A DNA stretch of 64,000 nt, from positions 248,001 to 312,000 of the forward strand of contig NZ_BAABRS010000002.1 of the NCBI RefSeq assembly GCF_039545095.1. Direction: 5' to 3'. Numbering within the stretch: the stretch's first letter is position 1; every line of letters begins with the position of its first letter. Origin of the DNA: Fodinibius salicampi. Its GTDB lineage: Bacteria > Bacteroidota > Rhodothermia > Balneolales > Balneolaceae. The position numbers were made by a program, and so were the translations under genes. Shown here piece after piece: positions 1 through 64,000 of the stretch. Below the pieces are notes generated by a model. The model saw nothing but the letters and a program-made list of their open reading frames with translations. It made no database searches and was not told the origin of the DNA.

Positions 1-1
1 C

Positions 2-661
2 CTTGGTCTTCATTTTACCTTCTGGATTTCTTCTCTCTATTACACCTCAGTAGCCTCGGCTTCCGTATTGGTTGCTATACATCCTATTATCATGATTTTG
101 GTAGAACGCCTGTGGTTTAAGCGTACATTTGCTAAAACTACTTGGGTTGGAGTTATTCTGGCTTTTGGAGGGGCCGTATTACTGGGTATCAGCGACAGTC
201 AGGCAGAGCAAGCTTTTGCTAACCCTTTGTTAGGAAACGCTATGGCAGTAACGGCAGCCATTATTTTTGTAGTATATCTTCTTATTGGCCAGAAGATTCG
301 TCAAAAGCGAGAGTGGATTGATTATGTGTTTCCGGTTTATTTCTATGCCGCTGTTGCCTGTGTTATTATTGCCCTAAGCATGGGTAAGAACCTTATGGAT
401 ATTTCTACTATTGGGATTTGGGTGGGTGCAGGACTGGCTTTTGGTCCCCAGATATTGGGACATGGAGCTATGAATCTGGCCGTTAAATCTATTTCTCCGA
501 CCCTCTTATCCACTCTTATCCTGGTTGAACCGCTGCTCGCTTCTGTATTGGCCTTTTTCCTGTTTGCCGAGCTGCCGCCACTTTTATCGATTCTAGCAAT
601 GATTATTACCCTGATGGGAGTTGCTTTTACCTGGAGGCGCAGGGCTCATTCACCTGATTAA
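2..661 (+). CDS. EamA/DMT-family transporter, C-terminal part
   Basis: The gene enters from the left edge; the reading frame is open from base 2, so the true start lies outside. The visible 219 residues are very hydrophobic, with about seven membrane segments. They include the run LYYTSVASASVLV, typical of the second half of an EamA (drug/metabolite transporter) repeat, and a closing segment ending in a basic tail WRRRAHSP. The family exports small metabolites or amino acids from the inner membrane; the substrate cannot be told. The stop is TAA at 659-661. An internal TTG at 68 is not a credible start because homologous sequence continues upstream of it. Confidence 0.85.
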   Translation, partial: LGLHFTFWISSLYYTSVASASVLVAIHPIIMILVERLWFKRTFAKTTWVGVILAFGGAVLLGISDSQAEQAFANPLLGNAMAVTAAIIFVVYLLIGQKIRQKREWIDYVFPVYFYAAVACVIIALSMGKNLMDISTIGIWVGAGLAFGPQILGHGAMNLAVKSISPTLLSTLILVEPLLASVLAFFLFAELPPLLSILAMIITLMGVAFTWRRRAHSPD

Positions 662-758
662 TTTCTTGATTTGGGAGGTGATCTCACATGATCATGGTAT
701 TTTTAATACACTCTGATTGTACTATCATCAGCATTAAATTTTAAATCTACTGTTGGTA

Positions 759-3185
759 ATGAATCGGTATTTACGGCCTTTTTTTCTTTGCTTTTCTGTC
801 TTCTTATTGGCTTCGCAAGGGCTGTCTGCCCAAACGTTGACCGTTGTCAACGAAACTACACTTAAGAGTATTCCTAACGTATATATCTATAATGAAGGTC
901 GTAATAAAGTTGCGTCCACGGATTTAGATGGGAAGGCTGATCTGACAAAGTTTGCAGAAGGGGATACCCTGCATTTTCAGCATCCATCCTACCAGGGATT
1001 ACAATTATTATTTAAGGAAGTTGAAGAGCGCAATTTCCGAATTGCCCTCACAGAGCGGCCGGTTATTATGGATGAGATTTTTGTATCGGCTAATAAGCGT
1101 GAGCAAAAAATCACGGATATTCCACAGAAAGTAACGCGTATTTCCGAGGATCAGGTGATATTCCATAATCCACAGACATCAGCTGATCTGCTGCAAAGTT
1201 CAGGAAAAGTATTTGTCCAGAAAAGCCAGATGGGCGGAGGAAGTCCGATGTTGCGAGGCTTTGCAGCAAACTCGGTATTGCTTTCGGTCGACGGTGTCCG
1301 TATGAATAATGCCATATTCCGAAGCGGGAATTTACAGAATGTCATTTCAGTTGATCCTAACGCGGTCGAAGGAACAGAAGTACTTTTCGGTCCGGGTTCA
1401 ATAATCTATGGCAGTGACGCACTCGGAGGAGTTATGAACTTCCAAACCAAAAATCCGGAGCTCTCTTATTCCGCAGCGGAAAAGCTGTTTGAGTTGAACA
1501 GCATGGGACGATATAGTACGGCTAACAATGAACGGACTTTTCATGCGGATGCTGCAGTTGGTTTTGAAAAGTGGGGGCTATTGAGCAGTGTTACCTACAG
1601 TTACTTTGGTGATTTGAGGTCGGGAGGAAATTTTTATGAAGACTATCCGGAATTCGGAAAACGCCGGGAATATATCGTTCGCAGAAATGGAAAGGATATG
1701 ATCGTCCCAAATGATGATGTTAGGATACAGCGATTTTCCGGCTATGAGCAATTGAATCTGATGCAAAAGGTACGCTATAATCCATCGGGGCGATGGCATT
1801 TGAATTATGGATTCCATTTTGCTACTACCGGTAATATTCCGCGTTACGACCGACTGATTCAGCGTGAGAATGGAGATAGCGGAGACCTCGTAAATGCAGA
1901 GTGGTATTACGGTCCACAGATATGGATGATGAATACCTTGAATATAGATTATACGGGACAGACAAAATGGTATGATAAAGTAAGTGCGGTGTTTTCACGT
2001 CAATGGTTCCAGGAGAGCAGAAATGACCGGAAATTTGAAAATACCAAGCTACGAAACAGGGAAGAAAATGTAGATGTCTATACCGCAAATATCGACTTTG
2101 ATAAGCAGTGGAATGAAGATAAAGAGCTATTCTACGGGGTAGAATCTGTTTATAATTTTGTGGAATCAGAAGCCGTGGAAACCGATATTGTAAGCGGAGA
2201 ACAAGCCCCGGTTGCCACCCGCTATCCCGATGAGGGAAGTACCTATATACAGTTAGCTGCATATACCAAATATCAGCAGGATTTATCTGCCAGTCTTACA
2301 GCCGAAGCTGGCGCGAGATATAGCCATATTTTGCTGGAGTCGCGTTTTAGTGATAACTATTATGATTTTCCTTTTAGCACCATTGATATTAATACGGGTG
2401 CATTAAGCGGAAACCTGGGATTGATTTACCGACCTCTTGACGATTTACAGTTCAACTTAAACGCGTCAACCGGGTTTCGGGCACCCAATGTGGATGACGC
2501 TTCTAAAATATTTGATTCCGAGCCGGGAACGGTAATTATGCCTAATGCCGACTTGGGGCCGGAATATTCCTATAACTTAGATTTTACGGTTATTAAAGAT
2601 TTTGATGAGAGGGCCCGGTTGGAGATCAATACCTACTACACCTGGCTGGAGGATGCTATGGTGAGGCGTCCCTTTGAATTTAATGGGCAGGATTCCATCC
2701 GCTATGATGGACAGATGAGTAAGGTAGAAGCCGTAGTAAACAGTGGACAGGCCTATGTGTACGGGGCTTCCGTGGGACTCTCAACAGAAATAAGTACTCA
2801 TATTGCCCTTCAATCGGAGTTGACCTACACCCGGGGCAGGGATCGCATCAATGATGAGCCGTTGCGCCATGTAGCCCCCCTGTTTGGACGTATCGGAATC
2901 ACCTATAAAGGAGACAGAATACGGACAGAAATCTATTCTGAATTTAACGGTCAAAAACCTATTTCTGACTTTTCTCCCTCTGAGCGAAGTAAACCACACC
3001 TTTATACCGAGGACGGATCGCCGGCATGGGCTACTTTAAACGCAAAAGCATCCTATCATTTGAATGAAGATATAATGCTCAACGCCGGGGTAGAAAACAT
3101 TTTTGATAAGCATTATCGCCCGTATTCTTCCGGTATTAGTGCTCCCGGTAGAAATGTATCAGTAGCATTGAGGGCCCATCTTTGA
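759..3185 (+). CDS. TonB-dependent outer-membrane receptor
   Basis: About 808 residues, a usual length for the family. An ATG at 759 gives a clean signal peptide (MNRYLRPFFLCFSVFLLASQ, cleaved near GLSA-Q); a TTG 6 bases upstream is less likely. Residues about 25-95 look like a carboxypeptidase-regulatory-like beta domain. The plug follows at about 115-235 with the motifs SPMLRGFAAN, VDGVRMNNA and YGSDALGGV, and then a 22-strand-type barrel. The C-terminus contains a typical NIFDKHYRPYSSG segment and ends in an alternating beta strand. It imports a scarce nutrient using TonB energy. The plug sequence resembles heme/siderophore and vitamin receptors (established family features), but the ligand is unknown. 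No SusD-like partner lies next to it. Confidence 0.92.
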   Translation: MNRYLRPFFLCFSVFLLASQGLSAQTLTVVNETTLKSIPNVYIYNEGRNKVASTDLDGKADLTKFAEGDTLHFQHPSYQGLQLLFKEVEERNFRIALTERPVIMDEIFVSANKREQKITDIPQKVTRISEDQVIFHNPQTSADLLQSSGKVFVQKSQMGGGSPMLRGFAANSVLLSVDGVRMNNAIFRSGNLQNVISVDPNAVEGTEVLFGPGSIIYGSDALGGVMNFQTKNPELSYSAAEKLFELNSMGRYSTANNERTFHADAAVGFEKWGLLSSVTYSYFGDLRSGGNFYEDYPEFGKRREYIVRRNGKDMIVPNDDVRIQRFSGYEQLNLMQKVRYNPSGRWHLNYGFHFATTGNIPRYDRLIQRENGDSGDLVNAEWYYGPQIWMMNTLNIDYTGQTKWYDKVSAVFSRQWFQESRNDRKFENTKLRNREENVDVYTANIDFDKQWNEDKELFYGVESVYNFVESEAVETDIVSGEQAPVATRYPDEGSTYIQLAAYTKYQQDLSASLTAEAGARYSHILLESRFSDNYYDFPFSTIDINTGALSGNLGLIYRPLDDLQFNLNASTGFRAPNVDDASKIFDSEPGTVIMPNADLGPEYSYNLDFTVIKDFDERARLEINTYYTWLEDAMVRRPFEFNGQDSIRYDGQMSKVEAVVNSGQAYVYGASVGLSTEISTHIALQSELTYTRGRDRINDEPLRHVAPLFGRIGITYKGDRIRTEIYSEFNGQKPISDFSPSERSKPHLYTEDGSPAWATLNAKASYHLNEDIMLNAGVENIFDKHYRPYSSGISAPGRNVSVALRAHL

Positions 3186-3357
3186 ATAAGTTTTCTATCA
3201 TCTGGTGAATGTAAAATTCATACTATACAACTTTGTTAAAAGCATAAATTCACTGAAAAATATGATTTACCTCTTTTTTTCCTATTTTGAGAGGAGAAAA
3301 TATGTGACGTTTGGTGTTCGGATGAGATAATAACGTGGCTTTTTGGTAACTAAACTA

Positions 3358-4866
3358 ATGGTTATGAATAGTTGTACGGAGCGTACAATAGGAATCGGAC
3401 TTGCAGTAGTGCTTAGCTGTTCGCTTTGGCTGGGAGGATGTGGTTCCGGCAATGAATCCCCTGTAGATGATAGGGGACTTTCAATTAGAGTTACCGAACC
3501 GGTGCAGCGCGATTTTGATAAGATCAAGGAGGATGGCGTTCTTCGTATGATTACCCGTTACAGTTCTAATACCTATTTCCTCCATCAGGGAATTGAATGG
3601 GGCTTTGAATACGAACTTGTGAGTCGGTTTGCCAGAGAACATGACTTAGCTCTGGAAGTAGTAATCACCGGTATTAATGAAAGTCCGTATGATTTATTGA
3701 ATAGCGGGAAAGGAGATCTTATTGCCGCCAATTATGCAGCAACACCCGAACGTCAGCGATATGTTGATTTTACGCGTCCCTATAACTTGGTAGATCAAGT
3801 GTTGGTTTATTCCTCTGAACTGGATAATCCTCCCCAGACTATTGAAGAACTGGCGCAAAGCGGATTATCAGTAACGGTCCGAAGCAATAGTTCCTATTTC
3901 CATCGCATGCAGGATTTGAAAGAAGAGGGAGTTGATATTGACGTAAATTTGGTACCTAACGAAAAAGATACGGAGTCGTTGTTGTTTGATGTCTCACAAG
4001 GAAAGTATGAGGTAACGGTGGCAGACGATAATATTTTTCAGGCTGCTTTTTCCTATATGGATGGATTGGTACAGGGGCCTACCATCGCAGAGAAAGATAC
4101 TATTGCCTGGGCGGTGCGCAATAATGCTCCTGAATTGAAAAAAGAGCTTAATAATTATTTAGAGGGACATTTTCAGCTAAGAGAGGACAAAGAACCCAAG
4201 CGATCGCTCTTTTTGCAGGTTCTTCGTAAACGATATTTTGAGGGAGGACGGCGATTAGCCAACTATTATAGTCCCAACCCCAGTATTGGAGAGTCAGACG
4301 GTATATCTCCATATGATGATTTGATAAAATCGGTAGCAGATTCAGCGGGAATAAATTGGCTAATGGTTACTTCAGTTGTAGCTCAGGAGACAAAGTTTAA
4401 TCCCCGTGCCAAGAGTTGGGCCGGTGCGATGGGCTTAATGCAGGTGATGCCCCAATACTCCGAGGTTTCGGATACAACGCTGCTTTATAATGAAGAAATC
4501 AATGTACGGGAGGGGGTGCGTATTCTGAAGAGGCATTTAGATCATTATTCCTATATGGACAGTACAAATCAGTGGTCTTTTTCTTTGGCCGCTTATAATG
4601 TAGGAGAGGGACATCTGGCCGATGCCCGTAGGCTGGCAATAGATCAGAATAAAAACCCCAATGAGTGGGAACCGGTAGCCGATGCCTTGCTAAAGTTAAT
4701 GCACAGGAGCTATTATCGTAAAGCGCGCCACGGTTTTTGTCGGGGTATAGAAACCGTCCGATATGTGCGGGAGGTCAAGAACAGGTATGAAATTTACCGG
4801 AATGTTTTGACTATGCGGCAGTTAGAGCTGAATCAGTCCTCACCCGGGGTTTTGGGATTTTTCTAG
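3358..4866 (+). CDS. MltF-like lytic transglycosylase lipoprotein
   Basis: About 502 residues starting at ATG 3358; another ATG lies at 3364. The N-terminus has a signal sequence with the lipobox LGGC, so it should be lipid-anchored. Residues about 45-280 form a family-3 periplasmic solute-binding domain (GFEYELVSRFA, GKGDLIAANYAATPER, RYVDFTRPY). Residues about 320-450 form an SLT domain with the catalytic Glu in VVAQETKFNP (codon 4387-4389) followed by AGAMGLMQVMPQ and SLAAYNVGEGH. The two-domain order is that of MltF, which cleaves peptidoglycan glycan strands to 1,6-anhydro-muropeptides, with the binding domain as a sensor or regulator. The TAG stop at 4864-4866 lies inside a terminal inverted repeat. 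Confidence 0.9.
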   Translation: MVMNSCTERTIGIGLAVVLSCSLWLGGCGSGNESPVDDRGLSIRVTEPVQRDFDKIKEDGVLRMITRYSSNTYFLHQGIEWGFEYELVSRFAREHDLALEVVITGINESPYDLLNSGKGDLIAANYAATPERQRYVDFTRPYNLVDQVLVYSSELDNPPQTIEELAQSGLSVTVRSNSSYFHRMQDLKEEGVDIDVNLVPNEKDTESLLFDVSQGKYEVTVADDNIFQAAFSYMDGLVQGPTIAEKDTIAWAVRNNAPELKKELNNYLEGHFQLREDKEPKRSLFLQVLRKRYFEGGRRLANYYSPNPSIGESDGISPYDDLIKSVADSAGINWLMVTSVVAQETKFNPRAKSWAGAMGLMQVMPQYSEVSDTTLLYNEEINVREGVRILKRHLDHYSYMDSTNQWSFSLAAYNVGEGHLADARRLAIDQNKNPNEWEPVADALLKLMHRSYYRKARHGFCRGIETVRYVREVKNRYEIYRNVLTMRQLELNQSSPGVLGFF

Positions 4867-5028
4867 GAGCCTGTCGGACTTAGGAAATCGTAACGAAAAT
4901 GTGTCAGTTTGAGGCAGATTTTGGGATCTTTTGAGGCGGATAGCGGGTTATTTAACAAAAAAGAGCTCGTAATCTGGCCAAACTGGTGCTTTTGCAGTAG
5001 GTTTAAGCTAAGTTCGACAGGCTCCTAG
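4863..5028. repeat. 166-bp MITE-like element with terminal inverted repeats
   Basis: The left arm at 4863-4883 and the right arm at 5008-5028 are 21 bases each and match at 20 positions as inverted repeats (shared core GAGCCTGTCG and its complement CGACAGGCTC). The element sits between two convergent genes. The TAG stop of the MltF-like gene (4864-4866) and the TAG stop of the phosphatase gene on the other strand (5025-5027) both lie in the arms. No reading frame is present inside. The form fits a non-autonomous inverted-repeat element or an unusual bidirectional terminator. No clear target duplication longer than TTT is seen. Confidence 0.7.
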
Positions 5029-6758
5029 TTTACCTTAAGGACTATAAGAGTGATGTCATCATACTGTATCCCGTGGGCATAAGACTGTACCTCGTCAATA
5101 ATTGCCTGTTTGATTTTTTCGGAGGATTTTGATCGATTTTTTTTGATGCAAGTAAGCAGCCGTTCTTCCCCAAACTCCTCCGTTTCTGCAGGATTTTTAG
5201 CTTCCGTAACGCCATCTGTATATAAAACCAGCAGGTCTCCTGAGGAAAGTTCAACAGTTGCTTCTTTATAAGGTGTAGTAGTAGGCATGGCCCCTAAAAT
5301 CAATCCGCCTTCTTGTAGCTCAACAGGGGTATCGCTTCCTTTACGGAGAAGAATCGGTGGATTGTGCCCCGCATTTACATAGCGAAGGGTGGATGCTTCG
5401 GGATTAAAGATGGCCCAGAAAAAGGTGATAAACTTATCGTTCGGTGTATTCTGATAGATAAGATCGTTCACTTGGTCAGATGCCTGGGCCAAGGTAATAT
5501 CAATGGGCAGCAGGATGTGTAACATCGCCTGAAGATTAGCCATCAGCAATGCTGCCGGCATACCTTTGCCGGTTACATCGGCAATTGCCAGCAATAAATG
5601 GTCGGCTGGAGTTTTTAAAATATCAAAATAGTCTCCGCCAACCTGTGCCGATGAGATGTTCTGTGCCGCAATATCGAGCTGCTCACACTCGGGAATAGGA
5701 TCCGGTAGTAATCCTTTTTGTATGCTCTTGGCAATGGATAACTCCTCTTCAAGACGTTCTTTTTCAATACGTTCCTCGAGCAAAAAGGTCTTTTGGATCG
5801 AGAGGAGCGCAAGGTTACCGAGCGATTGCAGGAAGTTAAAATCGGAGCTACTGTATTCCTCACCATTTGCCCGCGGTCCGACTCCGATCACAGCTATTTT
5901 TTCACTTTGGAACCGCAAGCCGATTACCGCATGGATTTCATTTTTTTGAAGGAAGGGAATGTGCTTAGCAATTTCCTCGTCTACTTGGGTTACATCCTCT
6001 TCAAGTTCAAAAAGAGCAGTAATTTCATCATCGTTCGCTTCATTTTGGATACCACTGGTGGTAACAAACCTGCGTTGTTGTTCGTGTTCCAGTATAAAGA
6101 AAAACTTACGGATGAGCATCTGTCCCAACATGGCAAATTTAAAGATCCGGATGATCTCATCCCGATCTACCATGATGTTGAAATCTTTGCTCAGATCTAA
6201 AAGTGTATTGAGTTCATAAACTTTTCGGTCCAGCTGCCGGTTAATTTTTCGGAGTTCCCCAAACATGCGTGAGTTGGCAATTGCAACTGATGAAATTATT
6301 GAAAGGCTTTCTATAAAGGCAATTTCGTCGTCTGTTAGAGGCTGGTCGTTTCCTTTTGCGCCGAGGCAAAGAAAACCGATATGGTTATTACTGGTTTGCA
6401 GGTTAAATAAGGTAGAGTGCTCTTTTTCCTCAATTACCTCCGGAAGATCCACATCATCAATTCCGGTTTGTATTACTGATCTATCCTGAAGATCTTGGGG
6501 AGAAGAAAAGGAGATGGTTTCGCCTTCCTGGGGCCAGTGGCGACCTTTTGACTTGGAAACCTCATAGAGATTCCGTGCGGGATGGTAGATTAAAATCATG
6601 GCCTGGCTGACCATTAGTTTACCCATGGTAATAAACAGCAGGTTGTTTAGGACAAAGTCCATATCGTGAGACTCCACGAGCATGCGGGAAGTCTCGAGCA
6701 GGGCCGTTAATTCAAAGCGGGATTCGCGGTCAGTGGAATGTTTGGTTGAGTGACTCAA
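5025..6758 (-). CDS. GAF-domain PP2C phosphatase (RsbU-like)
   Basis: 577 residues with a TTG start at 6758, four bases after the stop of the upstream kinase gene. Two GAF-like sensor regions (about 10-165 and 185-340) are joined by a helical linker. A SpoIIE/PP2C domain (about 365-577) carries the metal-binding aspartates in VGGDYFD, ADVTGKGMPAALL, YTDGVTEA and DDITLIV. In partner-switch systems such phosphatases dephosphorylate the STAS anti-anti-sigma protein. The order STAS, kinase, phosphatase in one minus-strand operon fits that role. No sigma factor is next to it, so the final target is unknown. The GAF regions probably sense a ligand or a phosphorelay signal (inference). Confidence 0.9.
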   Translation of the reverse strand: MSHSTKHSTDRESRFELTALLETSRMLVESHDMDFVLNNLLFITMGKLMVSQAMILIYHPARNLYEVSKSKGRHWPQEGETISFSSPQDLQDRSVIQTGIDDVDLPEVIEEKEHSTLFNLQTSNNHIGFLCLGAKGNDQPLTDDEIAFIESLSIISSVAIANSRMFGELRKINRQLDRKVYELNTLLDLSKDFNIMVDRDEIIRIFKFAMLGQMLIRKFFFILEHEQQRRFVTTSGIQNEANDDEITALFELEEDVTQVDEEIAKHIPFLQKNEIHAVIGLRFQSEKIAVIGVGPRANGEEYSSSDFNFLQSLGNLALLSIQKTFLLEERIEKERLEEELSIAKSIQKGLLPDPIPECEQLDIAAQNISSAQVGGDYFDILKTPADHLLLAIADVTGKGMPAALLMANLQAMLHILLPIDITLAQASDQVNDLIYQNTPNDKFITFFWAIFNPEASTLRYVNAGHNPPILLRKGSDTPVELQEGGLILGAMPTTTPYKEATVELSSGDLLVLYTDGVTEAKNPAETEEFGEERLLTCIKKNRSKSSEKIKQAIIDEVQSYAHGIQYDDITLIVLKVN

Positions 6759-6762
6759 AGTG

Positions 6763-7185
6763 TTATTTTCTTTTTGTCATACGAATGGTATTAGTCGACT
6801 CGTCTGTTTGATATTCCACCTCATCCATCAGCTCGCGGATAAGATAAACACCCACTCCCCCTCTTTTTTTGCGTTTAATCTTTTCTCGAATATCTGGTTT
6901 TTTATAATTATTGGGATCGAAAGCATTTCCGGTATCCAGCAGTGCTATCCAAAGTTCAGATTGATCGCAGCCGAGTTCTATATCAACAGCCTTTTGCCGA
7001 TCGTTTTTATAGGCATGTTTGATAATATTGGTATAGGCCTCATCTACAGCTAGGCGTATATCTGCTATTTCCTGCTCAGTGAAACCACATTCTGAGGCAT
7101 GGTTGGCCACAAAGTTACGTACCTTGGAAAGATATTCCGTGGAAGCGGGTACAGAAATATTATATGTAGTAGTTGATTCAGACAA
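6763..7185 (-). CDS. Anti-sigma factor kinase (RsbW-like HATPase)
   Basis: 140 residues with a TTG start at 7185, eight bases after the stop of the STAS gene. It is a GHKL ATPase of the RsbW/SpoIIAB type. The N box is in ADIRLAVDEAYTNIIKHA, the G1 box in LLDTGNAFDP and the G2 region in RGGVGVYLIRELMDEV. Such proteins bind a sigma factor or another target, and phosphorylate the partner STAS protein on serine or threonine. It is translationally packed between the STAS and phosphatase genes. The cognate sigma factor is not in this window. Confidence 0.9.
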   Translation of the reverse strand: MSESTTTYNISVPASTEYLSKVRNFVANHASECGFTEQEIADIRLAVDEAYTNIIKHAYKNDRQKAVDIELGCDQSELWIALLDTGNAFDPNNYKKPDIREKIKRKKRGGVGVYLIRELMDEVEYQTDESTNTIRMTKRK

Positions 7186-7193
7186 ATTTGAGC

Positions 7194-7553
7194 CTATTCA
7201 CTTTCTTCATTTTCGAACTTTCGGATCGCTTCTTCTTCTTTTTGAACAATATCATATAGCGTAGGGAAGCCAAGCAGATCAAAAACATTATATACCTTTG
7301 GATTCATATTGCTCAACTTAATATCTCCGCCCATATCTCTCACGTCTTCAATATATGCCATAAATACACCGAGACCGGCGCTTGCAATATATTCGAGTTC
7401 CTCGCAGTTGACGATAATAAGGTGCTGATTATTATCAATAAGTCGTTTCAGAGCATTTTCGAGTTGCGAAGCGGTATGGGCATCCAGCTCACCGGAAAGT
7501 TCTAAGACATCATAGTCGTCCACTTTTTTATGGTTGATGCTAAAATTTTTCAT
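7194..7553 (-). CDS. STAS-domain anti-anti-sigma factor
   Basis: 119 residues, first gene of the partner-switch operon, with an ATG start at 7553. The STAS fold is clear: LSGELDAHTASQLENALKRL, then LIIVNCEELEYIASAGLGVF, where the serine in IASAGL is the usual phosphorylation site. The C-terminal tail is rich in Glu. In its dephosphorylated form it should bind the RsbW-like kinase and free that kinase's target. The 345-base gap upstream (7554-7898) holds no gene; a minus-strand terminator for the next gene lies at 7724-7762. Confidence 0.92.
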   Translation of the reverse strand: MKNFSINHKKVDDYDVLELSGELDAHTASQLENALKRLIDNNQHLIIVNCEELEYIASAGLGVFMAYIEDVRDMGGDIKLSNMNPKVYNVFDLLGFPTLYDIVQKEEEAIRKFENEESE

Positions 7554-7723
7554 TGCTGCATTTTTAGAATTAGATATCGTTTGCCGGATGAATTAAAGTA
7601 CCTAACATAATAAAAAATACCATTCATGCTGTGAAAAAAGAACAATTTCCGTATCATTCTAAATTCCAATGGAATGGACAAATGGAGGAATAACTTATTA
7701 TACGAAAAAAGTTAAGAGAGGAT

Positions 7724-7762
7724 TCAAAAAAATAAGGCCTCACAAGTATCAGTTGTGAGGCC
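7724..7762 (-). terminator. Rho-independent terminator (minus strand)
   Basis: The arms GGCCTCACAA (7736-7745) and TTGTGAGGCC (7753-7762) are a perfect 10-bp inverted repeat with a 7-base loop. Read on the minus strand, the stem is followed by TTATTTTTTT (complement of 7726-7735). It lies about 140 bases beyond the stop of the minus-strand hydrolase gene and should end that transcript before the STAS operon. Confidence 0.85.
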
Positions 7763-7898
7763 CTGACTATTCATCAAGAGAGACGCTACTTGAGCGCATA
7801 TCAAGTTACAATATTTCACCAATATGAAGCAAATATTTTCTTAACATTAATTTTCACTTCATAACAGGGGGATTATGTTGTCTTTCGTTCTCGCTATT

Positions 7899-8816
7899 TT
7901 ATTGTGTGCCAATGTATTTTAGAAAACAGGAAGTTTCCTTTATAACACTGGATACTGATTGAGATAAGAGTGAGCTGCAAATAACATGAGTTTGAGCGTG
8001 CGGAAAGGCGACACTTTTGCGATATTTTGAAGAAGTGCCTAGTTTAGGCATCATATTTTGAATCGCTTTTACCGAAACCACCTTATCTTGCAGTTGTTTA
8101 TTTTTGTAATAATATCCGGCCAAAACGGGACAATGAACCTTCTTATAGGTCGGAGAATGCATATGTTGGTCAATAAACTTACCCAGCGCTAATGCCCCCT
8201 GCAATGCATAGGATGTATACCAGATACGTTCTTCAGCTTTCGTTGCAGCACTTTCCTTAATAGGATATGACTTTCCAGGTATAATGCTGAGCATATTTCG
8301 GCTGAGTGGCCACTGTAAAAGCTTTTGCTTGATGCCATAAAACCGGATGAGCGGAGAGTAGAGTATGAGACTGCTGATATTTTCTCTAAAAGATGAAGTG
8401 GCTGCGAGAAAAAGAGCAAGCGATCCACCGGTGGAGGTCCCCATGAGAATTACTTTGCGACCAATCTTTCGTCCTATAGCAAAGGCAAAGCGTGCGGAAT
8501 CTATTAATTTTTGTTCTGTTAGGTTCCTTAGGGGATTCGGAGAACGAATTCCGTGTTCTTCGAGCCGGCTCAGATAAAGATGTGCGCCCAGCTGGTCAGC
8601 AATTTTTTTATGCACCGGATCGCCTTCTGGGTGGGAAGCACGGAATCCATGCAAATAGACGATAGCATATTCGGTCTGTCTGTGCTTCTTATCCTCCTGC
8701 CAAATAATATTAGCCTCAGCACCGGGCCTTAAATTGCAGTCTGATTCTTTCTCAGATAAGAAATCATCGAGCTGAGAAAGCTTATCAGGAATAGCATCCG
8801 GCGATATGATAGTCAT
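7899..8816 (-). CDS. Alpha/beta hydrolase
   Basis: 305 residues with an ATG start at 8816. The strand-turn motif AIVYLHGFRASHPEGDP carries the HG of the oxyanion region. The nucleophile elbow is GTSTGGS with the serine in the fourth position of the usual GxSxG. A late histidine in AFPHAQTHVI is the likely catalytic His, and an acid is expected near YYYKNKQLQDKVVS. No signal peptide is seen, so it is probably cytoplasmic. The family includes monoacylglycerol lipases and carboxylesterases; the substrate is unknown. The terminator at 7724-7762 lies downstream. Confidence 0.8.
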   Translation of the reverse strand: MTIISPDAIPDKLSQLDDFLSEKESDCNLRPGAEANIIWQEDKKHRQTEYAIVYLHGFRASHPEGDPVHKKIADQLGAHLYLSRLEEHGIRSPNPLRNLTEQKLIDSARFAFAIGRKIGRKVILMGTSTGGSLALFLAATSSFRENISSLILYSPLIRFYGIKQKLLQWPLSRNMLSIIPGKSYPIKESAATKAEERIWYTSYALQGALALGKFIDQHMHSPTYKKVHCPVLAGYYYKNKQLQDKVVSVKAIQNMMPKLGTSSKYRKSVAFPHAQTHVICSSLLSQSVSSVIKETSCFLKYIGTQ

Positions 8817-8855
8817 AAGTGCACACTCATAAATAAAAAGCTAACCAGTATTTAT

Positions 8856-9347
8856 TTATTGAGCTGTTGATACCCAGGAATTGGCTCCATAATTCTCTTT
8901 AATTTGAGCTTGGAGGTTTCGGGCAGCTTCTTGTGTGGAAAGTCGTCCCAGCCGAACGCGAAACCAGATATCACCGGTTTCCTCATTCCCATGCTGAACG
9001 ACAAAGGCATTCTCAAATCCGCGATTTTGCCACTTTTTAATTTGCTCTTCAGCCTTCCTGCGCGATCGCCACGCCTCTACCTGTACGGCAAAGTTCCCGT
9101 CTTCATCAAAGGCAACATCCATGCGCTCTTCCTCCTCTTCAGCTTCTTGGGCTTTTTTAGCGGCTTTAATGCTGTCAGCTCGGGCAATGCTATCTTGCCG
9201 CTCTTCCAGGTGCTGCTGGCGGACTTCCTCCAGGGAATCCTGCCGGGCTTGCTCGGCCTTTCTTTGTTCTTCTTCACTTGGACCGCAGCCGACTATCCCT
9301 CCGGTTATAAAAATTATTGCCAGTAAAAGTATGGTATATCTTTTCAT
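8856..9347 (-). CDS. SPOR-domain lipoprotein
   Basis: 163 residues. The N-terminus MKRYTILLLAIIFITGGIVG-C is a lipoprotein signal with the lipobox GIVGC. Residues about 25-80 are a strongly charged Glu/Arg/Lys helix, probably coiled coil. A SPOR domain fills about 85-160 (FAVQVEAWRSRRKAEEQIKKW, FRVRLGRLSTQEAARNLQAQI). SPOR domains bind denuded glycan strands at division sites. The product is probably tethered to a membrane and reaches the septal wall through the coiled coil. Confidence 0.88.
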   Translation of the reverse strand: MKRYTILLLAIIFITGGIVGCGPSEEEQRKAEQARQDSLEEVRQQHLEERQDSIARADSIKAAKKAQEAEEEEERMDVAFDEDGNFAVQVEAWRSRRKAEEQIKKWQNRGFENAFVVQHGNEETGDIWFRVRLGRLSTQEAARNLQAQIKENYGANSWVSTAQ

Positions 9348-9553
9348 GATGGGAATTTATATAGTTGGAAAATGCGTATTCAGAAATCATAGTTTGAACT
9401 TCAATTACATAAAGTAGTTCCAAATGAACCCTACAGTTTCAAGTTGCTATAATGATGGTTTCTATTTAGATTTGATCTAAATATTTCACGCCTTATAGCT
9501 TAAATTCCGGTATTTTAGACACAAAGATACATAGAAAATCACCGCCGTGGTAT

Positions 9554-11086
9554 TTGTTGGCAGTAGCGGGGTTAATCGCCATCGGCGTATTGCTGCCCTT
9601 GGTCTATCTGCTCATACGTGCATTTGGAGCATCTTCAGAGATGCTCACTAACGTTATTTTTAGGATACGTAATTTACGCCTGTTAGGCAACACGCTACTC
9701 CTAACCGGAAGTGTACTGTTGTTTGATACCCTTATTGCCTTGCCGCTGGCCTATTTGTCCGTTCGATGCCGTATCAAGGCCCGGCGGTTTATTACGCTTT
9801 TAGGAGTACTGCCGCTGGCAATGCCGGGATATATTATGGCCTACGCTCTGTTAGGGCTGGGAGGTTATAACGGAACCTTTAATACCATGTTTGGGTGGAA
9901 TTTCCCCCGAATAAGCGGATTCAGCGGATCACTCATTGTGCTTACCATATGTACGTTTCCCTACTTGTATCTGAATTTGCGAACGGCGCTCCTGGGGTTG
10001 GACCAGTCTATAGAAGAGGCCTCGCGCTCACTGGGGCATGATGCCAAATCCACTTTTTTTAAAATTATCTTACCACAATTAAAGCCGGCATTATTGGCGG
10101 GAGGACTGCTGGTTAGTCTCCATGTAATCGGTGATTTTGGTACGGTCTCGCTGATGCGTTTTGAAACCTTTAGTTATGCGCTCTACCTGCAGTATTTATC
10201 GGCTTATGATCGCATTTACGCTGCCTGGCTGGCCTTGATGCTTCTGGCCCTGACTACAGGAGCTCTGGTATTAGAATATCGGTTGCTGAAACAGGCTATT
10301 TTTCACCGGTTGGGACGGGGAGCCGCCAAGGCCAAAACCTTTCTTGATTTAGGTCCTTGGACTATTCCGGCCTATTCTTTTATAGGAATACTTTTCTTGG
10401 TTGCTGTTGTTTTGCCGGTTTCTTCTATCAGCTACTGGATGAACCAGACGGTATTTGCGGCGGTTGCAGGTGATCTGTTTGAAGCTTTTCTCAACTCAGT
10501 AAAGGCTTCGGCTCCGGCAGCCGTGCTCAGTACGGCTCTGGCTCTGCCCCTGGCCTATATAGGAGTACGGTATCGCACAAAATTGAGTAATCCCATAGAG
10601 CGTGTAGCGTATTTGGGATACGCTACACCACCGCTGGCCTTTGCTCTGGCCCTGGTATTCTTTTCTCTCTATGTTTCGCCATGGCTGTACCAAACACTTT
10701 TGTTGCTGGTTATTGCCTATTCGCTTCATTTTCTAGCAGAGGCTATAGGTCCGGTTCGCAGTGCATTATACCAGGCACCTCCCCAGCTTGAGGAAGCCGC
10801 ACAATCGTTAGGTTATTCTTCAATAAAATCATTTTTTAAAGTAACGCTTCCGCTTTTGCGGGGTGGAATTATTGCAGCTGCTTCCTTGGTTTTTTTATCT
10901 GCAATGAAAGAGCTTTCAATAACGTTCTTATTGTCTCCTATAGGGTTTGATACGTTGGCGCTTAAGGTGTGGTCGTATACCGGAGAGGCTATGTTTGCAG
11001 AAGCAGCTCCCTTTGCACTTGCAATTTTATTATTTTCAGCTCTCTTTGTAGGGTTGTTATTCTCGAAAGAGGTAAAAAAATCATGA
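9554..11086 (+). CDS. Iron(III)-type ABC transporter permease (FbpB family)
   Basis: About 510 residues from a TTG at 9554. The frame stays open upstream to 9476 and reads DTKIHRKSPPWY just before the TTG, so the protein may begin earlier at a rare start such as ATT 9512; the N-terminus is uncertain. It is a duplicated permease with two six-helix halves. Each half has an EAA loop: EEASRSLGHDAKSTFFKIILP and EEAAQSLGYSSIKSFFKVTLP are the two cytoplasmic contacts to the ATPase. This double layout is typical of FbpB/SfuB iron(III) or thiamine-type importers. The stop overlaps the ATPase start (ATGA). No binding protein lies beside it. Confidence 0.9.
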   Translation: MLAVAGLIAIGVLLPLVYLLIRAFGASSEMLTNVIFRIRNLRLLGNTLLLTGSVLLFDTLIALPLAYLSVRCRIKARRFITLLGVLPLAMPGYIMAYALLGLGGYNGTFNTMFGWNFPRISGFSGSLIVLTICTFPYLYLNLRTALLGLDQSIEEASRSLGHDAKSTFFKIILPQLKPALLAGGLLVSLHVIGDFGTVSLMRFETFSYALYLQYLSAYDRIYAAWLALMLLALTTGALVLEYRLLKQAIFHRLGRGAAKAKTFLDLGPWTIPAYSFIGILFLVAVVLPVSSISYWMNQTVFAAVAGDLFEAFLNSVKASAPAAVLSTALALPLAYIGVRYRTKLSNPIERVAYLGYATPPLAFALALVFFSLYVSPWLYQTLLLLVIAYSLHFLAEAIGPVRSALYQAPPQLEEAAQSLGYSSIKSFFKVTLPLLRGGIIAAASLVFLSAMKELSITFLLSPIGFDTLALKVWSYTGEAMFAEAAPFALAILLFSALFVGLLFSKEVKKS

Positions 11087-12129
11087 CAGATTTATTAACC
11101 GTTAAAAATTTAACGAAATCATTTGATGAAAGCGGTCCCGTAGTCGATGGACTGGATTTTACCGTACGTGAAGACGAAATTTTTGCCTTGCTGGGACCCA
11201 GCGGATGCGGTAAAACAACTTGTTTGCGCCTCATTGCTGGCTTTGAACGCGCTGACCGGGGATCGGTGGAGATTGCCGGAAAACTGCTGGAATCTCCCGA
11301 TCACCATATTGCCCCCCAAAATCGGGGTATTGGTTTTGTATTTCAGGATTATGCGCTGTTCCCCCATCTTTCCGCACTCGAAAATGTAGCTTTTGGACTT
11401 ACCGATATTCCCAAACATAAAAGAAACGTATATGCCGAGGAAGTGCTCTGCCGCACCGGTATGGGAGATTATAAAGATCGCAGTCCCAATGAATTATCGG
11501 GAGGACAGCAGCAACGCGTTGCCTTGGCACGGGCTATTGCTCCGAAACCCAAGTTTGTACTATTGGATGAACCTTTCTCCAATTTGGATGCTATGTTGCG
11601 CGATTCCATGCGCAAAGAGGTACGGTCTATTTTAAAGAAGGCTGGAATGAGTGCTCTGCTGGTAACCCACGATCAGGAAGAGGCGCTTTCATTTGCCGAT
11701 CGCATTGCGGTAATGAATGATGGGAAGATTGAGCAAATTGGTACGCCTGAGGAAGTCTATTATCAGCCCAAGACTAAATTCGTTGCCCAGTTTTTGGGTC
11801 GCACGAATCTATTTCATGCAGATGCAAACGGGGGATCGGAAATCAATACCGGTTTGGGCAGGATGCGGCTGAACTGTAATGCCTGTGGAAAAGTACTCTG
11901 TTCCATTCGTCCGGAACATCTGACCCTTGAAAAAGCTACCAATGAACATCCGGATGAGATTGGTAAGGTAGTAAGCAGAGAATTTAAAGGTCATGATATT
12001 ACGTACCATGTAGAGCTCAATGACAGAAAATATTTGGTTCATACCGATAACCGTGTCATATTTGAACCAGATGATTCGGTAGTGATTAAGCCATTGGAAT
12101 CTGCCGTTATATTAGAAGACGAAAACTAA
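11083..12129 (+). CDS. ABC transporter ATP-binding protein (FbpC/PotA type)
   Basis: 348 residues from ATG 11083, which overlaps the permease stop by four bases, so the pair is translationally coupled. Walker A is GPSGCGKTT, the Q loop lies in VFQDYALFPHLS, the signature is LSGGQQQR, Walker B is VLLDEP and the switch histidine is in THDQEEA. After about residue 240 comes a TOBE-like regulatory domain containing CSIRPEHL. The architecture is that of iron(III), spermidine or molybdate importers. With the FbpB-like permease the most likely cargo is iron(III), but this is inference. The solute-binding protein must be encoded elsewhere. Confidence 0.93.
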   Translation: MTDLLTVKNLTKSFDESGPVVDGLDFTVREDEIFALLGPSGCGKTTCLRLIAGFERADRGSVEIAGKLLESPDHHIAPQNRGIGFVFQDYALFPHLSALENVAFGLTDIPKHKRNVYAEEVLCRTGMGDYKDRSPNELSGGQQQRVALARAIAPKPKFVLLDEPFSNLDAMLRDSMRKEVRSILKKAGMSALLVTHDQEEALSFADRIAVMNDGKIEQIGTPEEVYYQPKTKFVAQFLGRTNLFHADANGGSEINTGLGRMRLNCNACGKVLCSIRPEHLTLEKATNEHPDEIGKVVSREFKGHDITYHVELNDRKYLVHTDNRVIFEPDDSVVIKPLESAVILEDEN

Positions 12130-12145
12130 CCTAAAACTATTTCTT

Positions 12146-12427
12146 ATGTCACTTTCGGGATTACTAATACTTTTACTGATTGCAGCGATATGCGGGGGAA
12201 TAGGTCAGAGCATTGCAGGATACTCGATGGGAGGTTGCCTGGTATCTATAGTAGTGGGATTTATTGGGGCCTTTATTGGTAAATATATTGCTGCTGAATT
12301 TGGTTTTACCTATATATTCCCTGTCGAAATTGAGGGGGAAACCTTTCCGATCATATGGTCTATAATCGGAGCAGCGGTTTTCTCTATTGTTATCGGATTA
12401 GTGACCGGCGGCCGTAATCGCATGTAG
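12146..12427 (+). CDS. GlsB/YeaQ/YmgE-family membrane protein
   Basis: 93 residues with about three membrane segments rich in glycine (AAICGGIGQSIAGYSMGGC, IVVGFIGAFIGKYIA and the C-terminal AAVFSIVIGLVTGGR). The pattern matches the transglycosylase-associated / YeaQ family, small inner-membrane proteins often linked to stress responses whose function is not settled. It starts 17 bases after the ABC ATPase stop and may be cotranscribed with it. The extra charged loop EIEGETFPI between the last two helices is seen in Bacteroidota members. Confidence 0.8.
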   Translation: MSLSGLLILLLIAAICGGIGQSIAGYSMGGCLVSIVVGFIGAFIGKYIAAEFGFTYIFPVEIEGETFPIIWSIIGAAVFSIVIGLVTGGRNRM

Positions 12428-12435
12428 TATGAGTA

Positions 12436-12963
12436 TTACTCTCGTGGAGAAAAATCCTGGTTAAAAGGATTTTTTGAGAAGCCCGGAGTAACCTGTACAA
12501 AGCCGTGGTTAGTTGCACTATGGCAGGTATTGCAGGCGTCAACCAATTCTATAGTCCTGGCACGGGTTTCTTTCCAGTTTCTGTTTGCCAGTGATTCTTC
12601 TACTGGTTCCACGACGGGATCAAAGAACAACCTCATAAAGCGGGCAATATCATATCCTTCATAACCAGGAATATTTTCTTTAATACCATCAGCAGAAGCG
12701 CGTACCTCGTGAAAGTAAAAGGTAGCCAGTTCGTGATTTTCAGCTTCCAGAGCTAATGCGTATTTGTGCAGATATGTCTGAAGCTGCCCCATGGCATCGG
12801 CTAATTCCGGGACATCCTCTATCGCTTTTGTAGGTCCTTCATTTTCGGTTTGCCCTTCCTGTGCGTTTTCTGTCTGGGTATTGCATTGAATGGCTAAAAC
12901 AGAAAGGAAAAACACGCTTGCAATAACCAAAAGACGGCTTGAACCGGATTCAAAAGCTGGCAT
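12436..12963 (-). CDS. Lipoprotein with one CxxCH heme motif
   Basis: 175 residues, convergent with the preceding membrane protein gene. The N-terminus is a hydrophobic signal ending FFLSVLAIQ-C, a plausible lipobox. A low-complexity Glu/Gln/Asn linker follows, then a helical domain (about 50-150). One CNTCH motif near the C-terminus (ELVDACNTCHSATNHG) could bind a c-type heme. The helix-rich layout with a single late CxxCH resembles cytochrome c'-like or monoheme proteins. An electron-transfer role is inferred from the motif only. Confidence 0.7.
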   Translation of the reverse strand: MPAFESGSSRLLVIASVFFLSVLAIQCNTQTENAQEGQTENEGPTKAIEDVPELADAMGQLQTYLHKYALALEAENHELATFYFHEVRASADGIKENIPGYEGYDIARFMRLFFDPVVEPVEESLANRNWKETRARTIELVDACNTCHSATNHGFVQVTPGFSKNPFNQDFSPRE

Positions 12964-13184
12964 ATTTATCGAGACTTAATTCGTTATTTAAAATGAGTCT
13001 AAGTATAGTAAAAAAACTAAACAATTTGGAATAGGTTAAGGTTTTTTTAAATGATAAATATGTTTAGGGGTCGAGAGGATCTATTGTACCATTCTGTCCG
13101 CCAGTTCACACAGTTTTTCTTTTTACCCGATTTTCGGCATCTTATTTGCCTAAATGGCTCGTCCTCTTTACAGCGTCGGGAATT

Positions 13185-13640
13185 AATCCCCCCCTTATGG
13201 CACGGCTGGTGAAAGGCTATAAAAATGAAAACCGAAGGGGATCATCAATCGATACTTTTAAAAAGTTCTCGAACTTCCTATTCGGGGATATTGACTTCTG
13301 GGATAGCTTAAAAAGCTCAATTATCAGGCTTTGTCCCTGAATAGCATTTATCTTTCTCTTTTGACTTGAATAGGTATTACTTTTTTGGATGATCAAAAAA
13401 TCACCGGCTGAGAAAACTCAGCCATCAGGTTCCGCCGGGGCTGCAGAAAATAATTTAACTTGCTCCGAACCCCACGGAGCTTCAGACAGAAATTATTTTT
13501 GATCCTCCGCTCCGCCTACACCTACCCGGATGGTTGACTTTTCAAGGCCGGAGATTAAAATTCTCTTATGGCACGGCCATTGAAAACTGCCATTTATGAA
13601 CTGAAGGAGGAAAGGGAGATGTTTTAATTACATATCGAAC
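13185..13640 (+). repeat. Composite intergenic repeat, copy A
   Basis: This fills most of the gap 12964-13722, which has no credible gene. It starts with a hairpin of the CCCCTT...AAGGGG type (13191-13240). At 13406-13423 lies a perfect 7-bp stem GGCTGAG/CTCAGCC with an AAAA loop. At 13447-13456 and 13490-13499 lie the arms AAAATAATTT/AAATTATTTT, enclosing a second stem GCTCCG/CGGAGC (13462-13467, 13475-13480). Then comes the conserved GACTTTTCAAGGCCGG (13536 on). The same modules recur at 27.6, 30.8 and 34.8 kb with paired base changes. Confidence 0.75.
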
Positions 13641-13722
13641 CCAGGCTATTTAGGTTTAACTTTGACCGTTAAACGCTGTAGCTAACTAAAGCCATATCGT
13701 TACGATTTTTTCGGAAGATGTG

Positions 13723-16212
13723 TCAAAACAACCGGGCAACTCCAACATTTACCAAAACGGCTGGCTGATCGATGCGGGTAGCAATATCTACACGAAATAG
13801 CCCAAGGATACCATTGAGCGAAGCACCTGCTTCCCAGTGGATACCGCCGGTTCCATTCGGCAGATATGTTTGGTTCGACTGTGCTGGAATATGACTGGCA
13901 GTGGGCCCCCAGGTGCGGGCGGCACCTCCAAAGAGAATGAGTCCAATATTGCGCTCAACCAATGGTTGAAGCCCTATGGCCTCGAAGGGAATGGTTCGGA
14001 AATCATGCTCTGCATGAAGAGCAATATACTGTTCTCCCTCGTATGGACGTCCCCGGGCCGCCCGCAGGATGCCATAGGGACTGATGGGACCTAACGCCCC
14101 GTCGATAACTCCCATTTTTTGGTAGGGGAGATCTCCACTAAATGTACCTGCTTTAATTCCTACGTCCAGGGTGTTAGGGAAGAGTCGGCGCTGATAAAAG
14201 GTCGGAAAAGACCACGCAAGGCGAGTTTCGTACCGGGTAAAATTAAAGTCACTACCCAGTTTATCCGAGGAGTGCTCGATCTCAAAGCGGATATACTTCT
14301 GTCCGGTTACTCCAAAGTTATAACCTTCATTAATATTGTAGCCCGCTACCAGGTCAAGACTATTTAATCGTCCCTCATTAATAGCGGGATTAAATCGATA
14401 GTTGTTAGATTTACCCAGGAAGTCATAGGCCGTAGTCGTGGGGAGCGAGCGGTGGTCTTCGCTGTTAAATCCAATCTCAAGAGAAAGATCCGGGCCGAAG
14501 TTATCCCATTTTGAAAAGGTGCGATATCCTTCCGAGCGGTAGTAGTCAAAGTAACCATCGTTTCCCAATAGGTTGGGAATAATGGTAAAATAAGGGTTAT
14601 AGATATGGGAGGTATAACGGGTGGAGGTCCGAGCGTTATAATCCCATCCCACGGTAGCGTTAATAGAGTTTTTATTGAGCCATCGCACTGATAGTCCGCC
14701 GCCATAGCTCCACTCCTCATATCCGGTGCTGTAGCCCCCGTTGCCACGCAGGGTAAGGCGATCGAAGGGCTGAACTTCATATTTAAGTCCAGCGAAAAGT
14801 TCGTCTACGCGATTAAAACGTCCGTTAGGCATCAATTGGCCGGGAATATACTGCATGGGATTGAATCCGCTACCGGAATCCGATTCTTGTTCGTCATCCT
14901 CATCGTCCACAAAGCGGGAAAGGAAGCCGCTGGGTTTAAATGCTTTTTCAAGCGTTGCGGTACTATCGAGATTGGCATAGGCTTCTTCTTCGGCTTGTGA
15001 AAGCGGTACCGCACTGGCCCGCTGAACCAGAAGTGAGTCGGACTGAGCAGTGCTATCGGTGGTGAAGGTTTCTTCCTGCTGATATAGCGAATCCGGCAGT
15101 GATGTATTGATCTCGTAATTGGAAACCCGGGAAAGCTGTTTGAACCTGATGAGTGGAAAATTGAGTCCAATCATAGATACCTTGACATCGCCTGTTATGC
15201 GCATATCAATGGGCAGCCAGAAATCCCGGCCAAAGTTATTGAACTGCTGCTGGTAGGAAGTGTTGAAGGATTTGACCGGCCGGGGAAAAGTGACGACCTC
15301 GTTAGGCTCCAGGTCTACTTTCAATAAGGCGTACTCTTCATCGAGTACGAAGGCAGTCCCCCGGAAAAGCGGCTGCAGCTTACGGGCAGGAATTACCTCA
15401 ATTTCATATACGGTTTGATCATCCCTGGATGTTTGGTCTACCAGCTTAAAATTGTAATAGTCCAGCGCATCGGGATGGGTAATACCCATGAGTTCAAAGC
15501 CGGCAATGTCAACATTATCATCATATAGGTTGGGCAGGTAGCTGACGCCCGCAAAATTAGCGGATGACTGAATATTGGCGGTCTGCCGTTTGGATTTGAG
15601 CACTTCGCGGTGCCCCTGCTCTTTATCCCAAAATACTTGTGAAATGGATTCGGTAATGGAAACAATGCTGGTATCGTTAGCCAGTGATTGCCGGGTATAA
15701 GCTTCCGCCTGGTAGGTATTGAGTCCTTGCCGCCACTGCTGCTTGCGCCGGATTACTTCGCGCATGATGCGAGTCGCGGGATTTTCGTCCGTTACTACAA
15801 TTTCATCCATTTCAGTAACCGAAGGCTGAAGAGAGAGATCCTGTTGTTGAGGAGTTTCCCGGGTAATAGGTTTCGTCAGGGTGTGATACCCGATATACCG
15901 AACAATCAGGGTGGCCGGGAGCAGGGAGTCGGGGATGCTCAGCGTATAGTTTCCGTTTTCATTGGAGATGGTTCCCCGGTAGGTATTTTTAATAGATATA
16001 TTGGCCGAGGGCAGGGTTTCTCCCGTTTCAGTATCGGTAACTGTTCCCCTGATGACTGTTTGAGCAGGCGTTGGCGTGGCTACCAGCGTCAACAATAGAA
16101 GGATCAGCAGCCAGAATATTTTGGATATCCTGAAAAAATCAGCAATGTTTTGCTGATCTGAATCCAGGCTGGTACTGGAGTTACATGAATCACCTTGGGG
16201 AATGTTATCCAT
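13723..16212 (-). CDS. DUF5686-type outer-membrane protein with carboxypeptidase-regulatory domain
   Basis: 829 residues with an ATG at 16212. The signal anchor IFWLLILLLLTLVATPTPA follows an unusual polar N-terminal extension of about 30 residues. Residues about 52-135 are a carboxypeptidase-D regulatory-like beta domain (GTVTDTETGETLPSANISIKNTYRGTISNENGNYTL). The middle has the family feature VTDENPATRIMREVIRRK, and the last 350 residues are aromatic-rich alternating strands ending in a beta signal (VGVARLF). It should sit in the outer membrane as a barrel. Function is unknown for the family; roles in surface biogenesis are suspected. Confidence 0.85.
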   Translation of the reverse strand: MDNIPQGDSCNSSTSLDSDQQNIADFFRISKIFWLLILLLLTLVATPTPAQTVIRGTVTDTETGETLPSANISIKNTYRGTISNENGNYTLSIPDSLLPATLIVRYIGYHTLTKPITRETPQQQDLSLQPSVTEMDEIVVTDENPATRIMREVIRRKQQWRQGLNTYQAEAYTRQSLANDTSIVSITESISQVFWDKEQGHREVLKSKRQTANIQSSANFAGVSYLPNLYDDNVDIAGFELMGITHPDALDYYNFKLVDQTSRDDQTVYEIEVIPARKLQPLFRGTAFVLDEEYALLKVDLEPNEVVTFPRPVKSFNTSYQQQFNNFGRDFWLPIDMRITGDVKVSMIGLNFPLIRFKQLSRVSNYEINTSLPDSLYQQEETFTTDSTAQSDSLLVQRASAVPLSQAEEEAYANLDSTATLEKAFKPSGFLSRFVDDEDDEQESDSGSGFNPMQYIPGQLMPNGRFNRVDELFAGLKYEVQPFDRLTLRGNGGYSTGYEEWSYGGGLSVRWLNKNSINATVGWDYNARTSTRYTSHIYNPYFTIIPNLLGNDGYFDYYRSEGYRTFSKWDNFGPDLSLEIGFNSEDHRSLPTTTAYDFLGKSNNYRFNPAINEGRLNSLDLVAGYNINEGYNFGVTGQKYIRFEIEHSSDKLGSDFNFTRYETRLAWSFPTFYQRRLFPNTLDVGIKAGTFSGDLPYQKMGVIDGALGPISPYGILRAARGRPYEGEQYIALHAEHDFRTIPFEAIGLQPLVERNIGLILFGGAARTWGPTASHIPAQSNQTYLPNGTGGIHWEAGASLNGILGLFRVDIATRIDQPAVLVNVGVARLF

Positions 16213-16420
16213 CGGTTATTAATTGATATCTTAGTAAATTTTGACAGCTGTTATACTGATTTTCGATCTTGATGTTACAGGACAGGAAAATTATCCTGCG
16301 GACCTTAGCAGGAAAGGCGACCAAAAGTGCTATATGAAAGTTCAAAAACCTAAAATAATGGCACTGTTTTTTTGAAGAGCGATAGCTTATTATAAAAATA
16401 AAAAAGAAGCATGTTTCTTT

Positions 16421-16450
16421 TTGGGAGATATTAAATAATCCGTATATTTG
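16421..16450 (+). promoter_or_regulatory. Bacteroidota-type promoter of tRNA-Val
   Basis: A TTG at 16421-16423 and a TATATTTG box at 16443-16450 are 19 bases apart, matching the Bacteroidota consensus TTG-N(19-23)-TAnnTTTG. The box ends 14 bases before the tRNA, so the start point should fall near 16457. This is one of the cleanest lineage clues in the window. Confidence 0.8.
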
Positions 16451-16464
16451 TGCTCTCTTAAAAT

Positions 16465-16538
16465 GGGCGATTAACTCAGCGGTTTAGAGTGCTTCCCTTA
16501 CAAGGAAGAAGTCGCAGGTTCGAATCCTGCATCGCCCA
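16465..16538 (+). tRNA. tRNA-Val (anticodon TAC)
   Basis: A full cloverleaf. The acceptor stem GGGCGAT pairs with ATCGCCC. The D arm has AGCGGTTTAGA, the anticodon stem is CTTCC/GGAAG around the loop CTTACAA (anticodon TAC), and the T arm is GCAGG-TTCGAAT-CCTGC. The discriminator is A; CCA is not encoded. Confidence 0.97.
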
Positions 16539-16584
16539 CTGCAAACCCTGTAAGTTTTTGACTTGCGGGGTTTTATTATTTAGT

Positions 16585-16950
16585 ATTGCAAATATTAGTA
16601 CTAATAACTTTCCTTTTTTTATTATGCACTTTCCGGAACTTTCGAGCCGATTTTATGGCTCGCTCTACCGCTTCTGAACCACTGTTACCGAAAGAAGATT
16701 TATCAAGGCCCGAGATCTCGGCAAATTTCTCAGTCAGCTTGTTTTGGAGAATGCTATAGTGCTATAGTAGTTATTTGATATTATGGGTTAAATGCCCATT
16801 TTAACGGCTATTCCCGCCAGTGTAGCAGGATACTCATTGCCATCACTATGTTTAACATGAACGCCCTTACCTTCAGTTAGCGTTAAAGGATAACGATCGT
16901 ACAAATCTACATGGTACTTTTGGACTAATTCTTATGCGTTATCTGTTATA
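16585..16950 (-). pseudogene. Decayed class-III aminotransferase fragment (ArgD-like)
   Basis: The minus strand reads ELVQKYHVDLYDRYPLTLTE and then GIAVKMGI before a stop. After a change of frame it reads LTEKFAEISGLDKSSFGNSG and SEAVERAIKSARKFRKVHN. These match the N-terminal part of acetylornithine/ornithine-type aminotransferases, including the GNSGSEAVE PLP-phosphate-binding region. The frame break is an 8-bp tandem duplication, TGCTATAG at 16752-16759 and again at 16760-16767; removing one unit restores NYYSILQNKLTEKF. An in-frame stop at 16932-16934 precedes ELVQ, and about 30 residues are missing between the two blocks. The catalytic half is absent, so this is a relic. Confidence 0.8.
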
Positions 16951-17092
16951 ATTGGTTATAGGTTTTAGGATGGTTGAAAACAATAGTAATACAAGGCATT
17001 GTTTCTTAGTATCCGGCACCTTCATATCAGACGGCGTATAGCTTAGCGGAAACCTGATATTTAGTATTCATAAGAAAATGAAGCAGGTATTG

Positions 17093-17779
17093 CTACGTTA
17101 TGAACCGATCAAGCAATTTGCACATTGTGTTATGATTCTGCTCGAAATATCCTTCGGTAAGCATTTGCTCGGCGTTTTGTACAAACCGACCATTACCATT
17201 TTTATGCTGACTGTTTTCAATAAGTTGAGATAACCCTTCTTTTGTCATTTCCAAATGGAATTGCAGGCCGAGTACATAATCATCAAGCATAAAACCTTGG
17301 TTTTCGCAACCCTCACTACATCCCAAATTGATAGCACCATTCGGACGATAAAACATATCACCATGCCAGTGAAGGACTATTTGTTGAGGAGGAAGAAAAT
17401 TCAACGTAGGATGATTTCGTGCAGATGGGGTCCACTGTACCGGAAACCAACCGATCTCTTTTTCTAAGAGAGTCACTACTTCTGCCCCTAACGCATCAGC
17501 GATAAGCTGGGCTCCCAAACAGATTCCCAACACTTTTTTCTTGCGACTGATACATTCCTTAATGAATACTTTTTCTTTCTTCAGCCAAGGATAATCTTGC
17601 TCGTCGTCAATACCCATCGGACCGCCCATTATAATTAATGCGTCGATATTTTCAGATGCGGGAAGCGTCTCAGCATTAAATAGATGTGTACCGGTTAGCT
17701 TATGGTCTTGTTGTTCGGCCCAGGTCTCAATATAACCTGGTCCTTCGAAGGAGACATGTTGCAAATAATGTATTTCCAT
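17093..17779 (-). CDS. Class-I glutamine amidotransferase-like protein
   Basis: 228 residues. The motif GICLGAQLIADALGAEV carries the nucleophilic Cys, GLQFHLEMT the catalytic His, and a Glu two residues later completes the triad. The opening ALIIMGGPMGIDD is the oxyanion strand. It belongs to the stand-alone GMP-synthase-like GATase group, which often acts as gamma-glutamyl hydrolases or amidases of unknown substrate. The neighbouring gene on the same strand encodes YggS. The 550 bases on the other side contain only the aminotransferase relic. Confidence 0.88.
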   Translation of the reverse strand: MEIHYLQHVSFEGPGYIETWAEQQDHKLTGTHLFNAETLPASENIDALIIMGGPMGIDDEQDYPWLKKEKVFIKECISRKKKVLGICLGAQLIADALGAEVVTLLEKEIGWFPVQWTPSARNHPTLNFLPPQQIVLHWHGDMFYRPNGAINLGCSEGCENQGFMLDDYVLGLQFHLEMTKEGLSQLIENSQHKNGNGRFVQNAEQMLTEGYFEQNHNTMCKLLDRFIT

Positions 17780-17817
17780 TTCTATCTAATTTCTATATAC
17801 CTATGATTTAGGCTGCA

Positions 17818-18585
17818 TTATTCGGATATGTGATTGGATGAATATGGTGCTGAGTCAATGCCCGGCCAATAATAAGAATCAGGGGTATCGCGTTCACCAA
17901 AAATGGCCCGGCCTATTCGAACCATTGTTGCACCTTCCTCGATGGCCAATTCAAAGTCGTTGGTCATTCCCATAGAAAGATGCTGCATTTGAATATCCGG
18001 AATATTTTGGTCGGAAATAGTATCGCGCAATTGTCGCAACTGAGCAAAACCTTCACGCACCTTCGGCCAATTATCTGAGAAAAGTCCGATAGTCATCAGG
18101 CCCTTAATGTTAAGTCGCTTAAATTTGGTTGCTTCTCTGACAAAGTTGATAGCATCACTCGGATGAATGCCGTATTTACTGTCCTCTCCTGAGGTATTTA
18201 CCTGGATTAATACGTCCATTGTCTTTCCAACCTTTTTAAGGCGGTGGTTCATTTTTCGTACAATTTTCATGCGATCAATAGAATGCACCATCGAAGCAAA
18301 TCTTATAACCTTATTGACTTTATTGCTTTGAATATGGCCGATATAATGCCACTCCAACTTGTCCGCACGATCACTCAGTTGCTTTATTTTTCGACGTGCT
18401 TCCTGTACTCGGTTTTCACCAACCATTGGGTAACCCAAATCGGCCGCTGTAAGGATATGTTCGGGTTTAACCGTCTTGACAGCTAGAATTATTTGAATAT
18501 CTCTGGGATCTCGTTTCACCCGCTGACAGGCTTGAGTAATGCGATTTTCAACCTTCCGAATATTCTTTTTGATAGTGTTCTTCAT
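17818..18585 (-). CDS. YggS-family PLP-binding protein
   Basis: 255 residues, slightly longer than usual because of a C-terminal tail. The PLP lysine lies in [12 protein letters not shown]. Other family marks are [53 protein letters not shown] and [10 protein letters not shown]. YggS/PLPBP proteins are single-domain TIM barrels that help keep vitamin B6 and amino-acid pools balanced; no catalytic reaction is known. The gene lies 38 bases upstream of the GATase gene on the same strand and may share its transcript. Confidence 0.95.
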
Positions 18586-18620
18586 ATTGCAAATTGAACT
18601 AAATAACTAATAACAAAAAG

Positions 18621-18690
18621 AGGCGATGGGTGGATTCGAACCACCGTAAGAAGCGTTGCAAGCTCCCACCTGCCACTCGGTCACATCGCC
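18621..18690 (-). tRNA. tRNA-Cys (anticodon GCA)
   Basis: On the minus strand the acceptor GGCGATG pairs with CATCGCC and the discriminator is T, as usual for tRNA-Cys. The D arm is short (ACC/GGT), the anticodon stem is GGAGC/GCTTC with loop TTGCAAC (anticodon GCA), and the T arm is GGTGG-TTCGAAT-CCACC. CCA is not encoded. It is followed by a run of T on the minus strand (18613-18620 complement). Confidence 0.95.
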
Positions 18691-18722
18691 TTACTACTGA
18701 AATTATTATTACCGGTTAATCA

Positions 18723-19472
18723 TTACTGTTGTACTGAATAAGGCAAGCTTAAATCACCTGATAACACCTTAAACACCTTGTAAACCCCCAGCATAGGCTG
18801 GCCTTTCTCGGTTGAAACTTCCATATAAGCAGCTACGCCGTCATAATTGAACGCTTTCTCATTGCTTACTCTTTGAGCTGGTACGGCAACGCTCAACATA
18901 TCATCATCAAAGACTACGGGGAAACCCGGTGAATCAAGATACATTGACATGCCTGGATTGGTGGGTGGAAGTACCACGCTTTGATCTTCCTTGTCGAACT
19001 CTTCTACGGAAAGTCCACCTTCCACACGATCATCTTCCCCAAGCACCACCCAGTGCGTATGATAGCATTTACCGTCATTTTCGTAATTGTGGTCTCCATT
19101 TTCGTCCCAAAGCGGGGTGTCATCAAAATCCGGATGAGAAGTTATGGCAAAAGCCAGAATGCCTTCCACATCGCCAAATCCCACAGCAGTCGGACTGAGT
19201 GTAGTAGGAAATACGTACCCAAGGACAGGGGCTCCATTGAGCTGTCCGGCTGGTTCAGGTTTGGTGTGCCCGGCTGTTCCATCGACTTCCATCTGGAAAA
19301 TGAGTTGATCTGTTGTTTTGTTGTAGGTGACACTGGCTTCAGTAATATTCATATCAGTTGTATTAAGCCCTAAAATTTGTTGTTCACTAGCTTTCTGGGC
19401 ATACATGTTGACTGAAGAGAATAGGCTTATTGTCAAGGTGAAAAGGGTAAAGAGTATAAATCGTAGTCTCAT
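18723..19472 (-). CDS. Secreted protein of unknown function
   Basis: 249 residues with a clear signal peptide (FTLFTLTISLFSSVNMYA-Q). The mature part is acidic. It includes an Asp-rich stretch PDFDDTPLWDENGDHNYEND, then GKCYHTHWVVLGEDDRVEGG with clustered His and Cys that could bind a metal. I do not recognise the family. It is transcribed away from the LysR regulator gene that starts 106 bases to the right, so it may be that regulator's target (inference from divergence). Confidence 0.7.
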   Translation of the reverse strand: MRLRFILFTLFTLTISLFSSVNMYAQKASEQQILGLNTTDMNITEASVTYNKTTDQLIFQMEVDGTAGHTKPEPAGQLNGAPVLGYVFPTTLSPTAVGFGDVEGILAFAITSHPDFDDTPLWDENGDHNYENDGKCYHTHWVVLGEDDRVEGGLSVEEFDKEDQSVVLPPTNPGMSMYLDSPGFPVVFDDDMLSVAVPAQRVSNEKAFNYDGVAAYMEVSTEKGQPMLGVYKVFKVLSGDLSLPYSVQQ

Positions 19473-19555
19473 GAGTTGTTTGTATATTAATTTTTGTTGA
19501 GTCTAAAGATGGCTGGTTTTTAAGTATAAGTCTATCGATATTTACTTCTATCTTT

Positions 19556-19572
19556 TATAAGTAAAACTTATA
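19556..19572. promoter_or_regulatory. Candidate LysR operator in divergent promoter
   Basis: A perfect inverted repeat TATAAGT-AAA-ACTTATA ends 7 bases before the LysR start codon at 19579. A looser pair AAGTA (19522-19526) and TACTT (19543-19547) sits further upstream. LysR regulators usually bind AT-rich dyads in such divergent regions and repress themselves. The site overlaps where the ribosome would load. Confidence 0.5.
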
Positions 19573-19578
19573 GTGATT

Positions 19579-20481
19579 ATGGAGTTACGACAGTTTAAAT
19601 ATTTACTTTCAATTGCTAAGGAAGGCACTTTAACAGCAGCAGCAGACAAGCTTTATATTTCGCAATCAGCGATTTCACAGCAGGTGAAGAGTATGGAAGA
19701 GGAACTTGGAGTACAGCTATTCGATCGCTCTGGTCAACGACTTAGATTCACAGAAGCAGGAAAGCTGCTGCATCAACGTGCACAACGAATTGTAAAGGAA
19801 GTGGACGGGGTCAAAAAGGCTATTGATGAATTGGAAGAGCTATATCGAGGTACTCTTACTATTGGGGTGGTGCAAACTGTAAATGCTTATTTGATGCCTC
19901 GAGTAGTATCTTTTTTTTCATCTCAGTTTCCAGATATACAGCTTAAAATACAGGAACTGGCCGCACCAGAAATAGAACATAAAGTTCAGAATCATGAACT
20001 GGATGTAGGAATAAGCTTCAATCCAACTGTAGAGCGGTCGTTGACGTTCGATGCATTATTTGAGGAAGACTTATTACTAATTGTTAATCCAAATCATGAA
20101 TTTGCAGAGAAAGCTTGGATGAATGTGAATTCACTTGATCAACAAAAATTGATTTTACTTCCCGAAGGATATTGTACACGTCGTATTTGGGAAGATTGTG
20201 TTTTAGAAACTAAGATAAGTCCGGAAGTACAAATTGAAATGAATACTATTAACAGTCTTCTTGCTGCTTTGGAAAAAAACATTACCGTTGGGACTATTTT
20301 GCCTGCACTGACTATGCAAATGAAAGTATCTGATGGATTAAAGGCAATAAAATTAAGGAACCCGATTCCTTGTCGAACAGTTGGTATGTTGTGGAGGAAT
20401 GGGGGATATCGGAGTGTAGCTTCAAAAAAAATTGCTGAAGTAGTGAAACGAAAGTATAAGGAGATTCAACAAGGAATTTAA
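19579..20481 (+). CDS. LysR-family transcriptional regulator
   Basis: 300 residues from ATG 19579; a GTG six bases earlier is less likely. The N-terminal winged helix-turn-helix is canonical: FKYLLSIAKEGTLTAAADKL, SQSAISQQVKSMEEELGVQL and FDRSGQRLRFTEAG. The effector domain starts about residue 90 with GTLTIGVVQTVNAYLMPRVV, resembling the CynR/CysB-like branch that responds to small organic ligands. It diverges from the secreted unknown protein and probably controls it and itself. The ligand is unknown. Confidence 0.93.
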   Translation: MELRQFKYLLSIAKEGTLTAAADKLYISQSAISQQVKSMEEELGVQLFDRSGQRLRFTEAGKLLHQRAQRIVKEVDGVKKAIDELEELYRGTLTIGVVQTVNAYLMPRVVSFFSSQFPDIQLKIQELAAPEIEHKVQNHELDVGISFNPTVERSLTFDALFEEDLLLIVNPNHEFAEKAWMNVNSLDQQKLILLPEGYCTRRIWEDCVLETKISPEVQIEMNTINSLLAALEKNITVGTILPALTMQMKVSDGLKAIKLRNPIPCRTVGMLWRNGGYRSVASKKIAEVVKRKYKEIQQGI

Positions 20482-20486
20482 AAGTG

Positions 20487-20699
20487 TTATTCCATAAATA
20501 TCTTTTTGTAAGTGTCTTTTAATATATCCACTTCATCATTAGTTAGTGCCTCAAACTCTTTTGTACTAAAGCTCTTTAGTTTATCTGTCCGTCGTATTAG
20601 TGGACAGAAATTCTTATTACCAGGGATGTTATTCCATACCCAGTGACTTTTAGATCTTTTATTAGGTCCCGGATATTGAAAATCCGGGTAAATATTAAG
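20487..20699 (-). pseudogene. Possible C-terminal gene remnant, unknown family
   Basis: The minus strand carries an open frame of about 70 codons that begins directly after a stop and has no start codon. It reads HWVWNNIPGNKNFCPLIRR and then KSFSTKEFEALTNDEVDILK before stopping at 20487-20489, only five bases past the LysR stop. The composition looks like real protein, but I do not recognise the family. The rest of the 428-base gap (20700-20909) has short protein-like pieces broken by stops and no gene. Confidence 0.35.
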
Positions 20700-20909
20700 T
20701 TAATTGGCTGACACCCTAATGGCTATGGTGCCCAATAACCTCCATGCTAATTAACCGACAACAACATTAGGTGCCCATCTTCCCTCTACTGGCTAATCCC
20801 CGATGTAATTGTTTTCGGTGGAATATCCTGGAATGATCAGAGGTCATTATTTGCAATTTAAAATGAGAAGTGCGTGAGGAATTTCAAAAAAGCAGGGTAT
20901 AAATAAGCG

Positions 20910-22054
20910 ATGAATCACAGCGATAAAACGCTGCTTGTTCGTTATATCCCAATTACCAACTGGCTTAGGGACTATAACAGTTCCTACTTAAATAAAGATT
21001 TACGTGCTGGTTTAACGGTTGGTATTTTACTGATTCCCCAAAGTATGGCTTATGCCATGCTGGCTGCACTACCTCCGTATATGGACTCTACGCCTCTGTT
21101 GTCCCCCTTGCAATCTATGCCATATTTGGTACTTCCCGTCAGCTGAGTTTTACCCAGTCTATTGCCCTGGCAAAGGCAATGGTCCGCCGTAATCCCGATT
21201 ACAAGGTTGAATCCAACCAGGAGCTGTTCAGTATAGGGCTGGCAAATATGGTGGGATCTGTTTTTAATGCCTATCCAGTGGCAGGTAGTTTTTCGCGCAC
21301 AGCCGTTAACGATACAAATAAGGCAAAAACCAGTATCTCTTTGTTGGTCAGTGCTGTACTTGTTTTGTTAACCGTGTTATTCTTAACACATCTAATTTAT
21401 TATCTGCCCCAAAAGGTTCTGGCGGCCATTATAATTACGGCTGTACCGGGCCTGGTAGAATTAGGAGAGGCCCGCTTTTTGTGGAAGGTACGCAAGCGTG
21501 AGTTTGTACTTATGATGGTTACTTTTATTGCCACGCTTGGACTGGGAATACTGGTAGGTATCGGTATTGGGGTACTTATTTCCCTGGCGATCGTCATTCA
21601 CCGCAGCAGCTATCCGAATATTGTAATGCTCGGTCGTCTTCCGGATACGGAACATTATCGGGATTTAGAGCGCCATCCTGAAGGATTAACGCAGACACAT
21701 ACCACTATCGTCCGCATCGATGCCTCCCTTTATTTTGCGAATATTCCCTATATGAAGGAAAAGCTGGAAGAGCTCGAAATTGAAAGCGGCAAGAATCTGG
21801 AACAGGTTATTATTGATGCCATCGGTATTAATGAGGTCGAAGCAAGTACCCGGCACGCACTCAAAGAACTGACCGAGGAGTATGAAAGCGGGGGTATTGA
21901 CGTGATTTTTACGGGTGTAAAGGGACCTGTAAGGGATATATTCAAGCGGTCGGGTCTGGAAGATATTATTGGTCCCAGCCAGTTTTATCTGAACATTACC
22001 CGTGCGGTTGACAGCCTGGAGGAGGAGAAGGAAGAGGAATCGCACCTGGTTTGA
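20910..22054 (+). pseudogene. Degraded SulP-family anion transporter
   Basis: The first frame (20910 on) reads the SulP start: LRAGLTVGILLIPQSMAYAM then LAALPPY. Just after this a one-base shift moves the frame: the next frame reads YGLYASVVPLAIYAIFGTSR, the normal family sequence. The protein then jumps from FGTSRQLSF to TQSIALAKAM, so roughly 200 residues holding most transport helices are missing. The remainder is intact to the C-terminal STAS domain (VRIDASLYFANIPYMKEKL, IIDAIGINEVEASTRHALKE). With a frameshift and a large in-frame deletion it cannot be a working transporter. An AUG at 21179 could still yield a helix-plus-STAS fragment. Confidence 0.88.
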
Positions 22055-22378
22055 TTTCCAAAAAAGTTTGCTCTTCCGGTATCCGGATAAATTGTTTTTC
22101 TCTCCTTGTTCATTATACCTGACAGAGAAATAAAGAGGGGGCCGGAAGAATGTTTGATTAATAACGACTTCATTAGATTCCAACAAAGGCAAATAAATAC
22201 AATTCGATTTTCATCTGAAGATAGAAATGATATATTCTAATGATTGATTAACGGATTATGATACATAACTGTAGCGCTATTATTTTAATTTAAAGATTTG
22301 AAATTTACGACTTACAAAAATGGGAAAAGGGAAAAAGCTCTGAAGTAGATCGGGACCTGCACTAATTAAATAGACTTT

Positions 22379-22406
22379 GTACGGTCGTATTGCAATACGA
22401 CCGTAC
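22379..22406. repeat. Perfect 28-bp palindrome (TTGCAA core)
   Basis: Two 14-base arms, starting GTACGGTCG and ending CGACCGTAC, meet without a spacer at the core ATTGCAAT. It stands alone in the 427-base gap between the SulP relic and the GntP permease (22055-22481), where no gene is seen. It resembles REP-type palindromes with a similar GTATTGCAATAC core known from other phyla (recollection, not checked). It could also act as an operator. Confidence 0.7.
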
Positions 22407-22481
22407 TGCTTTTAGCTTATATCAATGTTTTTAAATTCTTATATCGAACTCACGTTAAATAGCCAATAGGCTGCCCATGTT

Positions 22482-23813
22482 ATGGTGGTAATTTATCTCC
22501 TTCTTAGTATAGTCCTGATCATCCTGTTGACCGCCCGATATCAGGTTCATCCTTTCATTGTCCTTTTTCTGGTTTCCCTTTTTTACGGCTTATGTTCCGG
22601 CATGCCCCTTAATGAAATCATTGAATCCGTTAATAGTGGATTTGGCGATACTCTGGGCAGTATTGGGCTGCTTATTATACTCGGTGTTATTATTGGGGCA
22701 TTCTTGGAGAATTCGGGCGGAGCCTATAAAATAGCAGACAAGGTACTGAACCTGACCGGCAAAAAACGAGTGCCGACTGCAATGGGCATTATTGGATACT
22801 TTGTATCCATCCCTGTATTTGCCGACAGTGCTTTTATCCTGCTTTCGCCCCTCAATAAAAGTTTATCAAAAAAGGCTAAAATTACACTATCAGGATCAGC
22901 TGTGGCATTGGCCCTGGGATTAACGGTCACCCATACACTGGTGCCTCCCACTCCGGGCCCGATAGCAGCAGCGGGTATACTCAATGCCGACCTGGGACTC
23001 GTAATGATGCTGGCAATACCGGTCAGTGCTATTGCTTTGGTTGCCGCACTCATTTATTCCACCCAATACGTATCCAAAACCTACATCGATCCCATTCCGG
23101 AAGTTGACCAGGAAGAGATGGCCGCCCGCATGAAAAAGGCACCGGGCGCTTTCAAGTCTTCACTGCCTGTGTTTGTACCTATTATTTTGATTGTACTCAG
23201 GTCGATTGTTAATATGTATGAAGAAACAATCAATGCTGAGGTGGCAAACGTTATCCTCTTTATGGGGGAACCGTTTATTGCTTTGCTTATTGGAATGTTT
23301 TTGGCATTTTTACTCCCCCAAAAGCTGGATTCTTCCATGTTATCTACTTCCGGCTGGGTGGGAAAAGCCCTGAAAGACGCCACCTCCATTATTTTGATTA
23401 CCGGGGCCGGGGGTATTTTCGGGAAGGTACTGCAGAATTCCGGGATCGCCGAAATGCTGGGACAAATGCTGTCAGATATTGACCTTAGTATCTGGCTGCC
23501 CTTTTTATTAGCAGCGGCTATAAAAACCGCTCAGGGATCATCTACGGTGGCCCTTATAACGGCAGCATCAATTATGACCCCGATGATGGAGACCCTTGGT
23601 TTTGTCACTGAAATAGAAAAGGCGATAGTGGTTCTGGCAATAGGGGCTGGGTCATCCGTATTCTCTCATGCGAACGACAGTTTTTTCTGGGTGGTTACCC
23701 AATTGACAGGCATGGATACCAAGATGGGCTACCGGCTTTTTAGCCTGGGAACCTTTGTGCTGGGATTAACAGCGGCCACTACATTGTTTATTATTTATTT
23801 GTTCATCGGTTAA
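22482..23813 (+). CDS. GntP-family gluconate/sugar-acid permease
   Basis: 443 residues from ATG 22482 with about 12-14 hydrophobic segments. Family motifs include LVSLFYGLCSGMPLNEIIES, GFGDTLGSIGLLIILGVIIG, ADSAFILLSPLNKSL, THTLVPPTPGPIAAAGIL, KTAQGSSTVALITAASIM and SHANDSFFWVVTQL. GntP proteins are proton symporters for gluconate, idonate and related aldonates. It heads a group with an esterase, a FAH-family enzyme and a semialdehyde dehydrogenase, which supports import of a sugar acid for oxidation to 2-oxoglutarate. Confidence 0.93.
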   Translation: MVVIYLLLSIVLIILLTARYQVHPFIVLFLVSLFYGLCSGMPLNEIIESVNSGFGDTLGSIGLLIILGVIIGAFLENSGGAYKIADKVLNLTGKKRVPTAMGIIGYFVSIPVFADSAFILLSPLNKSLSKKAKITLSGSAVALALGLTVTHTLVPPTPGPIAAAGILNADLGLVMMLAIPVSAIALVAALIYSTQYVSKTYIDPIPEVDQEEMAARMKKAPGAFKSSLPVFVPIILIVLRSIVNMYEETINAEVANVILFMGEPFIALLIGMFLAFLLPQKLDSSMLSTSGWVGKALKDATSIILITGAGGIFGKVLQNSGIAEMLGQMLSDIDLSIWLPFLLAAAIKTAQGSSTVALITAASIMTPMMETLGFVTEIEKAIVVLAIGAGSSVFSHANDSFFWVVTQLTGMDTKMGYRLFSLGTFVLGLTAATTLFIIYLFIG

Positions 23814-23994
23814 ATCAACTATTGTTAATAATAATTTATTAGCCAAAGATGCAAGGGCAACAGGAACATCGATTTAAAATAAACAATGGATCAATATTTC
23901 TACTGTGTATTTAATTTCTATCCTTAGTTGGTGGAGCTATACGAATTCCACATAATTTTTATACATTTATATTCTAACTATTAATCACCCAGTC

Positions 23995-24960
23995 ATGACT
24001 ATTACATTTATGAATCAGGCTAGAATAGCTACCCTTTCCTCAGTACTCATATTTGCTACCTTAGCGCTCGTATTCTCTACTTCTGCCATAGCGCAGGACG
24101 GGACCATTTATCCACTTGAAGCCCCTGACGAGCCGAACGCCATTCCGCTCGGCACCGGTGGAGTTGAGGAACAAGACGCACCTGAAACCTGGTTTCGTCA
24201 GTGGGGCGACCCGATGGCAAGAAACATTTCTAAAGCCACTCTCACTCCCTTCCTGCCCGAATCAGACAAAGCAAACGGCGCAGCGGTTATCGTGGCGCCC
24301 GGTGGCGGTTTCCGGTGGCTCTCTATGGGCAATGAGGGCTGGGAAGTAGCGGAGGCTCTGGCGGATCAGGGCATCGCTGCCTTCGTACTCAAATACCGGC
24401 TTCATCCAACCCCAGAGTCACTTGATGATTTCAGAGAGTCGATGAATAGAACGTTCGATGACGCCGCTGACACTTCTTCACAAGATGAAGGACCGCCAAG
24501 TAGACCACGCCGCGACCTGTCCAACCAGCTCGAGGATGCTGAGGCCGCATATGACCTGATCGTCGAGCGATCTAAGGAATGGGGCGTGGATACCGATCGG
24601 CTGGGCATGATCGGCTTTTCGGCTGGTGCGGGACTAACAATGCACTCTACGCTTAACTCTGAGAGCATGGAACTGGCCTTCATCGGGCCGATCTATGGCG
24701 GCATGGGTGCAGTTGAGGTACCAAAGAACGCTCCGCCTATGTTCAATGTCATTGCTGCCGATGATTTTCTTTTCAACGGTAAGTTCGGCATAATCAAGTC
24801 TTGGTATGAAGCGGGCGTACCGGTTGAGTTTCACCTTTATCAGAATGGAGGGCACGGGTTCGGCCTCGGAAATCCGGATCGCACCAGCAATCGCTGGTTT
24901 GAAGCCTTTATGCATTGGCTGGAGGTGAACGACTTTCTAAATGCCAACTCAGAAGAGTAA
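23995..24960 (+). CDS. Secreted alpha/beta hydrolase (esterase/BD-FAE type)
   Basis: 321 residues from ATG 23995. A signal peptide (LIFATLALVFSTSAIA-Q) sends it to the periplasm or outside. AAVIVAPGGGFRWLS carries the oxyanion glycines, GMIGFSAGAGLT the nucleophilic Ser, AADDFLF the Asp and GGHGFGLG the His. The layout matches acetylxylan-esterase-like or BD-FAE hydrolases, which remove acyl groups from plant polysaccharides. Its place inside the sugar-acid group suggests release of a carbohydrate fragment before import (inference). It is more GC-rich than the surrounding gaps. Confidence 0.85.
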   Translation: MTITFMNQARIATLSSVLIFATLALVFSTSAIAQDGTIYPLEAPDEPNAIPLGTGGVEEQDAPETWFRQWGDPMARNISKATLTPFLPESDKANGAAVIVAPGGGFRWLSMGNEGWEVAEALADQGIAAFVLKYRLHPTPESLDDFRESMNRTFDDAADTSSQDEGPPSRPRRDLSNQLEDAEAAYDLIVERSKEWGVDTDRLGMIGFSAGAGLTMHSTLNSESMELAFIGPIYGGMGAVEVPKNAPPMFNVIAADDFLFNGKFGIIKSWYEAGVPVEFHLYQNGGHGFGLGNPDRTSNRWFEAFMHWLEVNDFLNANSEE

Positions 24961-25089
24961 GATCATATGGTCTTGAACTCAATGAAGAACTTCTCAAAAA
25001 AATATCTGTTAGAGGGTGAAGAACGGTGGGAATAAGTTTTAATGTATTTTTTAAAATTGTCTTTATTTTAAACTGACCTTTTGAAAATT

Positions 25090-25926
25090 ATGAAAATCTA
25101 TAAGACCAGTCAGGGTATTTTGCTGAAACACCGGGATGAATTTTATTTGCTGGAAGATGAGGACTGGGATCAATTTATTAACGATGACCGGCTGTATGAA
25201 AAAATAAAGGACATTGCGTCATCCAATAAGCCGTTTGCGAATGGTCCGGATCTGATTGCTAATGAGCTGCAGCCTCCTGTGGACGGGCAGGAAATATGGG
25301 CTAGCGGCGTCACATACTATAATAGCAAGCTGGGCCGCGAGGAAGAGTCGAAAGAAGCCGGGGGCAGTGATTTTTATGCCCGGGTGTATAGCGCTGAGCG
25401 TCCGGAACTGTTTTTTAAGGCGACCAAACATCGAACGGTGGGTTCCGGCGAATACGTGCGGATACGTGATGATTCCACCTGGGATGTGCCCGAACCCGAA
25501 CTGACATTGGTGATCACCTCCAAGGGTACGATCGTGGGATACACTATCGGCAATGATATGAGTTCGCGCAGCATTGAAGGAGAAAATCCGCTGTATTTAC
25601 CTCAGGCCAAATGTTATGACGGTTCTGCTGCCGTGGGCCCCTGTATTTATGTAACCGATCAGCCATTACCGCAGGATACCACTATTGCGCTGCAGGTGGA
25701 GCGGGAGGGGACCCTAGTATTTGAAGATGACATTACGATCGATCAGATCAAACGAAATTTTACAGAACTTGTTTCTTACTTATACAAAGAGTGCTCATTT
25801 CCCCACGGAAGCCTGTTGATGACAGGAACGGGGATTGTGCCCTCTAATGAGTTTACGCTACAGCATGATGATAAAATAAGTATTACGATTCAACCCATTG
25901 GTACATTAATTAACAAAGTCAGATAA
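25090..25926 (+). CDS. FAH-family 2-keto-3-deoxy sugar acid dehydratase-like enzyme
   Basis: 278 residues from ATG 25090. The fumarylacetoacetase fold is shown by the metal-binding EPELTLVI (E-x-E), the glycine-rich IGNDMSSRSIEG, KCYDGSAAVGPCIY and the C-terminal GTGIVPSNEFTL. The N-terminal half has WASGVTYYNSKLGREEES and YFK-like motif ELFFKATKHR, as in 2-keto-3-deoxy-arabinonate/xylonate dehydratases. These convert the 2-keto-3-deoxy acid to 2-oxoglutarate semialdehyde. The next gene, six bases on, encodes a dehydrogenase for exactly that product. Confidence 0.82.
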   Translation: MKIYKTSQGILLKHRDEFYLLEDEDWDQFINDDRLYEKIKDIASSNKPFANGPDLIANELQPPVDGQEIWASGVTYYNSKLGREEESKEAGGSDFYARVYSAERPELFFKATKHRTVGSGEYVRIRDDSTWDVPEPELTLVITSKGTIVGYTIGNDMSSRSIEGENPLYLPQAKCYDGSAAVGPCIYVTDQPLPQDTTIALQVEREGTLVFEDDITIDQIKRNFTELVSYLYKECSFPHGSLLMTGTGIVPSNEFTLQHDDKISITIQPIGTLINKVR

Positions 25927-25932
25927 TTAGAT

Positions 25933-27492
25933 ATGGCACTTACAGGTCAAAATTTTATTGGAAGTCACCGCTCAGGTAACGGTAGTAAAACATTTCAAGG
26001 AATAAATCCAGAAACAGAAAGCAAGCTAAAACCCGACTATGTTGAGGCTACGAGCGATGAAGTCGATCAGGCGGTACAGAAAGCAGAAGAAGCGTTTAAC
26101 GACTACCGCCAGAAGAGCACCGTCAATCGAGCTGAATTTTTAGAGGCCATAGCCGATGAAATCATGGAGCTTGGTGATGCCCTGATCAAACGGGCCAGCG
26201 AAGAAACGGGCCTGACTGAAGGACGCCTGACCGGGGAGCGGGGGCGCACCTTCAATCAGCTGCGGCTCTTTGCGGATGTCGTTCGTGAGGGTTCCTGGGT
26301 GGACGCCCGGATCGACCGCTCGGATGAGGCCCCGGATGTACGAAGCATGAAGATGGCGCTGGGTCCGGTTGCTATTTTTGGCGCCAGTAACTTTCCGTTG
26401 GCATTTTCCGTGGCGGGCGGAGATACGGCCTCGGCACTGGCTGCCGGATGTCCCATTGTGGTAAAAGCGCACCCAGCCCATCCCGGCACCTGCGAAATGG
26501 TGGCTGGTGCCATTCTAAAGGCCGTCGAAAAAACCGGCATGCCGGAAGGCACATTCTCGATGGTTCAGGGTATCTCCCACGAGGTAGGAACGGCACTCGT
26601 CGAGCATCCGCTGATTAAAGCGGTTGGGTTTACCGGCTCCTTTAAAGGAGGGAAGGCTTTGTACGATGCGGCCACCAGCCGGCCGGAGCCAATTCCGGTG
26701 TATGCTGAAATGGGCAGTACCAATCCTATTTTTCTGCTCCCGGGAGCACTCAGGGAGAAAGGAGATGAGGTTGCGGAAGGATTGACGAACTCGGTGAACC
26801 TGGGGGTCGGACAGTTTTGCACAAATCCCGGCCTGGTAGCCTACGAAGAATCAGATGAGGCCCGGGCTTTTCACCAGGCGGTAGCCGATCATTTTAAGAA
26901 GGCAGGCACGGGTACCATGCTGACTTCAGGAATTCAATCGGCTTACAAAGAAGGTCTGGAAACGCTGCTTCAGCAGGAAGGCGTACAGCTGGTCGCTTCA
27001 GGATCGGAAGATGGATCACCGAATACCGGAGTGCCCCATCTTTTAAAGGTGGATTCCAAAAATTTCCTTGCTAATGACGGGCTGGAAGAGGAAGTGTTCG
27101 GCCCCTCTACGCTTACAATATCAGCGGAGGGAAAAGCCGATCTGATTGACATTGCGGAGAATCTGCAGGGGCATCTTACTGCTACGCTCTACGGAACAGA
27201 AGAGGATCTGGAAACATATTCCGATTTGGTAACGGTGTTGCAGCGAAAGGTAGGCCGCCTGATTTTTAATGGCTTTCCCACGGGCGTTGAGGTCAATCAC
27301 GCCATGATACACGGCGGACCCTATCCCGCAACCACCGACAGCCGTACTACTTCGGTAGGTACCTCGGCTATTGACCGGTTTGCACGTCCCGTTTGTTTCC
27401 AGGATTTCCCTGAAAGCCAGCTTCCGGATGAGCTTAAGGATGAGAATCCTCTTGATATCTGGCGACTGGAAAATGGTGAGCATACAAAGTAG
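25933..27492 (+). CDS. 2-oxoglutarate semialdehyde dehydrogenase (NADP-type ALDH)
   Basis: 519 residues starting six bases after the FAH-family gene. The cofactor site is AIFGASNFPLAFSVAGGDTA and VGFTGSFKGGKAL, the general-base Glu lies in VYAEMGSTNP, and the catalytic Cys in GVGQFCTNPGL. The length and the QFCTNPG motif fit the alpha-ketoglutaric semialdehyde dehydrogenase branch of ALDHs. It would oxidise the aldehyde to 2-oxoglutarate, the last step of a Weimberg-type route. Upstream enzymes for the sugar (dehydrogenase, lactonase, aldonate dehydratase) are not in the window. Confidence 0.9.
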   Translation: MALTGQNFIGSHRSGNGSKTFQGINPETESKLKPDYVEATSDEVDQAVQKAEEAFNDYRQKSTVNRAEFLEAIADEIMELGDALIKRASEETGLTEGRLTGERGRTFNQLRLFADVVREGSWVDARIDRSDEAPDVRSMKMALGPVAIFGASNFPLAFSVAGGDTASALAAGCPIVVKAHPAHPGTCEMVAGAILKAVEKTGMPEGTFSMVQGISHEVGTALVEHPLIKAVGFTGSFKGGKALYDAATSRPEPIPVYAEMGSTNPIFLLPGALREKGDEVAEGLTNSVNLGVGQFCTNPGLVAYEESDEARAFHQAVADHFKKAGTGTMLTSGIQSAYKEGLETLLQQEGVQLVASGSEDGSPNTGVPHLLKVDSKNFLANDGLEEEVFGPSTLTISAEGKADLIDIAENLQGHLTATLYGTEEDLETYSDLVTVLQRKVGRLIFNGFPTGVEVNHAMIHGGPYPATTDSRTTSVGTSAIDRFARPVCFQDFPESQLPDELKDENPLDIWRLENGEHTK

Positions 27493-27594
27493 ATCTGAAT
27501 GAGGGAGCGGGTTTTTAAGGCTTCTAGTGGTGACGCCGATTTTCTTCTCCTACTATTTATCTATAACTCTGATTGGTCTGTAGCATATTGAAAG

Positions 27595-27890
27595 GCCGAT
27601 GAAGGGTCCCCCTTTTGGCATGAGCGTTGAAAGGCATCATAAGAAGAACCAAAGGGGGCAAGGGGATGATCAGATCGGTTCTTTTTATATTTTTTTCTTG
27701 TTCCATTTTTGAAACGAAGCAAAAACGGAACCCAAAAACGTCGCCGGCGATGAAAATGTTGCTGCCGTTTGGGTAGCCTACGCTAAAATCATTGAACTCG
27801 TCCCTGGCGGTCCTCAGACAGTAATGACTTTTTACCACTACGACCCCCGCACTTTTACCAGCAACATATTCAAAGGCCGGGAAAATTGTC
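27595..27890 (+). repeat. Composite intergenic repeat, copy B
   Basis: This occupies the gap 27493-28074, where no real gene is present. A hairpin CCCCCTTTTGG/CCAAAGGGGG lies at 27608-27618 and 27649-27658. Next is the block CGGAACCCAAAAACGTC (27726 on) and a nested module with outer arms ATGTTGCTG (27756-27764) and CAGCAACAT (27859-27867). Inside it are AAAATCATT (27785) and AATGACTTTT (27823). It ends in CAAAGGCCGG. It is closely related to copy C and more distantly to copies A and E. Confidence 0.72.
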
Positions 27891-28074
27891 AGATCAAAAC
27901 AAACACCTGACATTACTCACCTTTCTGGCCCTTTCCCGTAGAGGAGAATAATATGGAGCTTGGATTTAGGTTATGGTTAGATGACGAAATAATTTCTCCT
28001 TATTTATTATATATATTTTCCGTTTATTTACGGATCAATCAAGACTGGTAAAGAAAGGAGCAAAGTCAGCCATT

Positions 28075-28590
28075 ATGGATACCGATACCGAGCTAAAGGA
28101 AAAGAAAAAAGAAATATTTAAAAGGGTTCACGATCGTCTTGCAGGGCAGGGTTTTTCGATCGTTGATCAGGATGAGAATCGGCCGTGGGGCGGATTTTTT
28201 GTTATAGCTGAGGAACAGACCGAAGATTTTATAAACGTTTATTTTACAGATTACTCCAGAGACGAATTAAATATATCCGGCAAGCTAAGTCCCAAGATAT
28301 TAATTGTGGCTCCTGGAAAACGGCTCTCCTGGCAATACCACTACCGGCGTGCAGAAATATGGAAGGTTGTGGATGGCCCCGTAGGGATAATTAAAAGTAA
28401 TACAGATGAACAGGGTGAACTTGAAAGGTATAAATCGGGAGAAGCTGTAACCCTTGAGCAGGAAGAGCGTCATCGTCTGGTGGGACTGGATAACTGGGCG
28501 GTACTGGCTGAGATATGGCAGCATACAGACCCAGAGAACCCTTCGGATGAAGATGATATCGTCCGCCTTCAGGATGATTACGGCAGATAA
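28075..28590 (+). CDS. Cupin phosphomannose-isomerase-like protein
   Basis: 171 residues from ATG 28075; a purine-rich AAAGGAG lies about 14 bases upstream. A single cupin barrel carries the metal ligands in SWQYHYRRAEIWKVVDGPVG and in QEERHRLVGLDNWAVLAEIW. This resembles the C-terminal domain of type-II mannose-6-phosphate isomerase / mannose-1-phosphate guanylyltransferases. The enzyme would supply mannose phosphates for GDP-mannose, which the fcl/gmd genes later in the window consume; this link is an inference. Confidence 0.78.
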   Translation: MDTDTELKEKKKEIFKRVHDRLAGQGFSIVDQDENRPWGGFFVIAEEQTEDFINVYFTDYSRDELNISGKLSPKILIVAPGKRLSWQYHYRRAEIWKVVDGPVGIIKSNTDEQGELERYKSGEAVTLEQEERHRLVGLDNWAVLAEIWQHTDPENPSDEDDIVRLQDDYGR

Positions 28591-28612
28591 GAAAAGCTAT
28601 GTATGATGGTTT

Positions 28613-28692
28613 AAGGTTGGAAAGTTAAATGTTGCAGGTTAGATATGAGGTCGGAAGTTAACTTTCAACCTTTAACCTTCTAACATTCAACT
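28613..28692. terminator. Bidirectional inverted-repeat terminator made of heptamer units
   Basis: This lies between the convergent cupin and ribBA genes. The left arm AAGGTTGGAAAGTTAA is answered by TTAACTTTCAACCTT (28658 on), a near-perfect inverted repeat. The right part runs as degenerate seven-base units (CTTTCAA, CCTTTAA, CATTCAA). It can fold as a long hairpin and probably ends both transcripts. Confidence 0.6.
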
Positions 28693-28695
28693 CCT

Positions 28696-29961
28696 TTAGT
28701 CCTCTTGGACAATACTGTCAAGGAATTTGGGGCTATGCGGGTCCAGTTCGTCCAGCTTAAGCTTATGACCCATCTTGTCGCGCTTGGTCTTGAGATAGCG
28801 AACATTTTCCGGGTAGGCTCCTACTTCTATAGGTACGCGCTCAGTCATTTCAAGGCCGAAACTTTTCAGTCCTACACGTTTAACAGGATTATTGGTCATC
28901 AGGCGCATCTTACAAATATTCAGTGAGCGAAGAATTTGAGCACCCACTCCATAGTCGCGGTGATCGGGTTCAAAGCCCAAAGCCTCGTTAGCCTCCACCG
29001 TATCCATACCCTGTTCCTGGAGCTTATAGGCCTTGAGTTTATTAACCAGTCCGATGCCCCGGCCTTCCTGGTTCATATAGAGGACGACTCCTTTGCCCTC
29101 TTTCTCTACCTTCAGCAGGGCCTGATGCAGCTGTTCACCACAATCGCAGCGCTTGGATCCGAAAATGTCCCCGGTCATACAGGAAGAGTGTACCCGTACC
29201 AGCACCGGCTCGTCCTCCGTCCATTCCCCCTTGGCCAGTGCCAGGTGATGGTCGCCGGTCAGGCGTTCCTGGAAAGCATGAAGGGTAAACTCTCCGTAGA
29301 TGGTTGGCAGATTAACATCCACCACCTTGCGCACAAGAGATTCATTCTTCATGCGATAAGAGATCAGATCCTTAATATTAATGAGTTTCATATTGAACTC
29401 ATCAGCAATTTCAGCAAGATCCGGCAGGCGCGCCATGGCGCCGTTATCTTTCATGATCTCACAGATAATGCCGGCAGGCTTTAATCCCGCGAGCTGAGCC
29501 AGATCGATGGACGCTTCCGTATGTCCGGCGCGGCGAAGCACCCCGCCTTCCACCCCGATGAGCGGGAATACATGTCCCGGCCTGCGGAAAGCATCGGGAT
29601 CGGCATTATCTTTAATAAGTTCATTAATGGTGTTGGCGCGGTCGGCTGCCGAAATACCCGTAGTGGTGAGTTCCCGGTGATCCACGGAGACGGTAAAGGC
29701 AGCTTCATCGGGATCTGCCCCCTCACTTACCATATAGTCGAGATTCAGGGAATATGCCTTTTCGCGCTTGATAGGCACGCAAATAAGTCCGCGCCCGTAT
29801 TTGGCCATCAGGTTGATAGCCTCGGGCGTAACTTTTTCAGCCGCCATCACAAAGTCGCCTTCGTTTTCACGGTCTTCGTCATCTGCGACGATAACCATGC
29901 GGCCCTGTTTTATGTCTTCGATAGCCGATTCAATGCTATCGAATGTAATATCACCGGACAT
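28696..29961 (-). CDS. ribBA: Bifunctional DHBP synthase / GTP cyclohydrolase II
   Basis: 421 residues with ATG at 29961. The N-terminal domain (about 1-200) is 3,4-dihydroxy-2-butanone-4-phosphate synthase: VIVADDEDRENEGDFVMAAE, TTGISAADRANTI, RRPGHVFPLIG and GHTEASIDLAQLAG. The C-terminal domain (about 205-400) is GTP cyclohydrolase II, with the zinc cysteines in SSCMTGDIFGSKRCDCGEQL and the sequence LYMNQEGRGIGL. The two halves start the two arms of riboflavin synthesis. It follows yajC by 16 bases on the same strand. No FMN riboswitch is visible upstream. Confidence 0.97.
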   Translation of the reverse strand: MSGDITFDSIESAIEDIKQGRMVIVADDEDRENEGDFVMAAEKVTPEAINLMAKYGRGLICVPIKREKAYSLNLDYMVSEGADPDEAAFTVSVDHRELTTTGISAADRANTINELIKDNADPDAFRRPGHVFPLIGVEGGVLRRAGHTEASIDLAQLAGLKPAGIICEIMKDNGAMARLPDLAEIADEFNMKLINIKDLISYRMKNESLVRKVVDVNLPTIYGEFTLHAFQERLTGDHHLALAKGEWTEDEPVLVRVHSSCMTGDIFGSKRCDCGEQLHQALLKVEKEGKGVVLYMNQEGRGIGLVNKLKAYKLQEQGMDTVEANEALGFEPDHRDYGVGAQILRSLNICKMRLMTNNPVKRVGLKSFGLEMTERVPIEVGAYPENVRYLKTKRDKMGHKLKLDELDPHSPKFLDSIVQED

Positions 29962-29977
29962 AGCCTGAATATTTAAC

Positions 29978-30286
29978 TTAGTCGTTTTGATTGGGATTGA
30001 CGTCGGTTATGGCACTCTTTCTAAAACGTGCCTTGACGCCATTATCGATTTCCGCTAATACGGTGTCATCATCAACAGTTTTTACCTTGGCAATCATTCC
30101 GCCGGAGGTGACGATTTTATCGCCTTTTTCGAGATTATCCACCATCTTTTTAATCTCTTTCTGGCGCTGGCTCTGTGGACGAATGATAAAAAAGTAAAAG
30201 ATAAGAAAAATAGCTCCCAGGAAGATCAGGTTCATCCATCCGGCCTGATCGGGGTTTCCCATCAGAAAAAAGGCTGCGTTCATCAT
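29978..30286 (-). CDS. yajC: Preprotein translocase subunit YajC
   Basis: 102 residues; ATG at 30286 with a second ATG directly after. One membrane helix (LIFLGAIFLIFYFFII) is followed by RPQSQRQKEIKKMVDNLEKG and DKIVTSGGMIAKVKTVDDDT, the classic YajC signature. It associates with SecDF in the inner membrane. The first 20 residues before the helix are a short periplasmic tail. It is in an operon with ribBA, an unusual but simple pairing. Confidence 0.95.
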   Translation of the reverse strand: MMNAAFFLMGNPDQAGWMNLIFLGAIFLIFYFFIIRPQSQRQKEIKKMVDNLEKGDKIVTSGGMIAKVKTVDDDTVLAEIDNGVKARFRKSAITDVNPNQND

Positions 30287-30372
30287 GAAATATCAGTTTG
30301 TTTAGCATCATTAAATTTAAGCTTCTAAAGATACCATTTTTGCAGCCATGCTCCAATTTGATCTCTATAGTT

Positions 30373-30410
30373 CGGATGGCGGATGGCAGATAGCGGATAT
30401 CGGATAGCAG
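30373..30410. repeat. Heptanucleotide array (RGATDGC type)
   Basis: Five to six seven-base units in perfect register: GGATGGC, GGATGGC, AGATAGC, GGATATC, GGATAGC. The same unit builds a longer array at 34380-34490. It lies about 85 bases upstream of the yajC start. No coding function is seen. Confidence 0.75.
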
Positions 30411-30510
30411 GTTCAGGAGTTCACAACTTGGACCAGTTATTAGTGTTTTTTTCTTACTTGTGGGAAGGGATGGATCAAAAAAGAAGGAGTTGCTCCTTTT
30501 ATTACTTGCC

Positions 30511-30547
30511 CGCGGGAATGAATTCCCGCGCTAGTGATAGGTCGACT
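30511..30547. repeat. GAATTC-core palindrome, copy 1
   Basis: The 20-base sequence CGCGGGAATGAATTCCCGCG has 9-bp arms around GA. Together with the following CTAGTGATAGGTCGA it forms a 37-base unit repeated at 31021 with two changes. It sits just upstream of composite repeat copy C. Confidence 0.75.
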
Positions 30548-30945
30548 TAGTTCTCTGTCCTACCTATCCGGATGCCCGACTTTTCAAGGTCGGGATATTT
30601 TAAACCCAATTGAAAGTGACAAAGCCCACCCCGGACCATTTCTGTGTGACGAAGGGCGGGCGGTAGCCGTAATCAACGATAATGAACGTAGTCCGCACCG
30701 AGGAGATAAATGGTCCCAGCGTTTTTACGAGCCTTTTGGGGCAATGCCAAAAGGCGGAAAAGAACATAGGGTAATACTTTTTTGGATGATCAAACAACTC
30801 CCCGGCGATGAAAATGTTGCTGCCGTTTAGGGGCCTACGTTAAAATCATTTAAAACTCCTCCCTGCCGGTCGTCAGACAAAAATGATTTTTTACCACTAA
30901 AACCCCTGCACTTTTACCAGCAACATATTCAAAGGCCGGTATTGG
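30548..30945 (+). repeat. Composite intergenic repeat, copy C (most complete)
   Basis: Modules in order: CCCGAC/GTCGGG hairpin (30572-30594); TGAAAGTGACAAAGCCCACC (30611 on); the 84-bp hairpin with arms GGACCATTT (30633-30641) and AAATGGTCC (30708-30716) and an inner stem GGGCGG pairing CCGC-A-CC; a CCTTTTGG/CCAAAAGG hairpin (30732-30739, 30747-30754); then the nested module ATGTTGCTG/CAGCAACAT (30814-30822, 30918-30926) containing AGGGG/CCCCT and AAAATCATTT/AAATGATTTT (30842-30851, 30881-30890). No credible protein is encoded in the gap 30287-31497. Confidence 0.8.
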
Positions 30946-31020
30946 GGAGTTCCTCCCTGAAGAAGGAGGGCAGGAGGATTGAAAAGTTAATCGGATATGG
31001 ATATGCTTGTTAATAAGTAG

Positions 31021-31210
31021 CGCGGGAATGAATTCCCGCGCCAGTGATAGATCGATTACCCAAATAAAGGCCGTTCTCCGTCTTCACCTGCCCGGATATC
31101 TGATTTTACAAGGCCAGAAATTAAAGTCCCCCTCCTTTGGCATGGTCTTTTTGTGCCATTTTTGGCGATCCAAAAGTGGGAGAGTAAAATGATAAAAGGC
31201 GAAAGAGAAC
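31021..31210 (+). repeat. GAATTC palindrome copy 2 plus truncated composite repeat, copy D
   Basis: The palindrome CGCGGGAATGAATTCCCGCG returns at 31021-31040, exactly 510 bases after the first. It is followed by CCCGGATATCTGATTTTACA, a drifted form of the GACTTTTCAAGGCCGG module, then GTCCCCCTCCTTTGGCATGG and a TTTTTGGCGATCCAAAAG hairpin, and ends with AAAAGGCGAAAGAGAAC. The 84-bp hairpin is missing from this copy. Short reading frames across it are not genes. Confidence 0.6.
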
Positions 31211-31461
31211 AAGAGCATATCCTGGGCTGGAAGAGTTTTTTAGAATTTTCCACTGTCTTGATTCCATTTTTCGTTAATAGAAAGGAAGGAAGATATTTTG
31301 GTATTTCTATTTACTATCATGATTCAAAAACCTGGAAGGTCTGGCTATGAAAAAATCTAAAAAAGACATGCGAAATTTTTATATTAGCCGTCGTAGCTTA
31401 AACTGCGAAATATAAAATCTGGCAAATAACGACATAAGAATTGTATGCGGCAGGCTACATG

Positions 31462-31493
31462 TAAGGTTAAGGTTGAGGGTTAAGGTTGAGAGG
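31462..31493 (+). repeat. Heptamer array left of four-helix-bundle gene
   Basis: Units of the form GGTTAAG, GTTGAGG, GTTAAGG, TTGAGAG run up to five bases before the ATG. The opposite-sense array lies just after the gene (31850-31918), so the gene is bracketed by inverted arrays. Confidence 0.65.
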
Positions 31494-31497
31494 CGCA

Positions 31498-31851
31498 ATG
31501 GTTAAAAGTTTTCGTGATATGAACGTTTGGCAGAAAGCCAATGAATTGTCCTATAAGGTATTTGAGTTGACTAAGCTACTCCCTCGATCTGAAGACTACG
31601 GATTGACCTCCCAGATAAGACGATCAGCAAATAGTATTGCGGCAAATATTGCTGAAGGTTTTGGTCGCAATACTCGGAAAGACAAAAGAAATTTTTATAT
31701 TGTCGCTCGCGGTTCTGCCTTTGAAACACAGAGCCACTTGCTGTATGGACAGAAAGTAAAATATTTTGATGAACAAATAGTTGATAAGCTTATTGAAGCG
31801 TATGACGACTTGTTCCATCAACTGAATAAGATTATGAAAAGTTTAGGTTGA
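31498..31851 (+). CDS. Four-helix-bundle protein (S23/IVS family)
   Basis: 117 residues from ATG 31498. The sequence has the family pattern DMNVWQKANELSYKVFELTK, YGLTSQIRRSANSIAANIAE and GFGRNTRKDKRNFYIVARGS, ending in a helix with LFHQLNKIMKSL. These small proteins form pentameric four-helix bundles related to the Avd accessory protein of diversity-generating retroelements and to proteins encoded in 23S rRNA insertions; their function here is unknown. There is no reverse transcriptase nearby. The gene stands alone in a repeat-rich gap and is bracketed by inverted heptamer arrays. A decayed second copy with similar flanks lies at 37677-38052. Confidence 0.88.
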   Translation: MVKSFRDMNVWQKANELSYKVFELTKLLPRSEDYGLTSQIRRSANSIAANIAEGFGRNTRKDKRNFYIVARGSAFETQSHLLYGQKVKYFDEQIVDKLIEAYDDLFHQLNKIMKSLG

Positions 31852-31918
31852 GGGCTAAGGTTTAGGTTACGTGTTAAGGTTAAGAAAACCTCTCAACCTC
31901 AGCCTTAACCTTAATCCT
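31850..31918 (-). repeat. Heptamer array right of four-helix-bundle gene
   Basis: It begins with GGTTGAGGGCTAAGG and then turns into the opposite sense: CCTCTCAACCTCAGCC and TTAACCTTAATCC (31889 on). The second half is the inverted partner of the array at 31462-31493. The hairpin formed near the stop could terminate transcription. Confidence 0.6.
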
Positions 31919-31983
31919 GGATACAATTGAGATATGTTTAAATAATTAGAAATTAGAATACGAATTACTAATACAGATCAGCG

Positions 31984-33189
31984 CTGAGTACAGAAGACCC
32001 AAATAACGAACATCACAAACCCGGGAAAGGGCACCAACCCCAAAACCCACCTCCACAGGGATATTACGGTGGACCTCCTGAATACGACTACCAGCCCATT
32101 GAGGAAGACGAGATTGATCTTATAGAGCTCTTCCAGACATTCTGGAGCAAGCGCATGCTTATTGCCAAAATTACCGGGGGCTTCCTGGTACTAGGGCTGC
32201 TTATCGCTCTTTTTAGTCCGGTGGAATACTCCACCAGTGCTACCCTGATGCCGGAAAGTGAATCTGCGCAGGGACGAGCGGGCGGACTTTTGCAACAGTA
32301 CGGTGGGATGCTGGGAATTAGCGGGGGGGGGAATATGATGAATGAGAGTATACCCCCTTCTCTTTACCCCGATATTTTGGAGAGTATCCCCTACCAGGTA
32401 GAGCTGATGAATAAACCGGTCACTTTTTCGGAATATGATACTACGGTAACGCCCCACGTATTTTTTAGTGAAATTTACGAACCTTTTTCTTTAATAGGAT
32501 TTATCAAAGGCTATACGATTGGTTTGCCGGGTAAAATAATAGGGTTGTTTAGCTCTTCCGATGAGGACCAAGAGGAAGAAGTAATCACCGAAGTGGATCG
32601 TGACTCGGTGTTACATATCAGTAAGCGTCAGCTGAGTACGGCGAATAAATTGAAAAGCAGATTGACGGTTAATAGTGAGGGTAATACGATTACGATAAAC
32701 TCTGAATTTCCTGATCCCCAGGCTGCAGCTGAAATAGCTCAAAATGGTATCGTATTATTAAAAGAATATGTGCGGGAATACCGTACGCAGAAGGCCAAGG
32801 AAGATCTGAAATATATAGAAGAACAGTTGGCAAGTGCCCGGGAACGGTTTGAAAAAATCCAGCAAAAACGAGCGGAATTTCGGGACAGTAATGTAAACCT
32901 GGCAACGGCCAAGGCCCAAACCCGGGAACAGGAACTACAGTCGCAGTACAACCTCGCTTTTGAAATTTATAACTCCCTGAGCCAGCGTCGGGAGCAGGCC
33001 CGCCTGCAGGTACAGGAGCAGACGCCGGTCTTTTCTATACTGCAGCCGGTGAGTGTGCCCCATAGCAACAGTGCCCCCAACAGAATGTTAATTTTGGTTG
33101 TTTCCGGAATGCTGGGAGGCATCATCGCTTTGGGATGGGTACTGGTGCAGAGCTGGTGGGAGAGTGAGAAGAGTAGGTTTAGTAGTTGA
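31984..33189 (+). CDS. Wzz-type polysaccharide chain-length determinant
   Basis: About 401 residues. The frame is open from 31972 with no ATG, GTG or TTG before residue 58, so the best start is CTG at 31984 (reading MSTEDPNNEHH). The first 45 residues are polar and rich in Pro, His and Gln (QNPPPQGYYGGPPEYDYQP). Next is the Wzz motif EDEIDLIELFQTFWSKRM, a membrane helix, a periplasmic coiled-coil region (ERFEKIQQKRAEFRDSNVNL) and a second helix (ILVVSGMLGGIIALGWVLV). Such proteins set glycan chain length with a Wzy polymerase. No tyrosine-kinase domain is attached. It opens the surface-glycan locus. Confidence 0.88.
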   Translation: MSTEDPNNEHHKPGKGHQPQNPPPQGYYGGPPEYDYQPIEEDEIDLIELFQTFWSKRMLIAKITGGFLVLGLLIALFSPVEYSTSATLMPESESAQGRAGGLLQQYGGMLGISGGGNMMNESIPPSLYPDILESIPYQVELMNKPVTFSEYDTTVTPHVFFSEIYEPFSLIGFIKGYTIGLPGKIIGLFSSSDEDQEEEVITEVDRDSVLHISKRQLSTANKLKSRLTVNSEGNTITINSEFPDPQAAAEIAQNGIVLLKEYVREYRTQKAKEDLKYIEEQLASARERFEKIQQKRAEFRDSNVNLATAKAQTREQELQSQYNLAFEIYNSLSQRREQARLQVQEQTPVFSILQPVSVPHSNSAPNRMLILVVSGMLGGIIALGWVLVQSWWESEKSRFSS

Positions 33190-33205
33190 GGAATACAAGA
33201 TGAAG

Positions 33206-33241
33206 GCTGAAAGTTCAAAGCTTAAATTTTTTACTTTCAGC
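33206..33241 (+). terminator. Hairpin after the wzz-like gene
   Basis: The arms GCTGAAAGT (33206-33214) and ACTTTCAGC (33233-33241) pair perfectly around an AT-rich loop; a second partial copy CTTTCAGC follows. There is no long T run after it, so it may only slow transcription. Confidence 0.45.
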
Positions 33242-33385
33242 TTTCAGCATTGAGCTTTCAACTATACAAATATTGAATCGCTTACATAAGGCAACGAAAT
33301 AACTGTTTAATCGTTGAATTGTTATCTATTGAGGATAAACATTTCAACAGTTCAATGTTTCAACAAAATCAAAAACAAAAAGTCA

Positions 33386-34369
33386 TTGAAAGGCAATAAC
33401 AACGAAACAAGCAATTCATCAAGAACAACGCTCGTCACCGGAGGTGCGGGGTTCATCGGTAGCCATTTAGTTGACCGGCTGCTAGAACAGGGAGATAAAG
33501 TTATAACGATTGACAACTTCGATCCTTTTTACGATCGGTCCATCAAAGAGAGTAACATCGCGGAACACCGGAAGCATGACAACTACCGGCTGATAGAAGC
33601 AGATATCCGGGATCTTGATGCCCTTCTCAAAGAAATTACCGAAGATGAAGATATTGATGTAATCGTACACCTGGCGGCCAAGGCGGGCGTGCGGCCCTCA
33701 GTCGAAGACCCGGTGGGATTCCAGGACGTGAACGTGATGGGCACCCAGAATATGCTGGAGCTGGCCCGGGAAAAAGAAGTGAAACAGTTTGTGTTCGCCT
33801 CTTCCAGCAGCGTATACGGCACCAACGATAACGTACCGTGGGCGGAAGATGACCATGTGCTGAAGCCCATCAGTCCCTATGCCAGCACCAAGGTAAGCGG
33901 AGAGCTTATGGGGCATGTATACAGCGAGCTCTATGACATGCGGTTTTTGGCGCTGCGCTTTTTTACCGTATATGGACCGCGACAGCGGCCGGACCTGGCC
34001 ATCCATAAGTTCCTGCGCCTGATGAGTGATGGCGAGCAGATCACCCTGTATGGGGACGGCAGCAGCCGTCGCGACTATACTTATATCGACGATATCATTG
34101 ACGGGGTAATGGCGGCTATTGACTATAGTGACAGCAAGTATGAGATCATTAACCTCGGCAATAACCGGACGGTACAGCTGCTGGAGCTGGTAGAGGCCAT
34201 TGAAGAAGCCTCCGGTATTGAACCCAACAGAACCTTCGGACCAAAGGTGCCGGGCGATGTACACCAGACCTGGGCAGATGTGAGCAAGGCCAAAGAGTTA
34301 TTGGGATATCAGCCGGATTACGACCTGGAACGGGGACTTCGCAATTTTGTAGAGTGGTATAGGGGATAA
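33386..34369 (+). CDS. UDP-sugar epimerase (UDP-glucuronate 4-epimerase-like SDR)
   Basis: 327 residues using TTG 33386; the frame runs further upstream only through TTCAAC-type repeat sequence that is unlikely to be coding. The Rossmann motif is TLVTGGAGFIGSHLVDRLLE. The catalytic set is SSSSVYG and PYASTKVSGELMGH (Tyr-x-x-x-Lys). FFTVYGPRQRPDLAIHKFLR and the closing NFVEWYRG are typical of the UDP-glucuronate/galacturonate 4-epimerase branch. It would supply an activated uronic acid or hexose to the glycan. It follows the wzz-like gene and is isolated by repeats on its right side. Confidence 0.87.
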   Translation: MKGNNNETSNSSRTTLVTGGAGFIGSHLVDRLLEQGDKVITIDNFDPFYDRSIKESNIAEHRKHDNYRLIEADIRDLDALLKEITEDEDIDVIVHLAAKAGVRPSVEDPVGFQDVNVMGTQNMLELAREKEVKQFVFASSSSVYGTNDNVPWAEDDHVLKPISPYASTKVSGELMGHVYSELYDMRFLALRFFTVYGPRQRPDLAIHKFLRLMSDGEQITLYGDGSSRRDYTYIDDIIDGVMAAIDYSDSKYEIINLGNNRTVQLLELVEAIEEASGIEPNRTFGPKVPGDVHQTWADVSKAKELLGYQPDYDLERGLRNFVEWYRG

Positions 34370-34379
34370 AGGTTAAATG

Positions 34380-34490
34380 TTGTTGGCGGATAGCGGATGG
34401 CAGATATCGGATAGCGGATAACAGAAGGCGGATGGCGGATTTAGGATCCCAGATTTTAGATTGCGGATCCCAGGTGTTGGTCGTTAGTGG
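34380..34490. repeat. Long heptanucleotide array
   Basis: About a dozen seven-base units in nearly perfect register, for example GGATAGC, GGATGGC, AGATATC, GGATAGC, GGATAAC, AGAAGGC, GGATGGC, then drifting to GGATCCC, AGATTTT, AGATTGC. The consensus is RGATNNC. It begins directly after the epimerase stop. Similar units occur at 30373-30410, 60377-60405 and about 62008-62040. Confidence 0.8.
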
Positions 34491-34608
34491 TCTATCGTCC
34501 ACCGCCGGATATTTTAATTGTAACCAGCGCCTGTCATCGTGAAGGAGCGTATAGAGCGACTGCGACGATCTTCCGGAAATAAGAGTCCTGCTTTCAAGGA
34601 TCCTGGCT

Positions 34609-34725
34609 TTAAGGTTCCCATTCTTTTTAGAAATCCGAATCATTCCCCTCTGGAGAGGGCCTGCGACGTAGCGCTAGCGTACTGTTGGTGGGCTTCCGCG
34701 GGTTTTGCGGAAGCTCGGGGTATGT
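34609..34725 (+). repeat. ~110-bp direct repeat, copy 1
   Basis: The stretch GGAGAGGGCCTGCGACGTAG, continuing through GCGCTAGCGTACTGTTGGTG to GGCTTCCGCGGG, is almost identical to 61948-62010. The match extends leftward more loosely through TTCCCATTCTTTT. The two copies bracket 27 kb of glycan genes in the same orientation. Confidence 0.75.
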
Positions 34726-34789
34726 AAAAGTTCTGAAGTCGTTATTGAGTGTTACTTTTTAAGGATGTGATTTAAATTACAGCTCCGAC

Positions 34790-35300
34790 CATAAAGTCCC
34801 CCTTTTGGCAGGGCCGTTGAAAAGTCGTTGCATGTGAACCGAAGGGGGCTTTGGGGGATGATAAGTCAATATTTTTTTTATAGGGAATAGTTCCATTGTT
34901 CCTTTTTGTGTGGACAAAAACGAACCCAAAAAACCACCGGCTGAGAAAACTCAGTCATCAGGTTCCGCCGGGGCTGCGAAAAATAATTTAAAACTCGTCG
35001 CAAGGCTCCTCAAACAAAAATTATTTTTAATCCTCCGCCCCGTCTCCACCTACCTGGATGCCTGACTTTTCAAGGCCGGATTTCTAAGCCCTGTTAGGTT
35101 TTGGAACCCTGATAGGTCTCTTTGCCTTTTTCAGGCCGATTCTATTAAAAGTGACAAACCTCACCCGGATCATTTCTGTCTGACGAGGGGCGGGCGATGA
35201 CAGAAATCAACGTTGAAGACCGTAGTCCGCACCGAGGAGTTAAATGGTCCTTGGCTTTTTAGGAGCCTTTTGTGCCAATTCAACATACGAGGCGGAAAAG
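34790..35300 (+). repeat. Composite intergenic repeat, copy E
   Basis: A CCCCCTT/AAGGGGG hairpin lies at 34798-34804 and 34842-34848. A GGCTGAG-AAAA-CTCAGTC stem (34939 on) keeps pairing by a wobble. AAAAATAATTT (34979-34989) pairs with AAATTATTTTT (35018-35028). The 84-bp hairpin is at 35167-35250, with arm GGATCATTT against AAATGGTCC (one G-T wobble) and inner stem GGGCGG/CCGC-A-CC. The CCTTTTG hairpin is broken here. The gap 34370-35664 holds no real gene; 35300-35664 is AT-rich and shows nothing recognisable apart from a repeated TATAGTAAGGACA phrase. Confidence 0.78.
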
Positions 35301-35664
35301 AATAAAGGGATACGGTTTGTGTAAAAAATAGATCTTTGGAAAAGCCCTGTTGGAATATTTCACTGTTTACACCCCAAAAGTGGTATATAAAATGCCAAAA
35401 GTGTCCAAGTCAATTTTTATAGTAAGGACAGGAACTATGTCCTAATAAGGAACAATGACCATGTTATAGTAAGGACAATCTCTCTGCTAAAGTATTACAG
35501 TCTGTTTGCAATAGTAATGGCAGGCACTTTCTCATACAAGACTCTATAAAATTTTCTAAAACAGAATTATTACTGACAAATTAAGGATTTTAGCCGTTGA
35601 AATGTTAAGTTTGGACTCTTCTGCTAAATAAATAAAGAATTTAAACGACTAAAATAATATATCA

Positions 35665-36654
35665 TTGAGTAGCGGGAAAGGACAAGCGACATTAACATTA
35701 AACAAGGATGCAAAAATTTATATCGCCGGTCATCGTGGTATGGTGGGGTCTGCCGTAAAGCGCAAGCTCGAAGCCGAAGGTTTTAATAACCTGGTTTGCA
35801 GAAACAGTTCGGAACTCGACCTGCGTAATCAACAGGCGGTACAATCATTTTTTGAAAAGGAGCAGCCTGATGTAGTCATAGATGCCGCGGCACGGGTAGG
35901 CGGTATCATGGCCAATAATGAATATCCCTGGCAATTTTTGTATGAAAACCTAGAGATACAGAACAATATTATTGCTGCTGCTCACCAGCAGGAAGTGGAT
36001 AAGCTGATATTCCTGGGCAGCTCCTGTATTTATCCCAAGCATGCCGATCAGCCGATGAATGAAGAAGCCCTGCTCACCGGATCCCTGGAGCCGACCAACC
36101 AATGGTATGCCATTGCCAAGATTGCAGGAGTAAAGATGGTAGATGCTTTGAGGCGACAGTACGACCGGAATTATGTATCGCTTATGCCGACAAATTTGTA
36201 CGGCCCCAATGACAATTTTGATCTGGAAACCTCCCACGTGCTCCCGGCTATGATCCGAAAGTTTCATGAAGCCAGGATTAACGGACATACTCCTGTGCCT
36301 CTGTGGGGGACCGGCTCACCCATGCGCGAGTTCCTGCATGTGGATGATGTGGCCGATGCGGTCTTTTTTGCCCTGAATCACGAAATGGAGCATGACCTTT
36401 ATAATGTAGGAACGGGCAAGGATATCACTATTAAAGACCTGGCCCTGCTTATACAGGATATTACCGGACATGAGGGCGACATTAACTGGGATACGTCAAA
36501 ACCAGATGGCACGCCCCGCAAGCTGATGGATGTCAGTCGTATGAGGGAAGCCGGGTGGACCTATAATATTGAGCTGGAAGAGGGAATCAGGGCGACCTAC
36601 GAATGGTTTAAAGATCATTATGATGAGATAAAGGAAGTGAAGGTCAAGGACTGA
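35665..36654 (+). CDS. fcl: GDP-L-fucose synthase
   Basis: 329 residues from a TTG start at 35665. The NADP motif is IYIAGHRGMVGSAVKRKLEA. Family marks are VVIDAAARVGGIMANNEYPW, FLGSSCIYPKHADQPMNEEA and the catalytic YAIAKIAGVKM, then MPTNLYGPNDNFD and the C-terminal EEGIRATYEWFKDHY. It performs epimerisation and reduction of GDP-4-keto-6-deoxymannose to GDP-L-fucose. Its partner gmd lies 1.5 kb downstream, separated by a composite repeat and a dead four-helix-bundle gene, so the usual operon has been split. Confidence 0.95.
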   Translation: MSSGKGQATLTLNKDAKIYIAGHRGMVGSAVKRKLEAEGFNNLVCRNSSELDLRNQQAVQSFFEKEQPDVVIDAAARVGGIMANNEYPWQFLYENLEIQNNIIAAAHQQEVDKLIFLGSSCIYPKHADQPMNEEALLTGSLEPTNQWYAIAKIAGVKMVDALRRQYDRNYVSLMPTNLYGPNDNFDLETSHVLPAMIRKFHEARINGHTPVPLWGTGSPMREFLHVDDVADAVFFALNHEMEHDLYNVGTGKDITIKDLALLIQDITGHEGDINWDTSKPDGTPRKLMDVSRMREAGWTYNIELEEGIRATYEWFKDHYDEIKEVKVKD

Positions 36655-36699
36655 TCTATATATATATCTTTTTGAGATGAGTAAGGGTGGTGTTCATTT

Positions 36700-37165
36700 T
36701 TTGTGACCAAAAAACGAACCAAAAAAGTCCTGGGGAATAGCAAGATATTGTTCTTTGGCAGTCCCAAATCCGGGGAGAGCCTGGCCACGGGAGCTGCTTT
36801 TGCTTTCAGCGTTCCCGCTATTCCCCAGACCCCGTTTCTTTTACCCCACTACCCAAATCCTGACTTTTCAAGGCCGGAAGGATAGGCTATTTTGAAAGCT
36901 ACAAAACCCATCCCGGACCATTTCTGTGTGACGAAGGGTGGTCTAAAGCTGTAATCAGCGTTTCCGAATGTTGTCCACCCTGAGGAGTTCAATGGTCCTA
37001 GCGTTTTTACGAGCCTTTTGGGGCAATGCCAAAAGGCGAAATGGAATTAAGAGCTTGCCCGGGATATAAGTACCGTTTTTGAGTAAATCCTCGTTTAAGG
37101 TGTTCTATTTATACCAATTAAGTGACCAAAAGTGCAATACGAAACGCTAAAAGGCGAAAGAGAAC
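36700..37165 (+). repeat. Composite intergenic repeat, copy F
   Basis: It starts with TGACCAAAAAACGAACCAAA and a perfect 12-bp inverted repeat CTGGGGAATAGC (36730-36741) / GCTATTCCCCAG (36817-36828). GACTTTTCAAGGCCGG follows (36862 on). The 84-bp hairpin lies at 36915-36998 with inner stem GGGTGG/CCACCC. The CCTTTTGG/CCAAAAGG hairpin is at 37014-37021 and 37029-37036. A tail CCCGGGATATAAGTACCG (37059 on) recurs at about 63221. Short frames here and at 37132-37395 begin in repeat sequence and are not convincing genes. Confidence 0.78.
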
Positions 37166-37401
37166 TAAGTATAAATCGTATTTTCCATTCAGCAAAAACG
37201 ATCCAAACCTATCAAATAGCAAAAAACTATCGTATCGCATGCCGAGACAGTGTATTTCAGATCATTTACCTGCAATTCGATTCTCATAGTAAGGAAAATT
37301 ATATTCTTGCAAAGAACACGGTTCGGCGTGCTGTGGATTTAGGTTTGGCGATGGCTTTACAAAAAACAAAACAACGCCTGTCAAATCCTTATTAATAAGC
37401 T

Positions 37402-37447
37402 GTCATTGCGAGCGACCGTCAGGGAACGCAGCAATCTCCACATTCGT
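37402..37447. repeat. CATTGCGAGCG...GCAATCTC dispersed repeat
   Basis: The phrase TGTCATTGCGAGCG, followed by GCAGCAATCTCC, matches the general form of a REP-like sequence found in many bacterial phyla (recollection). Only one copy is seen in this window. The related GAAGAATCTC form occurs at 60431 and 62072. Confidence 0.5.
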
Positions 37448-37676
37448 AAATATTTGTTCACTGACACACTGATAACTGAATCACTGCCTTTCCTTTCCTC
37501 CATCTGAAATTATCCGTATTATTAGCGGCTGGCTATGGACCTCAGACCACCTACGAACGTTGAAGGGGGTCTTCAGTTATTAGTAATAATTGAGAAAATC
37601 TTAAGATGTTGAAATGTTGAGTTGTTTAAGCGTTAATTTAATCAAAATCGAAATATATGAACAATTCAACTCTTTA

Positions 37677-38052
37677 ATGACTAAACAAAAAGAGATGAAT
37701 AAATTTAGCTTTGAAAAGCTCGATGTGTGGAAAAAATCCAAGGATCTTACTGTTTCCATTTATGATATAACATCTAACTTTCCAAAGCATGAAAAATTTG
37801 GTTTGGTTAGCTAACTCAGACGAGCGGCAGTTTCAATAAGCTCTAATATTGCGGAAGGTTCTTCAAGGACTTCAAATAAAGATCAAGCCCGGTTCTATAT
37901 CATGGCGTATAGCTCAGCAGTAGATATTAAATCAAATAATTATTAGTAATGAACTTGGTTTTTTAGATGGATCAAGTTACCAGAAATTGAGAAGTGAACT
38001 TGAGCATATAACATCTATGCTGAATCGACTTCATAAATCAACACAGCATTAA
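37677..38052 (+). pseudogene. Dead four-helix-bundle (S23/IVS) gene
   Basis: From ATG 37677 it reads KLDVWKKSKDLTVSIYDITS and KHEKFGLVS, then a TAA at 37812-37814 where relatives have Gln, and continues [21 protein letters not shown] second break follows near 37930: after AYSSAVD the frame must shift for [20 protein letters not shown] and LRSELEHITSMLNRLHKS to be read. So there is one nonsense mutation and one frameshift. The flanks are inverted TTGAA/TTCAA-type arrays (37606-37640 and 38090-38135), like those around the intact paralogue at 31498. The two sequences differ strongly, so they are not a recent duplication. Confidence 0.9.
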
Positions 38053-38089
38053 AATGACTTTTGTAGTACTGTTAAAATGTTAACCGTTG

Positions 38090-38135
38090 ATATATCCCTA
38101 AACAGTTCAACAACTCAACGCTTCAACATTTTAAA
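38090..38135 (-). repeat. TTCAAC array, inverted partner of 37606-37640
   Basis: The right-hand array (AACAGTTCAACAACTCAACG, then CTTCAACATTTTAAACG) is complementary to the left-hand one (GATGTTGAAATGTTGAGTTG at 37606 on). Units are seven to eight bases. The pair brackets the dead four-helix-bundle gene. Confidence 0.6.
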
Positions 38136-38186
38136 CGAAGCACTTACTGAAAATCTAATAACAATTTTTAAATACAACCAACAATT

Positions 38187-39296
38187 GTGAGCGCAAGACA
38201 AAAGACAGCCCTCATCACCGGTGTTACCGGTCAGGACGGCTCCTATTTAGCAGAACTGCTCCTGGACAAAGGATACGAAGTACACGGCATCAAGCGACGC
38301 GCCAGCCTGATTAAAACTGACCGGGTAGACCATCTCTATCACGATCCGCACTTCAAGGGCTTGCCCTTTTACCTGCACTACGGAGACATGACCGACTCCA
38401 CCAACCTGATCCGCATCATTCAGGAAACCCAGCCCAATGAAATTTATAACCTGGCAGCCCAAAGCCACGTGCAGGTATCCTTTGAATCGCCGGAATATAC
38501 CGCAGATGTAGATGCAATGGGCGTACTGCGGCTGCTGGAAGCCATTCGTATTTTAGGCATGGAAAAGAGAACGAAATTTTACCAGGCTTCCACCTCCGAG
38601 CTGTATGGCAAGGTGCAGGAGATGCCCCAAAACGAGGATACCCCCTTTTATCCCCGCTCCCCTTATGCCGCCGCGAAGCTCTATGCGTACTGGATCACCA
38701 AAAATTACCGTGAAGCGTATGATATGTACGCTGTGAACGGAATCCTGTTTAATCATGAATCACCGCGGCGTGGTGAAACCTTTGTGACCCGGAAGATTAC
38801 GCGGGCGGCCGTACGCATTGCCACCGGACAGCAAGAAAAGCTGTTTTTGGGGAATTTAGAAGCGAAGCGCGACTGGGGACATGCCAAAGATTATGTGCGC
38901 GGCATGTGGCTGATGCTGCAGCAGGAAGAGCCGGAGGATATGGTACTGGCCACCGGTGAAACCACCAAGGTGCGAGATTTCTGCGAAATGGCCTTCAATC
39001 ACCTCGGCATCGAACTGCGATGGGAAGGCAAAGGTGCCAACGAAAAAGGAATTGTTGACTCGATCGATGAAGAACAATTTAAAGCTGTAACTGGTCAACA
39101 ATTCAACAATTCAACAATTCAACAGGACGAAGTCCTCATCGAAGTCGATTCCCAGTATTTCCGCCCCACAGAAGTAGAGGTCTTGCTGGGAGATGCCTCG
39201 AAGGCCCGGGAAAAATTGGGTTGGGAAGTTAACTATTCTATTGATGAACTGGTGAAGGATATGGTTGAAGGAGATTTTGCAAAGATAAACGATTAA
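38187..39296 (+). CDS. gmd: GDP-mannose 4,6-dehydratase
   Basis: 369 residues from GTG 38187. The NADP motif is [20 protein letters not shown], with the GMD marks [56 protein letters not shown] and the catalytic [10 protein letters not shown], then [16 protein letters not shown]. It converts GDP-mannose to GDP-4-keto-6-deoxymannose for the fcl enzyme. Near residue 303 the sequence [13 protein letters not shown] is encoded by an octanucleotide run (39095-39124). Relatives have no such insert there, between the cofactor-side region and the conserved [13 protein letters not shown]. Confidence 0.95.
39095..39124 (+). repeat. Octanucleotide run inside gmd
   Basis: TCAACAAT is repeated three times and followed by TCAACA, 30 bases without a mismatch. 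Eight is not a multiple of three, so gain or loss of one unit would shift the gmd frame. The unit belongs to the same TTCAAC repeat type as the intergenic arrays at 38090 and 63431. Confidence 0.85.
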
Positions 39297-39369
39297 ATCT
39301 ATTGCAGTTTTGCTGTTATGGTTCTCAGATAGTTATTTTATTGATATTTTAAGGTTGGATCCTAGTTAA

Positions 39370-41163
39370 ATGAAGGAAACTTTCAAAAAGCTTTTTGAAA
39401 TACTTCCAAATAATGACAAATGGAAGTTCGGAGCTTTATTTTTACTTATGCTTATTGGTACCGTGTTAGAACTAGTGGGAATTGGGATGATACCTGTTTT
39501 CATTAGCGCAGTAGCAGATCCGGGATTAATTTTGGATCATGAGGTACTCGGTGAAATAGCTTCTTATTTAGGTATAGTTACAGGCAAACAGTTATTGTTA
39601 TATGGAGGAATTGCTTTAGTTATAACTTTTTTAATTAAAGGCTTATACATTGTTTGGCTCAATTATACAAAGTCAAAATTTATCTTTAATAGGTTTGCTT
39701 TAATATCTTCCAAGTTGTTTGAATCTTATCTAAGTGCGCCTTATACCTTTCACTTGAATAGGAATACGGCAGAATTAATACGAAATGTTACGAATGAGAC
39801 GAGATTTATTTCTAATAATGTAATGATGCCGTTGATGAATATATTGATGCAGGCTACTACTACAGCTGGTATATTCATTTTTTTAGTGTGGGTAGAACCT
39901 TTGGTTACTTTGGTATCGTTTTTAGTTATTGGCGCGGGAGGTGGCCTGTTACTTAAATTCTTGCGAACAAAATTGAGGGGGTATGGGCAAATTGCATCTG
40001 AAGAAAGATCCCGAATGATTCAGGGGGTTAATGAGGGCTTGGGAGGGTTTAAGGATGTAACAGTAATGAACCGGGAAAGTTTATTCTTTAATAGGTTTAA
40101 AGGATATGTAAATAATCTGACAAAGGCTGAGATTTTTAAAACAGTAGCTCAACAGTCCACAAAGCCTGTTATTGAGTTTGTTTCAGTTGCTGGAATGTTG
40201 CTCATCGCATTTACAATGATCTGGGAGGGGCGGGCAATGAGTACAATAATACCCATACTGACCCTTTTTGGTGCAGCAACTATACGTTTAATGCCGGCGG
40301 TAAATCAAATAGTTAATCAGATAACTGTTTTACGATATTATATCTATGCTCTTAAACCAGTCCATGGAGATATAAAATCACTGGAAGACAATTACAATGC
40401 CACCAAAAAAGATAATAAGATCACGGAGAAGTTAGCATTTAATGCTACTATTGAGTTAGATGATATCTGGTATAAATATCCTAATTCTGATGAAACCGTT
40501 CTAAAAGGAATTGATCTTAGCATCAAAAATAAAAGTGCTGTAGGATTTGTCGGACCTTCGGGAGCCGGGAAATCAACGATTGTTGATGTAATATTAGGAT
40601 TGTTAAAACCGGAAAAGGGAAAGGTATTAGTAGATGGAACGAATATTTCTGATAATATCCGAAGCTGGCAAAATAATATAGGTTATATTCCCCAATTTAT
40701 TTATCTCTCAGATGATAGCATTCGTAACAATATAGCTTTTGGCATTCCTGAAGCAGAAATATCTGATGAGAAAGTTAATTCTGCCGTTGAAGCGGCACAG
40801 CTGGATGAATTGATTGATGATTTGTCCCAAGGGCTTGATACAGTTGTTGGAGAACAGGGAACCAAACTTTCTGGCGGACAAAGACAAAGAATAGGTATCG
40901 CCCGGGCTCTTTATGATAATCCTGAGGTGTTAATAATGGATGAAGCAACCTCTTCTTTGGATAACCTCACAGAACGTAATGTTATTTCAGCAATTGAGGA
41001 GTTAAAAGGTGACAGAACGATAATAATGATTGCGCACCGTTTAACTACGGTTAAGAACTGTGATACCTTATACATGCTGAAGGAAGGAAAGGTTGTTGAG
41101 CAAGGAACATATGAAGATCTGTTAAATAAGAGCGACGAATTTAGAAAAATGAGTTTAACTTAG
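39370..41163 (+). CDS. ABC exporter, MsbA/PglK flippase type
   Basis: 597 residues with a fused layout. About six membrane helices (residues 15-340) are followed by a nucleotide-binding domain with Walker A GPSGAGKSTIVD, signature LSGGQRQR, Walker B VLIMDEATSSLD and the H loop IAHRLTTV. The length and the helix pattern match the half-transporters that flip lipid-linked oligosaccharides (PglK) or lipid A (MsbA). No Wzx-type flippase is seen in the locus, so this exporter could move the finished lipid-linked unit (inference). It is followed 27 bases later by the legionaminate-type operon. Confidence 0.88.
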   Translation: MKETFKKLFEILPNNDKWKFGALFLLMLIGTVLELVGIGMIPVFISAVADPGLILDHEVLGEIASYLGIVTGKQLLLYGGIALVITFLIKGLYIVWLNYTKSKFIFNRFALISSKLFESYLSAPYTFHLNRNTAELIRNVTNETRFISNNVMMPLMNILMQATTTAGIFIFLVWVEPLVTLVSFLVIGAGGGLLLKFLRTKLRGYGQIASEERSRMIQGVNEGLGGFKDVTVMNRESLFFNRFKGYVNNLTKAEIFKTVAQQSTKPVIEFVSVAGMLLIAFTMIWEGRAMSTIIPILTLFGAATIRLMPAVNQIVNQITVLRYYIYALKPVHGDIKSLEDNYNATKKDNKITEKLAFNATIELDDIWYKYPNSDETVLKGIDLSIKNKSAVGFVGPSGAGKSTIVDVILGLLKPEKGKVLVDGTNISDNIRSWQNNIGYIPQFIYLSDDSIRNNIAFGIPEAEISDEKVNSAVEAAQLDELIDDLSQGLDTVVGEQGTKLSGGQRQRIGIARALYDNPEVLIMDEATSSLDNLTERNVISAIEELKGDRTIIMIAHRLTTVKNCDTLYMLKEGKVVEQGTYEDLLNKSDEFRKMSLT

Positions 41164-41190
41164 TAACAATACAGAAGTATTATTTATTAA

Positions 41191-42186
41191 ATGGAAACAA
41201 CTGTAAAAGTATTAATCACAGGCGCCGATGGTTTCATCGGTAGTCATTTAACGGAATTATTGTTAGAAGAAGGTTATGATGTTAAAGCCTTTTGTTATTA
41301 TAACTCTTTTAATTCCTGGGGGTGGTTGGATACACTCCAAAAAAATAAGCTGGATGAAATAGAAATATTTACCGGAGATATCCGTGATCCCAATGGAGTT
41401 CGTACAGCTATGCGAGATGTTGATGCTGTATTTCATTTAGCAGCACTGATTGGTATTCCTTTTAGCTACCATTCACCAGATAGCTATGTAGATACCAATG
41501 TCAAAGGTACACTAAACGTCTTGCAAGCTGCACGGGATTTTGACCTTGAAAGAGTGCTCGTAACGTCTACCTCTGAAGTCTATGGTACCGCCCAGTTCGT
41601 ACCTATTACGGAAAAGCACCCGAAACAGGGACAGTCTCCATATTCCGCTTCTAAGATTGGAGCAGATCATATGGCTGAATCGTTCTATAGAAGTTTTGAT
41701 CTGCCGGTTACCATGGTACGGCCTTTTAATACATACGGCCCAAGACAGTCAGCAAGAGCGGTTATACCTACTATTATTACTCAGCTGGCAAGTGGAAAAG
41801 AGGAAGTTGAATTAGGAGATTTATATCCTACAAGAGATTTTGTTTTTGTTAAGGATACTGCAAAGGGATTCTTGGAAGTATCAAAATGTGACGATCTCAT
41901 AGGTGAGGAAGTAAATATCGCCACTCAAAATGAAATCAGTATTGGTGAGCTAGCCGAAGAAATAATTGATCAGGTTAATCCGAATGCCAGCATTGTACAG
42001 GATGAAGAGCGTATTCGCCCTGAAAAAAGTGAGGTCTATCGTTTGTACGGTTCCAAAGAAAAATTAAAGAAATTTACGGGTTGGGTACCTGAATACTCTC
42101 TGAAAAAAGGGATTGAAAAAACAATAGGTTGGTATAGTAAAGAAGAGAATTTACAACAGTTCAAGACGGATATTTATAACATTTGA
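41191..42186 (+). CDS. Nucleotide-sugar 4,6-dehydratase, LegB-like
   Basis: 331 residues, an extended SDR with VLITGADGFIGSHLTELLLE, the active-site STSEVYGTAQFVPITEKHPK and YSASKIGADHMAESF, and RPFNTYGPRQSARAVIPTII. The sequence and length fit LegB, the GDP-GlcNAc 4,6-dehydratase of legionaminic-acid synthesis. The assignment rests mainly on the full gene order that follows: aminotransferase, acetyltransferase, NeuB-type synthase, NeuC-type hydrolase and a CBS-domain guanylyltransferase. It overlaps the next gene at the TGATG junction. Confidence 0.82.
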   Translation: METTVKVLITGADGFIGSHLTELLLEEGYDVKAFCYYNSFNSWGWLDTLQKNKLDEIEIFTGDIRDPNGVRTAMRDVDAVFHLAALIGIPFSYHSPDSYVDTNVKGTLNVLQAARDFDLERVLVTSTSEVYGTAQFVPITEKHPKQGQSPYSASKIGADHMAESFYRSFDLPVTMVRPFNTYGPRQSARAVIPTIITQLASGKEEVELGDLYPTRDFVFVKDTAKGFLEVSKCDDLIGEEVNIATQNEISIGELAEEIIDQVNPNASIVQDEERIRPEKSEVYRLYGSKEKLKKFTGWVPEYSLKKGIEKTIGWYSKEENLQQFKTDIYNI

Positions 42187-43337
42187 TGTCAGATTTAATA
42201 GATAATACCGTCAGTTTTATCAGAGAATATTTTGAAACGAAGGATGTTATTCCTCTCCACGTGCCAAGATTTATAGGAAATGAAAAAGAATATGTAGCTA
42301 ATACCATTGATTCAACTTTTGTTTCTTCTGTAGGTGCTTATGTGGATCAATTTGAAGAAATGATTGCTCAAAAAAGCCAAACGACAAGTGGAGTAGCTAT
42401 TGTAAATGGCACTTCTGCACTACAAGTAGCATTGCGTTTAGCAGGTGTGAAAGATGGGGATGAGGTACTAACCCAGGCCTTGACTTTTGTAGCAACGGCG
42501 AATGCCATTCGATATAACAGAGCTAATCCGGTTTTTTTGGATGTGGATCGCGATACTATGGGACTATCACCTGAAGCTGTAAAACAGTTTTTGGAACAGT
42601 ATGCTGAAGTCCGGGAAGGCGGGTGTTATAATACTAAAACAGGGAATAGAATAGCTGCCTGTGTGCCTATGCATACGTTTGGATTTCCTGTTCATTTGGA
42701 TGAATTACAGGCTGTTTGTAAGGAATGGAATATACCAATCGTAGAAGATGCTGCTGAATCGTTGGGGTCTTTATATAAAGGAAAGCCTACCGGTAGTTTT
42801 GGCCAATTTGGAATATTTTCATTCAACGGCAATAAAATAGTTACCGCTGGTGGCGGTGGAGCTATTGTTACGGATGAGGTAGAAGCCGGACAACATGCAA
42901 AGCATTTAACAACTACGGCAAAGAAGCCCCATGACTACGAGTACTATCATGATGAATTAGGATACAATTATCGTATGCCTAATTTAAATGCGGCATTGAT
43001 TTGTGCACAGTTGGAGCAACTTGATAGATTTATTGAGAATAAGCGTACTTTAGCTGGGAAGTATTCAGATTTTTTTGAGAAAGAAGGGGTTACATTTCGG
43101 ACAGAAAACACGGATACCAAAGTTAATTATTGGTTAATGTGTGTAGAGCTGGAAGATCGAAAACAACGGGATCTCTTTTTAGAAGAAACAAATGATAAAG
43201 GGATCATGACCCGCCCTATATGGCAGCTTATGTATCGTTTGCCTATGTATGAGAATTGTTTCCGGGATGATCAGACGAATGCTGAATACCTGGAAGATAG
43301 GATTGTAAATATACCTAGCAGCGTTTATGTCAAATAG
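42186..43337 (+). CDS. PLP aminotransferase, LegC-like (DegT/DnrJ family)
   Basis: 383 residues from ATG 42186, overlapping the preceding stop by one base. The DegT fold is clear: GVAIVNGTSALQVALRLAGV, ALTFVATANAIRYNRANPVF, IPIVEDAAESLGSLYKGKPT and the PLP lysine in FSFNGNKIVTAGGGG, then NYRMPNLNAALICAQLEQLD. LegC adds the 4-amino group to the 4-keto sugar made by LegB. The length matches LegC rather than the shorter PseC group. It overlaps the acetyltransferase gene by 11 bases. Confidence 0.87.
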   Translation: MSDLIDNTVSFIREYFETKDVIPLHVPRFIGNEKEYVANTIDSTFVSSVGAYVDQFEEMIAQKSQTTSGVAIVNGTSALQVALRLAGVKDGDEVLTQALTFVATANAIRYNRANPVFLDVDRDTMGLSPEAVKQFLEQYAEVREGGCYNTKTGNRIAACVPMHTFGFPVHLDELQAVCKEWNIPIVEDAAESLGSLYKGKPTGSFGQFGIFSFNGNKIVTAGGGGAIVTDEVEAGQHAKHLTTTAKKPHDYEYYHDELGYNYRMPNLNAALICAQLEQLDRFIENKRTLAGKYSDFFEKEGVTFRTENTDTKVNYWLMCVELEDRKQRDLFLEETNDKGIMTRPIWQLMYRLPMYENCFRDDQTNAEYLEDRIVNIPSSVYVK

Positions 43338-43950
43338 CAAGAATATATTATTAGGATATTCTGGACATGCTTATGTAGTTGCTGAGGCCGCTTTTAAAGC
43401 AGGTATAGCAATTCATTATTATGCCGATAAGAAAGAGGCTCAAAATGACCCGTTTAATTTGGATTATTTGGGATATGAAGGGAGTGGTGATTTTAAAGGG
43501 TGGAATGAAGGGTTTGGTTTTATTTTGGGAATAGGAAATAATGATATACGAACCAAGCTTGGTAAATTAGTTACGAATAAAGATGAAGATCTATTGACTG
43601 TTATACACCCATCAGCTGCAATCTCTAAAAGTGCTGATGTCGGGAAGGGTACTTTTGTTTCTTCCCAGGCAAGCGTTAATGCCTTGAGTAACATAGGAAG
43701 ATTTGTAATACTGAATACGAATTGTGTGATTGAACATGAGTGTCATATTGCTGATGGGGCACATGTTGCACCGGGGGCTGTATTAGCAGGAAATGTAAAA
43801 GTCGGGAAAAACTCGTTTATCGGTGCTAATGCAGTTGTAAAAGAAGGAGTTACCATAGGTGAAAATGTAATCGTAGGAGCGGGCGCAACCATTATTAATG
43901 ATATACCTCATAATAAAAAAGTGGTAGGTAATCCGGGTCGAGAAATATGA
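43327..43950 (+). CDS. PglD/LegH-like N-acetyltransferase
   Basis: 207 residues. An N-terminal Rossmann-like part (NILLGYSGHAYVVAEAAFKA) is followed by a left-handed beta helix of hexapeptide repeats (VGKGTFVSSQASVNALSNIG, ADGAHVAPGAVLAGNVKVGK, NSFIGANAVVKEGVTIGENV). The putative catalytic His lies in NCVIEHECHI. Family members put an acetyl group on the 4-amino of UDP or GDP sugars. The context makes it LegH, acting after LegC. It overlaps the synthase gene by four bases. Confidence 0.87.
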   Translation: MSNSKNILLGYSGHAYVVAEAAFKAGIAIHYYADKKEAQNDPFNLDYLGYEGSGDFKGWNEGFGFILGIGNNDIRTKLGKLVTNKDEDLLTVIHPSAAISKSADVGKGTFVSSQASVNALSNIGRFVILNTNCVIEHECHIADGAHVAPGAVLAGNVKVGKNSFIGANAVVKEGVTIGENVIVGAGATIINDIPHNKKVVGNPGREI

Positions 43951-44975
43951 ATTCTAATAAAGTAATAATCATTGCAGAAGCTGGTGTAAATCATAATGGT
44001 GATCGCAGAACGGCGGAAAAATTGATTAAAGTAGCGGCAGAAGCGGGTGCCGATTTCGTAAAGTTTCAGACATTTAATGCAGATAAAATAGTAAGCAGAA
44101 AGGCGAAGAAAGCTGAATATCAGTCAAATAATGTTGAGAGTGGTTCTGATGATCAGTACAGCATGTTGAAATCAGTAGAGTTGAGCGACGAGGATCATCA
44201 ATTTATCATAAAGAAATGTGAAGAAAACAATATCCGGTTTTTATCTACAGCCTTTGATGAAGATGGTATCGACTATCTTGATCAGTTAGGATTGCCCTTT
44301 TTCAAGAGTCCATCTGGAGAAATTACAAACTACCCTTACTTACGAAAGCTGGGACAAAAAGGGAAACCGGTTATCCTTTCCACCGGTATGGCAACCATGC
44401 AGGAAGTGAAGGATGCAATTTCGGTATTAAATGAATTTGGCTTAAAAAAAGAAGATCTTACAGTTCTTCATTGTAATACCGAATATCCTACTCCTATGGA
44501 GGATGTGAATTTAAAGGCGATGAACACGATTGCAGAAGAATTGGATGTTAAAGTGGGATATTCTGATCATACACTGGGAATAGAGGTCCCGATAGCAGCC
44601 GTTGCACGAGGGGCCCAAGTAATCGAGAAACACTTTACACTTGATAGAGAACTGCCGGGACCTGATCACCGGGCCTCATTAGAGCCTAAGGAGTTAAAAG
44701 CAATGGTTGAAGGGATTAGGAATATAGAAAAAGCACTCTCCGGAGATGGCACAAAGAAGCCCAGTAAAAGCGAACAGAAGAATATTGATATTGCGAGGAA
44801 AAGTATTCATTTGGCTAGAAATGTAAAGAAAGGAGACGTTTTGACTGAGAAAGATATCATTCCTCTAAGACCAGGAGATGGGATTTCTCCAATGGAATGG
44901 AATAATGTTATTGGTAAGATGGTATTGAAACCGCTATCAAAAAATGAACAATTAACCTGGGACACGTTGCAGTGA
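43947..44975 (+). CDS. legI: Legionaminic acid synthase (NeuB family)
   Basis: 342 residues starting in an ATGA overlap. The TIM barrel begins IIAEAGVNHNGDRRTAEKLI and FVKFQTFNADKIVSRKAKKA. The metal histidines are in VGYSDHTLGIEV and VIEKHFTLDRELPGPDHRAS. A C-terminal SAF domain (IHLARNVKKGDVLTEKDI) resembles antifreeze proteins, as in NeuB. It condenses phosphoenolpyruvate with a six-carbon sugar to give the nine-carbon acid. All landmark residues of the canonical enzyme are kept, unlike in the second synthase at 47123. Confidence 0.9.
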   Translation: MNSNKVIIIAEAGVNHNGDRRTAEKLIKVAAEAGADFVKFQTFNADKIVSRKAKKAEYQSNNVESGSDDQYSMLKSVELSDEDHQFIIKKCEENNIRFLSTAFDEDGIDYLDQLGLPFFKSPSGEITNYPYLRKLGQKGKPVILSTGMATMQEVKDAISVLNEFGLKKEDLTVLHCNTEYPTPMEDVNLKAMNTIAEELDVKVGYSDHTLGIEVPIAAVARGAQVIEKHFTLDRELPGPDHRASLEPKELKAMVEGIRNIEKALSGDGTKKPSKSEQKNIDIARKSIHLARNVKKGDVLTEKDIIPLRPGDGISPMEWNNVIGKMVLKPLSKNEQLTWDTLQ

Positions 44976-46084
44976 AAATAGGTGTATTAACAAGCTCAAG
45001 GGCAGATTTTGGTATATACCTGCCATTGCTGAAACAACTTAAGGAAGATACGAGTATTACTCTTAAGATCATTGCTTTTGGGACCCATAGCTCGGTCCAT
45101 CATGGGCATACCATTCTAGAAATTAAGGAAAATGGATTTAGCAATATAGATACTATCAGTTCCTTACTGACGAATGATGATGAACAATCTATTGCTACCT
45201 CTTATGGCTTAACGACGATAAAATTTGCTGACTATTGGTCTTCACATACATTTGATTTAGTATTTTGCCTGGGCGACAGGTTTGAGATGTCAGCTGCAGT
45301 ACAGGCCGGCGTTCCTTTTGGAATAACTTTCGCCCATATTCATGGAGGGGAGACTACCCTGGGAGCCATTGACAATGTTTATCGCCATCAAATAACGATT
45401 GCTTCAGAGCTCCATTTTACTTCAACTAAAGAGTATGCTGAAAAGGTTGAGGAGCTGACTGGAACTAATGAAAAGATCTATAATGTAGGTTCATTGAGTT
45501 TGGATGGAATTACTCATATAGAATTAGTGAGCCAGGAAAAATTTAGAAGTAAATTTAATATACCGGAAGGCGATTATATTTTAGCGACCTTTCATCCTGA
45601 GACTGTCGATAGCAGCCATAATGAGAAATATGCTAAAGAAATGGCATTAGCCTTGAAGGCTTTATCTGAGCAGTTTATCATAGTTATTACGATGCCTAAT
45701 GCGGATACTGTCGGAAGCTTATACAGGGGAGAAATACAGAAATTAAAAGAAACCTATCCTGAACATATTGTAGCAGTGGAAAACTTTGGAAAGGAGAATT
45801 ATTTTAGTGCAATGAACTATGCGACTCTGCTTTTAGGAAATTCCTCGAGTGGAATTATTGAGGCTGCTTCTTTTGGTAAATATGTAGTGAATGTAGGTGA
45901 CCGTCAAAAGGGAAGAGCTCAAAGTAACAATGTATTGAACTGTGAATTTGATAAGAGCGGGATACTGGAAACAGTATTTAAAGCGAATGATCTGGGAAGG
46001 TATGAGGGCGAAAATATCTATTTTAAAGAGGACGTAGCAGATAATATTGTAAGAATAATTAAATCATATAATGAGACACTATAA
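44972..46084 (+). CDS. Hydrolysing sugar 2-epimerase, LegG/NeuC-like
   Basis: 370 residues from a GTG at 44972 that overlaps the synthase stop. The family signature is GVLTSSRADFGIYLPLLKQL, LVFCLGDRFEMSAAVQAGVP, HIHGGETTLGAIDNVYRHQI, ATFHPETVD and LLGNSSSGIIEAASFGKYVV. NeuC/LegG enzymes remove the nucleotide and invert C2, giving the free sugar that the synthase uses. It overlaps the next gene by 14 bases. Confidence 0.9.
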   Translation: MKIGVLTSSRADFGIYLPLLKQLKEDTSITLKIIAFGTHSSVHHGHTILEIKENGFSNIDTISSLLTNDDEQSIATSYGLTTIKFADYWSSHTFDLVFCLGDRFEMSAAVQAGVPFGITFAHIHGGETTLGAIDNVYRHQITIASELHFTSTKEYAEKVEELTGTNEKIYNVGSLSLDGITHIELVSQEKFRSKFNIPEGDYILATFHPETVDSSHNEKYAKEMALALKALSEQFIIVITMPNADTVGSLYRGEIQKLKETYPEHIVAVENFGKENYFSAMNYATLLLGNSSSGIIEAASFGKYVVNVGDRQKGRAQSNNVLNCEFDKSGILETVFKANDLGRYEGENIYFKEDVADNIVRIIKSYNETL

Positions 46085-47117
46085 AGAACATCTTATAGAA
46101 AGTGGCACAACTATTAAGGCGGCTTTAAAAGTTTTAGATAAGCTTGCTAAAGATGCTGTTACTTTTATTGTCGATGAAGATGACAAGTTATTAGGATCTA
46201 TGACAGATGGCGACGTGCGTCGTGGCCTGATCAATGATGTCCAAACAGATCAACCCGTTGATGATATCATTCAACCAGATCCCAAATTTATTCGAAAGAG
46301 TAACTATGACATCGAGAAGATCATAGAATATCGTGAAAATAATTTTCAGATACTGCCTATTTTAGATGGAAATGGTCGGGTTATAAATGTCCTTAATTTT
46401 AATTACTTGAAATCTTATCTGCCCGTTGATGTGGTAATTATGGCCGGGGGAAAGGGAACTCGTCTTCGTCCATTGACAGAGGATACTCCAAAACCGTTGC
46501 TGGAAGTGGGGGACAAACCCATCCTTGAGCATAATATTCAACGTTTATCTGAATTTGGAATGGATGATTTTTGGATTTCGGTAAACTATTTGGGAGAGCA
46601 GATTGAGGAATACTTTGGAAATGGGAACCGAAAGAATCTTCAAATAGAATACGTATGGGAGGAAAACCCGCTGGGAACAGCCGGAGCATTGTCCAAAATT
46701 GATAATTTTAAGCACGATTATATACTGCTTACAAACTCAGATATTCTTACAGATTTAAACTATGAAGAATTCTTTTTGAAGTTTGTAAAACAAGATGCCG
46801 ACTTTGGGGTGGTTACGATTCCCTATAAAGTTGATGTGCCCTATGCCGTATTGGAAACATCAAATGGACACGTTATGAATTTTAAGGAGAAGCCTACCTA
46901 TACCTATTATTCGAATGGTGGGATTTATCTGATGAAGCGGGAAGTGGTTGACTATATTCCTAGAGGAGAATTTTACGACACAACAGATTTGATGAAGGAA
47001 CTAATTGAGGATGGGAAAAAAGTATTTTCTTATCCCCATAGTGGGTATTGGCTTGATGTCGGGAAGCATGAAGATTTTGAGAAAGCACAGGAAGATATAA
47101 AACATTTAACTATTTGA
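46071..47117 (+). CDS. CBS-domain sugar-phosphate nucleotidyltransferase, PtmE-like
   Basis: 348 residues. Two CBS motifs fill about 1-115 (FIVDEDDKLLGSMTDGDVRR, FQILPILDGNGRVINVLNFN). A nucleotidyltransferase domain follows with VVIMAGGKGTRLRPLTEDTP and KPLLEVGDKPILEHNIQRLS, then YILLTNSDILTDLNYEEFF. The fusion is characteristic of PtmE, which makes GDP-glucosamine in the GDP-based legionaminate pathway. Its presence is the best evidence that the pathway here uses GDP rather than UDP sugars. Confidence 0.88.
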   Translation: MRHYKEHLIESGTTIKAALKVLDKLAKDAVTFIVDEDDKLLGSMTDGDVRRGLINDVQTDQPVDDIIQPDPKFIRKSNYDIEKIIEYRENNFQILPILDGNGRVINVLNFNYLKSYLPVDVVIMAGGKGTRLRPLTEDTPKPLLEVGDKPILEHNIQRLSEFGMDDFWISVNYLGEQIEEYFGNGNRKNLQIEYVWEENPLGTAGALSKIDNFKHDYILLTNSDILTDLNYEEFFLKFVKQDADFGVVTIPYKVDVPYAVLETSNGHVMNFKEKPTYTYYSNGGIYLMKREVVDYIPRGEFYDTTDLMKELIEDGKKVFSYPHSGYWLDVGKHEDFEKAQEDIKHLTI

Positions 47118-47122
47118 TATTT

Positions 47123-48187
47123 ATGTTACCACAAAATGAACCTTATTTGATTGGAGAAACTGCCTTTCATCATGAAGGGGATATAGATTTTTTAAGAGAT
47201 TTAATTGCCAAAGGAGCTGAAGCAGGGATTGATGCAATAAAATGTCATTTACTATTTGACATAAATGACTACATGATTGACTCTCACAAAGCATTAAAAA
47301 AGCTAGGTGAGATGTGTTTACTAGAGGATCAATGGGATGCAATTTTAGATTTAATTCAAAAAAAGAATATTGATCCTATCTTCTTGTGTAATGATGTAGC
47401 TTCTTTTGATTGGGTAATTCAAAATGATGATCAAATTCAAGCAGCCGAAATACATGCCACAGGTATTAATGATGTGTTTTTACTTGAAAAAGCCGCTGAA
47501 TTTAGGGGAACTATTATTCTTGGTACCGGGGGATCTACTATTGATGAAATTAAATTTGCTGTTGATTTCCTTAAAAAGAGAGATCAGAATGATATTTTTT
47601 TGATGCATGGTTTCCAAAATTATCCGACGGACTATAGGGATGTTATTTTTTCAAAAATGGATATTCTAAATGAAGTTTTTGAACTTCCAGTGGGATATGC
47701 AGACCATACTGATCCGGAAGACGAGTTAAATGAATATATTTCCTGCTTACCGCAGTCTTCTGGCTATAATATACTTGAAAAACATTTTACTTCCTTGCCA
47801 AATGAAGAAAGAATTGATTCACAAGCAGCAGTTAGTGTAGATAGACTGAAAACTATTCGTGAATTGATGGATACCGTTTGGTTAACGAATGGTATTGATG
47901 ATCCTTTAAAAATGTCCCAGGCTGAGCAAAAATATGGTGATGTCGGGCCTATGAAAAAAGCTCTTGTTGCAAGGAATGATCTGGAGAAAGGGACTGAGGT
48001 AGCAATAGAAGATATTGCCTATAAAAGAACGAATAACAGTGTGCCTGTTGAACAAAATGATATCTACAATTTCATTGGTGCAAAAACAGTAGATTATATT
48101 TCCAAAGATACTCCACTCACATACAATAATATAGAGTATCGTTTTAGGAAAGGAGATACATCACAATTTAAACTAGACGAAGATTAA
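47123..48187 (+). CDS. Divergent NeuB/SpsE-like synthase with SAF domain
   Basis: 354 residues from ATG 47123. It has the NeuB plan: a TIM barrel (LIGETAFHHEGDIDFLRDLI, GIDAIKCHLLFDINDYMID), VGYADHTDPEDELNEYI, NILEKHFTSLPNEERIDSQA and a C-terminal SAF-like part (KKALVARNDLEKGTEVAIED). The two metal histidines (ADHT, EKHF) are kept. Other positions conserved in the canonical enzyme are changed: KFQ is KCH, AGVNHNG is TAFHHEG, and the GPDHRAS loop is replaced by RIDSQAA. It may make a different ulosonic acid or use a different acceptor. It precedes an SpsF-like gene, as in the spsE-spsF pair of spore polysaccharide clusters. Confidence 0.8.
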   Translation: MLPQNEPYLIGETAFHHEGDIDFLRDLIAKGAEAGIDAIKCHLLFDINDYMIDSHKALKKLGEMCLLEDQWDAILDLIQKKNIDPIFLCNDVASFDWVIQNDDQIQAAEIHATGINDVFLLEKAAEFRGTIILGTGGSTIDEIKFAVDFLKKRDQNDIFLMHGFQNYPTDYRDVIFSKMDILNEVFELPVGYADHTDPEDELNEYISCLPQSSGYNILEKHFTSLPNEERIDSQAAVSVDRLKTIRELMDTVWLTNGIDDPLKMSQAEQKYGDVGPMKKALVARNDLEKGTEVAIEDIAYKRTNNSVPVEQNDIYNFIGAKTVDYISKDTPLTYNNIEYRFRKGDTSQFKLDED

Positions 48188-48193
48188 GGAACA

Positions 48194-48985
48194 ATGAAGA
48201 TAGGATTTTTAATAACAGCTCGTCTAAAATCAACAAGACTACCTTTAAAATTGTTATTGGATTTGAACGGAAAGCCTATTGTCGAAAGAGTCATTGAGAG
48301 AGCCCGGAAGGTCCAAAACGTTGATGATATTATACTTTGTACATCTACAAATAAACAAGATAAGCCACTAACTGATATAGCTCTTGAAAACAATATTCAC
48401 TATTATTTGGGCAGTGAAAAAGATGTATTACAACGATTGTTGGATGCCAGCCAATTTTTTGGATTAGATTATATTTTGTCTATAACAGGGGAAAATCCTT
48501 TATTTTCTATTAATCATGCTAATAGGGTGGTAGATAATATCAGCCAAAACCGCCCAGACTTTACGTACTTAAAAGGACTGCCAATGGGATGTGCAGTGAG
48601 TGGCATTAAAGTAAAAGCCATGCAAGTAGCCTGTAAGGTCAAAAAAATTATCGATACTGAAATTTGGGGTCCATTAATTAATCAGCCTTCAGTTTTTGAT
48701 GTCGATCAAATTGAAGTCGAGGAGTTTTATCAAAGGCCAGAATTAAGAATTACCACTGACTATATCGAAGATTATCAGTTCATAAATAAATTATATAGTC
48801 ATTTTAATCCCGATGAAATTCCGTCCTTATTTTCGATTTTGGAATTGCTGAATGCCCATCCAGAATATTTGAGAATACATGAAGAACGGACACAAGAACA
48901 GCTTCCTGAGATGAAAATTGAGAAGATAAATACATTCTATGATGAAAATAAGGGTCGAATAGAAAAAATTAAAAATTCTATATAA
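48194..48985 (+). CDS. SpsF-like cytidylyltransferase
   Basis: 263 residues, seven bases after the second synthase. It starts IGFLITARLKSTRLPLKLLL then DLNGKPIVERVIERARKVQN, with ILCTSTNKQDKPL and SITGENPLFSINHANRVVD, as in SpsF/KdsB-type CMP-sugar synthetases. It would activate the nonulosonic acid as a CMP sugar. A normal NeuA/LegF-type synthetase is absent from the locus, so this enzyme probably serves one or both synthases. The C-terminal helix-rich tail is longer than in KdsB. Confidence 0.83.
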   Translation: MKIGFLITARLKSTRLPLKLLLDLNGKPIVERVIERARKVQNVDDIILCTSTNKQDKPLTDIALENNIHYYLGSEKDVLQRLLDASQFFGLDYILSITGENPLFSINHANRVVDNISQNRPDFTYLKGLPMGCAVSGIKVKAMQVACKVKKIIDTEIWGPLINQPSVFDVDQIEVEEFYQRPELRITTDYIEDYQFINKLYSHFNPDEIPSLFSILELLNAHPEYLRIHEERTQEQLPEMKIEKINTFYDENKGRIEKIKNSI

Positions 48986-49002
48986 TAGTATATAATTGAT
49001 AT

Positions 49003-49968
49003 ATGAAGTTTGAGAAGGCAATTTTGCTATCGGGGACTATGAGGTCAGGTACTACTTTAATGTGTAAGATACTTGATTCTTCTCCCTCTATAAATATGGT
49101 TTCAGATGTCTTGAACTGGTTTTGGCATCGTTGTTTAGGACAATATGGAATGATGAATTCGAAATACCAATTAGAAAAGTGTTTTTATGAATTAGAACCT
49201 TTTATAATTTATGGATTAAATGAAGAGCGCAAGGAATTTTTTCTGTCTGGGGAAATTAAAAATGAAATCATTAATAATGGTATCTCATATGAAGAGATAT
49301 ATAGGACTTTTATAAAATATTATAAAAATGGATTAACTCGATTCAATGGCGACAAGACGACCCATAACTACGATAAATATGAGTCTTTTATAACAAAATC
49401 CTCAGATTCCATAATTATACATATGGTAAGGGATGTAAGTGATGTTTTTTATTCCCATAAGAAGAGAGTAGGTGTTAAGAAAAAAAATGATTCTTTTTCC
49501 AAGAAATTGAAAAATGTATCTAATGAGATCAGAAAGGATATAGGGAGGAAGCTCTTAGGAAATAAACATGCTATAGATGTAGGTAATAGAATGTTTACTC
49601 CGTTTGTTTATAAGTATCCGCTAAAAATAGTTGACGAATGGCTCCTTTCTAATTCCGCAGCTCTACATATTAAAGAACAATATCCGGAAAAAATCTTAAT
49701 TATTAAGTATGAAGATTTGGTTACAGATACAACAGAAATACTTGATAAAATTAGTGGAAGGTTAGGCTTGTCAGATAAATTATTTGATATAAATAACCTA
49801 AAAAAAGGCAACAACGAGGATTTTGTTGCCAATTCTTCATTTGAAGAAAATAAGGTTAAGGGAATTCATTCTAAAAGTGTCAACCAAAGTGAAGGGAATT
49901 TAACGGAAAAAGAAAAAAGTTACATTGATAAGAGATGTAGGAAAATTAAAAAGGCTTTAGAATATTAG
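49003..49968 (+). CDS. Sulfotransferase (PAPS-dependent)
   Basis: 321 residues from ATG 49003. The 5'-phosphosulfate loop is AILLSGTMRSGTTLMCKILD near the N-terminus. The 3'-phosphate region is IIHMVRDVSDVFYSHKKRVG, and ILIIKYEDLVTDTTEILDKI is the third typical block. No signal peptide is present, so it acts in the cytoplasm on a carbohydrate precursor. The gene is AT-rich with codon use unlike the genes before 47 kb. It is the first of three unrelated-looking sulfotransferases in the locus. Confidence 0.88.
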   Translation: MKFEKAILLSGTMRSGTTLMCKILDSSPSINMVSDVLNWFWHRCLGQYGMMNSKYQLEKCFYELEPFIIYGLNEERKEFFLSGEIKNEIINNGISYEEIYRTFIKYYKNGLTRFNGDKTTHNYDKYESFITKSSDSIIIHMVRDVSDVFYSHKKRVGVKKKNDSFSKKLKNVSNEIRKDIGRKLLGNKHAIDVGNRMFTPFVYKYPLKIVDEWLLSNSAALHIKEQYPEKILIIKYEDLVTDTTEILDKISGRLGLSDKLFDINNLKKGNNEDFVANSSFEENKVKGIHSKSVNQSEGNLTEKEKSYIDKRCRKIKKALEY

Positions 49969-49970
49969 AT

Positions 49971-50999
49971 ATGAAAATTTTTTTTTGTCTTTCATATTTG
50001 AATATTCCTACTACTATTAGCTTAATTGAAGAAGGAGAAGAAGACTTTAGGGTATTTACTTCTAATAAGAAAATAGAATTTTTTTTTAGTGAGTTATATG
50101 AATCCAATAAGATTTGTTATTTCTCAAAACCGCCCCTTCCTTTTTCAGCTAGGGGGTTAATTTCAATTTTAAGATTATTTGTCAAGAAAAAAATAATACA
50201 AAGTGAACTGAAAAAATATAGACATTGCAAGGTATATATTTTTTTTGTTTCACATTGTTTTTTTGAGGCGTGGATGGTAAAAAAGCTAAGTAAATATAAT
50301 ACTATTTACTATGATCCGGCTGTTACGTTTAAATCCAGAAAATATAATAACAGTTGGAAATCCGTTTTAAAATCGTATTTAATAAGATTGTTGTATGGAG
50401 TTAGTACAGATCCAATAGAATATGGTAAGAAGGTCCTTTATTTAATAAATAAGAAATACCTGAAGAACGTTAGTGCTCAAAAAATAAATATTAACTTCAA
50501 AAAGAAGAATGTAAATAAGATAATTAATGAGAAATTAAAACTTAATAAAGCTGATATATTATTATTAATTGGTGGTACCATAGAATCAGGTTTTGTATCA
50601 AAAGGTAATTATTGTCTCGAAATGGATAGGTTGCTCGCATCTTTGAATGATGAGGGGTTTTCAATAGTTGTTAAGTCACATCCTCGATTTAATCAATTGT
50701 ATTCGTTAGAGAAGAACCAGAAAAAAATCCCAAACTATTTTCCCGCAAACTTAATTTTAAAAAACTATGAATACGTGATAGGTTATTCAACTGCAACCCT
50801 TTTTGAAGCCGCTAATTCTGGAAAAAAGAGTATTTCTCTTTTAAAATACTTTACCCCGAATAATAAAAAACAGGTTGAAGATTCAGTTTCATATTTAAAA
50901 AACAATTTGGAAGAAGGTTATTCAATTTTATTCCCTGAGACTTTATCTGAAATATTAGAAATGTTATCAAGATCAAGTAATGAAGAAAACACTTATTAG
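49971..50999 (+). CDS. Putative nonulosonate (sialyl-type) transferase
   Basis: 342 residues, starting three bases after the sulfotransferase stop. The first half is rich in Lys, Phe and Ile and hard to place. The second half has a GT-B-like C-terminal domain: ADILLLIGGTIESGFVSKGN, FSIVVKSHPRFNQLYSLEK and YEYVIGYSTATLFEAANSGK. The SHP motif and the YSTA serine/threonine pattern resemble bacterial sialyltransferases and polysialyltransferases of the GT38/GT52/GT80 type (known family features). Together with a CMP-sugar supply this suggests it transfers the nonulosonic acid. The assignment is tentative. Confidence 0.5.
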   Translation: MKIFFCLSYLNIPTTISLIEEGEEDFRVFTSNKKIEFFFSELYESNKICYFSKPPLPFSARGLISILRLFVKKKIIQSELKKYRHCKVYIFFVSHCFFEAWMVKKLSKYNTIYYDPAVTFKSRKYNNSWKSVLKSYLIRLLYGVSTDPIEYGKKVLYLINKKYLKNVSAQKININFKKKNVNKIINEKLKLNKADILLLIGGTIESGFVSKGNYCLEMDRLLASLNDEGFSIVVKSHPRFNQLYSLEKNQKKIPNYFPANLILKNYEYVIGYSTATLFEAANSGKKSISLLKYFTPNNKKQVEDSVSYLKNNLEEGYSILFPETLSEILEMLSRSSNEENTY

Positions 51000-51774
51000 G
51001 TTTTATAAGAATCTACGAAACCGGCCAATTAGAAATGATCTAACTATATATGAGGATGATATATTCCTTGTTTCCTACCCTCGTTCTGGGAATACGTGGG
51101 TCAGATTTATTCTGGGGACTTTGCTATCTGACGAAAAGATTACTTGGGAAACGATGGAAAAAGGGATTCCTGATATGTATCGTAATACAGATAAGGAGTT
51201 GAAAGATTTTAAAAGACCCAGAATAATAAAAAGTCACCATTCATTCGATCCCCGTTATAACAAAGTTGTATACCTGGTTAGGGATGTAAGAGATGTAGTT
51301 TTGTCATATTACAATTATCACATAAAATTTAATAAGATATCTGATACTTATCCTCTGGATAGGTTTATCGACAAATTTATGGAAGGAGAGTTAGATGATT
51401 TTGGGAGTTGGAGTGAAAATGTTAAGAGTTGGATTTCTAATAAGAAAGAGGTCGAAAATGGATTTATGTTGTTTCGATATGAGGACCTGAAAGATGATAC
51501 TTTTTCGGAAATCAGGAGAATGGCCGATTTTTTAGGAATTGATCCAACAGATGATGAGGTCCGTGATGCAATTGAGTGGTCTTCATTTTCAAATATGAGA
51601 AAATTAGAAAATGAACAAAGTAATAGTAATTTATTTAATAATTCAGATAAAGAAGTAAAGTTTACCAATAAGGGGAGTTATGGGTATTGGAAACAGGAGT
51701 TAAACAAAGAACAAGTAAGGCTTCTTACGGATAAAAATAAGGAGCTATTAAAAGATTTAGGTTACCAAGCTTAA
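50980..51774 (+). CDS. Sulfotransferase
   Basis: 264 residues, overlapping the preceding gene by 20 bases. The PAPS loop is DIFLVSYPRSGNTWVRFILG, the 3'-phosphate motif KVVYLVRDVRDVVLSYYNYH, and FMLFRYEDLKDDTFSEIRRM and NKGSYGYWKQEL complete the Sulfotransfer_1 pattern. The histidine in IIKSHHSF is a candidate catalytic base. It belongs to the same fold as eukaryotic cytosolic sulfotransferases, more than the first enzyme does. The target is probably a sugar of the nearby glycan. Confidence 0.9.
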   Translation: MKKTLIRFYKNLRNRPIRNDLTIYEDDIFLVSYPRSGNTWVRFILGTLLSDEKITWETMEKGIPDMYRNTDKELKDFKRPRIIKSHHSFDPRYNKVVYLVRDVRDVVLSYYNYHIKFNKISDTYPLDRFIDKFMEGELDDFGSWSENVKSWISNKKEVENGFMLFRYEDLKDDTFSEIRRMADFLGIDPTDDEVRDAIEWSSFSNMRKLENEQSNSNLFNNSDKEVKFTNKGSYGYWKQELNKEQVRLLTDKNKELLKDLGYQA

Positions 51775-51782
51775 CTTTATAT

Positions 51783-52454
51783 ATGATAAGCAAGATTAAG
51801 CAATATGCTTTCCAGAAATATCTATCTTATAGATATAACGTACATTTTAAATCTGATGTTAAGATCAATAGGAAAGTAGAATTCGAAGGTAGAAATGCAT
51901 TATATAATAATACTGTTTTTCTTAATTCCTTTTTGGGTTTTGGAAGTTATGTTGCTAATAATTCAATGATCAGAGCAACAAAAATTGGTCGGTTTTGTGC
52001 GATTGGAGATAATGTACGAACGGGTTTAGGCTTACATCCAACTAGCAAATTTGTTTCTATACATCCATCCTTTTTTTCAACAAAAGAACAGGCGGGCTTT
52101 ACTTTTGTTGATAAGCAATTATTTAAGGAACATAAATACATAGATGAGGAAAACGAATATTTTGTAGATATAGGTAATGACGTTTGGATTGGGAACAATG
52201 TACAAATAATGGATGGTATTAAAATTGGAGATGGGGCCGTGCTTGCTACAGGTGCTGTGGTTACTAAAGATGTAGAACCGTACGCTATTTATGGTGGTGT
52301 GCCTGCTAAACTAATTAAGTATCGTTTTGATCAAGAAACGAGACAAAAATTATTAAAGATTGAATGGTGGAATAAGAATATCAAATGGATACAAGATAAT
52401 GCTGATATATTTTCGGACATTAATGAATTTTTGAATAGAATTGAGCAGGATTGA
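51783..52454 (+). CDS. Hexapeptide acyltransferase (CatB/WbbJ type)
   Basis: 223 residues. The left-handed beta helix is interrupted by a loop typical of xenobiotic/CatB acetyltransferases: ATKIGRFCAIGDNVRTGLGL, HPTSKFVSIHPSFFSTKEQ, then VDIGNDVWIGNNVQIMDGIK and IGDGAVLATGAVVTKDVEPY, IYGGVPAKLIKYRF. The catalytic His is in GLHPTSK. It probably acetylates a sugar on the glycan. It starts eight bases after the sulfotransferase stop and continues the operon. Confidence 0.87.
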   Translation: MISKIKQYAFQKYLSYRYNVHFKSDVKINRKVEFEGRNALYNNTVFLNSFLGFGSYVANNSMIRATKIGRFCAIGDNVRTGLGLHPTSKFVSIHPSFFSTKEQAGFTFVDKQLFKEHKYIDEENEYFVDIGNDVWIGNNVQIMDGIKIGDGAVLATGAVVTKDVEPYAIYGGVPAKLIKYRFDQETRQKLLKIEWWNKNIKWIQDNADIFSDINEFLNRIEQD

Positions 52455-52459
52455 TTAGG

Positions 52460-52476
52460 GTGGTTTCAAAAACCAC
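52460..52476 (+). terminator. Short hairpin, possible attenuator
   Basis: The arms GTGGTTT (52460-52466) and AAACCAC (52470-52476) pair with a CAA loop, followed by TTTAAGTGG. There is no long T run, so termination would be partial. It separates the acyltransferase from the next glycosyltransferase gene. Confidence 0.4.
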
Positions 52477-52517
52477 TTTAAGTGGTACAAATTTACTAGA
52501 GTAGATTATTATATTAT

Positions 52518-53384
52518 ATGAGTTATTTTAAAAGGTCATTAGCTGTTTTACTGACATGTCATAATAGGAGAGAGAAAACACTTCAATGTTTAGATACACT
52601 TTTTAGCCAAAAGAGTATAAATAATATAGAGGTTACTGTTTACCTTGTGGATGATGGAAGTACAGATGGGACATCTGAAGCTGTGAAGGAAAAATACCCT
52701 GAAGTCAATATTCTTAAAGGCAATGGGTCATTATATTGGACGGGTGGAATGAGAAAAGCCATGAATGCTGCTATCGAAGAAGGATATGATTTTTACTTGT
52801 GGCTTAATGATGATACCGTCTTATATAAAGAGGCAATATCAAAATTATTTGAAACTTTTAATGAGCTTAATTCACAAGAACAAAAACCGCCGATTATTGT
52901 AGGAAGTTTATGTGACCCGGATACTGGAGAGATAACTTATGGCGGACAAGAAAGAATCAAAAAACTCAATCCTTTAAAGTTTGGTCTAATTTCTTCCTTG
53001 GATAAGGCTCGGCAGTGCGATGTTTTTAACGGGAATGTTGTATTGTTCCCATCTGAAGTAATTACTAGTGTTGGAAATCTAAATAAACGATTTCGTCATA
53101 CGGGTGGAGATTTTGATTATGCACTTAGAGCGAATAAGAAAGGATATAAAGCTTGGGTTGTTCCTGCTATTTTAGGAGAATGTCCCAGGAATTCGAATTC
53201 AGGTACGTGGAAAGATGAAACATTACCTGTGCGAAAAAGAGTCAAGAAGTTGTTAGGACCAAAAGGGGAACCTATCAAGGAGCGTTTTTATTTTGTTTCT
53301 CGGTATGGTGGATTTTTGTGGCCCATAATATTTTTGTTGGTTTATATACGATTTTGTTGGGATATTTTGTTTTCTCGTAATTGA
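52518..53384 (+). CDS. Family-2 glycosyltransferase
   Basis: 288 residues. The GT-A fold is shown by LAVLLTCHNRREKTLQCLDT, VYLVDDGSTDGTSEAVKEKY and the metal site LWLNDDTVLYKEAI. HTGGDFDYALRANKKGYKAW is the typical acceptor-side block. A C-terminal hydrophobic tail (FLWPIIFLLVYIRFCWDILF) could anchor it to the membrane. It resembles rhamnosyl- or galactofuranosyl-type transferases; the donor is unknown. Its stop overlaps the polymerase start. Confidence 0.88.
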   Translation: MSYFKRSLAVLLTCHNRREKTLQCLDTLFSQKSINNIEVTVYLVDDGSTDGTSEAVKEKYPEVNILKGNGSLYWTGGMRKAMNAAIEEGYDFYLWLNDDTVLYKEAISKLFETFNELNSQEQKPPIIVGSLCDPDTGEITYGGQERIKKLNPLKFGLISSLDKARQCDVFNGNVVLFPSEVITSVGNLNKRFRHTGGDFDYALRANKKGYKAWVVPAILGECPRNSNSGTWKDETLPVRKRVKKLLGPKGEPIKERFYFVSRYGGFLWPIIFLLVYIRFCWDILFSRN

Positions 53385-54643
53385 TATGTGAACAGTATTC
53401 TGATTATTTTAAATACATGCACATAGTATTCCCAATATTATTTTTTCTATTAAGTCTCTTCTTTCTAAAAAAAATTGGAGATAGGTTCAATCTCTTCTCT
53501 TTATTGTTAGGGGCCTATCTGGTTAGGGTTTGTTTTGCAGCCTTTAATATTATCGGTTTCCGATTTCCTTTAAGTGACACCTCTGATATTGTTCGATTTC
53601 AGGCATTTGCAGATGAAGTAGTGAATAGTGGTTTCCAAATTGATTTTTCATCTGCATATGTTTGGGCGGGCTTAATAGGTATAATTGAATATTTCACCGG
53701 AGATGATACTTTCACTCCTTTACTTATTAATTCGTTATATGGTACCCTTACTGTTTGGTATGCTTACCGGATAAGCTTTATCCTTTTAAGGGAACGCCAA
53801 CAATCTTATCTGGTGGCTGTTATTATTTCCCTCGTACCTGCTCTTATATTTACGTCTGCTTCTTATTTAAGAGAAGCATCTACTATCCTGTTTCTTACGA
53901 TGTTTATTTATTATTTAATAGAGTTTGGTTTTGTTACGGGGAGTAAAAAAGGTAGTGCTATTATGTTATTTGCTTCTAGTATAATGACTGCCATGTTCCA
54001 TGGTGGTTTTGTACTTCTTCCTTTTTTAGCAATGATATATATGGCTTTCAAGATGGGTAAGGTTAAATTAACCAAAAGAACTCTATGGGGAGGTTTGTTC
54101 GTAATTTTGTGTTTTGTAGGATTTGTCAGCTTGATGATAGAATTTAGGATAGGGGGCGGGAAAGTACATGGGTTATATAATTTATCTTTTCATACGGTAT
54201 GGACAAGGTTGTTGGATGTAATTAGTGTTGGTTGGATGGCAAGCTATTCTCAATTAATGGTTCAAGCCCCTCCTATCTTTGGGGGAATAGCTATATTTAA
54301 ATTTTTATTTTCACCTTTTTTTGCAGAAAATTTTAGAACATACGATTTTGTTCGAATGCCTCTAACGTTCATCTTATTTATTTCCCTGGTAAAACTTTTT
54401 TTAAGAGCTATTACCTCAACTTTTAAAATTCGAATTACCTATTTTTATCTCTTAGCAATATTTTTATTTCATATTGTTCTCTTTTCAATTGGATCCAATG
54501 ATCCTGATACAGCCTACAGGCATTACATGAAATTTTTTCCAGTAATTATCGCAACCGGAATACCACTTGGTTGGATGAGATATTTCCGTGATAAGAAGAT
54601 TGTAATGAATGGTACCAATTTTAAATTTAAGATTTTTCCGTGA
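53381..54643 (+). CDS. Wzy-like polysaccharide polymerase
   Basis: 420 residues if TTG 53381 is used; ATG 53417 would remove 12 residues. About ten to eleven membrane helices are predicted by eye, with a large soluble loop near the middle-to-end (RIGGGKVHGLYNLSFHTVWT and SQLMVQAPPI). It has no recognised motif, which is usual for Wzy. Its place between a GT2 and a GT4, and the presence of a Wzz-type protein, support a role in joining repeat units in the periplasm. The gene is AT-rich. Confidence 0.72.
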   Translation: MICEQYSDYFKYMHIVFPILFFLLSLFFLKKIGDRFNLFSLLLGAYLVRVCFAAFNIIGFRFPLSDTSDIVRFQAFADEVVNSGFQIDFSSAYVWAGLIGIIEYFTGDDTFTPLLINSLYGTLTVWYAYRISFILLRERQQSYLVAVIISLVPALIFTSASYLREASTILFLTMFIYYLIEFGFVTGSKKGSAIMLFASSIMTAMFHGGFVLLPFLAMIYMAFKMGKVKLTKRTLWGGLFVILCFVGFVSLMIEFRIGGGKVHGLYNLSFHTVWTRLLDVISVGWMASYSQLMVQAPPIFGGIAIFKFLFSPFFAENFRTYDFVRMPLTFILFISLVKLFLRAITSTFKIRITYFYLLAIFLFHIVLFSIGSNDPDTAYRHYMKFFPVIIATGIPLGWMRYFRDKKIVMNGTNFKFKIFP

Positions 54644-55842
54644 ATATATACTATTTACTTTATTTTGACGGCCGGGACCATGGAGGCCATGCATCACACG
54701 CCCGAGGACTTGTTAAGGCTTTGGCAAAAAAGGTAAATTCGATTGAAGTATTTGCACCTGGCTGGCCAACGAGTTTTGATGACAATGTCCATCATGTTAA
54801 TGTGTTACAATGGCCAAAAAAACATTTCTACACATTAACTTATACTATCTGTTTGATACCTGTCTTAGTAGTACACCTGATAAAAGAACGTCCTGATGTT
54901 ATATATGCAAGGTATTTTAATCTATTATTTGTAATTGCTCTGATAATTCGATTGTTCAGAGTACCATTGGTTGTTGAGCATAATGCAGACATTCATATAG
55001 AAAATAATATTTATAATAGAGGAAGCTTGTTGCGAGCTTTTTATATGTTATCTGAAAGGATTCTATTAAAAAATTGTTCGGGTTCTATAGTGGTGGCTGA
55101 TCATATTGTAGAGTCTTGGGAAAAGAGATTTTCTATTGATAAATCAAAAATAATAACAATACGAAATGGTGTCGACACAAATATTTATAAACCGGGGAAA
55201 ATGCTATACAACAAAAAAGTATTATCTCTGGATATGGAAAAAAAACATATTGTATATGTAGGTTCATTCGTCCAGTATCAAGGATTACACACACTCATTA
55301 AAGCATTTAGAATAGTAGTTCAAAAATATCCAAATGTAAGTCTTATTTTAGTTGGGGGTACCACTTCACAAATTCAAGGCATAAAAGATCAAATTCAGAG
55401 CAATGGTATAAAGAATAAAATAAAACTTTACGAAAAAGTTGATGAGCCAACTGCTGCAAAGTTTGTAAATGCAGCTAATATTTGTGTTGCACCCTATAAT
55501 AAGGAGGTCGCTTTACCCGATAGGTCTATTTCATTTGGGACACCTATGAAAGGTGATCCTTTAAAAATATATTCTTATATGGCCTGTGAAAGACCCATCG
55601 TTGCTACTTATTATAGAGAAGCGGGTTATTTACTTGAGAAGATTGGTGCTGGTGTATCTGTACCACCAGAAAAGCCAGAAGCTTTGGCAAAAGCCCTATT
55701 GGATTTGCTAGCAGATGAATCAAAATGTCGAGAAAAAGGTAAAAAGGGACGAGAGTATGTTAGTAATAATGCAACATGGCAGGTAGCGGCTAAAAAAACC
55801 GTAGGCTTATTATCTTCTATAATTGAAAAAAATAATAAATGA
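54640..55842 (+). CDS. Family-4 glycosyltransferase
   Basis: 400 residues from GTG 54640, overlapping the polymerase stop by four bases. The GT-B fold is shown by GGHASHARGLVKALAKKVNS, RPDVIYARYFNLLFVIALI, then IITIRNGVDTNIYKPG and HIVYVGSFVQYQGLHTLIKA. The E-x7-E region appears as PLKIYSYMACERPIVATYYR. It uses a nucleotide sugar to extend the lipid-linked unit in the cytoplasm. An extra segment at KEVALPDRSISFGTPMKGD is unusual before the E-x7-E block. Confidence 0.9.
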   Translation: MNIYYLLYFDGRDHGGHASHARGLVKALAKKVNSIEVFAPGWPTSFDDNVHHVNVLQWPKKHFYTLTYTICLIPVLVVHLIKERPDVIYARYFNLLFVIALIIRLFRVPLVVEHNADIHIENNIYNRGSLLRAFYMLSERILLKNCSGSIVVADHIVESWEKRFSIDKSKIITIRNGVDTNIYKPGKMLYNKKVLSLDMEKKHIVYVGSFVQYQGLHTLIKAFRIVVQKYPNVSLILVGGTTSQIQGIKDQIQSNGIKNKIKLYEKVDEPTAAKFVNAANICVAPYNKEVALPDRSISFGTPMKGDPLKIYSYMACERPIVATYYREAGYLLEKIGAGVSVPPEKPEALAKALLDLLADESKCREKGKKGREYVSNNATWQVAAKKTVGLLSSIIEKNNK

Positions 55843-55955
55843 TTAATTGGCATTATTGAAAAATCAGGAAATAATATCTCAGCAGTAGCTTGGGTTTAAA
55901 TGCTTACAATATAGATCAATACAAATTCGATATATAAAATTTTGATAGTACTTTT

Positions 55956-57050
55956 ATGGGAAAAAAAATTCTGATAACCTTGGATGGTAGAGCCTTGGCT
56001 ACAGGAATGGCGTTAAATGAATTCACTGCTTATAGGGCGAATAAATATCCTGATGAAAGCCATCACTTTATTGCTCTTGGCCCCCATACAAAATTGGAAG
56101 AAGAAACTCGCGACTTAAAAGGGTATCATAACGTCAAGTTTTATGATTGTAAAGGTAAGCTTTTGGCAATTCCTAAGTTTATAAATGAAATAATCGAGGT
56201 TGAGAAGGAGTATTCAAATAAGATTCTGATTCATGCACATCACCCTTACTCTGCTTCTTTTCTCAATATTTATAAGAACTTTTCTTGGAGAATTCCTATC
56301 CTATATACAGTACATAATACTTACAATAATTATTCTTTGCACAATAAGATATTTACCAACATTAATTTAGGAACCTCAAATTTTATTACTTTTTGCGGTA
56401 AAACAAGTTATAAAGCTTATCCTTATAAATCATTTATTAAGAAAAGAAATAAACCTATACCTAATGGCGTCAATATTAAACGAATTGACTCGACAATTGA
56501 TAAAGTTGATACTAATAGAAATGATAATCTTATATTGACTACTATTAGCAAAAGAAATGGTCAAAAAAACATTCCTTTTTTAATAAAACTTATAGACCAA
56601 TTAGATATTGACATAACGTTAAAGGTTATTGGACCTTTAGATGAAGAAACAAAAGAAATAAAAGGAAAAAATGACAAAAGTAAGATTATCTTTACGGGTT
56701 TAATTGAACGTGATCAAGTTTTTAAGGAAGTACGGAAAAGTGATGTATTTATTTCAGCTTCTTTATATGAAGGATTGCCAATAGCAGTATTAGAAGCTAT
56801 GGCAACCTCAACACCAATGATTTTATCTGATATCCCCTCGCATAAAGAGATATTAAGTAAGGGAGAAGGACCTATTCTACTTTCTCTTAGTTTAAAAAAA
56901 TGGGCAAAGAAAATTAAAAAGCTAAATAAAATGGAGAAAGAAGAATTGCAAAATATTGGGAAGAAAAATAGAGATATTGTTGAAAAATATTTTTCATTGG
57001 ACCAAATGCACAAAGAGTATTCAGTTATTTATAATGAACTTCTTAATTAA
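55956..57050 (+). CDS. GT-B glycosyltransferase (family 4-like)
   Basis: 364 residues from ATG 55956 after a 113-base gap. The N-terminus KILITLDGRALATGMALNEF is divergent. The C-terminal domain has PNGVNIKRI, NLILTTISKRNGQKNIPFLI and the donor site SDVFISASLYEGLPIAVLEA followed by MATSTPMILSDIPSHKEIL. This is the GT4 pattern EGLPIAVLEA. Very AT-rich and lysine-rich, like its neighbours, in agreement with foreign origin. Confidence 0.87.
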   Translation: MGKKILITLDGRALATGMALNEFTAYRANKYPDESHHFIALGPHTKLEEETRDLKGYHNVKFYDCKGKLLAIPKFINEIIEVEKEYSNKILIHAHHPYSASFLNIYKNFSWRIPILYTVHNTYNNYSLHNKIFTNINLGTSNFITFCGKTSYKAYPYKSFIKKRNKPIPNGVNIKRIDSTIDKVDTNRNDNLILTTISKRNGQKNIPFLIKLIDQLDIDITLKVIGPLDEETKEIKGKNDKSKIIFTGLIERDQVFKEVRKSDVFISASLYEGLPIAVLEAMATSTPMILSDIPSHKEILSKGEGPILLSLSLKKWAKKIKKLNKMEKEELQNIGKKNRDIVEKYFSLDQMHKEYSVIYNELLN

Positions 57051-57150
57051 AAAACAAAGTTTTAAGCAGGACAACAGCTGGCAAGTTCATTCTAGAATTC
57101 TGTATAAAGAATATATTTAGCATTTATTTATAAGTATCAGTAAAAAGTAA

Positions 57151-57984
57151 ATGAGCCAAAGTATTGATTTTGTTTTTATTGGTCCCCAAAGAACCGGTAC
57201 AACATGGGTATATAAGCAGTTAAAAAAACATCAAGAACTTTGTTTCCCAAAGAATGTAAAGGAAACAATGTTCTTTGACCAACATTATGAAAAAGGACTA
57301 GAGTGGTATTATTGGCATTTCAGGCATAAAAGTGACAAGCAATTATTAGGTGAAATTGCTCCTACCTATTTTGATGAGGAAAAAGTACCGGAACGTATCC
57401 ACTCGGTTAATGTTGATTGTAAGATTTTTATTACTCTTAGAAACCCCATAAGTCGTGCCCAATCGCTCTTTCATCACCACCTGCGAAAAGGCCGAGTTGA
57501 CAGAGACTTCTCTAGTTCGATAGAAGATATACCCCGTATCATATCAGCTGGTAAATATTCAAAACATATACCACGTTGGATGAATCAGTTTGGGAAAAAT
57601 GATGTGCATGTCTTGTTATTGGATGATATAAAGAATGAACCTAAGGATACACTAAGGAAAATTACTAATTTGTTAGATATTCCCACTATTTCATTAGATA
57701 ATGGGATAGATAATAAAGTAAATCCGGCCACAATGCCTGAAAATATAACAATTGCTAAATATGGAGCTATATTAGCTACTTTCCTCAGGTCAAAGAGATT
57801 ACATAAAGTTGTAGAATTTGGTAAACGTCTAGGATTAAAAAGTATTTTTTCAGGTCGTGAAGATGAATTACCGGAGTTATCTGAAGATAATAAACAGGAG
57901 CTTTTAGATTATTATAAAGAAGATATTCAATTTGTTGAGAATCTGACAGGTCGGGATTTAGGCCACTGGTATGATTTAATTTAA
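57151..57984 (+). CDS. Sulfotransferase (heparan-type fold)
   Basis: 277 residues. The PAPS loop is FVFIGPQRTGTTWVYKQLKK, followed by KNVKETMFFDQHYEKGLEWY and LLGEIAPTYFDEEKVPERI, and the 3'-phosphate block KIFITLRNPISRAQSLFHHH. This is close to the heparan-sulfate N/O-sulfotransferase type, different from the other two in the locus. It probably sulfates a sugar of the same glycan. A terminator follows directly. Confidence 0.9.
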   Translation: MSQSIDFVFIGPQRTGTTWVYKQLKKHQELCFPKNVKETMFFDQHYEKGLEWYYWHFRHKSDKQLLGEIAPTYFDEEKVPERIHSVNVDCKIFITLRNPISRAQSLFHHHLRKGRVDRDFSSSIEDIPRIISAGKYSKHIPRWMNQFGKNDVHVLLLDDIKNEPKDTLRKITNLLDIPTISLDNGIDNKVNPATMPENITIAKYGAILATFLRSKRLHKVVEFGKRLGLKSIFSGREDELPELSEDNKQELLDYYKEDIQFVENLTGRDLGHWYDLI

Positions 57985-57993
57985 TAATAATTT

Positions 57994-58030
57994 ACAGATC
58001 TCCTTATTTAAGAGGTCTGTTATTTTATTT
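57994..58030 (+). terminator. Rho-independent terminator
   Basis: The stem ACAGATCTC pairs with GAGGTCTGT with one wobble, and TATTTTATTT follows. It ends the AT-rich block of glycan genes and sits six bases before the next ATG. Confidence 0.65.
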
Positions 58031-58035
58031 AAGTA

Positions 58036-59172
58036 ATGAGTAAGAAAATACTGTTCGTAGTTAATCATTCAGAATTTTTCTTTTCCCACCGCCTGCCTTT
58101 TGCCTTAGGAGCCCGGGAGAACGGTTTTGACGTGCATGTAGCCACTTCCCCCTCCGGTATGGAAGAACAGTATGAGCAACATGGATTGATTTGGCATGAA
58201 CTAAAAAAAATGGAGCCCGGCGGAAAGAATCCTGCAGCCGATCTTAAATTAATGTACGAGCTGTATGAACTCTATAAAGATGTACAGCCGGATGTCATTC
58301 ATCATGTAACGATTAAACCAGTATTATACGGGGGGATGGCGGCACGCTGGGCTGGTATCAAGGGGGTAGTCAATGCGCTTTCAGGATTAGGATACCTCTT
58401 CCGGTCAGAAGATTTGACTTCCCGGGTGCTTCAGGTCCCGATACGGGCAATGTTGAAGTTTTCCCTGAACCATCCCAATAGTATATTTTTACTGCAAAAT
58501 CCGGATGATGTACAGCTTGTTAAGGAGATGCAGGTTGTAGATGAAGATTGCATTACGTTAATCAGAGGGTCTGGGGTGGATATGCAGGAATTCACACCGG
58601 CTGATACTCCCGAAAACGATTTACCCATTGTATTGTTCGCAAGCCGGATGATCTGGGATAAAGGTGTGGGCGAATTTGTTGAAGCGGCAGAAATTATAAA
58701 TAGGAATGCTAAGAAAGCACGCTTCGTCCTGGCCGGTAAGCCCGATCATAATAATCCCAACTCCGTGACGGAAGAACAGCTCCGGGCCTGGGATGAAAGC
58801 GGTCAAGTGGAATGGTGGGGCTTTTGTGAGAATATGGTGGAGGTTTTGCAGGGCAGCAGTATCGTATCACTACCTAGTTATTATGGGGAAGGAGTACCCA
58901 AAATACTCATTGAAGCGGCCGCCTGTGGAAAGCCTATTATTACTACGAATATGCCCGGCTGCAGGGAGATTGTAGAGGACGGTTATAACGGGTTTTTGGT
59001 TCAGGAAAAAAATAGTAAAGATTTGGCTCAAAAAACCTTAACTTTGCTTGCTGAGAAAGAAAAGAGAATGGAAATGGGTAAAAACGGCAGAACTTTTGCC
59101 CGTGAACATTTTTCTTTGCAGCGTACGAAAAAGAGAACGTTAAAATTGTATGATACCTTGCTCGGAAATTAG
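58036..59172 (+). CDS. Family-4 glycosyltransferase, PglA-like
   Basis: 378 residues from ATG 58036. It starts KKILFVVNHSEFFFSHRLPF and has VIHHVTIKPVLYGGMAARWA and VVNALSGLGYLF, as in transferases that act on the first lipid-linked sugar (PglA, WbpH-like). The donor site is LPSYYGEGVPKILIEAAACG and the closing GYNGFLVQ is typical. Base composition returns to the moderate level seen left of 47 kb, so this gene may belong to the older backbone of the locus. Confidence 0.9.
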   Translation: MSKKILFVVNHSEFFFSHRLPFALGARENGFDVHVATSPSGMEEQYEQHGLIWHELKKMEPGGKNPAADLKLMYELYELYKDVQPDVIHHVTIKPVLYGGMAARWAGIKGVVNALSGLGYLFRSEDLTSRVLQVPIRAMLKFSLNHPNSIFLLQNPDDVQLVKEMQVVDEDCITLIRGSGVDMQEFTPADTPENDLPIVLFASRMIWDKGVGEFVEAAEIINRNAKKARFVLAGKPDHNNPNSVTEEQLRAWDESGQVEWWGFCENMVEVLQGSSIVSLPSYYGEGVPKILIEAAACGKPIITTNMPGCREIVEDGYNGFLVQEKNSKDLAQKTLTLLAEKEKRMEMGKNGRTFAREHFSLQRTKKRTLKLYDTLLGN

Positions 59173-59214
59173 GGCATACGCAAACTACTTTTTATTGAAG
59201 TCTAACAATATTTT

Positions 59215-59250
59215 ATGAAATATCTTATCACGGGCGGAGCGGGGCTTGCC
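59215..59250 (+). pseudogene. Fossil 5' end of an epimerase gene
   Basis: From ATG 59215 it reads MKYLITGGAGLALWN and stops at 59260-59262. The first ten residues equal those of the complete epimerase gene that starts at 59324, but at least five codons are written differently (for example CTT/TTA, ATC/ATT, ACG/ACT). So this is not a recent duplication but the remaining start of a related gene. A palindrome begins where the similarity ends. Confidence 0.75.
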
Positions 59251-59277
59251 CTGTGGAATTGAGCTCCATTCCACAGA
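59248..59277. repeat. GAGCTC-core palindrome, copy 1
   Basis: CTGTGGAATTGAGCTCCATT and CCACAG (59251-59276) form a 26-base near-perfect palindrome. The reverse complement of this unit, with one extra base, occurs at 62611-62638. It sits at the break point of the fossil epimerase start. A third, expanded member is at 62161-62217. Confidence 0.75.
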
Positions 59278-59323
59278 GTAAAAAAGAAGAAATTTGAAAT
59301 TTCAAACACAGATTTAATTTAAT

Positions 59324-60313
59324 ATGAAGTATTTAATTACTGGCGGAGCAGGGTTCATCGGTAGCCATCTGGCGGATCGTTTACTAAAAGACGGCCACCA
59401 GATAACCGTTATTGATAACCTTTCCACCGGCAAGCTGTCTAATATCAATCATCTGAGAGACGACCCTAACTTTACGATAAAGGTAGCCAGCGTGATGGAC
59501 TATCATACGCTGGAGCAGCTGGTGGAGGAGTGCGATCAGATCTTCCACCTGGCCGCGGCGGTGGGCGTGAAGCTTATCATGGAGAACCCGGTCGAGACCA
59601 TTGTGACCAATGTTCAGGGGACCGAAAATGTCTTAAAGCTGGCCAGCTATCACGATAAGAAGGTGCTGGTCGCTTCCACATCCGAGGTTTACGGAAAGCT
59701 GATGGAAGGGAATAACGGCATTGATAAACTGAAGGAAGACGGCGACTGGAAATTAGGTCCCACCAGCAAGCGGCGCTGGGCGTATGCCTGCTCCAAAGCG
59801 ATGGATGAGTTTTTGTCTATGGCCTATTACGATGAAAAGAAGCTGCCGGTAGTGGTAGCCCGTTTCTTTAATACGGTCGGCCCCCGCCAGACGGGTACGT
59901 ACGGGATGGTTATCCCCAATTTTGTACAAAAGGCGCTGCTCAATGAAACCATACAGGTCCACGGCGACGGGGAGCAGACCCGCTGCTTTACCTATGTAAA
60001 GGATGCGGTGGATGCGATCGTGAAGCTGATGAACACCGACGATGCCGAGGGCGAGGTGTTTAATATCGGCGGTGAAGAGGAGATTTCGATGAATGAGCTG
60101 GCGTCCATGGTGAAGGAGCTAACGGATAGTGAGTCGGAGATACACCATATTCCGTATGAGGAGGTCTATGGCAAGGGTTTCGAGGATATGAAGCGCCGTA
60201 CTCCTGATTTGGCTAAGATCAGGGAGGCGATCGGCTATGAGCCTACGCACACGACGGAGGATATTTTGAATAATGTTATTAAGTATTTCAGGAAAGAGAG
60301 CCTCGTTGCTTAG
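59324..60313 (+). CDS. NAD-dependent nucleotide-sugar epimerase/dehydratase
   Basis: 329 residues from ATG 59324. The SDR core is YLITGGAGFIGSHLADRLLK, with IFHLAAAVGVKLIMENPVET, the active-site STSEVYGKLMEGNNG and WAYACSKAMDEFLSM, and RFFNTVGPRQTGTYGMVIPN. This form is close to the UDP-glucose 4-epimerase / UDP-glucuronate decarboxylase group. The substrate is uncertain. It is preceded by a fossil gene start with the same first ten residues, and followed by repeats. Confidence 0.87.
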   Translation: MKYLITGGAGFIGSHLADRLLKDGHQITVIDNLSTGKLSNINHLRDDPNFTIKVASVMDYHTLEQLVEECDQIFHLAAAVGVKLIMENPVETIVTNVQGTENVLKLASYHDKKVLVASTSEVYGKLMEGNNGIDKLKEDGDWKLGPTSKRRWAYACSKAMDEFLSMAYYDEKKLPVVVARFFNTVGPRQTGTYGMVIPNFVQKALLNETIQVHGDGEQTRCFTYVKDAVDAIVKLMNTDDAEGEVFNIGGEEEISMNELASMVKELTDSESEIHHIPYEEVYGKGFEDMKRRTPDLAKIREAIGYEPTHTTEDILNNVIKYFRKESLVA

Positions 60314-60430
60314 GAAGTGTTAAGTTTTAAGTGTTGCAGGTTGCAGGTTGAATGTTGTAAGGTTGGGTTTTGGTTGGTGGATATCGGATAGCAGATAGCA
60401 GTTGTCGGTTGTCCGTGGTCCATAGTCCAT
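60313..60430. repeat. Mixed heptamer arrays
   Basis: The first half runs as GTTGCAG, GTTGCAG, GTTGAAT, GTTGTAA, GGTTGGG. The second half uses the GATAGC unit (GGATATC, GGATAGC, AGATAGC). Both array types known elsewhere in the window meet here, directly after the epimerase stop. Confidence 0.7.
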
Positions 60431-60560
60431 TCTGAGCGAAACGCAGTGGAGCCGAAGAATCTCCCTTTTTGAGGGAAAAAAGGGTTGAGGGGGTAGCCTT
60501 TTAGATTTTACGCGGTCCTCGTGGAAGGAGATTCCTCCGCTGGCGGTCGGAATGACACTG
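60431..60560. repeat. GAGCGAAACGCAGTGGAGCCG...GAATGAC repeat, copy 1
   Basis: CATTCTGAGCGAAACGCAGT and GAAGAATCTCCC are followed about 60 bases later by GGAGATTCCTCCGC and CGGAATGACA. The ends are complementary (CATTC/GAATG, GAATCTCC/GGAGATTC), so the unit folds back. This form is widely seen in Bacteroidota and other phyla (recollection). A second copy starts at 62072. Confidence 0.65.
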
Positions 60561-60599
60561 CTTTTTTTAATGACAGTCCTCGATTGTCTAAGGATAATC

Positions 60600-61060
60600 C
60601 CTGACCTTTTAAGGCTGGTATATTTCCACTTCTATTTTGAAAGCGACAAACCCCACCCGGACCATTTCTGTGTGACGAAGGGTGGCCTGGAGCGGTCATC
60701 AGCGTTTCCGGGGATTGTCCACCCTGAGGAGTTAAATGGTCCTTGATTTTTTCGTCTCTTTTGGATCAAGCCAAAAGGGACACCATTAATATGATTAGGG
60801 TTTTTGCCCTTTTTGAAAGGAAACAATCTTATACTTTTCCCTTGTTCCATTTTTTCAGTGATGAAAAAACGGAACCCAAAAAACTCACCGGCTGAGGGTT
60901 CTTCGCCTGAGCGAGTCCGTTCGAACCTGTAAAAAAGCAAAACTCGCTCCCGGTGGCCGTCATCAACGTCGGGGGCCGAAGTCCGCACCAAGGAGTTTAA
61001 ATTTTCCTTGGCTTTTTACGAGCCTTTTGTGCCAAGACAAAAGGCGAAATAGAATTAAGG
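60600..61060 (+). repeat. Composite intergenic repeat, copy G
   Basis: The 84-bp hairpin is at 60659-60742, with inner stem GGGTGG (60680-60685) / CCACCC (60719-60724). A CTTTTGG/CCAAAAG hairpin follows at 60758-60764 and 60771-60777. Then come CGGAACCCAAAAAACTCACC, an inverted repeat GAGCGAGT/ACTCGCTC (60911 on, 60944 on), and CCTTTTGT/ACAAAAGG (61023-61030, 61037-61044), a paired variant of the CCTTTTGG stem in copies C and F. The gap 60314-61222 has no gene. Confidence 0.78.
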
Positions 61061-61222
61061 CTGGACCATATTTCTCACTCAGGAACGATCTTCTGAATAG
61101 AATATTTCTTCGTTTCGGTATAGTGGATATATATTTAACATTTCTGTTTTTGAGAGGATTATTGGATATATTATTTGCTTGAACAGTGATAGATTTGTTA
61201 TTAGGTACATATATATGTTGAT

Positions 61223-61432
61223 ATGGATATGATAAAAGAAGCCCAGTTGCTAGATCGGGATCAGGCCGAACAGAAAGATATTGAATATTGGAAATCTAAA
61301 TCTCCTGAAGAACGGTTAAGTATTCTTCAGGAATTACGCGAGCAATATATAACCCTGTTCCAGAAAGAGGAAGAATATCATGAAGCTCGAAAAGGATTAC
61401 GAAGAGTTTGTCGCATTGTTGAACGATCATAA
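61223..61432 (+). CDS. Small partner of nucleotidyltransferase
   Basis: 69 residues from ATG 61223. The sequence is charged and helical (EYWKSKSPEERLSILQELRE, QYITLFQKEEEYHEARKGLR). It overlaps the next gene by 53 bases in another frame, so the two are translationally linked. Two-gene units of a short helical protein and a nucleotidyltransferase-fold protein occur widely and are sometimes annotated as toxin-antitoxin pairs; no such role is shown here. It lies isolated between repeats. Confidence 0.7.
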   Translation: MDMIKEAQLLDRDQAEQKDIEYWKSKSPEERLSILQELREQYITLFQKEEEYHEARKGLRRVCRIVERS

Positions 61433-61844
61433 GGTCCAATACCTTATTGTTGGTGCTTATGCTGTTTCATATTATGCACGGCCAAGAAATACAGGAGATA
61501 TCGATTTTTTTATTGGTAACTCTGATAAAAATATCAAACAGCTTTTAAAGGTGTTACAAAAATTTGGTTTTGGAGCATTGGATCTGACTAAGGAAGATTT
61601 ATCAGGAGATGATAAGATTCTGCAATTGGGATATGAACCTGTGCGAATTGATATTATGACCGGAATTTCGGGAGTTTCTTTTGAAGAGGCTTACTCAAAC
61701 AGAGAACAGGGCAAACTTGGAAGTCAGATTGTTAATTTTATCTCGCTGGATGATTTGATTATAAATAAACGAGCATCGAATAGGACGAAAGATAAAGCCG
61801 ATGCCGAATTATTGATAGAGTTTAGAAAGGATGATTCCTATTAA
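61380..61844 (+). CDS. Nucleotidyltransferase-fold protein (DUF6036/AbiEii-like)
   Basis: 154 residues from ATG 61380. The minimal nucleotidyltransferase pattern is YLIVGAYAVSYYARPRNTGD followed by IDFFIG, giving the metal aspartates DID; the later Asp is in VRIDIMTGISG. FISLDDLIINKRASNRTKDK ADAELL is the C-terminal family block. Such proteins may transfer nucleotides to RNA or protein targets. It overlaps the small helical gene and is flanked by repeats on both sides, like a mobile cassette. Confidence 0.82.
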   Translation: MKLEKDYEEFVALLNDHKVQYLIVGAYAVSYYARPRNTGDIDFFIGNSDKNIKQLLKVLQKFGFGALDLTKEDLSGDDKILQLGYEPVRIDIMTGISGVSFEEAYSNREQGKLGSQIVNFISLDDLIINKRASNRTKDKADAELLIEFRKDDSY

Positions 61845-61911
61845 TAGTCGGAAGTGTTATGTTTTAAGTGTAAAGCTGGTGTTTACTGTTTCAGGTTAAA
61901 TCTTGAAGGTT

Positions 61912-62040
61912 TTTAGGTTTCCATTCTTTTACAGCTTGGAATGATTTCCCTGTGGAGAGGGCCTGCGACGTAGCGCTAGCGTACTGTTGGTGGGCTTCCG
62001 TGGGTTTGCGGTTATCAGATGGCAGATAGCGGTTGTCCGT
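61912..62040 (+). repeat. ~110-bp direct repeat, copy 2, with heptamer tail
   Basis: The block GGAGAGGGCCTGCGACGTAG through GCTTCCGTGGGTTTGCGG (61948-62010) is the second copy of 34649-34717. The left flank TTTCCATTCTTTTACAGC also matches loosely. It continues into GGCAGATAGCGGTTGTCC, a heptamer-type tail. Confidence 0.72.
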
Positions 62041-62071
62041 GGTCTGTTGTCGGATTAAAACAACGTCTGTC

Positions 62072-62217
62072 ATTCTAAGCGAAACGTAGTGGAGTCGAAG
62101 AATCTCCCAGTGCGAAGGGGATAAATGATTGAGGGAGCAGCCTTTTAGATTCTACGCTGGCCCTTTGGAATGCCACGTAAGTGGCCTCCCTGTGCAACGG
62201 GAGATTCCACTAGGGCA
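62072..62217. repeat. GAAGAATCTC repeat copy 2 and expanded palindrome
   Basis: CATTCTAAGCGAAACGTAGT and GAAGAATCTCCC repeat the motif of 60431. At 62161-62217 a palindrome has outer arms CCCTTTGGAAT / ATTCCACTAGGG and two inner hairpins, GCCAC-GTAA-GTGGC and CTCCC/GGGAG. The outer arms match the GAGCTC palindrome family. Confidence 0.6.
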
Positions 62218-62289
62218 GGAGGATTGAATGCAGTAGTTTATGAGGATCTGTGAACTTATGCTCTATAAGACAGCTGACTTTTCAAAGCC

Positions 62290-62640
62290 AGAGAAATAAT
62301 TTTTCCGGAGTTCTAAGTAGTCCACTCTATTTTAAAAGATTGAATTGTATATCCACTGAAAGCGACAGAGCCCACCCGGACCATTTCTGTTTGACGAAGG
62401 GTGGCCTGGAGCAGTAATCAGCGTTTCCGGGGTTGTCCACCCTGAGGAGTTAAATGGTCCTTGATCTTTTCGTCTGTTTTGGATCAAGCCAAAAGGGACA
62501 CCATTAATATGATTAGGGTTTTTGCCCTTTTTGAAAGGAGATATTATTGTACTGTAAGCTTCTCCATTTTTTTCAGTGACGAAAAAACGGAACCCAAAAA
62601 AGTCACCGGCCCCTGTGGAATGGAGCTCAATTCCACAAGA
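62290..62640 (+). repeat. Composite intergenic repeat, copy H1, with GAGCTC palindrome
   Basis: The hairpin is at 62378-62460 (83 bp) with inner stem GGGTGG/CCACCC. TTGATC/GATCAA and TTTTGG/CCAAAA hairpins follow. GTGACGAAAAAACGGAACCC ends in GTCAC, its own inverse. The block from 62460 to 62533 is almost the same as in copy G. The palindrome CTGTGGAATGGAGCTCAATT (62613 on) is inserted right after CACCGGC, interrupting the module order. Confidence 0.78.
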
Positions 62641-62689
62641 GCAGCGGATTGATACAATATAAGATGTATGCGTCCTTAACCTTGATGAG

Positions 62690-63240
62690 GTATTACTTTT
62701 TTGGATGCTCAAAAAAGTAAACAAAAAACTCACCGGCTGAGGGTTCTTCGCCTGAGCGCGTCCGTTCGAACCTGTAAAAAAGCAAAACTCGCTCCCGTGG
62801 GTCGCTCAAACAAGCTTATTTTCGGCCGATTCTCCCGTCATTGCTCTGATAGGCTCACAACCCAAGGCCGGAAGGAATAGATTTTTGACTTCTCAAGAAT
62901 AAGTTAGCTCCTATTTTATTGAAAGCGACAAAACCAACTGGGAAAATTTCTGCCTGACGAGGAACAGGTAAATAAAACCATCCCGCTGCCCTTAGCAGAT
63001 GAGGAGCGGGAAGTACGTAAAGAAATAAATGGGGAAAGCTGTGATAAAAGTAGTGGACGTTCCCGGCTTATTCCTTGTTGGGGCAACCAAAAAAACGAGA
63101 TCTTCATTTATTTCCGTACCGAGTGTTCCCGAACGCCGAAGCCGGCGACGTTTTTGCAGCACTTTTGGCGACCATAAGTGGTAGTTAAAGTGTTAAAAGG
63201 TGAAAGAGCATTAAGAACTTTCCCGGGATATATATAAGAA
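62690..63240 (+). repeat. Composite intergenic repeat, copy H2 (divergent)
   Basis: It opens with a hairpin ACTTTTTTG/CAAAAAAGT, then CTCACCGGCTGAGGGTTCTT as in copy G, and a block TGAAAGCGACAAAACCAACT before TTTCTGCCTGACGA (62948 on) and TGAGGAG (63001). The 84-bp hairpin arms are lost, but an inner stem CCCGCT/AGCGGG remains. CACTTTTGGCGACCATAAGTG (63164 on) is a drifted form of the CTTTTGG hairpin. The tail from 63221 matches copy F. The gap 61845-63562 holds no gene. Confidence 0.6.
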
Positions 63241-63430
63241 CCGTTTTTTTAAAACCTGGTATAAGATGTTCTATTGCAATCCAGATGAGAGGAAAGAAAA
63301 AATTCCAAAAAGTTGATGAATGTGAGTAGGTATCCCTCAAATTCTATGTGTAATGTTATGTTAAAAGAAGTCACTACTCAATTCCTAATTCTCAATTAAA
63401 TGCCGGAACCTGTTACCGATATTTATCCTT

Positions 63431-63472
63431 TAAACTTGTAACCTTCAACCTTTAACATTCAACCTGTAACCC
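63431..63472. repeat. Heptamer array (TTCAAC type)
   Basis: Exact seven-base register: CTTCAAC, CTTTAAC, ATTCAAC, CTGTAAC. It lies about 90 bases before the last gene of the window, and just upstream of its promoter. The unit is the same as in 28658-28692. Confidence 0.75.
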
Positions 63473-63496
63473 GGCATAGCCGACTTTTTTTCTAAG

Positions 63497-63530
63497 TTGT
63501 GGATAATTTAAATGAAACACCCTATATTTG
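63497..63530 (+). promoter_or_regulatory. Bacteroidota-type promoter of the WecA-like gene
   Basis: TTG at 63497-63499 and TATATTTG at 63523-63530, 23 bases apart, fit the Bacteroidota consensus at its longer spacing. The transcript should begin near 63537, giving a leader of about 26 bases before ATG 63563. Confidence 0.65.
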
Positions 63531-63562
63531 ACAATTGAATGCCATACCAACTTTACAAAGGG

Positions 63563-64000
63563 ATGGTGAATAATATATTGCATGAACTATTGCTACCGTT
63601 TATAGTATCATTTTCTGGGGCGCTGTTGGGAACTTATGTGGTCCGGCAGGCAGCTGTTAAGTTAAAGTGGATATCCGTACCAAGAGAGGAACGCTGGAAT
63701 ACGCGATATGTTGCTTTAATGGGCGGCATCGCCGTATTTGTTTCATTTGTAATCACCGCTTTGGTGTTCCAGCCATTGGAATACCAGGCTGTAGGGCTCG
63801 GGGCTGTGATGATGTTTTCCGCAGGCTTCTGGGACGATCGCATGGAGATGAAGCCTATTGCTAAGTTCCTGATACAGTTCCTTGCGGCTTCTATTCTTAT
63901 CGGAATGGGATATACGCTCAGCTCTTCCTGGCCGTTCTGGCTGGCTATTCCGCTTACCTACCTTTGGGTTATTGGCGTTACCAATGCGTTTAACCTGCTG
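63563..64000 (+). CDS. WecA/MraY-family initiating glycosyl-phosphate transferase, N-terminal part
   Basis: The gene runs off the right edge; 146 codons are visible from ATG 63563. Several membrane helices are seen (LLPFIVSFSGALLGTYVV, GGIAVFVSFVITALVF, LIQFLAASILIGMGY). The motifs SVPREERWNTRYVALMGG and MMFSAGFWDDRMEMKPIAKF carry the Asp-Asp pair of the polyprenyl-phosphate N-acetylhexosamine-1-phosphate transferases, and the last visible residues VTNAFNLL begin the next conserved block. It would put the first sugar phosphate on undecaprenyl phosphate and so start the glycan made by this locus. Confidence 0.9.
   Translation, partial: MVNNILHELLLPFIVSFSGALLGTYVVRQAAVKLKWISVPREERWNTRYVALMGGIAVFVSFVITALVFQPLEYQAVGLGAVMMFSAGFWDDRMEMKPIAKFLIQFLAASILIGMGYTLSSSWPFWLAIPLTYLWVIGVTNAFNLL

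Follow-up and report, generated by a model that had tools for sequence, protein, structure and literature searches.

A divergent NeuB-fold protein paired with an SpsF-like cytidylyltransferase points to an undescribed step in the synthesis of a sialic-acid-like sugar

The window analysed here, a whole stretch of 64,000 nucleotides of Fodinibius salicampi DNA, carries a tightly packed operon on the + strand in the order LegB, LegC, LegH, LegI, LegG, PtmE-like, NeuB2, SpsF-like. LegH is the name that presumably applies to the product of 43327..43950, and the product of 46071..47117 is taken to be PtmE. The genes are as follows.

41191..42186, + strand: LegB 4,6-dehydratase (TIGR04180, 510.8 bits; cut-off 475)
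42183..43337, + strand: LegC aminotransferase (TIGR04181, 539.6 bits; cut-off 420)
43327..43950, + strand: LegH/NeuD-type acetyltransferase (TIGR03570, 191.2 bits; cut-off 160.8)
43947..44975, + strand: canonical NeuB-family synthase, LegI by context (TIGR03569, 477.7 bits; cut-off 399.65)
44972..46084, + strand: LegG/NeuC-type hydrolysing 2-epimerase (TIGR03568, 365.8 bits; cut-off 235.9)
46071..47117, + strand: PtmE-like protein, CBS plus sugar nucleotidyltransferase
47123..48187, + strand: NeuB2, a divergent NeuB-fold protein with a C-terminal SAF domain and changed PEP-surrounding residues (ATG start; alternative TTG start at 47114)
48194..48985, + strand: SpsF-like cytidylyltransferase (PF02348), presumed CMP activator

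The original prediction of a canonical LegI at 43947 is confirmed: the protein passes the cut-off of the N-acetylneuraminate synthase equivalog TIGR03569 and lies in the context of LegB and LegC, both above their own cut-offs. Likewise, the second, divergent protein of NeuB-like synthase fold, followed by an SpsF-like activator, is real, with an intact reading frame (47114-48187 from TTG, or 47123-48187 from ATG) and a pairing that is conserved in relatives. NeuB2 scores 100.4 bits against PF03102 (cut-off 22.1) and 28.1 bits against the SAF domain PF08666 (cut-off 21), and falls far under the NCBIfam equivalogs, reaching 129.9 of 399.65 bits for N-acetylneuraminate synthase (TIGR03569) and 87.6 of 340.25 bits for PseI (TIGR03586). 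Its AlphaFold2 model (36 sequences, mean pLDDT 93.0, pTM 0.83) is matched best by NeuB structures in VIA-align (6ncs, Z 33.1, rmsd 1.9 over 254 residues; 2wqp, Z 33.0, rmsd 4.7 over 328 residues), with KDO8P and DAHP synthases next among the matches listed (Z 22.5-24.9). The predicted NeuB fold, the PF03102 score above cut-off and the SAF domain place NeuB2 in the NeuB family. The closest NeuB2 is a protein of Fodinibius roseus (86%), and for this single pair dN is 0.068 and dS 0.460. Together with the conservation of the protein in 36 relatives, these values rule out chance, and the low dN/dS of the one pair and the conserved residues of the clade also exclude a decaying duplicate. A search for a mobile origin gave no phage match, and 18 plasmid records match at only 21-30% identity, the annotated ones being NeuB or PseI.

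Relatives were collected with a profile of four NeuB2 proteins, which yielded 45 named loci (L034-L078). In a tree built from 81 NeuB-family proteins of these loci, with duplicates (L005, L007, L044), four fused proteins and short pieces excluded, NeuB2 is resolved as one group of 37 proteins with a support of 100/100. The members belong to Bacteroidota (24), Pseudomonadota (6), Balneolota (2), Omnitrophota (1) and Bacillota (1); the window, L006 and L049, the last from a bin named as a DPANN archaeon, carry no assigned group. A second tree, made with 44 chosen proteins and without B. subtilis SpsE, has a 98/96 branch that separates NeuB2 (13 proteins), SpsF-linked kin (5) and SpsF-fused kin (4) from 22 others, among them NeuB of N. 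meningitidis, PseI of C. jejuni and the PDB chains 6ncs and 3g8r. The phylogeny that had been suggested as a test thus came out against a placement inside a characterised NeuB clade, which both trees exclude. Within the phylum, 4 of 394 sampled genomes have a match below E 1e-39, and 23 others match at 1e-23 or weaker.

The original prediction had further stated that NeuB2 keeps both metal histidines and the SAF domain but replaces the KFQ, AGVNHNG and GPDHRAS elements of the substrate site. The histidines H198 and H224 are indeed present, the metal histidines are invariant in 37/37 proteins of the clade, and the SAF domain is recognised at the score given above. All three motifs are changed as well (KFQ to KCH, AGVNHNG to TAFHHEG, GPDHRAS to RIDSQAA), but the catalytic-site residues E25, K53 and D247 in or beside them are retained, and the strongest change lies elsewhere, around PEP, at 110, 129, 182, 184 and their neighbours. 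These numbers are those of N. meningitidis NeuB, onto which NeuB2 was aligned. In that enzyme PEP adjoins positions 110, 129, 131, 132, 182 and 184, of which 132, 182 and 184 are described as less conserved in the available text (PMC7371886), and an inhibitor is surrounded by Glu25, Gln55, Asn74, Thr110, Phe112, Lys129, Asn184, Tyr186, Ser213, His215, Glu234, Phe288 and Arg314 according to the accessible part of a second source (PMC6795526). At five of the six PEP-surrounding positions, none of the 37 NeuB2 proteins has the residue of N. meningitidis NeuB: T110 is replaced by L (28) or M (9), K129 by E (31) or D (6), a reversal of charge, and G131, C182 and N184 by H, G and Q, respectively, in 37/37. 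The exception is 132, which is S in 24 and A in 13. In addition, S154 and S213 are replaced by G and A, each in 35/37. By comparison, K53, H215, E234, H236 and D247 are kept in 37/37, E25 in 36/37 (one gap) and the equivalent of R314 in 25/37, and H114, G140, G166 and Q168 of NeuB2 appear as new invariant residues of the pocket.

Lys129, E25 and K53 are found in 71/71 canonical proteins, 38 from the relatives' loci and 33 from control loci, with the exclusion of a single long-branch protein of L048. In these proteins, position 131 is usually P, A or G and position 184 usually T or S, and no listed variant equals the NeuB2 residue. As 131, 182 and 184 vary among canonical enzymes too, the sharp losses are those at 110 and 129, plus S154 and S213. 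The SpsF-linked kin outside the NeuB2 clade (5 unfused, 4 fused) keep K129 and share C182G and N184Q with NeuB2; the lysine at 129 is also kept in the PDB chains 6ncs and 3g8r. NeuB2 therefore has the metal histidines and E234 of nonulosonic acid synthases in 37/37 and departs from their PEP residues, above all at 110 and 129. As judged from the alignment, NeuB2 seems to retain the metal centre and some of the sugar side and to have its PEP side rebuilt, which suggests that it no longer binds PEP. On the other hand, compensation elsewhere in the pocket could offset a negative residue at 129.

The SpsF-like protein scores 82.7 bits against PF02348 (cut-off 22.6), has as its nearest solved chain the cytidylyltransferase 6oew (E 4.9e-19), and remains below the equivalogs kdsB (42.3 of 155.2 bits) and PseF (19.9 of 205.7 bits); the name SpsF for 48194-48985 derives from the original prediction and from likeness rather than from an SpsF-specific model or an alignment with B. 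subtilis SpsF. Neighbourhoods were counted in 36 NeuB2 loci, excluding the window and L044 (identical to L043), over stretches of ~5 to 21 kb. LegI occurs in 31 of them, PtmE in 30 and SpsF in 34, and the two loci without SpsF (L035, L056) reach a contig edge just past NeuB2. The predicted presence of SpsF instead of NeuA/LegF after NeuB2 is hence real and conserved: SpsF stands beside NeuB2 in 34/34 loci with a continuing contig, as its direct neighbour in 33 and one gene off in L042. The order is NeuB2-SpsF in 23 loci and SpsF-NeuB2 in 11 (L061-L071). Moreover, 4 of the 45 loci encode one-chain NeuB-SpsF fusions among the kin outside the clade (L060, 581 aa; L076, 584 aa; L075 and L078, 592 aa), and a separate synthase of the NeuB family lies near each of them. 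That NeuB2 and SpsF constitute a conserved two-gene cassette is well supported.

Several variations were observed around the cassette. The NeuB2 genome G434 has a second cluster (L143:7256-8920) in which a fused NeuB-SpsF of 554 aa lies beside another NeuB-family synthase. On a Pelagibacteraceae-labelled contig (L052:1038-3371) SpsF is extended by ~500 residues to a total of 777 aa, and in the DPANN-labelled bin a radical SAM/SPASM protein (L049:3361-4359), whose similarity cluster spans four loci, lies directly 5′ of NeuB2. In the loci with reversed order (L061-L071) no LegG was found, and in eight of them a protein of ~270-310 aa (cluster c14; e.g., L061:5783-6616) precedes LegI. The one c14 member scanned has no Pfam or NCBIfam match; this protein could replace LegG in L061-L071. 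In the window, two genes of the sulfotransferase family (49003-49968 and 50980-51774) are located 3′ of the cassette, so the glycan may be sulfated.

The NeuB2-SpsF pair occupies the slot of LegF, the CMP-legionaminate synthetase. LegC exceeds its curated cut-off in 39 of the 394 phylum genomes, four of which are the NeuB2 genomes; the remaining 35 supplied control clusters (L083, L090-L123), to which three E. coli clusters were added. LegI is present in 29 of the 35, and 27 of these 29 match the LegF model and none carries NeuB2; the LegF-model match of L104 is a weak one (34 bits) to a KdsB-like protein. The two LegI controls without LegF are L103, on a 4-kb contig, and L118. In the legionaminic cluster of L118 (7499-9261), a Gfo/Idh-like protein and SpsF fill the LegF slot, with PtmE present and both NeuB2 and LegF absent. 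A known-structure E. coli O-antigen carrying NeuB2 was also sought: one DNA query gave 28 genomes, and the three clusters examined (L087-L089) have LegF and lack NeuB2. Overall, LegF occurs in 1/36 NeuB2 loci vs 30/32 controls, one of the latter being the weak KdsB-like match (Fisher p 8e-16), under a LegF model of six proteins of which four come from controls (L083, L087-L089) and match by construction. The sole LegF among the NeuB2 loci lies ~6 kb upstream in L048, beside another NeuB-like gene. Within the phylum sample, the absence of overlap between 4 NeuB2 clusters and 27 LegF clusters among 33 has a chance of 4e-4, or 9e-4 with 26; as the NeuB2 and control sets were chosen differently and related loci are not independent, all these p-values are descriptive. 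A cluster from the same family as the window (L083), whose LegI and PtmE are close to those of the window, has LegF exactly in the position of NeuB2-SpsF. In F. roseus, a PseF-like gene lies in a neighbouring pse-type cluster just beyond the counted stretch (L079).

The same pattern extends to whole genomes. The genome of the window (completeness 98.53%) has two PF03102 matches and a single PF02348 match, which is SpsF. A search at E 1e-10 covered 19 more NeuB2 genomes (completeness given for 3/19; the genome of L046 lying outside the set); of these, 14 have exactly two PF03102 matches and, besides SpsF, either no other PF02348 match (2) or one (12); the 12 extra proteins all match the kdsB model, and the one shown in detail exceeds its cut-off. 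The five remaining genomes carry additional nonulosonic clusters: G436 and G437 have LegF-like genes, G423 has a PseF-like gene, and G124 and G434 have another gene of the SpsF type. Thus, 15 of the 20 NeuB2 genomes, that of the window included, have two NeuB-family matches, retain LegI and possess SpsF as their only non-KdsB PF02348 match, which implies that the LegI product should pass through SpsF. The interpretation given in the original prediction is supported in part; it had overlooked the change of the PEP surroundings next to a retained metal site and some retained sugar contacts, the replacement of LegF and the position of SpsF as the only PF02348 gene found in the genome.

A third gene recurs near the cassette. 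DUF386 proteins occur in 16/36 NeuB2 loci vs 0/32 controls (p 5e-6), as found with a model derived from the members in the NeuB2 loci themselves and over flanks whose lengths differ between the sets. E56, H58, D63 and H121 are invariant in 16/16 and are probable metal ligands. In E. coli, the DUF386 protein YhcH opens cyclic Neu5Ac and so feeds its aldolase; in the available text, the authors claim this anomerase role for a subset of the family (PMC8141875). DUF386 is absent from the genome of the window, and none was found in 20/36 NeuB2 loci. Two other candidate partners specific to NeuB2 show no enrichment, namely Gfo/Idh (10/36 NeuB2 loci vs 12/32 controls) and SDR (15/36 vs 15/32).

The altered PEP side, the preserved metal and sugar side, the single activator, the exclusion of LegF and the association with an anomerase family together suggest that NeuB2 works on the product of LegI. 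LegB, LegC, LegH, LegG and LegI would build a legionaminic-type nonulosonic acid by the usual route. NeuB2 would then act on this acid or its open-chain form through its retained metal site and sugar contacts, independently of PEP, and SpsF would turn the altered acid into its CMP derivative. We favour this reading tentatively and consider it quite possible, though somewhat short of probable. From these features we infer PEP independence, the position after LegI, the type of reaction and CMP as the activating group. As to the chemistry, C4 would most plausibly be epimerised through a metal-dependent retro-aldol/aldol isomerisation of the keto-acid end, NeuB2 possibly being a 4-epimerase, and the DUF386 protein of 16/36 relatives' loci may help to supply the open form. 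C4 epimerisation is favoured since it needs only these elements and since the partner synthases make acids that share the keto-acid end; most are LegI-like, and that of L065 falls among proteins on the side of C. jejuni PseI, which suits an action of NeuB2 on the part common to both acids. The second or altered nonulosonic acid of the original prediction remains the likely outcome.

The evidence does not point in one direction only. SpsF stands without NeuB2 in L118, 5/20 NeuB2 genomes have further nonulosonic clusters, and in the accessible text on B. subtilis SpsF acts with a single synthase (PMC7439481), all of which count against a step after LegI. Two loci of kin with Lys129 (L059, L073) contain both a NeuB-SpsF and a LegI-LegF pair and would suit a second synthase pair instead. 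NeuB2 would in that case be a second PEP-dependent synthase, with a pocket rebuilt for a different aldehyde, and SpsF would activate its product, with two acids, or one plus the LegI product, as the outcome. This is rather unlikely: although the fold and metal site are those of the NeuB family and kin outside the clade keep Lys129, five of the six PEP-surrounding positions are changed in 37/37 proteins with the charge reversed at 129, one enzyme would have to activate both acids in the 15/20 genomes that keep LegI and have SpsF as the only PF02348 candidate, and no recurrent extra gene for a hexose precursor was recognised among neighbours of which many are unannotated.

The changed PEP residues could also reflect a non-catalytic partner that regulates LegI, forms a mixed dimer with it or delivers its product to SpsF. 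LegI is near NeuB2 in 31/36 loci and SpsF in 34/36, distant kin are fused to SpsF, and a mixed dimer is conceivable given that N. meningitidis NeuB is a domain-swapped homodimer, as described in the available part of its report (PMC6795526). The metal histidines and E234, conserved in 37/37, and the new invariant H114, G140, G166 and Q168 suggest catalysis, however, and the association with DUF386 would go unexplained; such a role is quite unlikely, and the conservation of metal ligands and new pocket residues in 37/37 argues in particular against the regulator of LegI that had been envisaged. It is very unlikely that SpsF takes over from LegF by itself, with ordinary legionaminic acid as its substrate and NeuB2 as a passenger or a protein unrelated to activation. 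L118, which has PtmE, the Gfo/Idh-like protein and SpsF and lacks both NeuB2 and LegF, would fit such an arrangement, as would the requirement of B. subtilis spsF, assigned to CMP activation, for spore-surface legionaminic acid (PMC7439481, available text) and the proposal that an SpsF-like domain replaces the missing NeuA in a Pse cluster (PMC7371886, available text); yet NeuB2 and SpsF adjoin each other in 34/34 loci with a continuing contig, do so in reversed order as well (L061-L071) and are fused in related paralogues.

Returning to a step after LegI, the fullest version of this reading would make NeuB2 the first enzyme of the NeuB fold to work without PEP, namely a metal-dependent C4-epimerase operating by retro-aldol cleavage and re-closing on the other face, with a DUF386 anomerase that can supply the open form and SpsF as the dedicated CMP synthetase of the epimer. 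Taken as a whole, this version is unlikely. If true, acids of the 4-epilegionaminic type would have a candidate enzyme in NeuB2, and the NeuB family would gain a new catalytic branch, present in bacteria and at least one archaeal bin. 4-Epilegionaminic acid itself is known from nature (PMC5595891), and no paper on an enzyme for it was found among the matches listed. A figure legend in the accessible part of the same source places it among acids with pathways not involving lga genes, a grouping that counts against a post-LegI epimerase. More broadly, NeuB2-SpsF points to an undescribed step in the synthesis of sialic-acid-like sugars and perhaps to an unrecognised sugar. NeuB-family genes serve to predict which sialic-acid-like sugar a microbe makes, and a NeuB2 that occurs in several phyla, has an altered PEP pocket and takes over from the gene normally used for activation would render these predictions incorrect, or leave them incomplete, in the organisms concerned.

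Among the open-licence matches listed, no second NeuB paralogue paired with SpsF was found; in the available text on Moritella, two NeuB genes are assigned to two different pathways (PMC7371886). With the LegI/NeuB/PseI synthases (PF03102 plus SAF), NeuB2 has in common the fold, the metal histidines, E25, K53, E234, D247, the SAF domain and, in 25/37 proteins, the equivalent of R314, but it differs at five of the six PEP-surrounding positions, in its equivalog scores and by its separate clade. The legionaminic acid pathway of B. subtilis likewise combines a NeuB-family enzyme, SpsE, with an SpsF assigned to CMP activation; as far as described in the accessible text, its six enzymes include one synthase, unlike the LegI plus NeuB2 of the window (PMC7439481), and the SpsE structure 1vli is matched by the window's LegI with 171.8 bits vs 54.0 bits for NeuB2. 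Altered nonulosonic acids are also made with the Acinetobacter EpaA-EpaB module, which has its own CTP_transf_3 domain in EpaA (PMC12053666), and with the aci/ela modules, listed without lgaG (PMC5595891, PMC9676051); in the available portions of these sources, however, the enzymes are aldo-keto, short-chain or other oxidoreductases and no NeuB paralogue is described. In a Pse cluster, an SpsF-type cytidylyltransferase is proposed to take the place of the canonical one, as in the window, but this SpsF-like domain is joined to an aldo-keto reductase domain, and the accessible text describes no adjacent NeuB paralogue (PMC7371886). Finally, legionaminic clusters of the E. coli O161 type and those at the level of Balneolaceae run through LegC, LegI, LegG and PtmE to an activator, as the operon in the window does, and have a canonical cytidylyltransferase where the window has NeuB2-SpsF.
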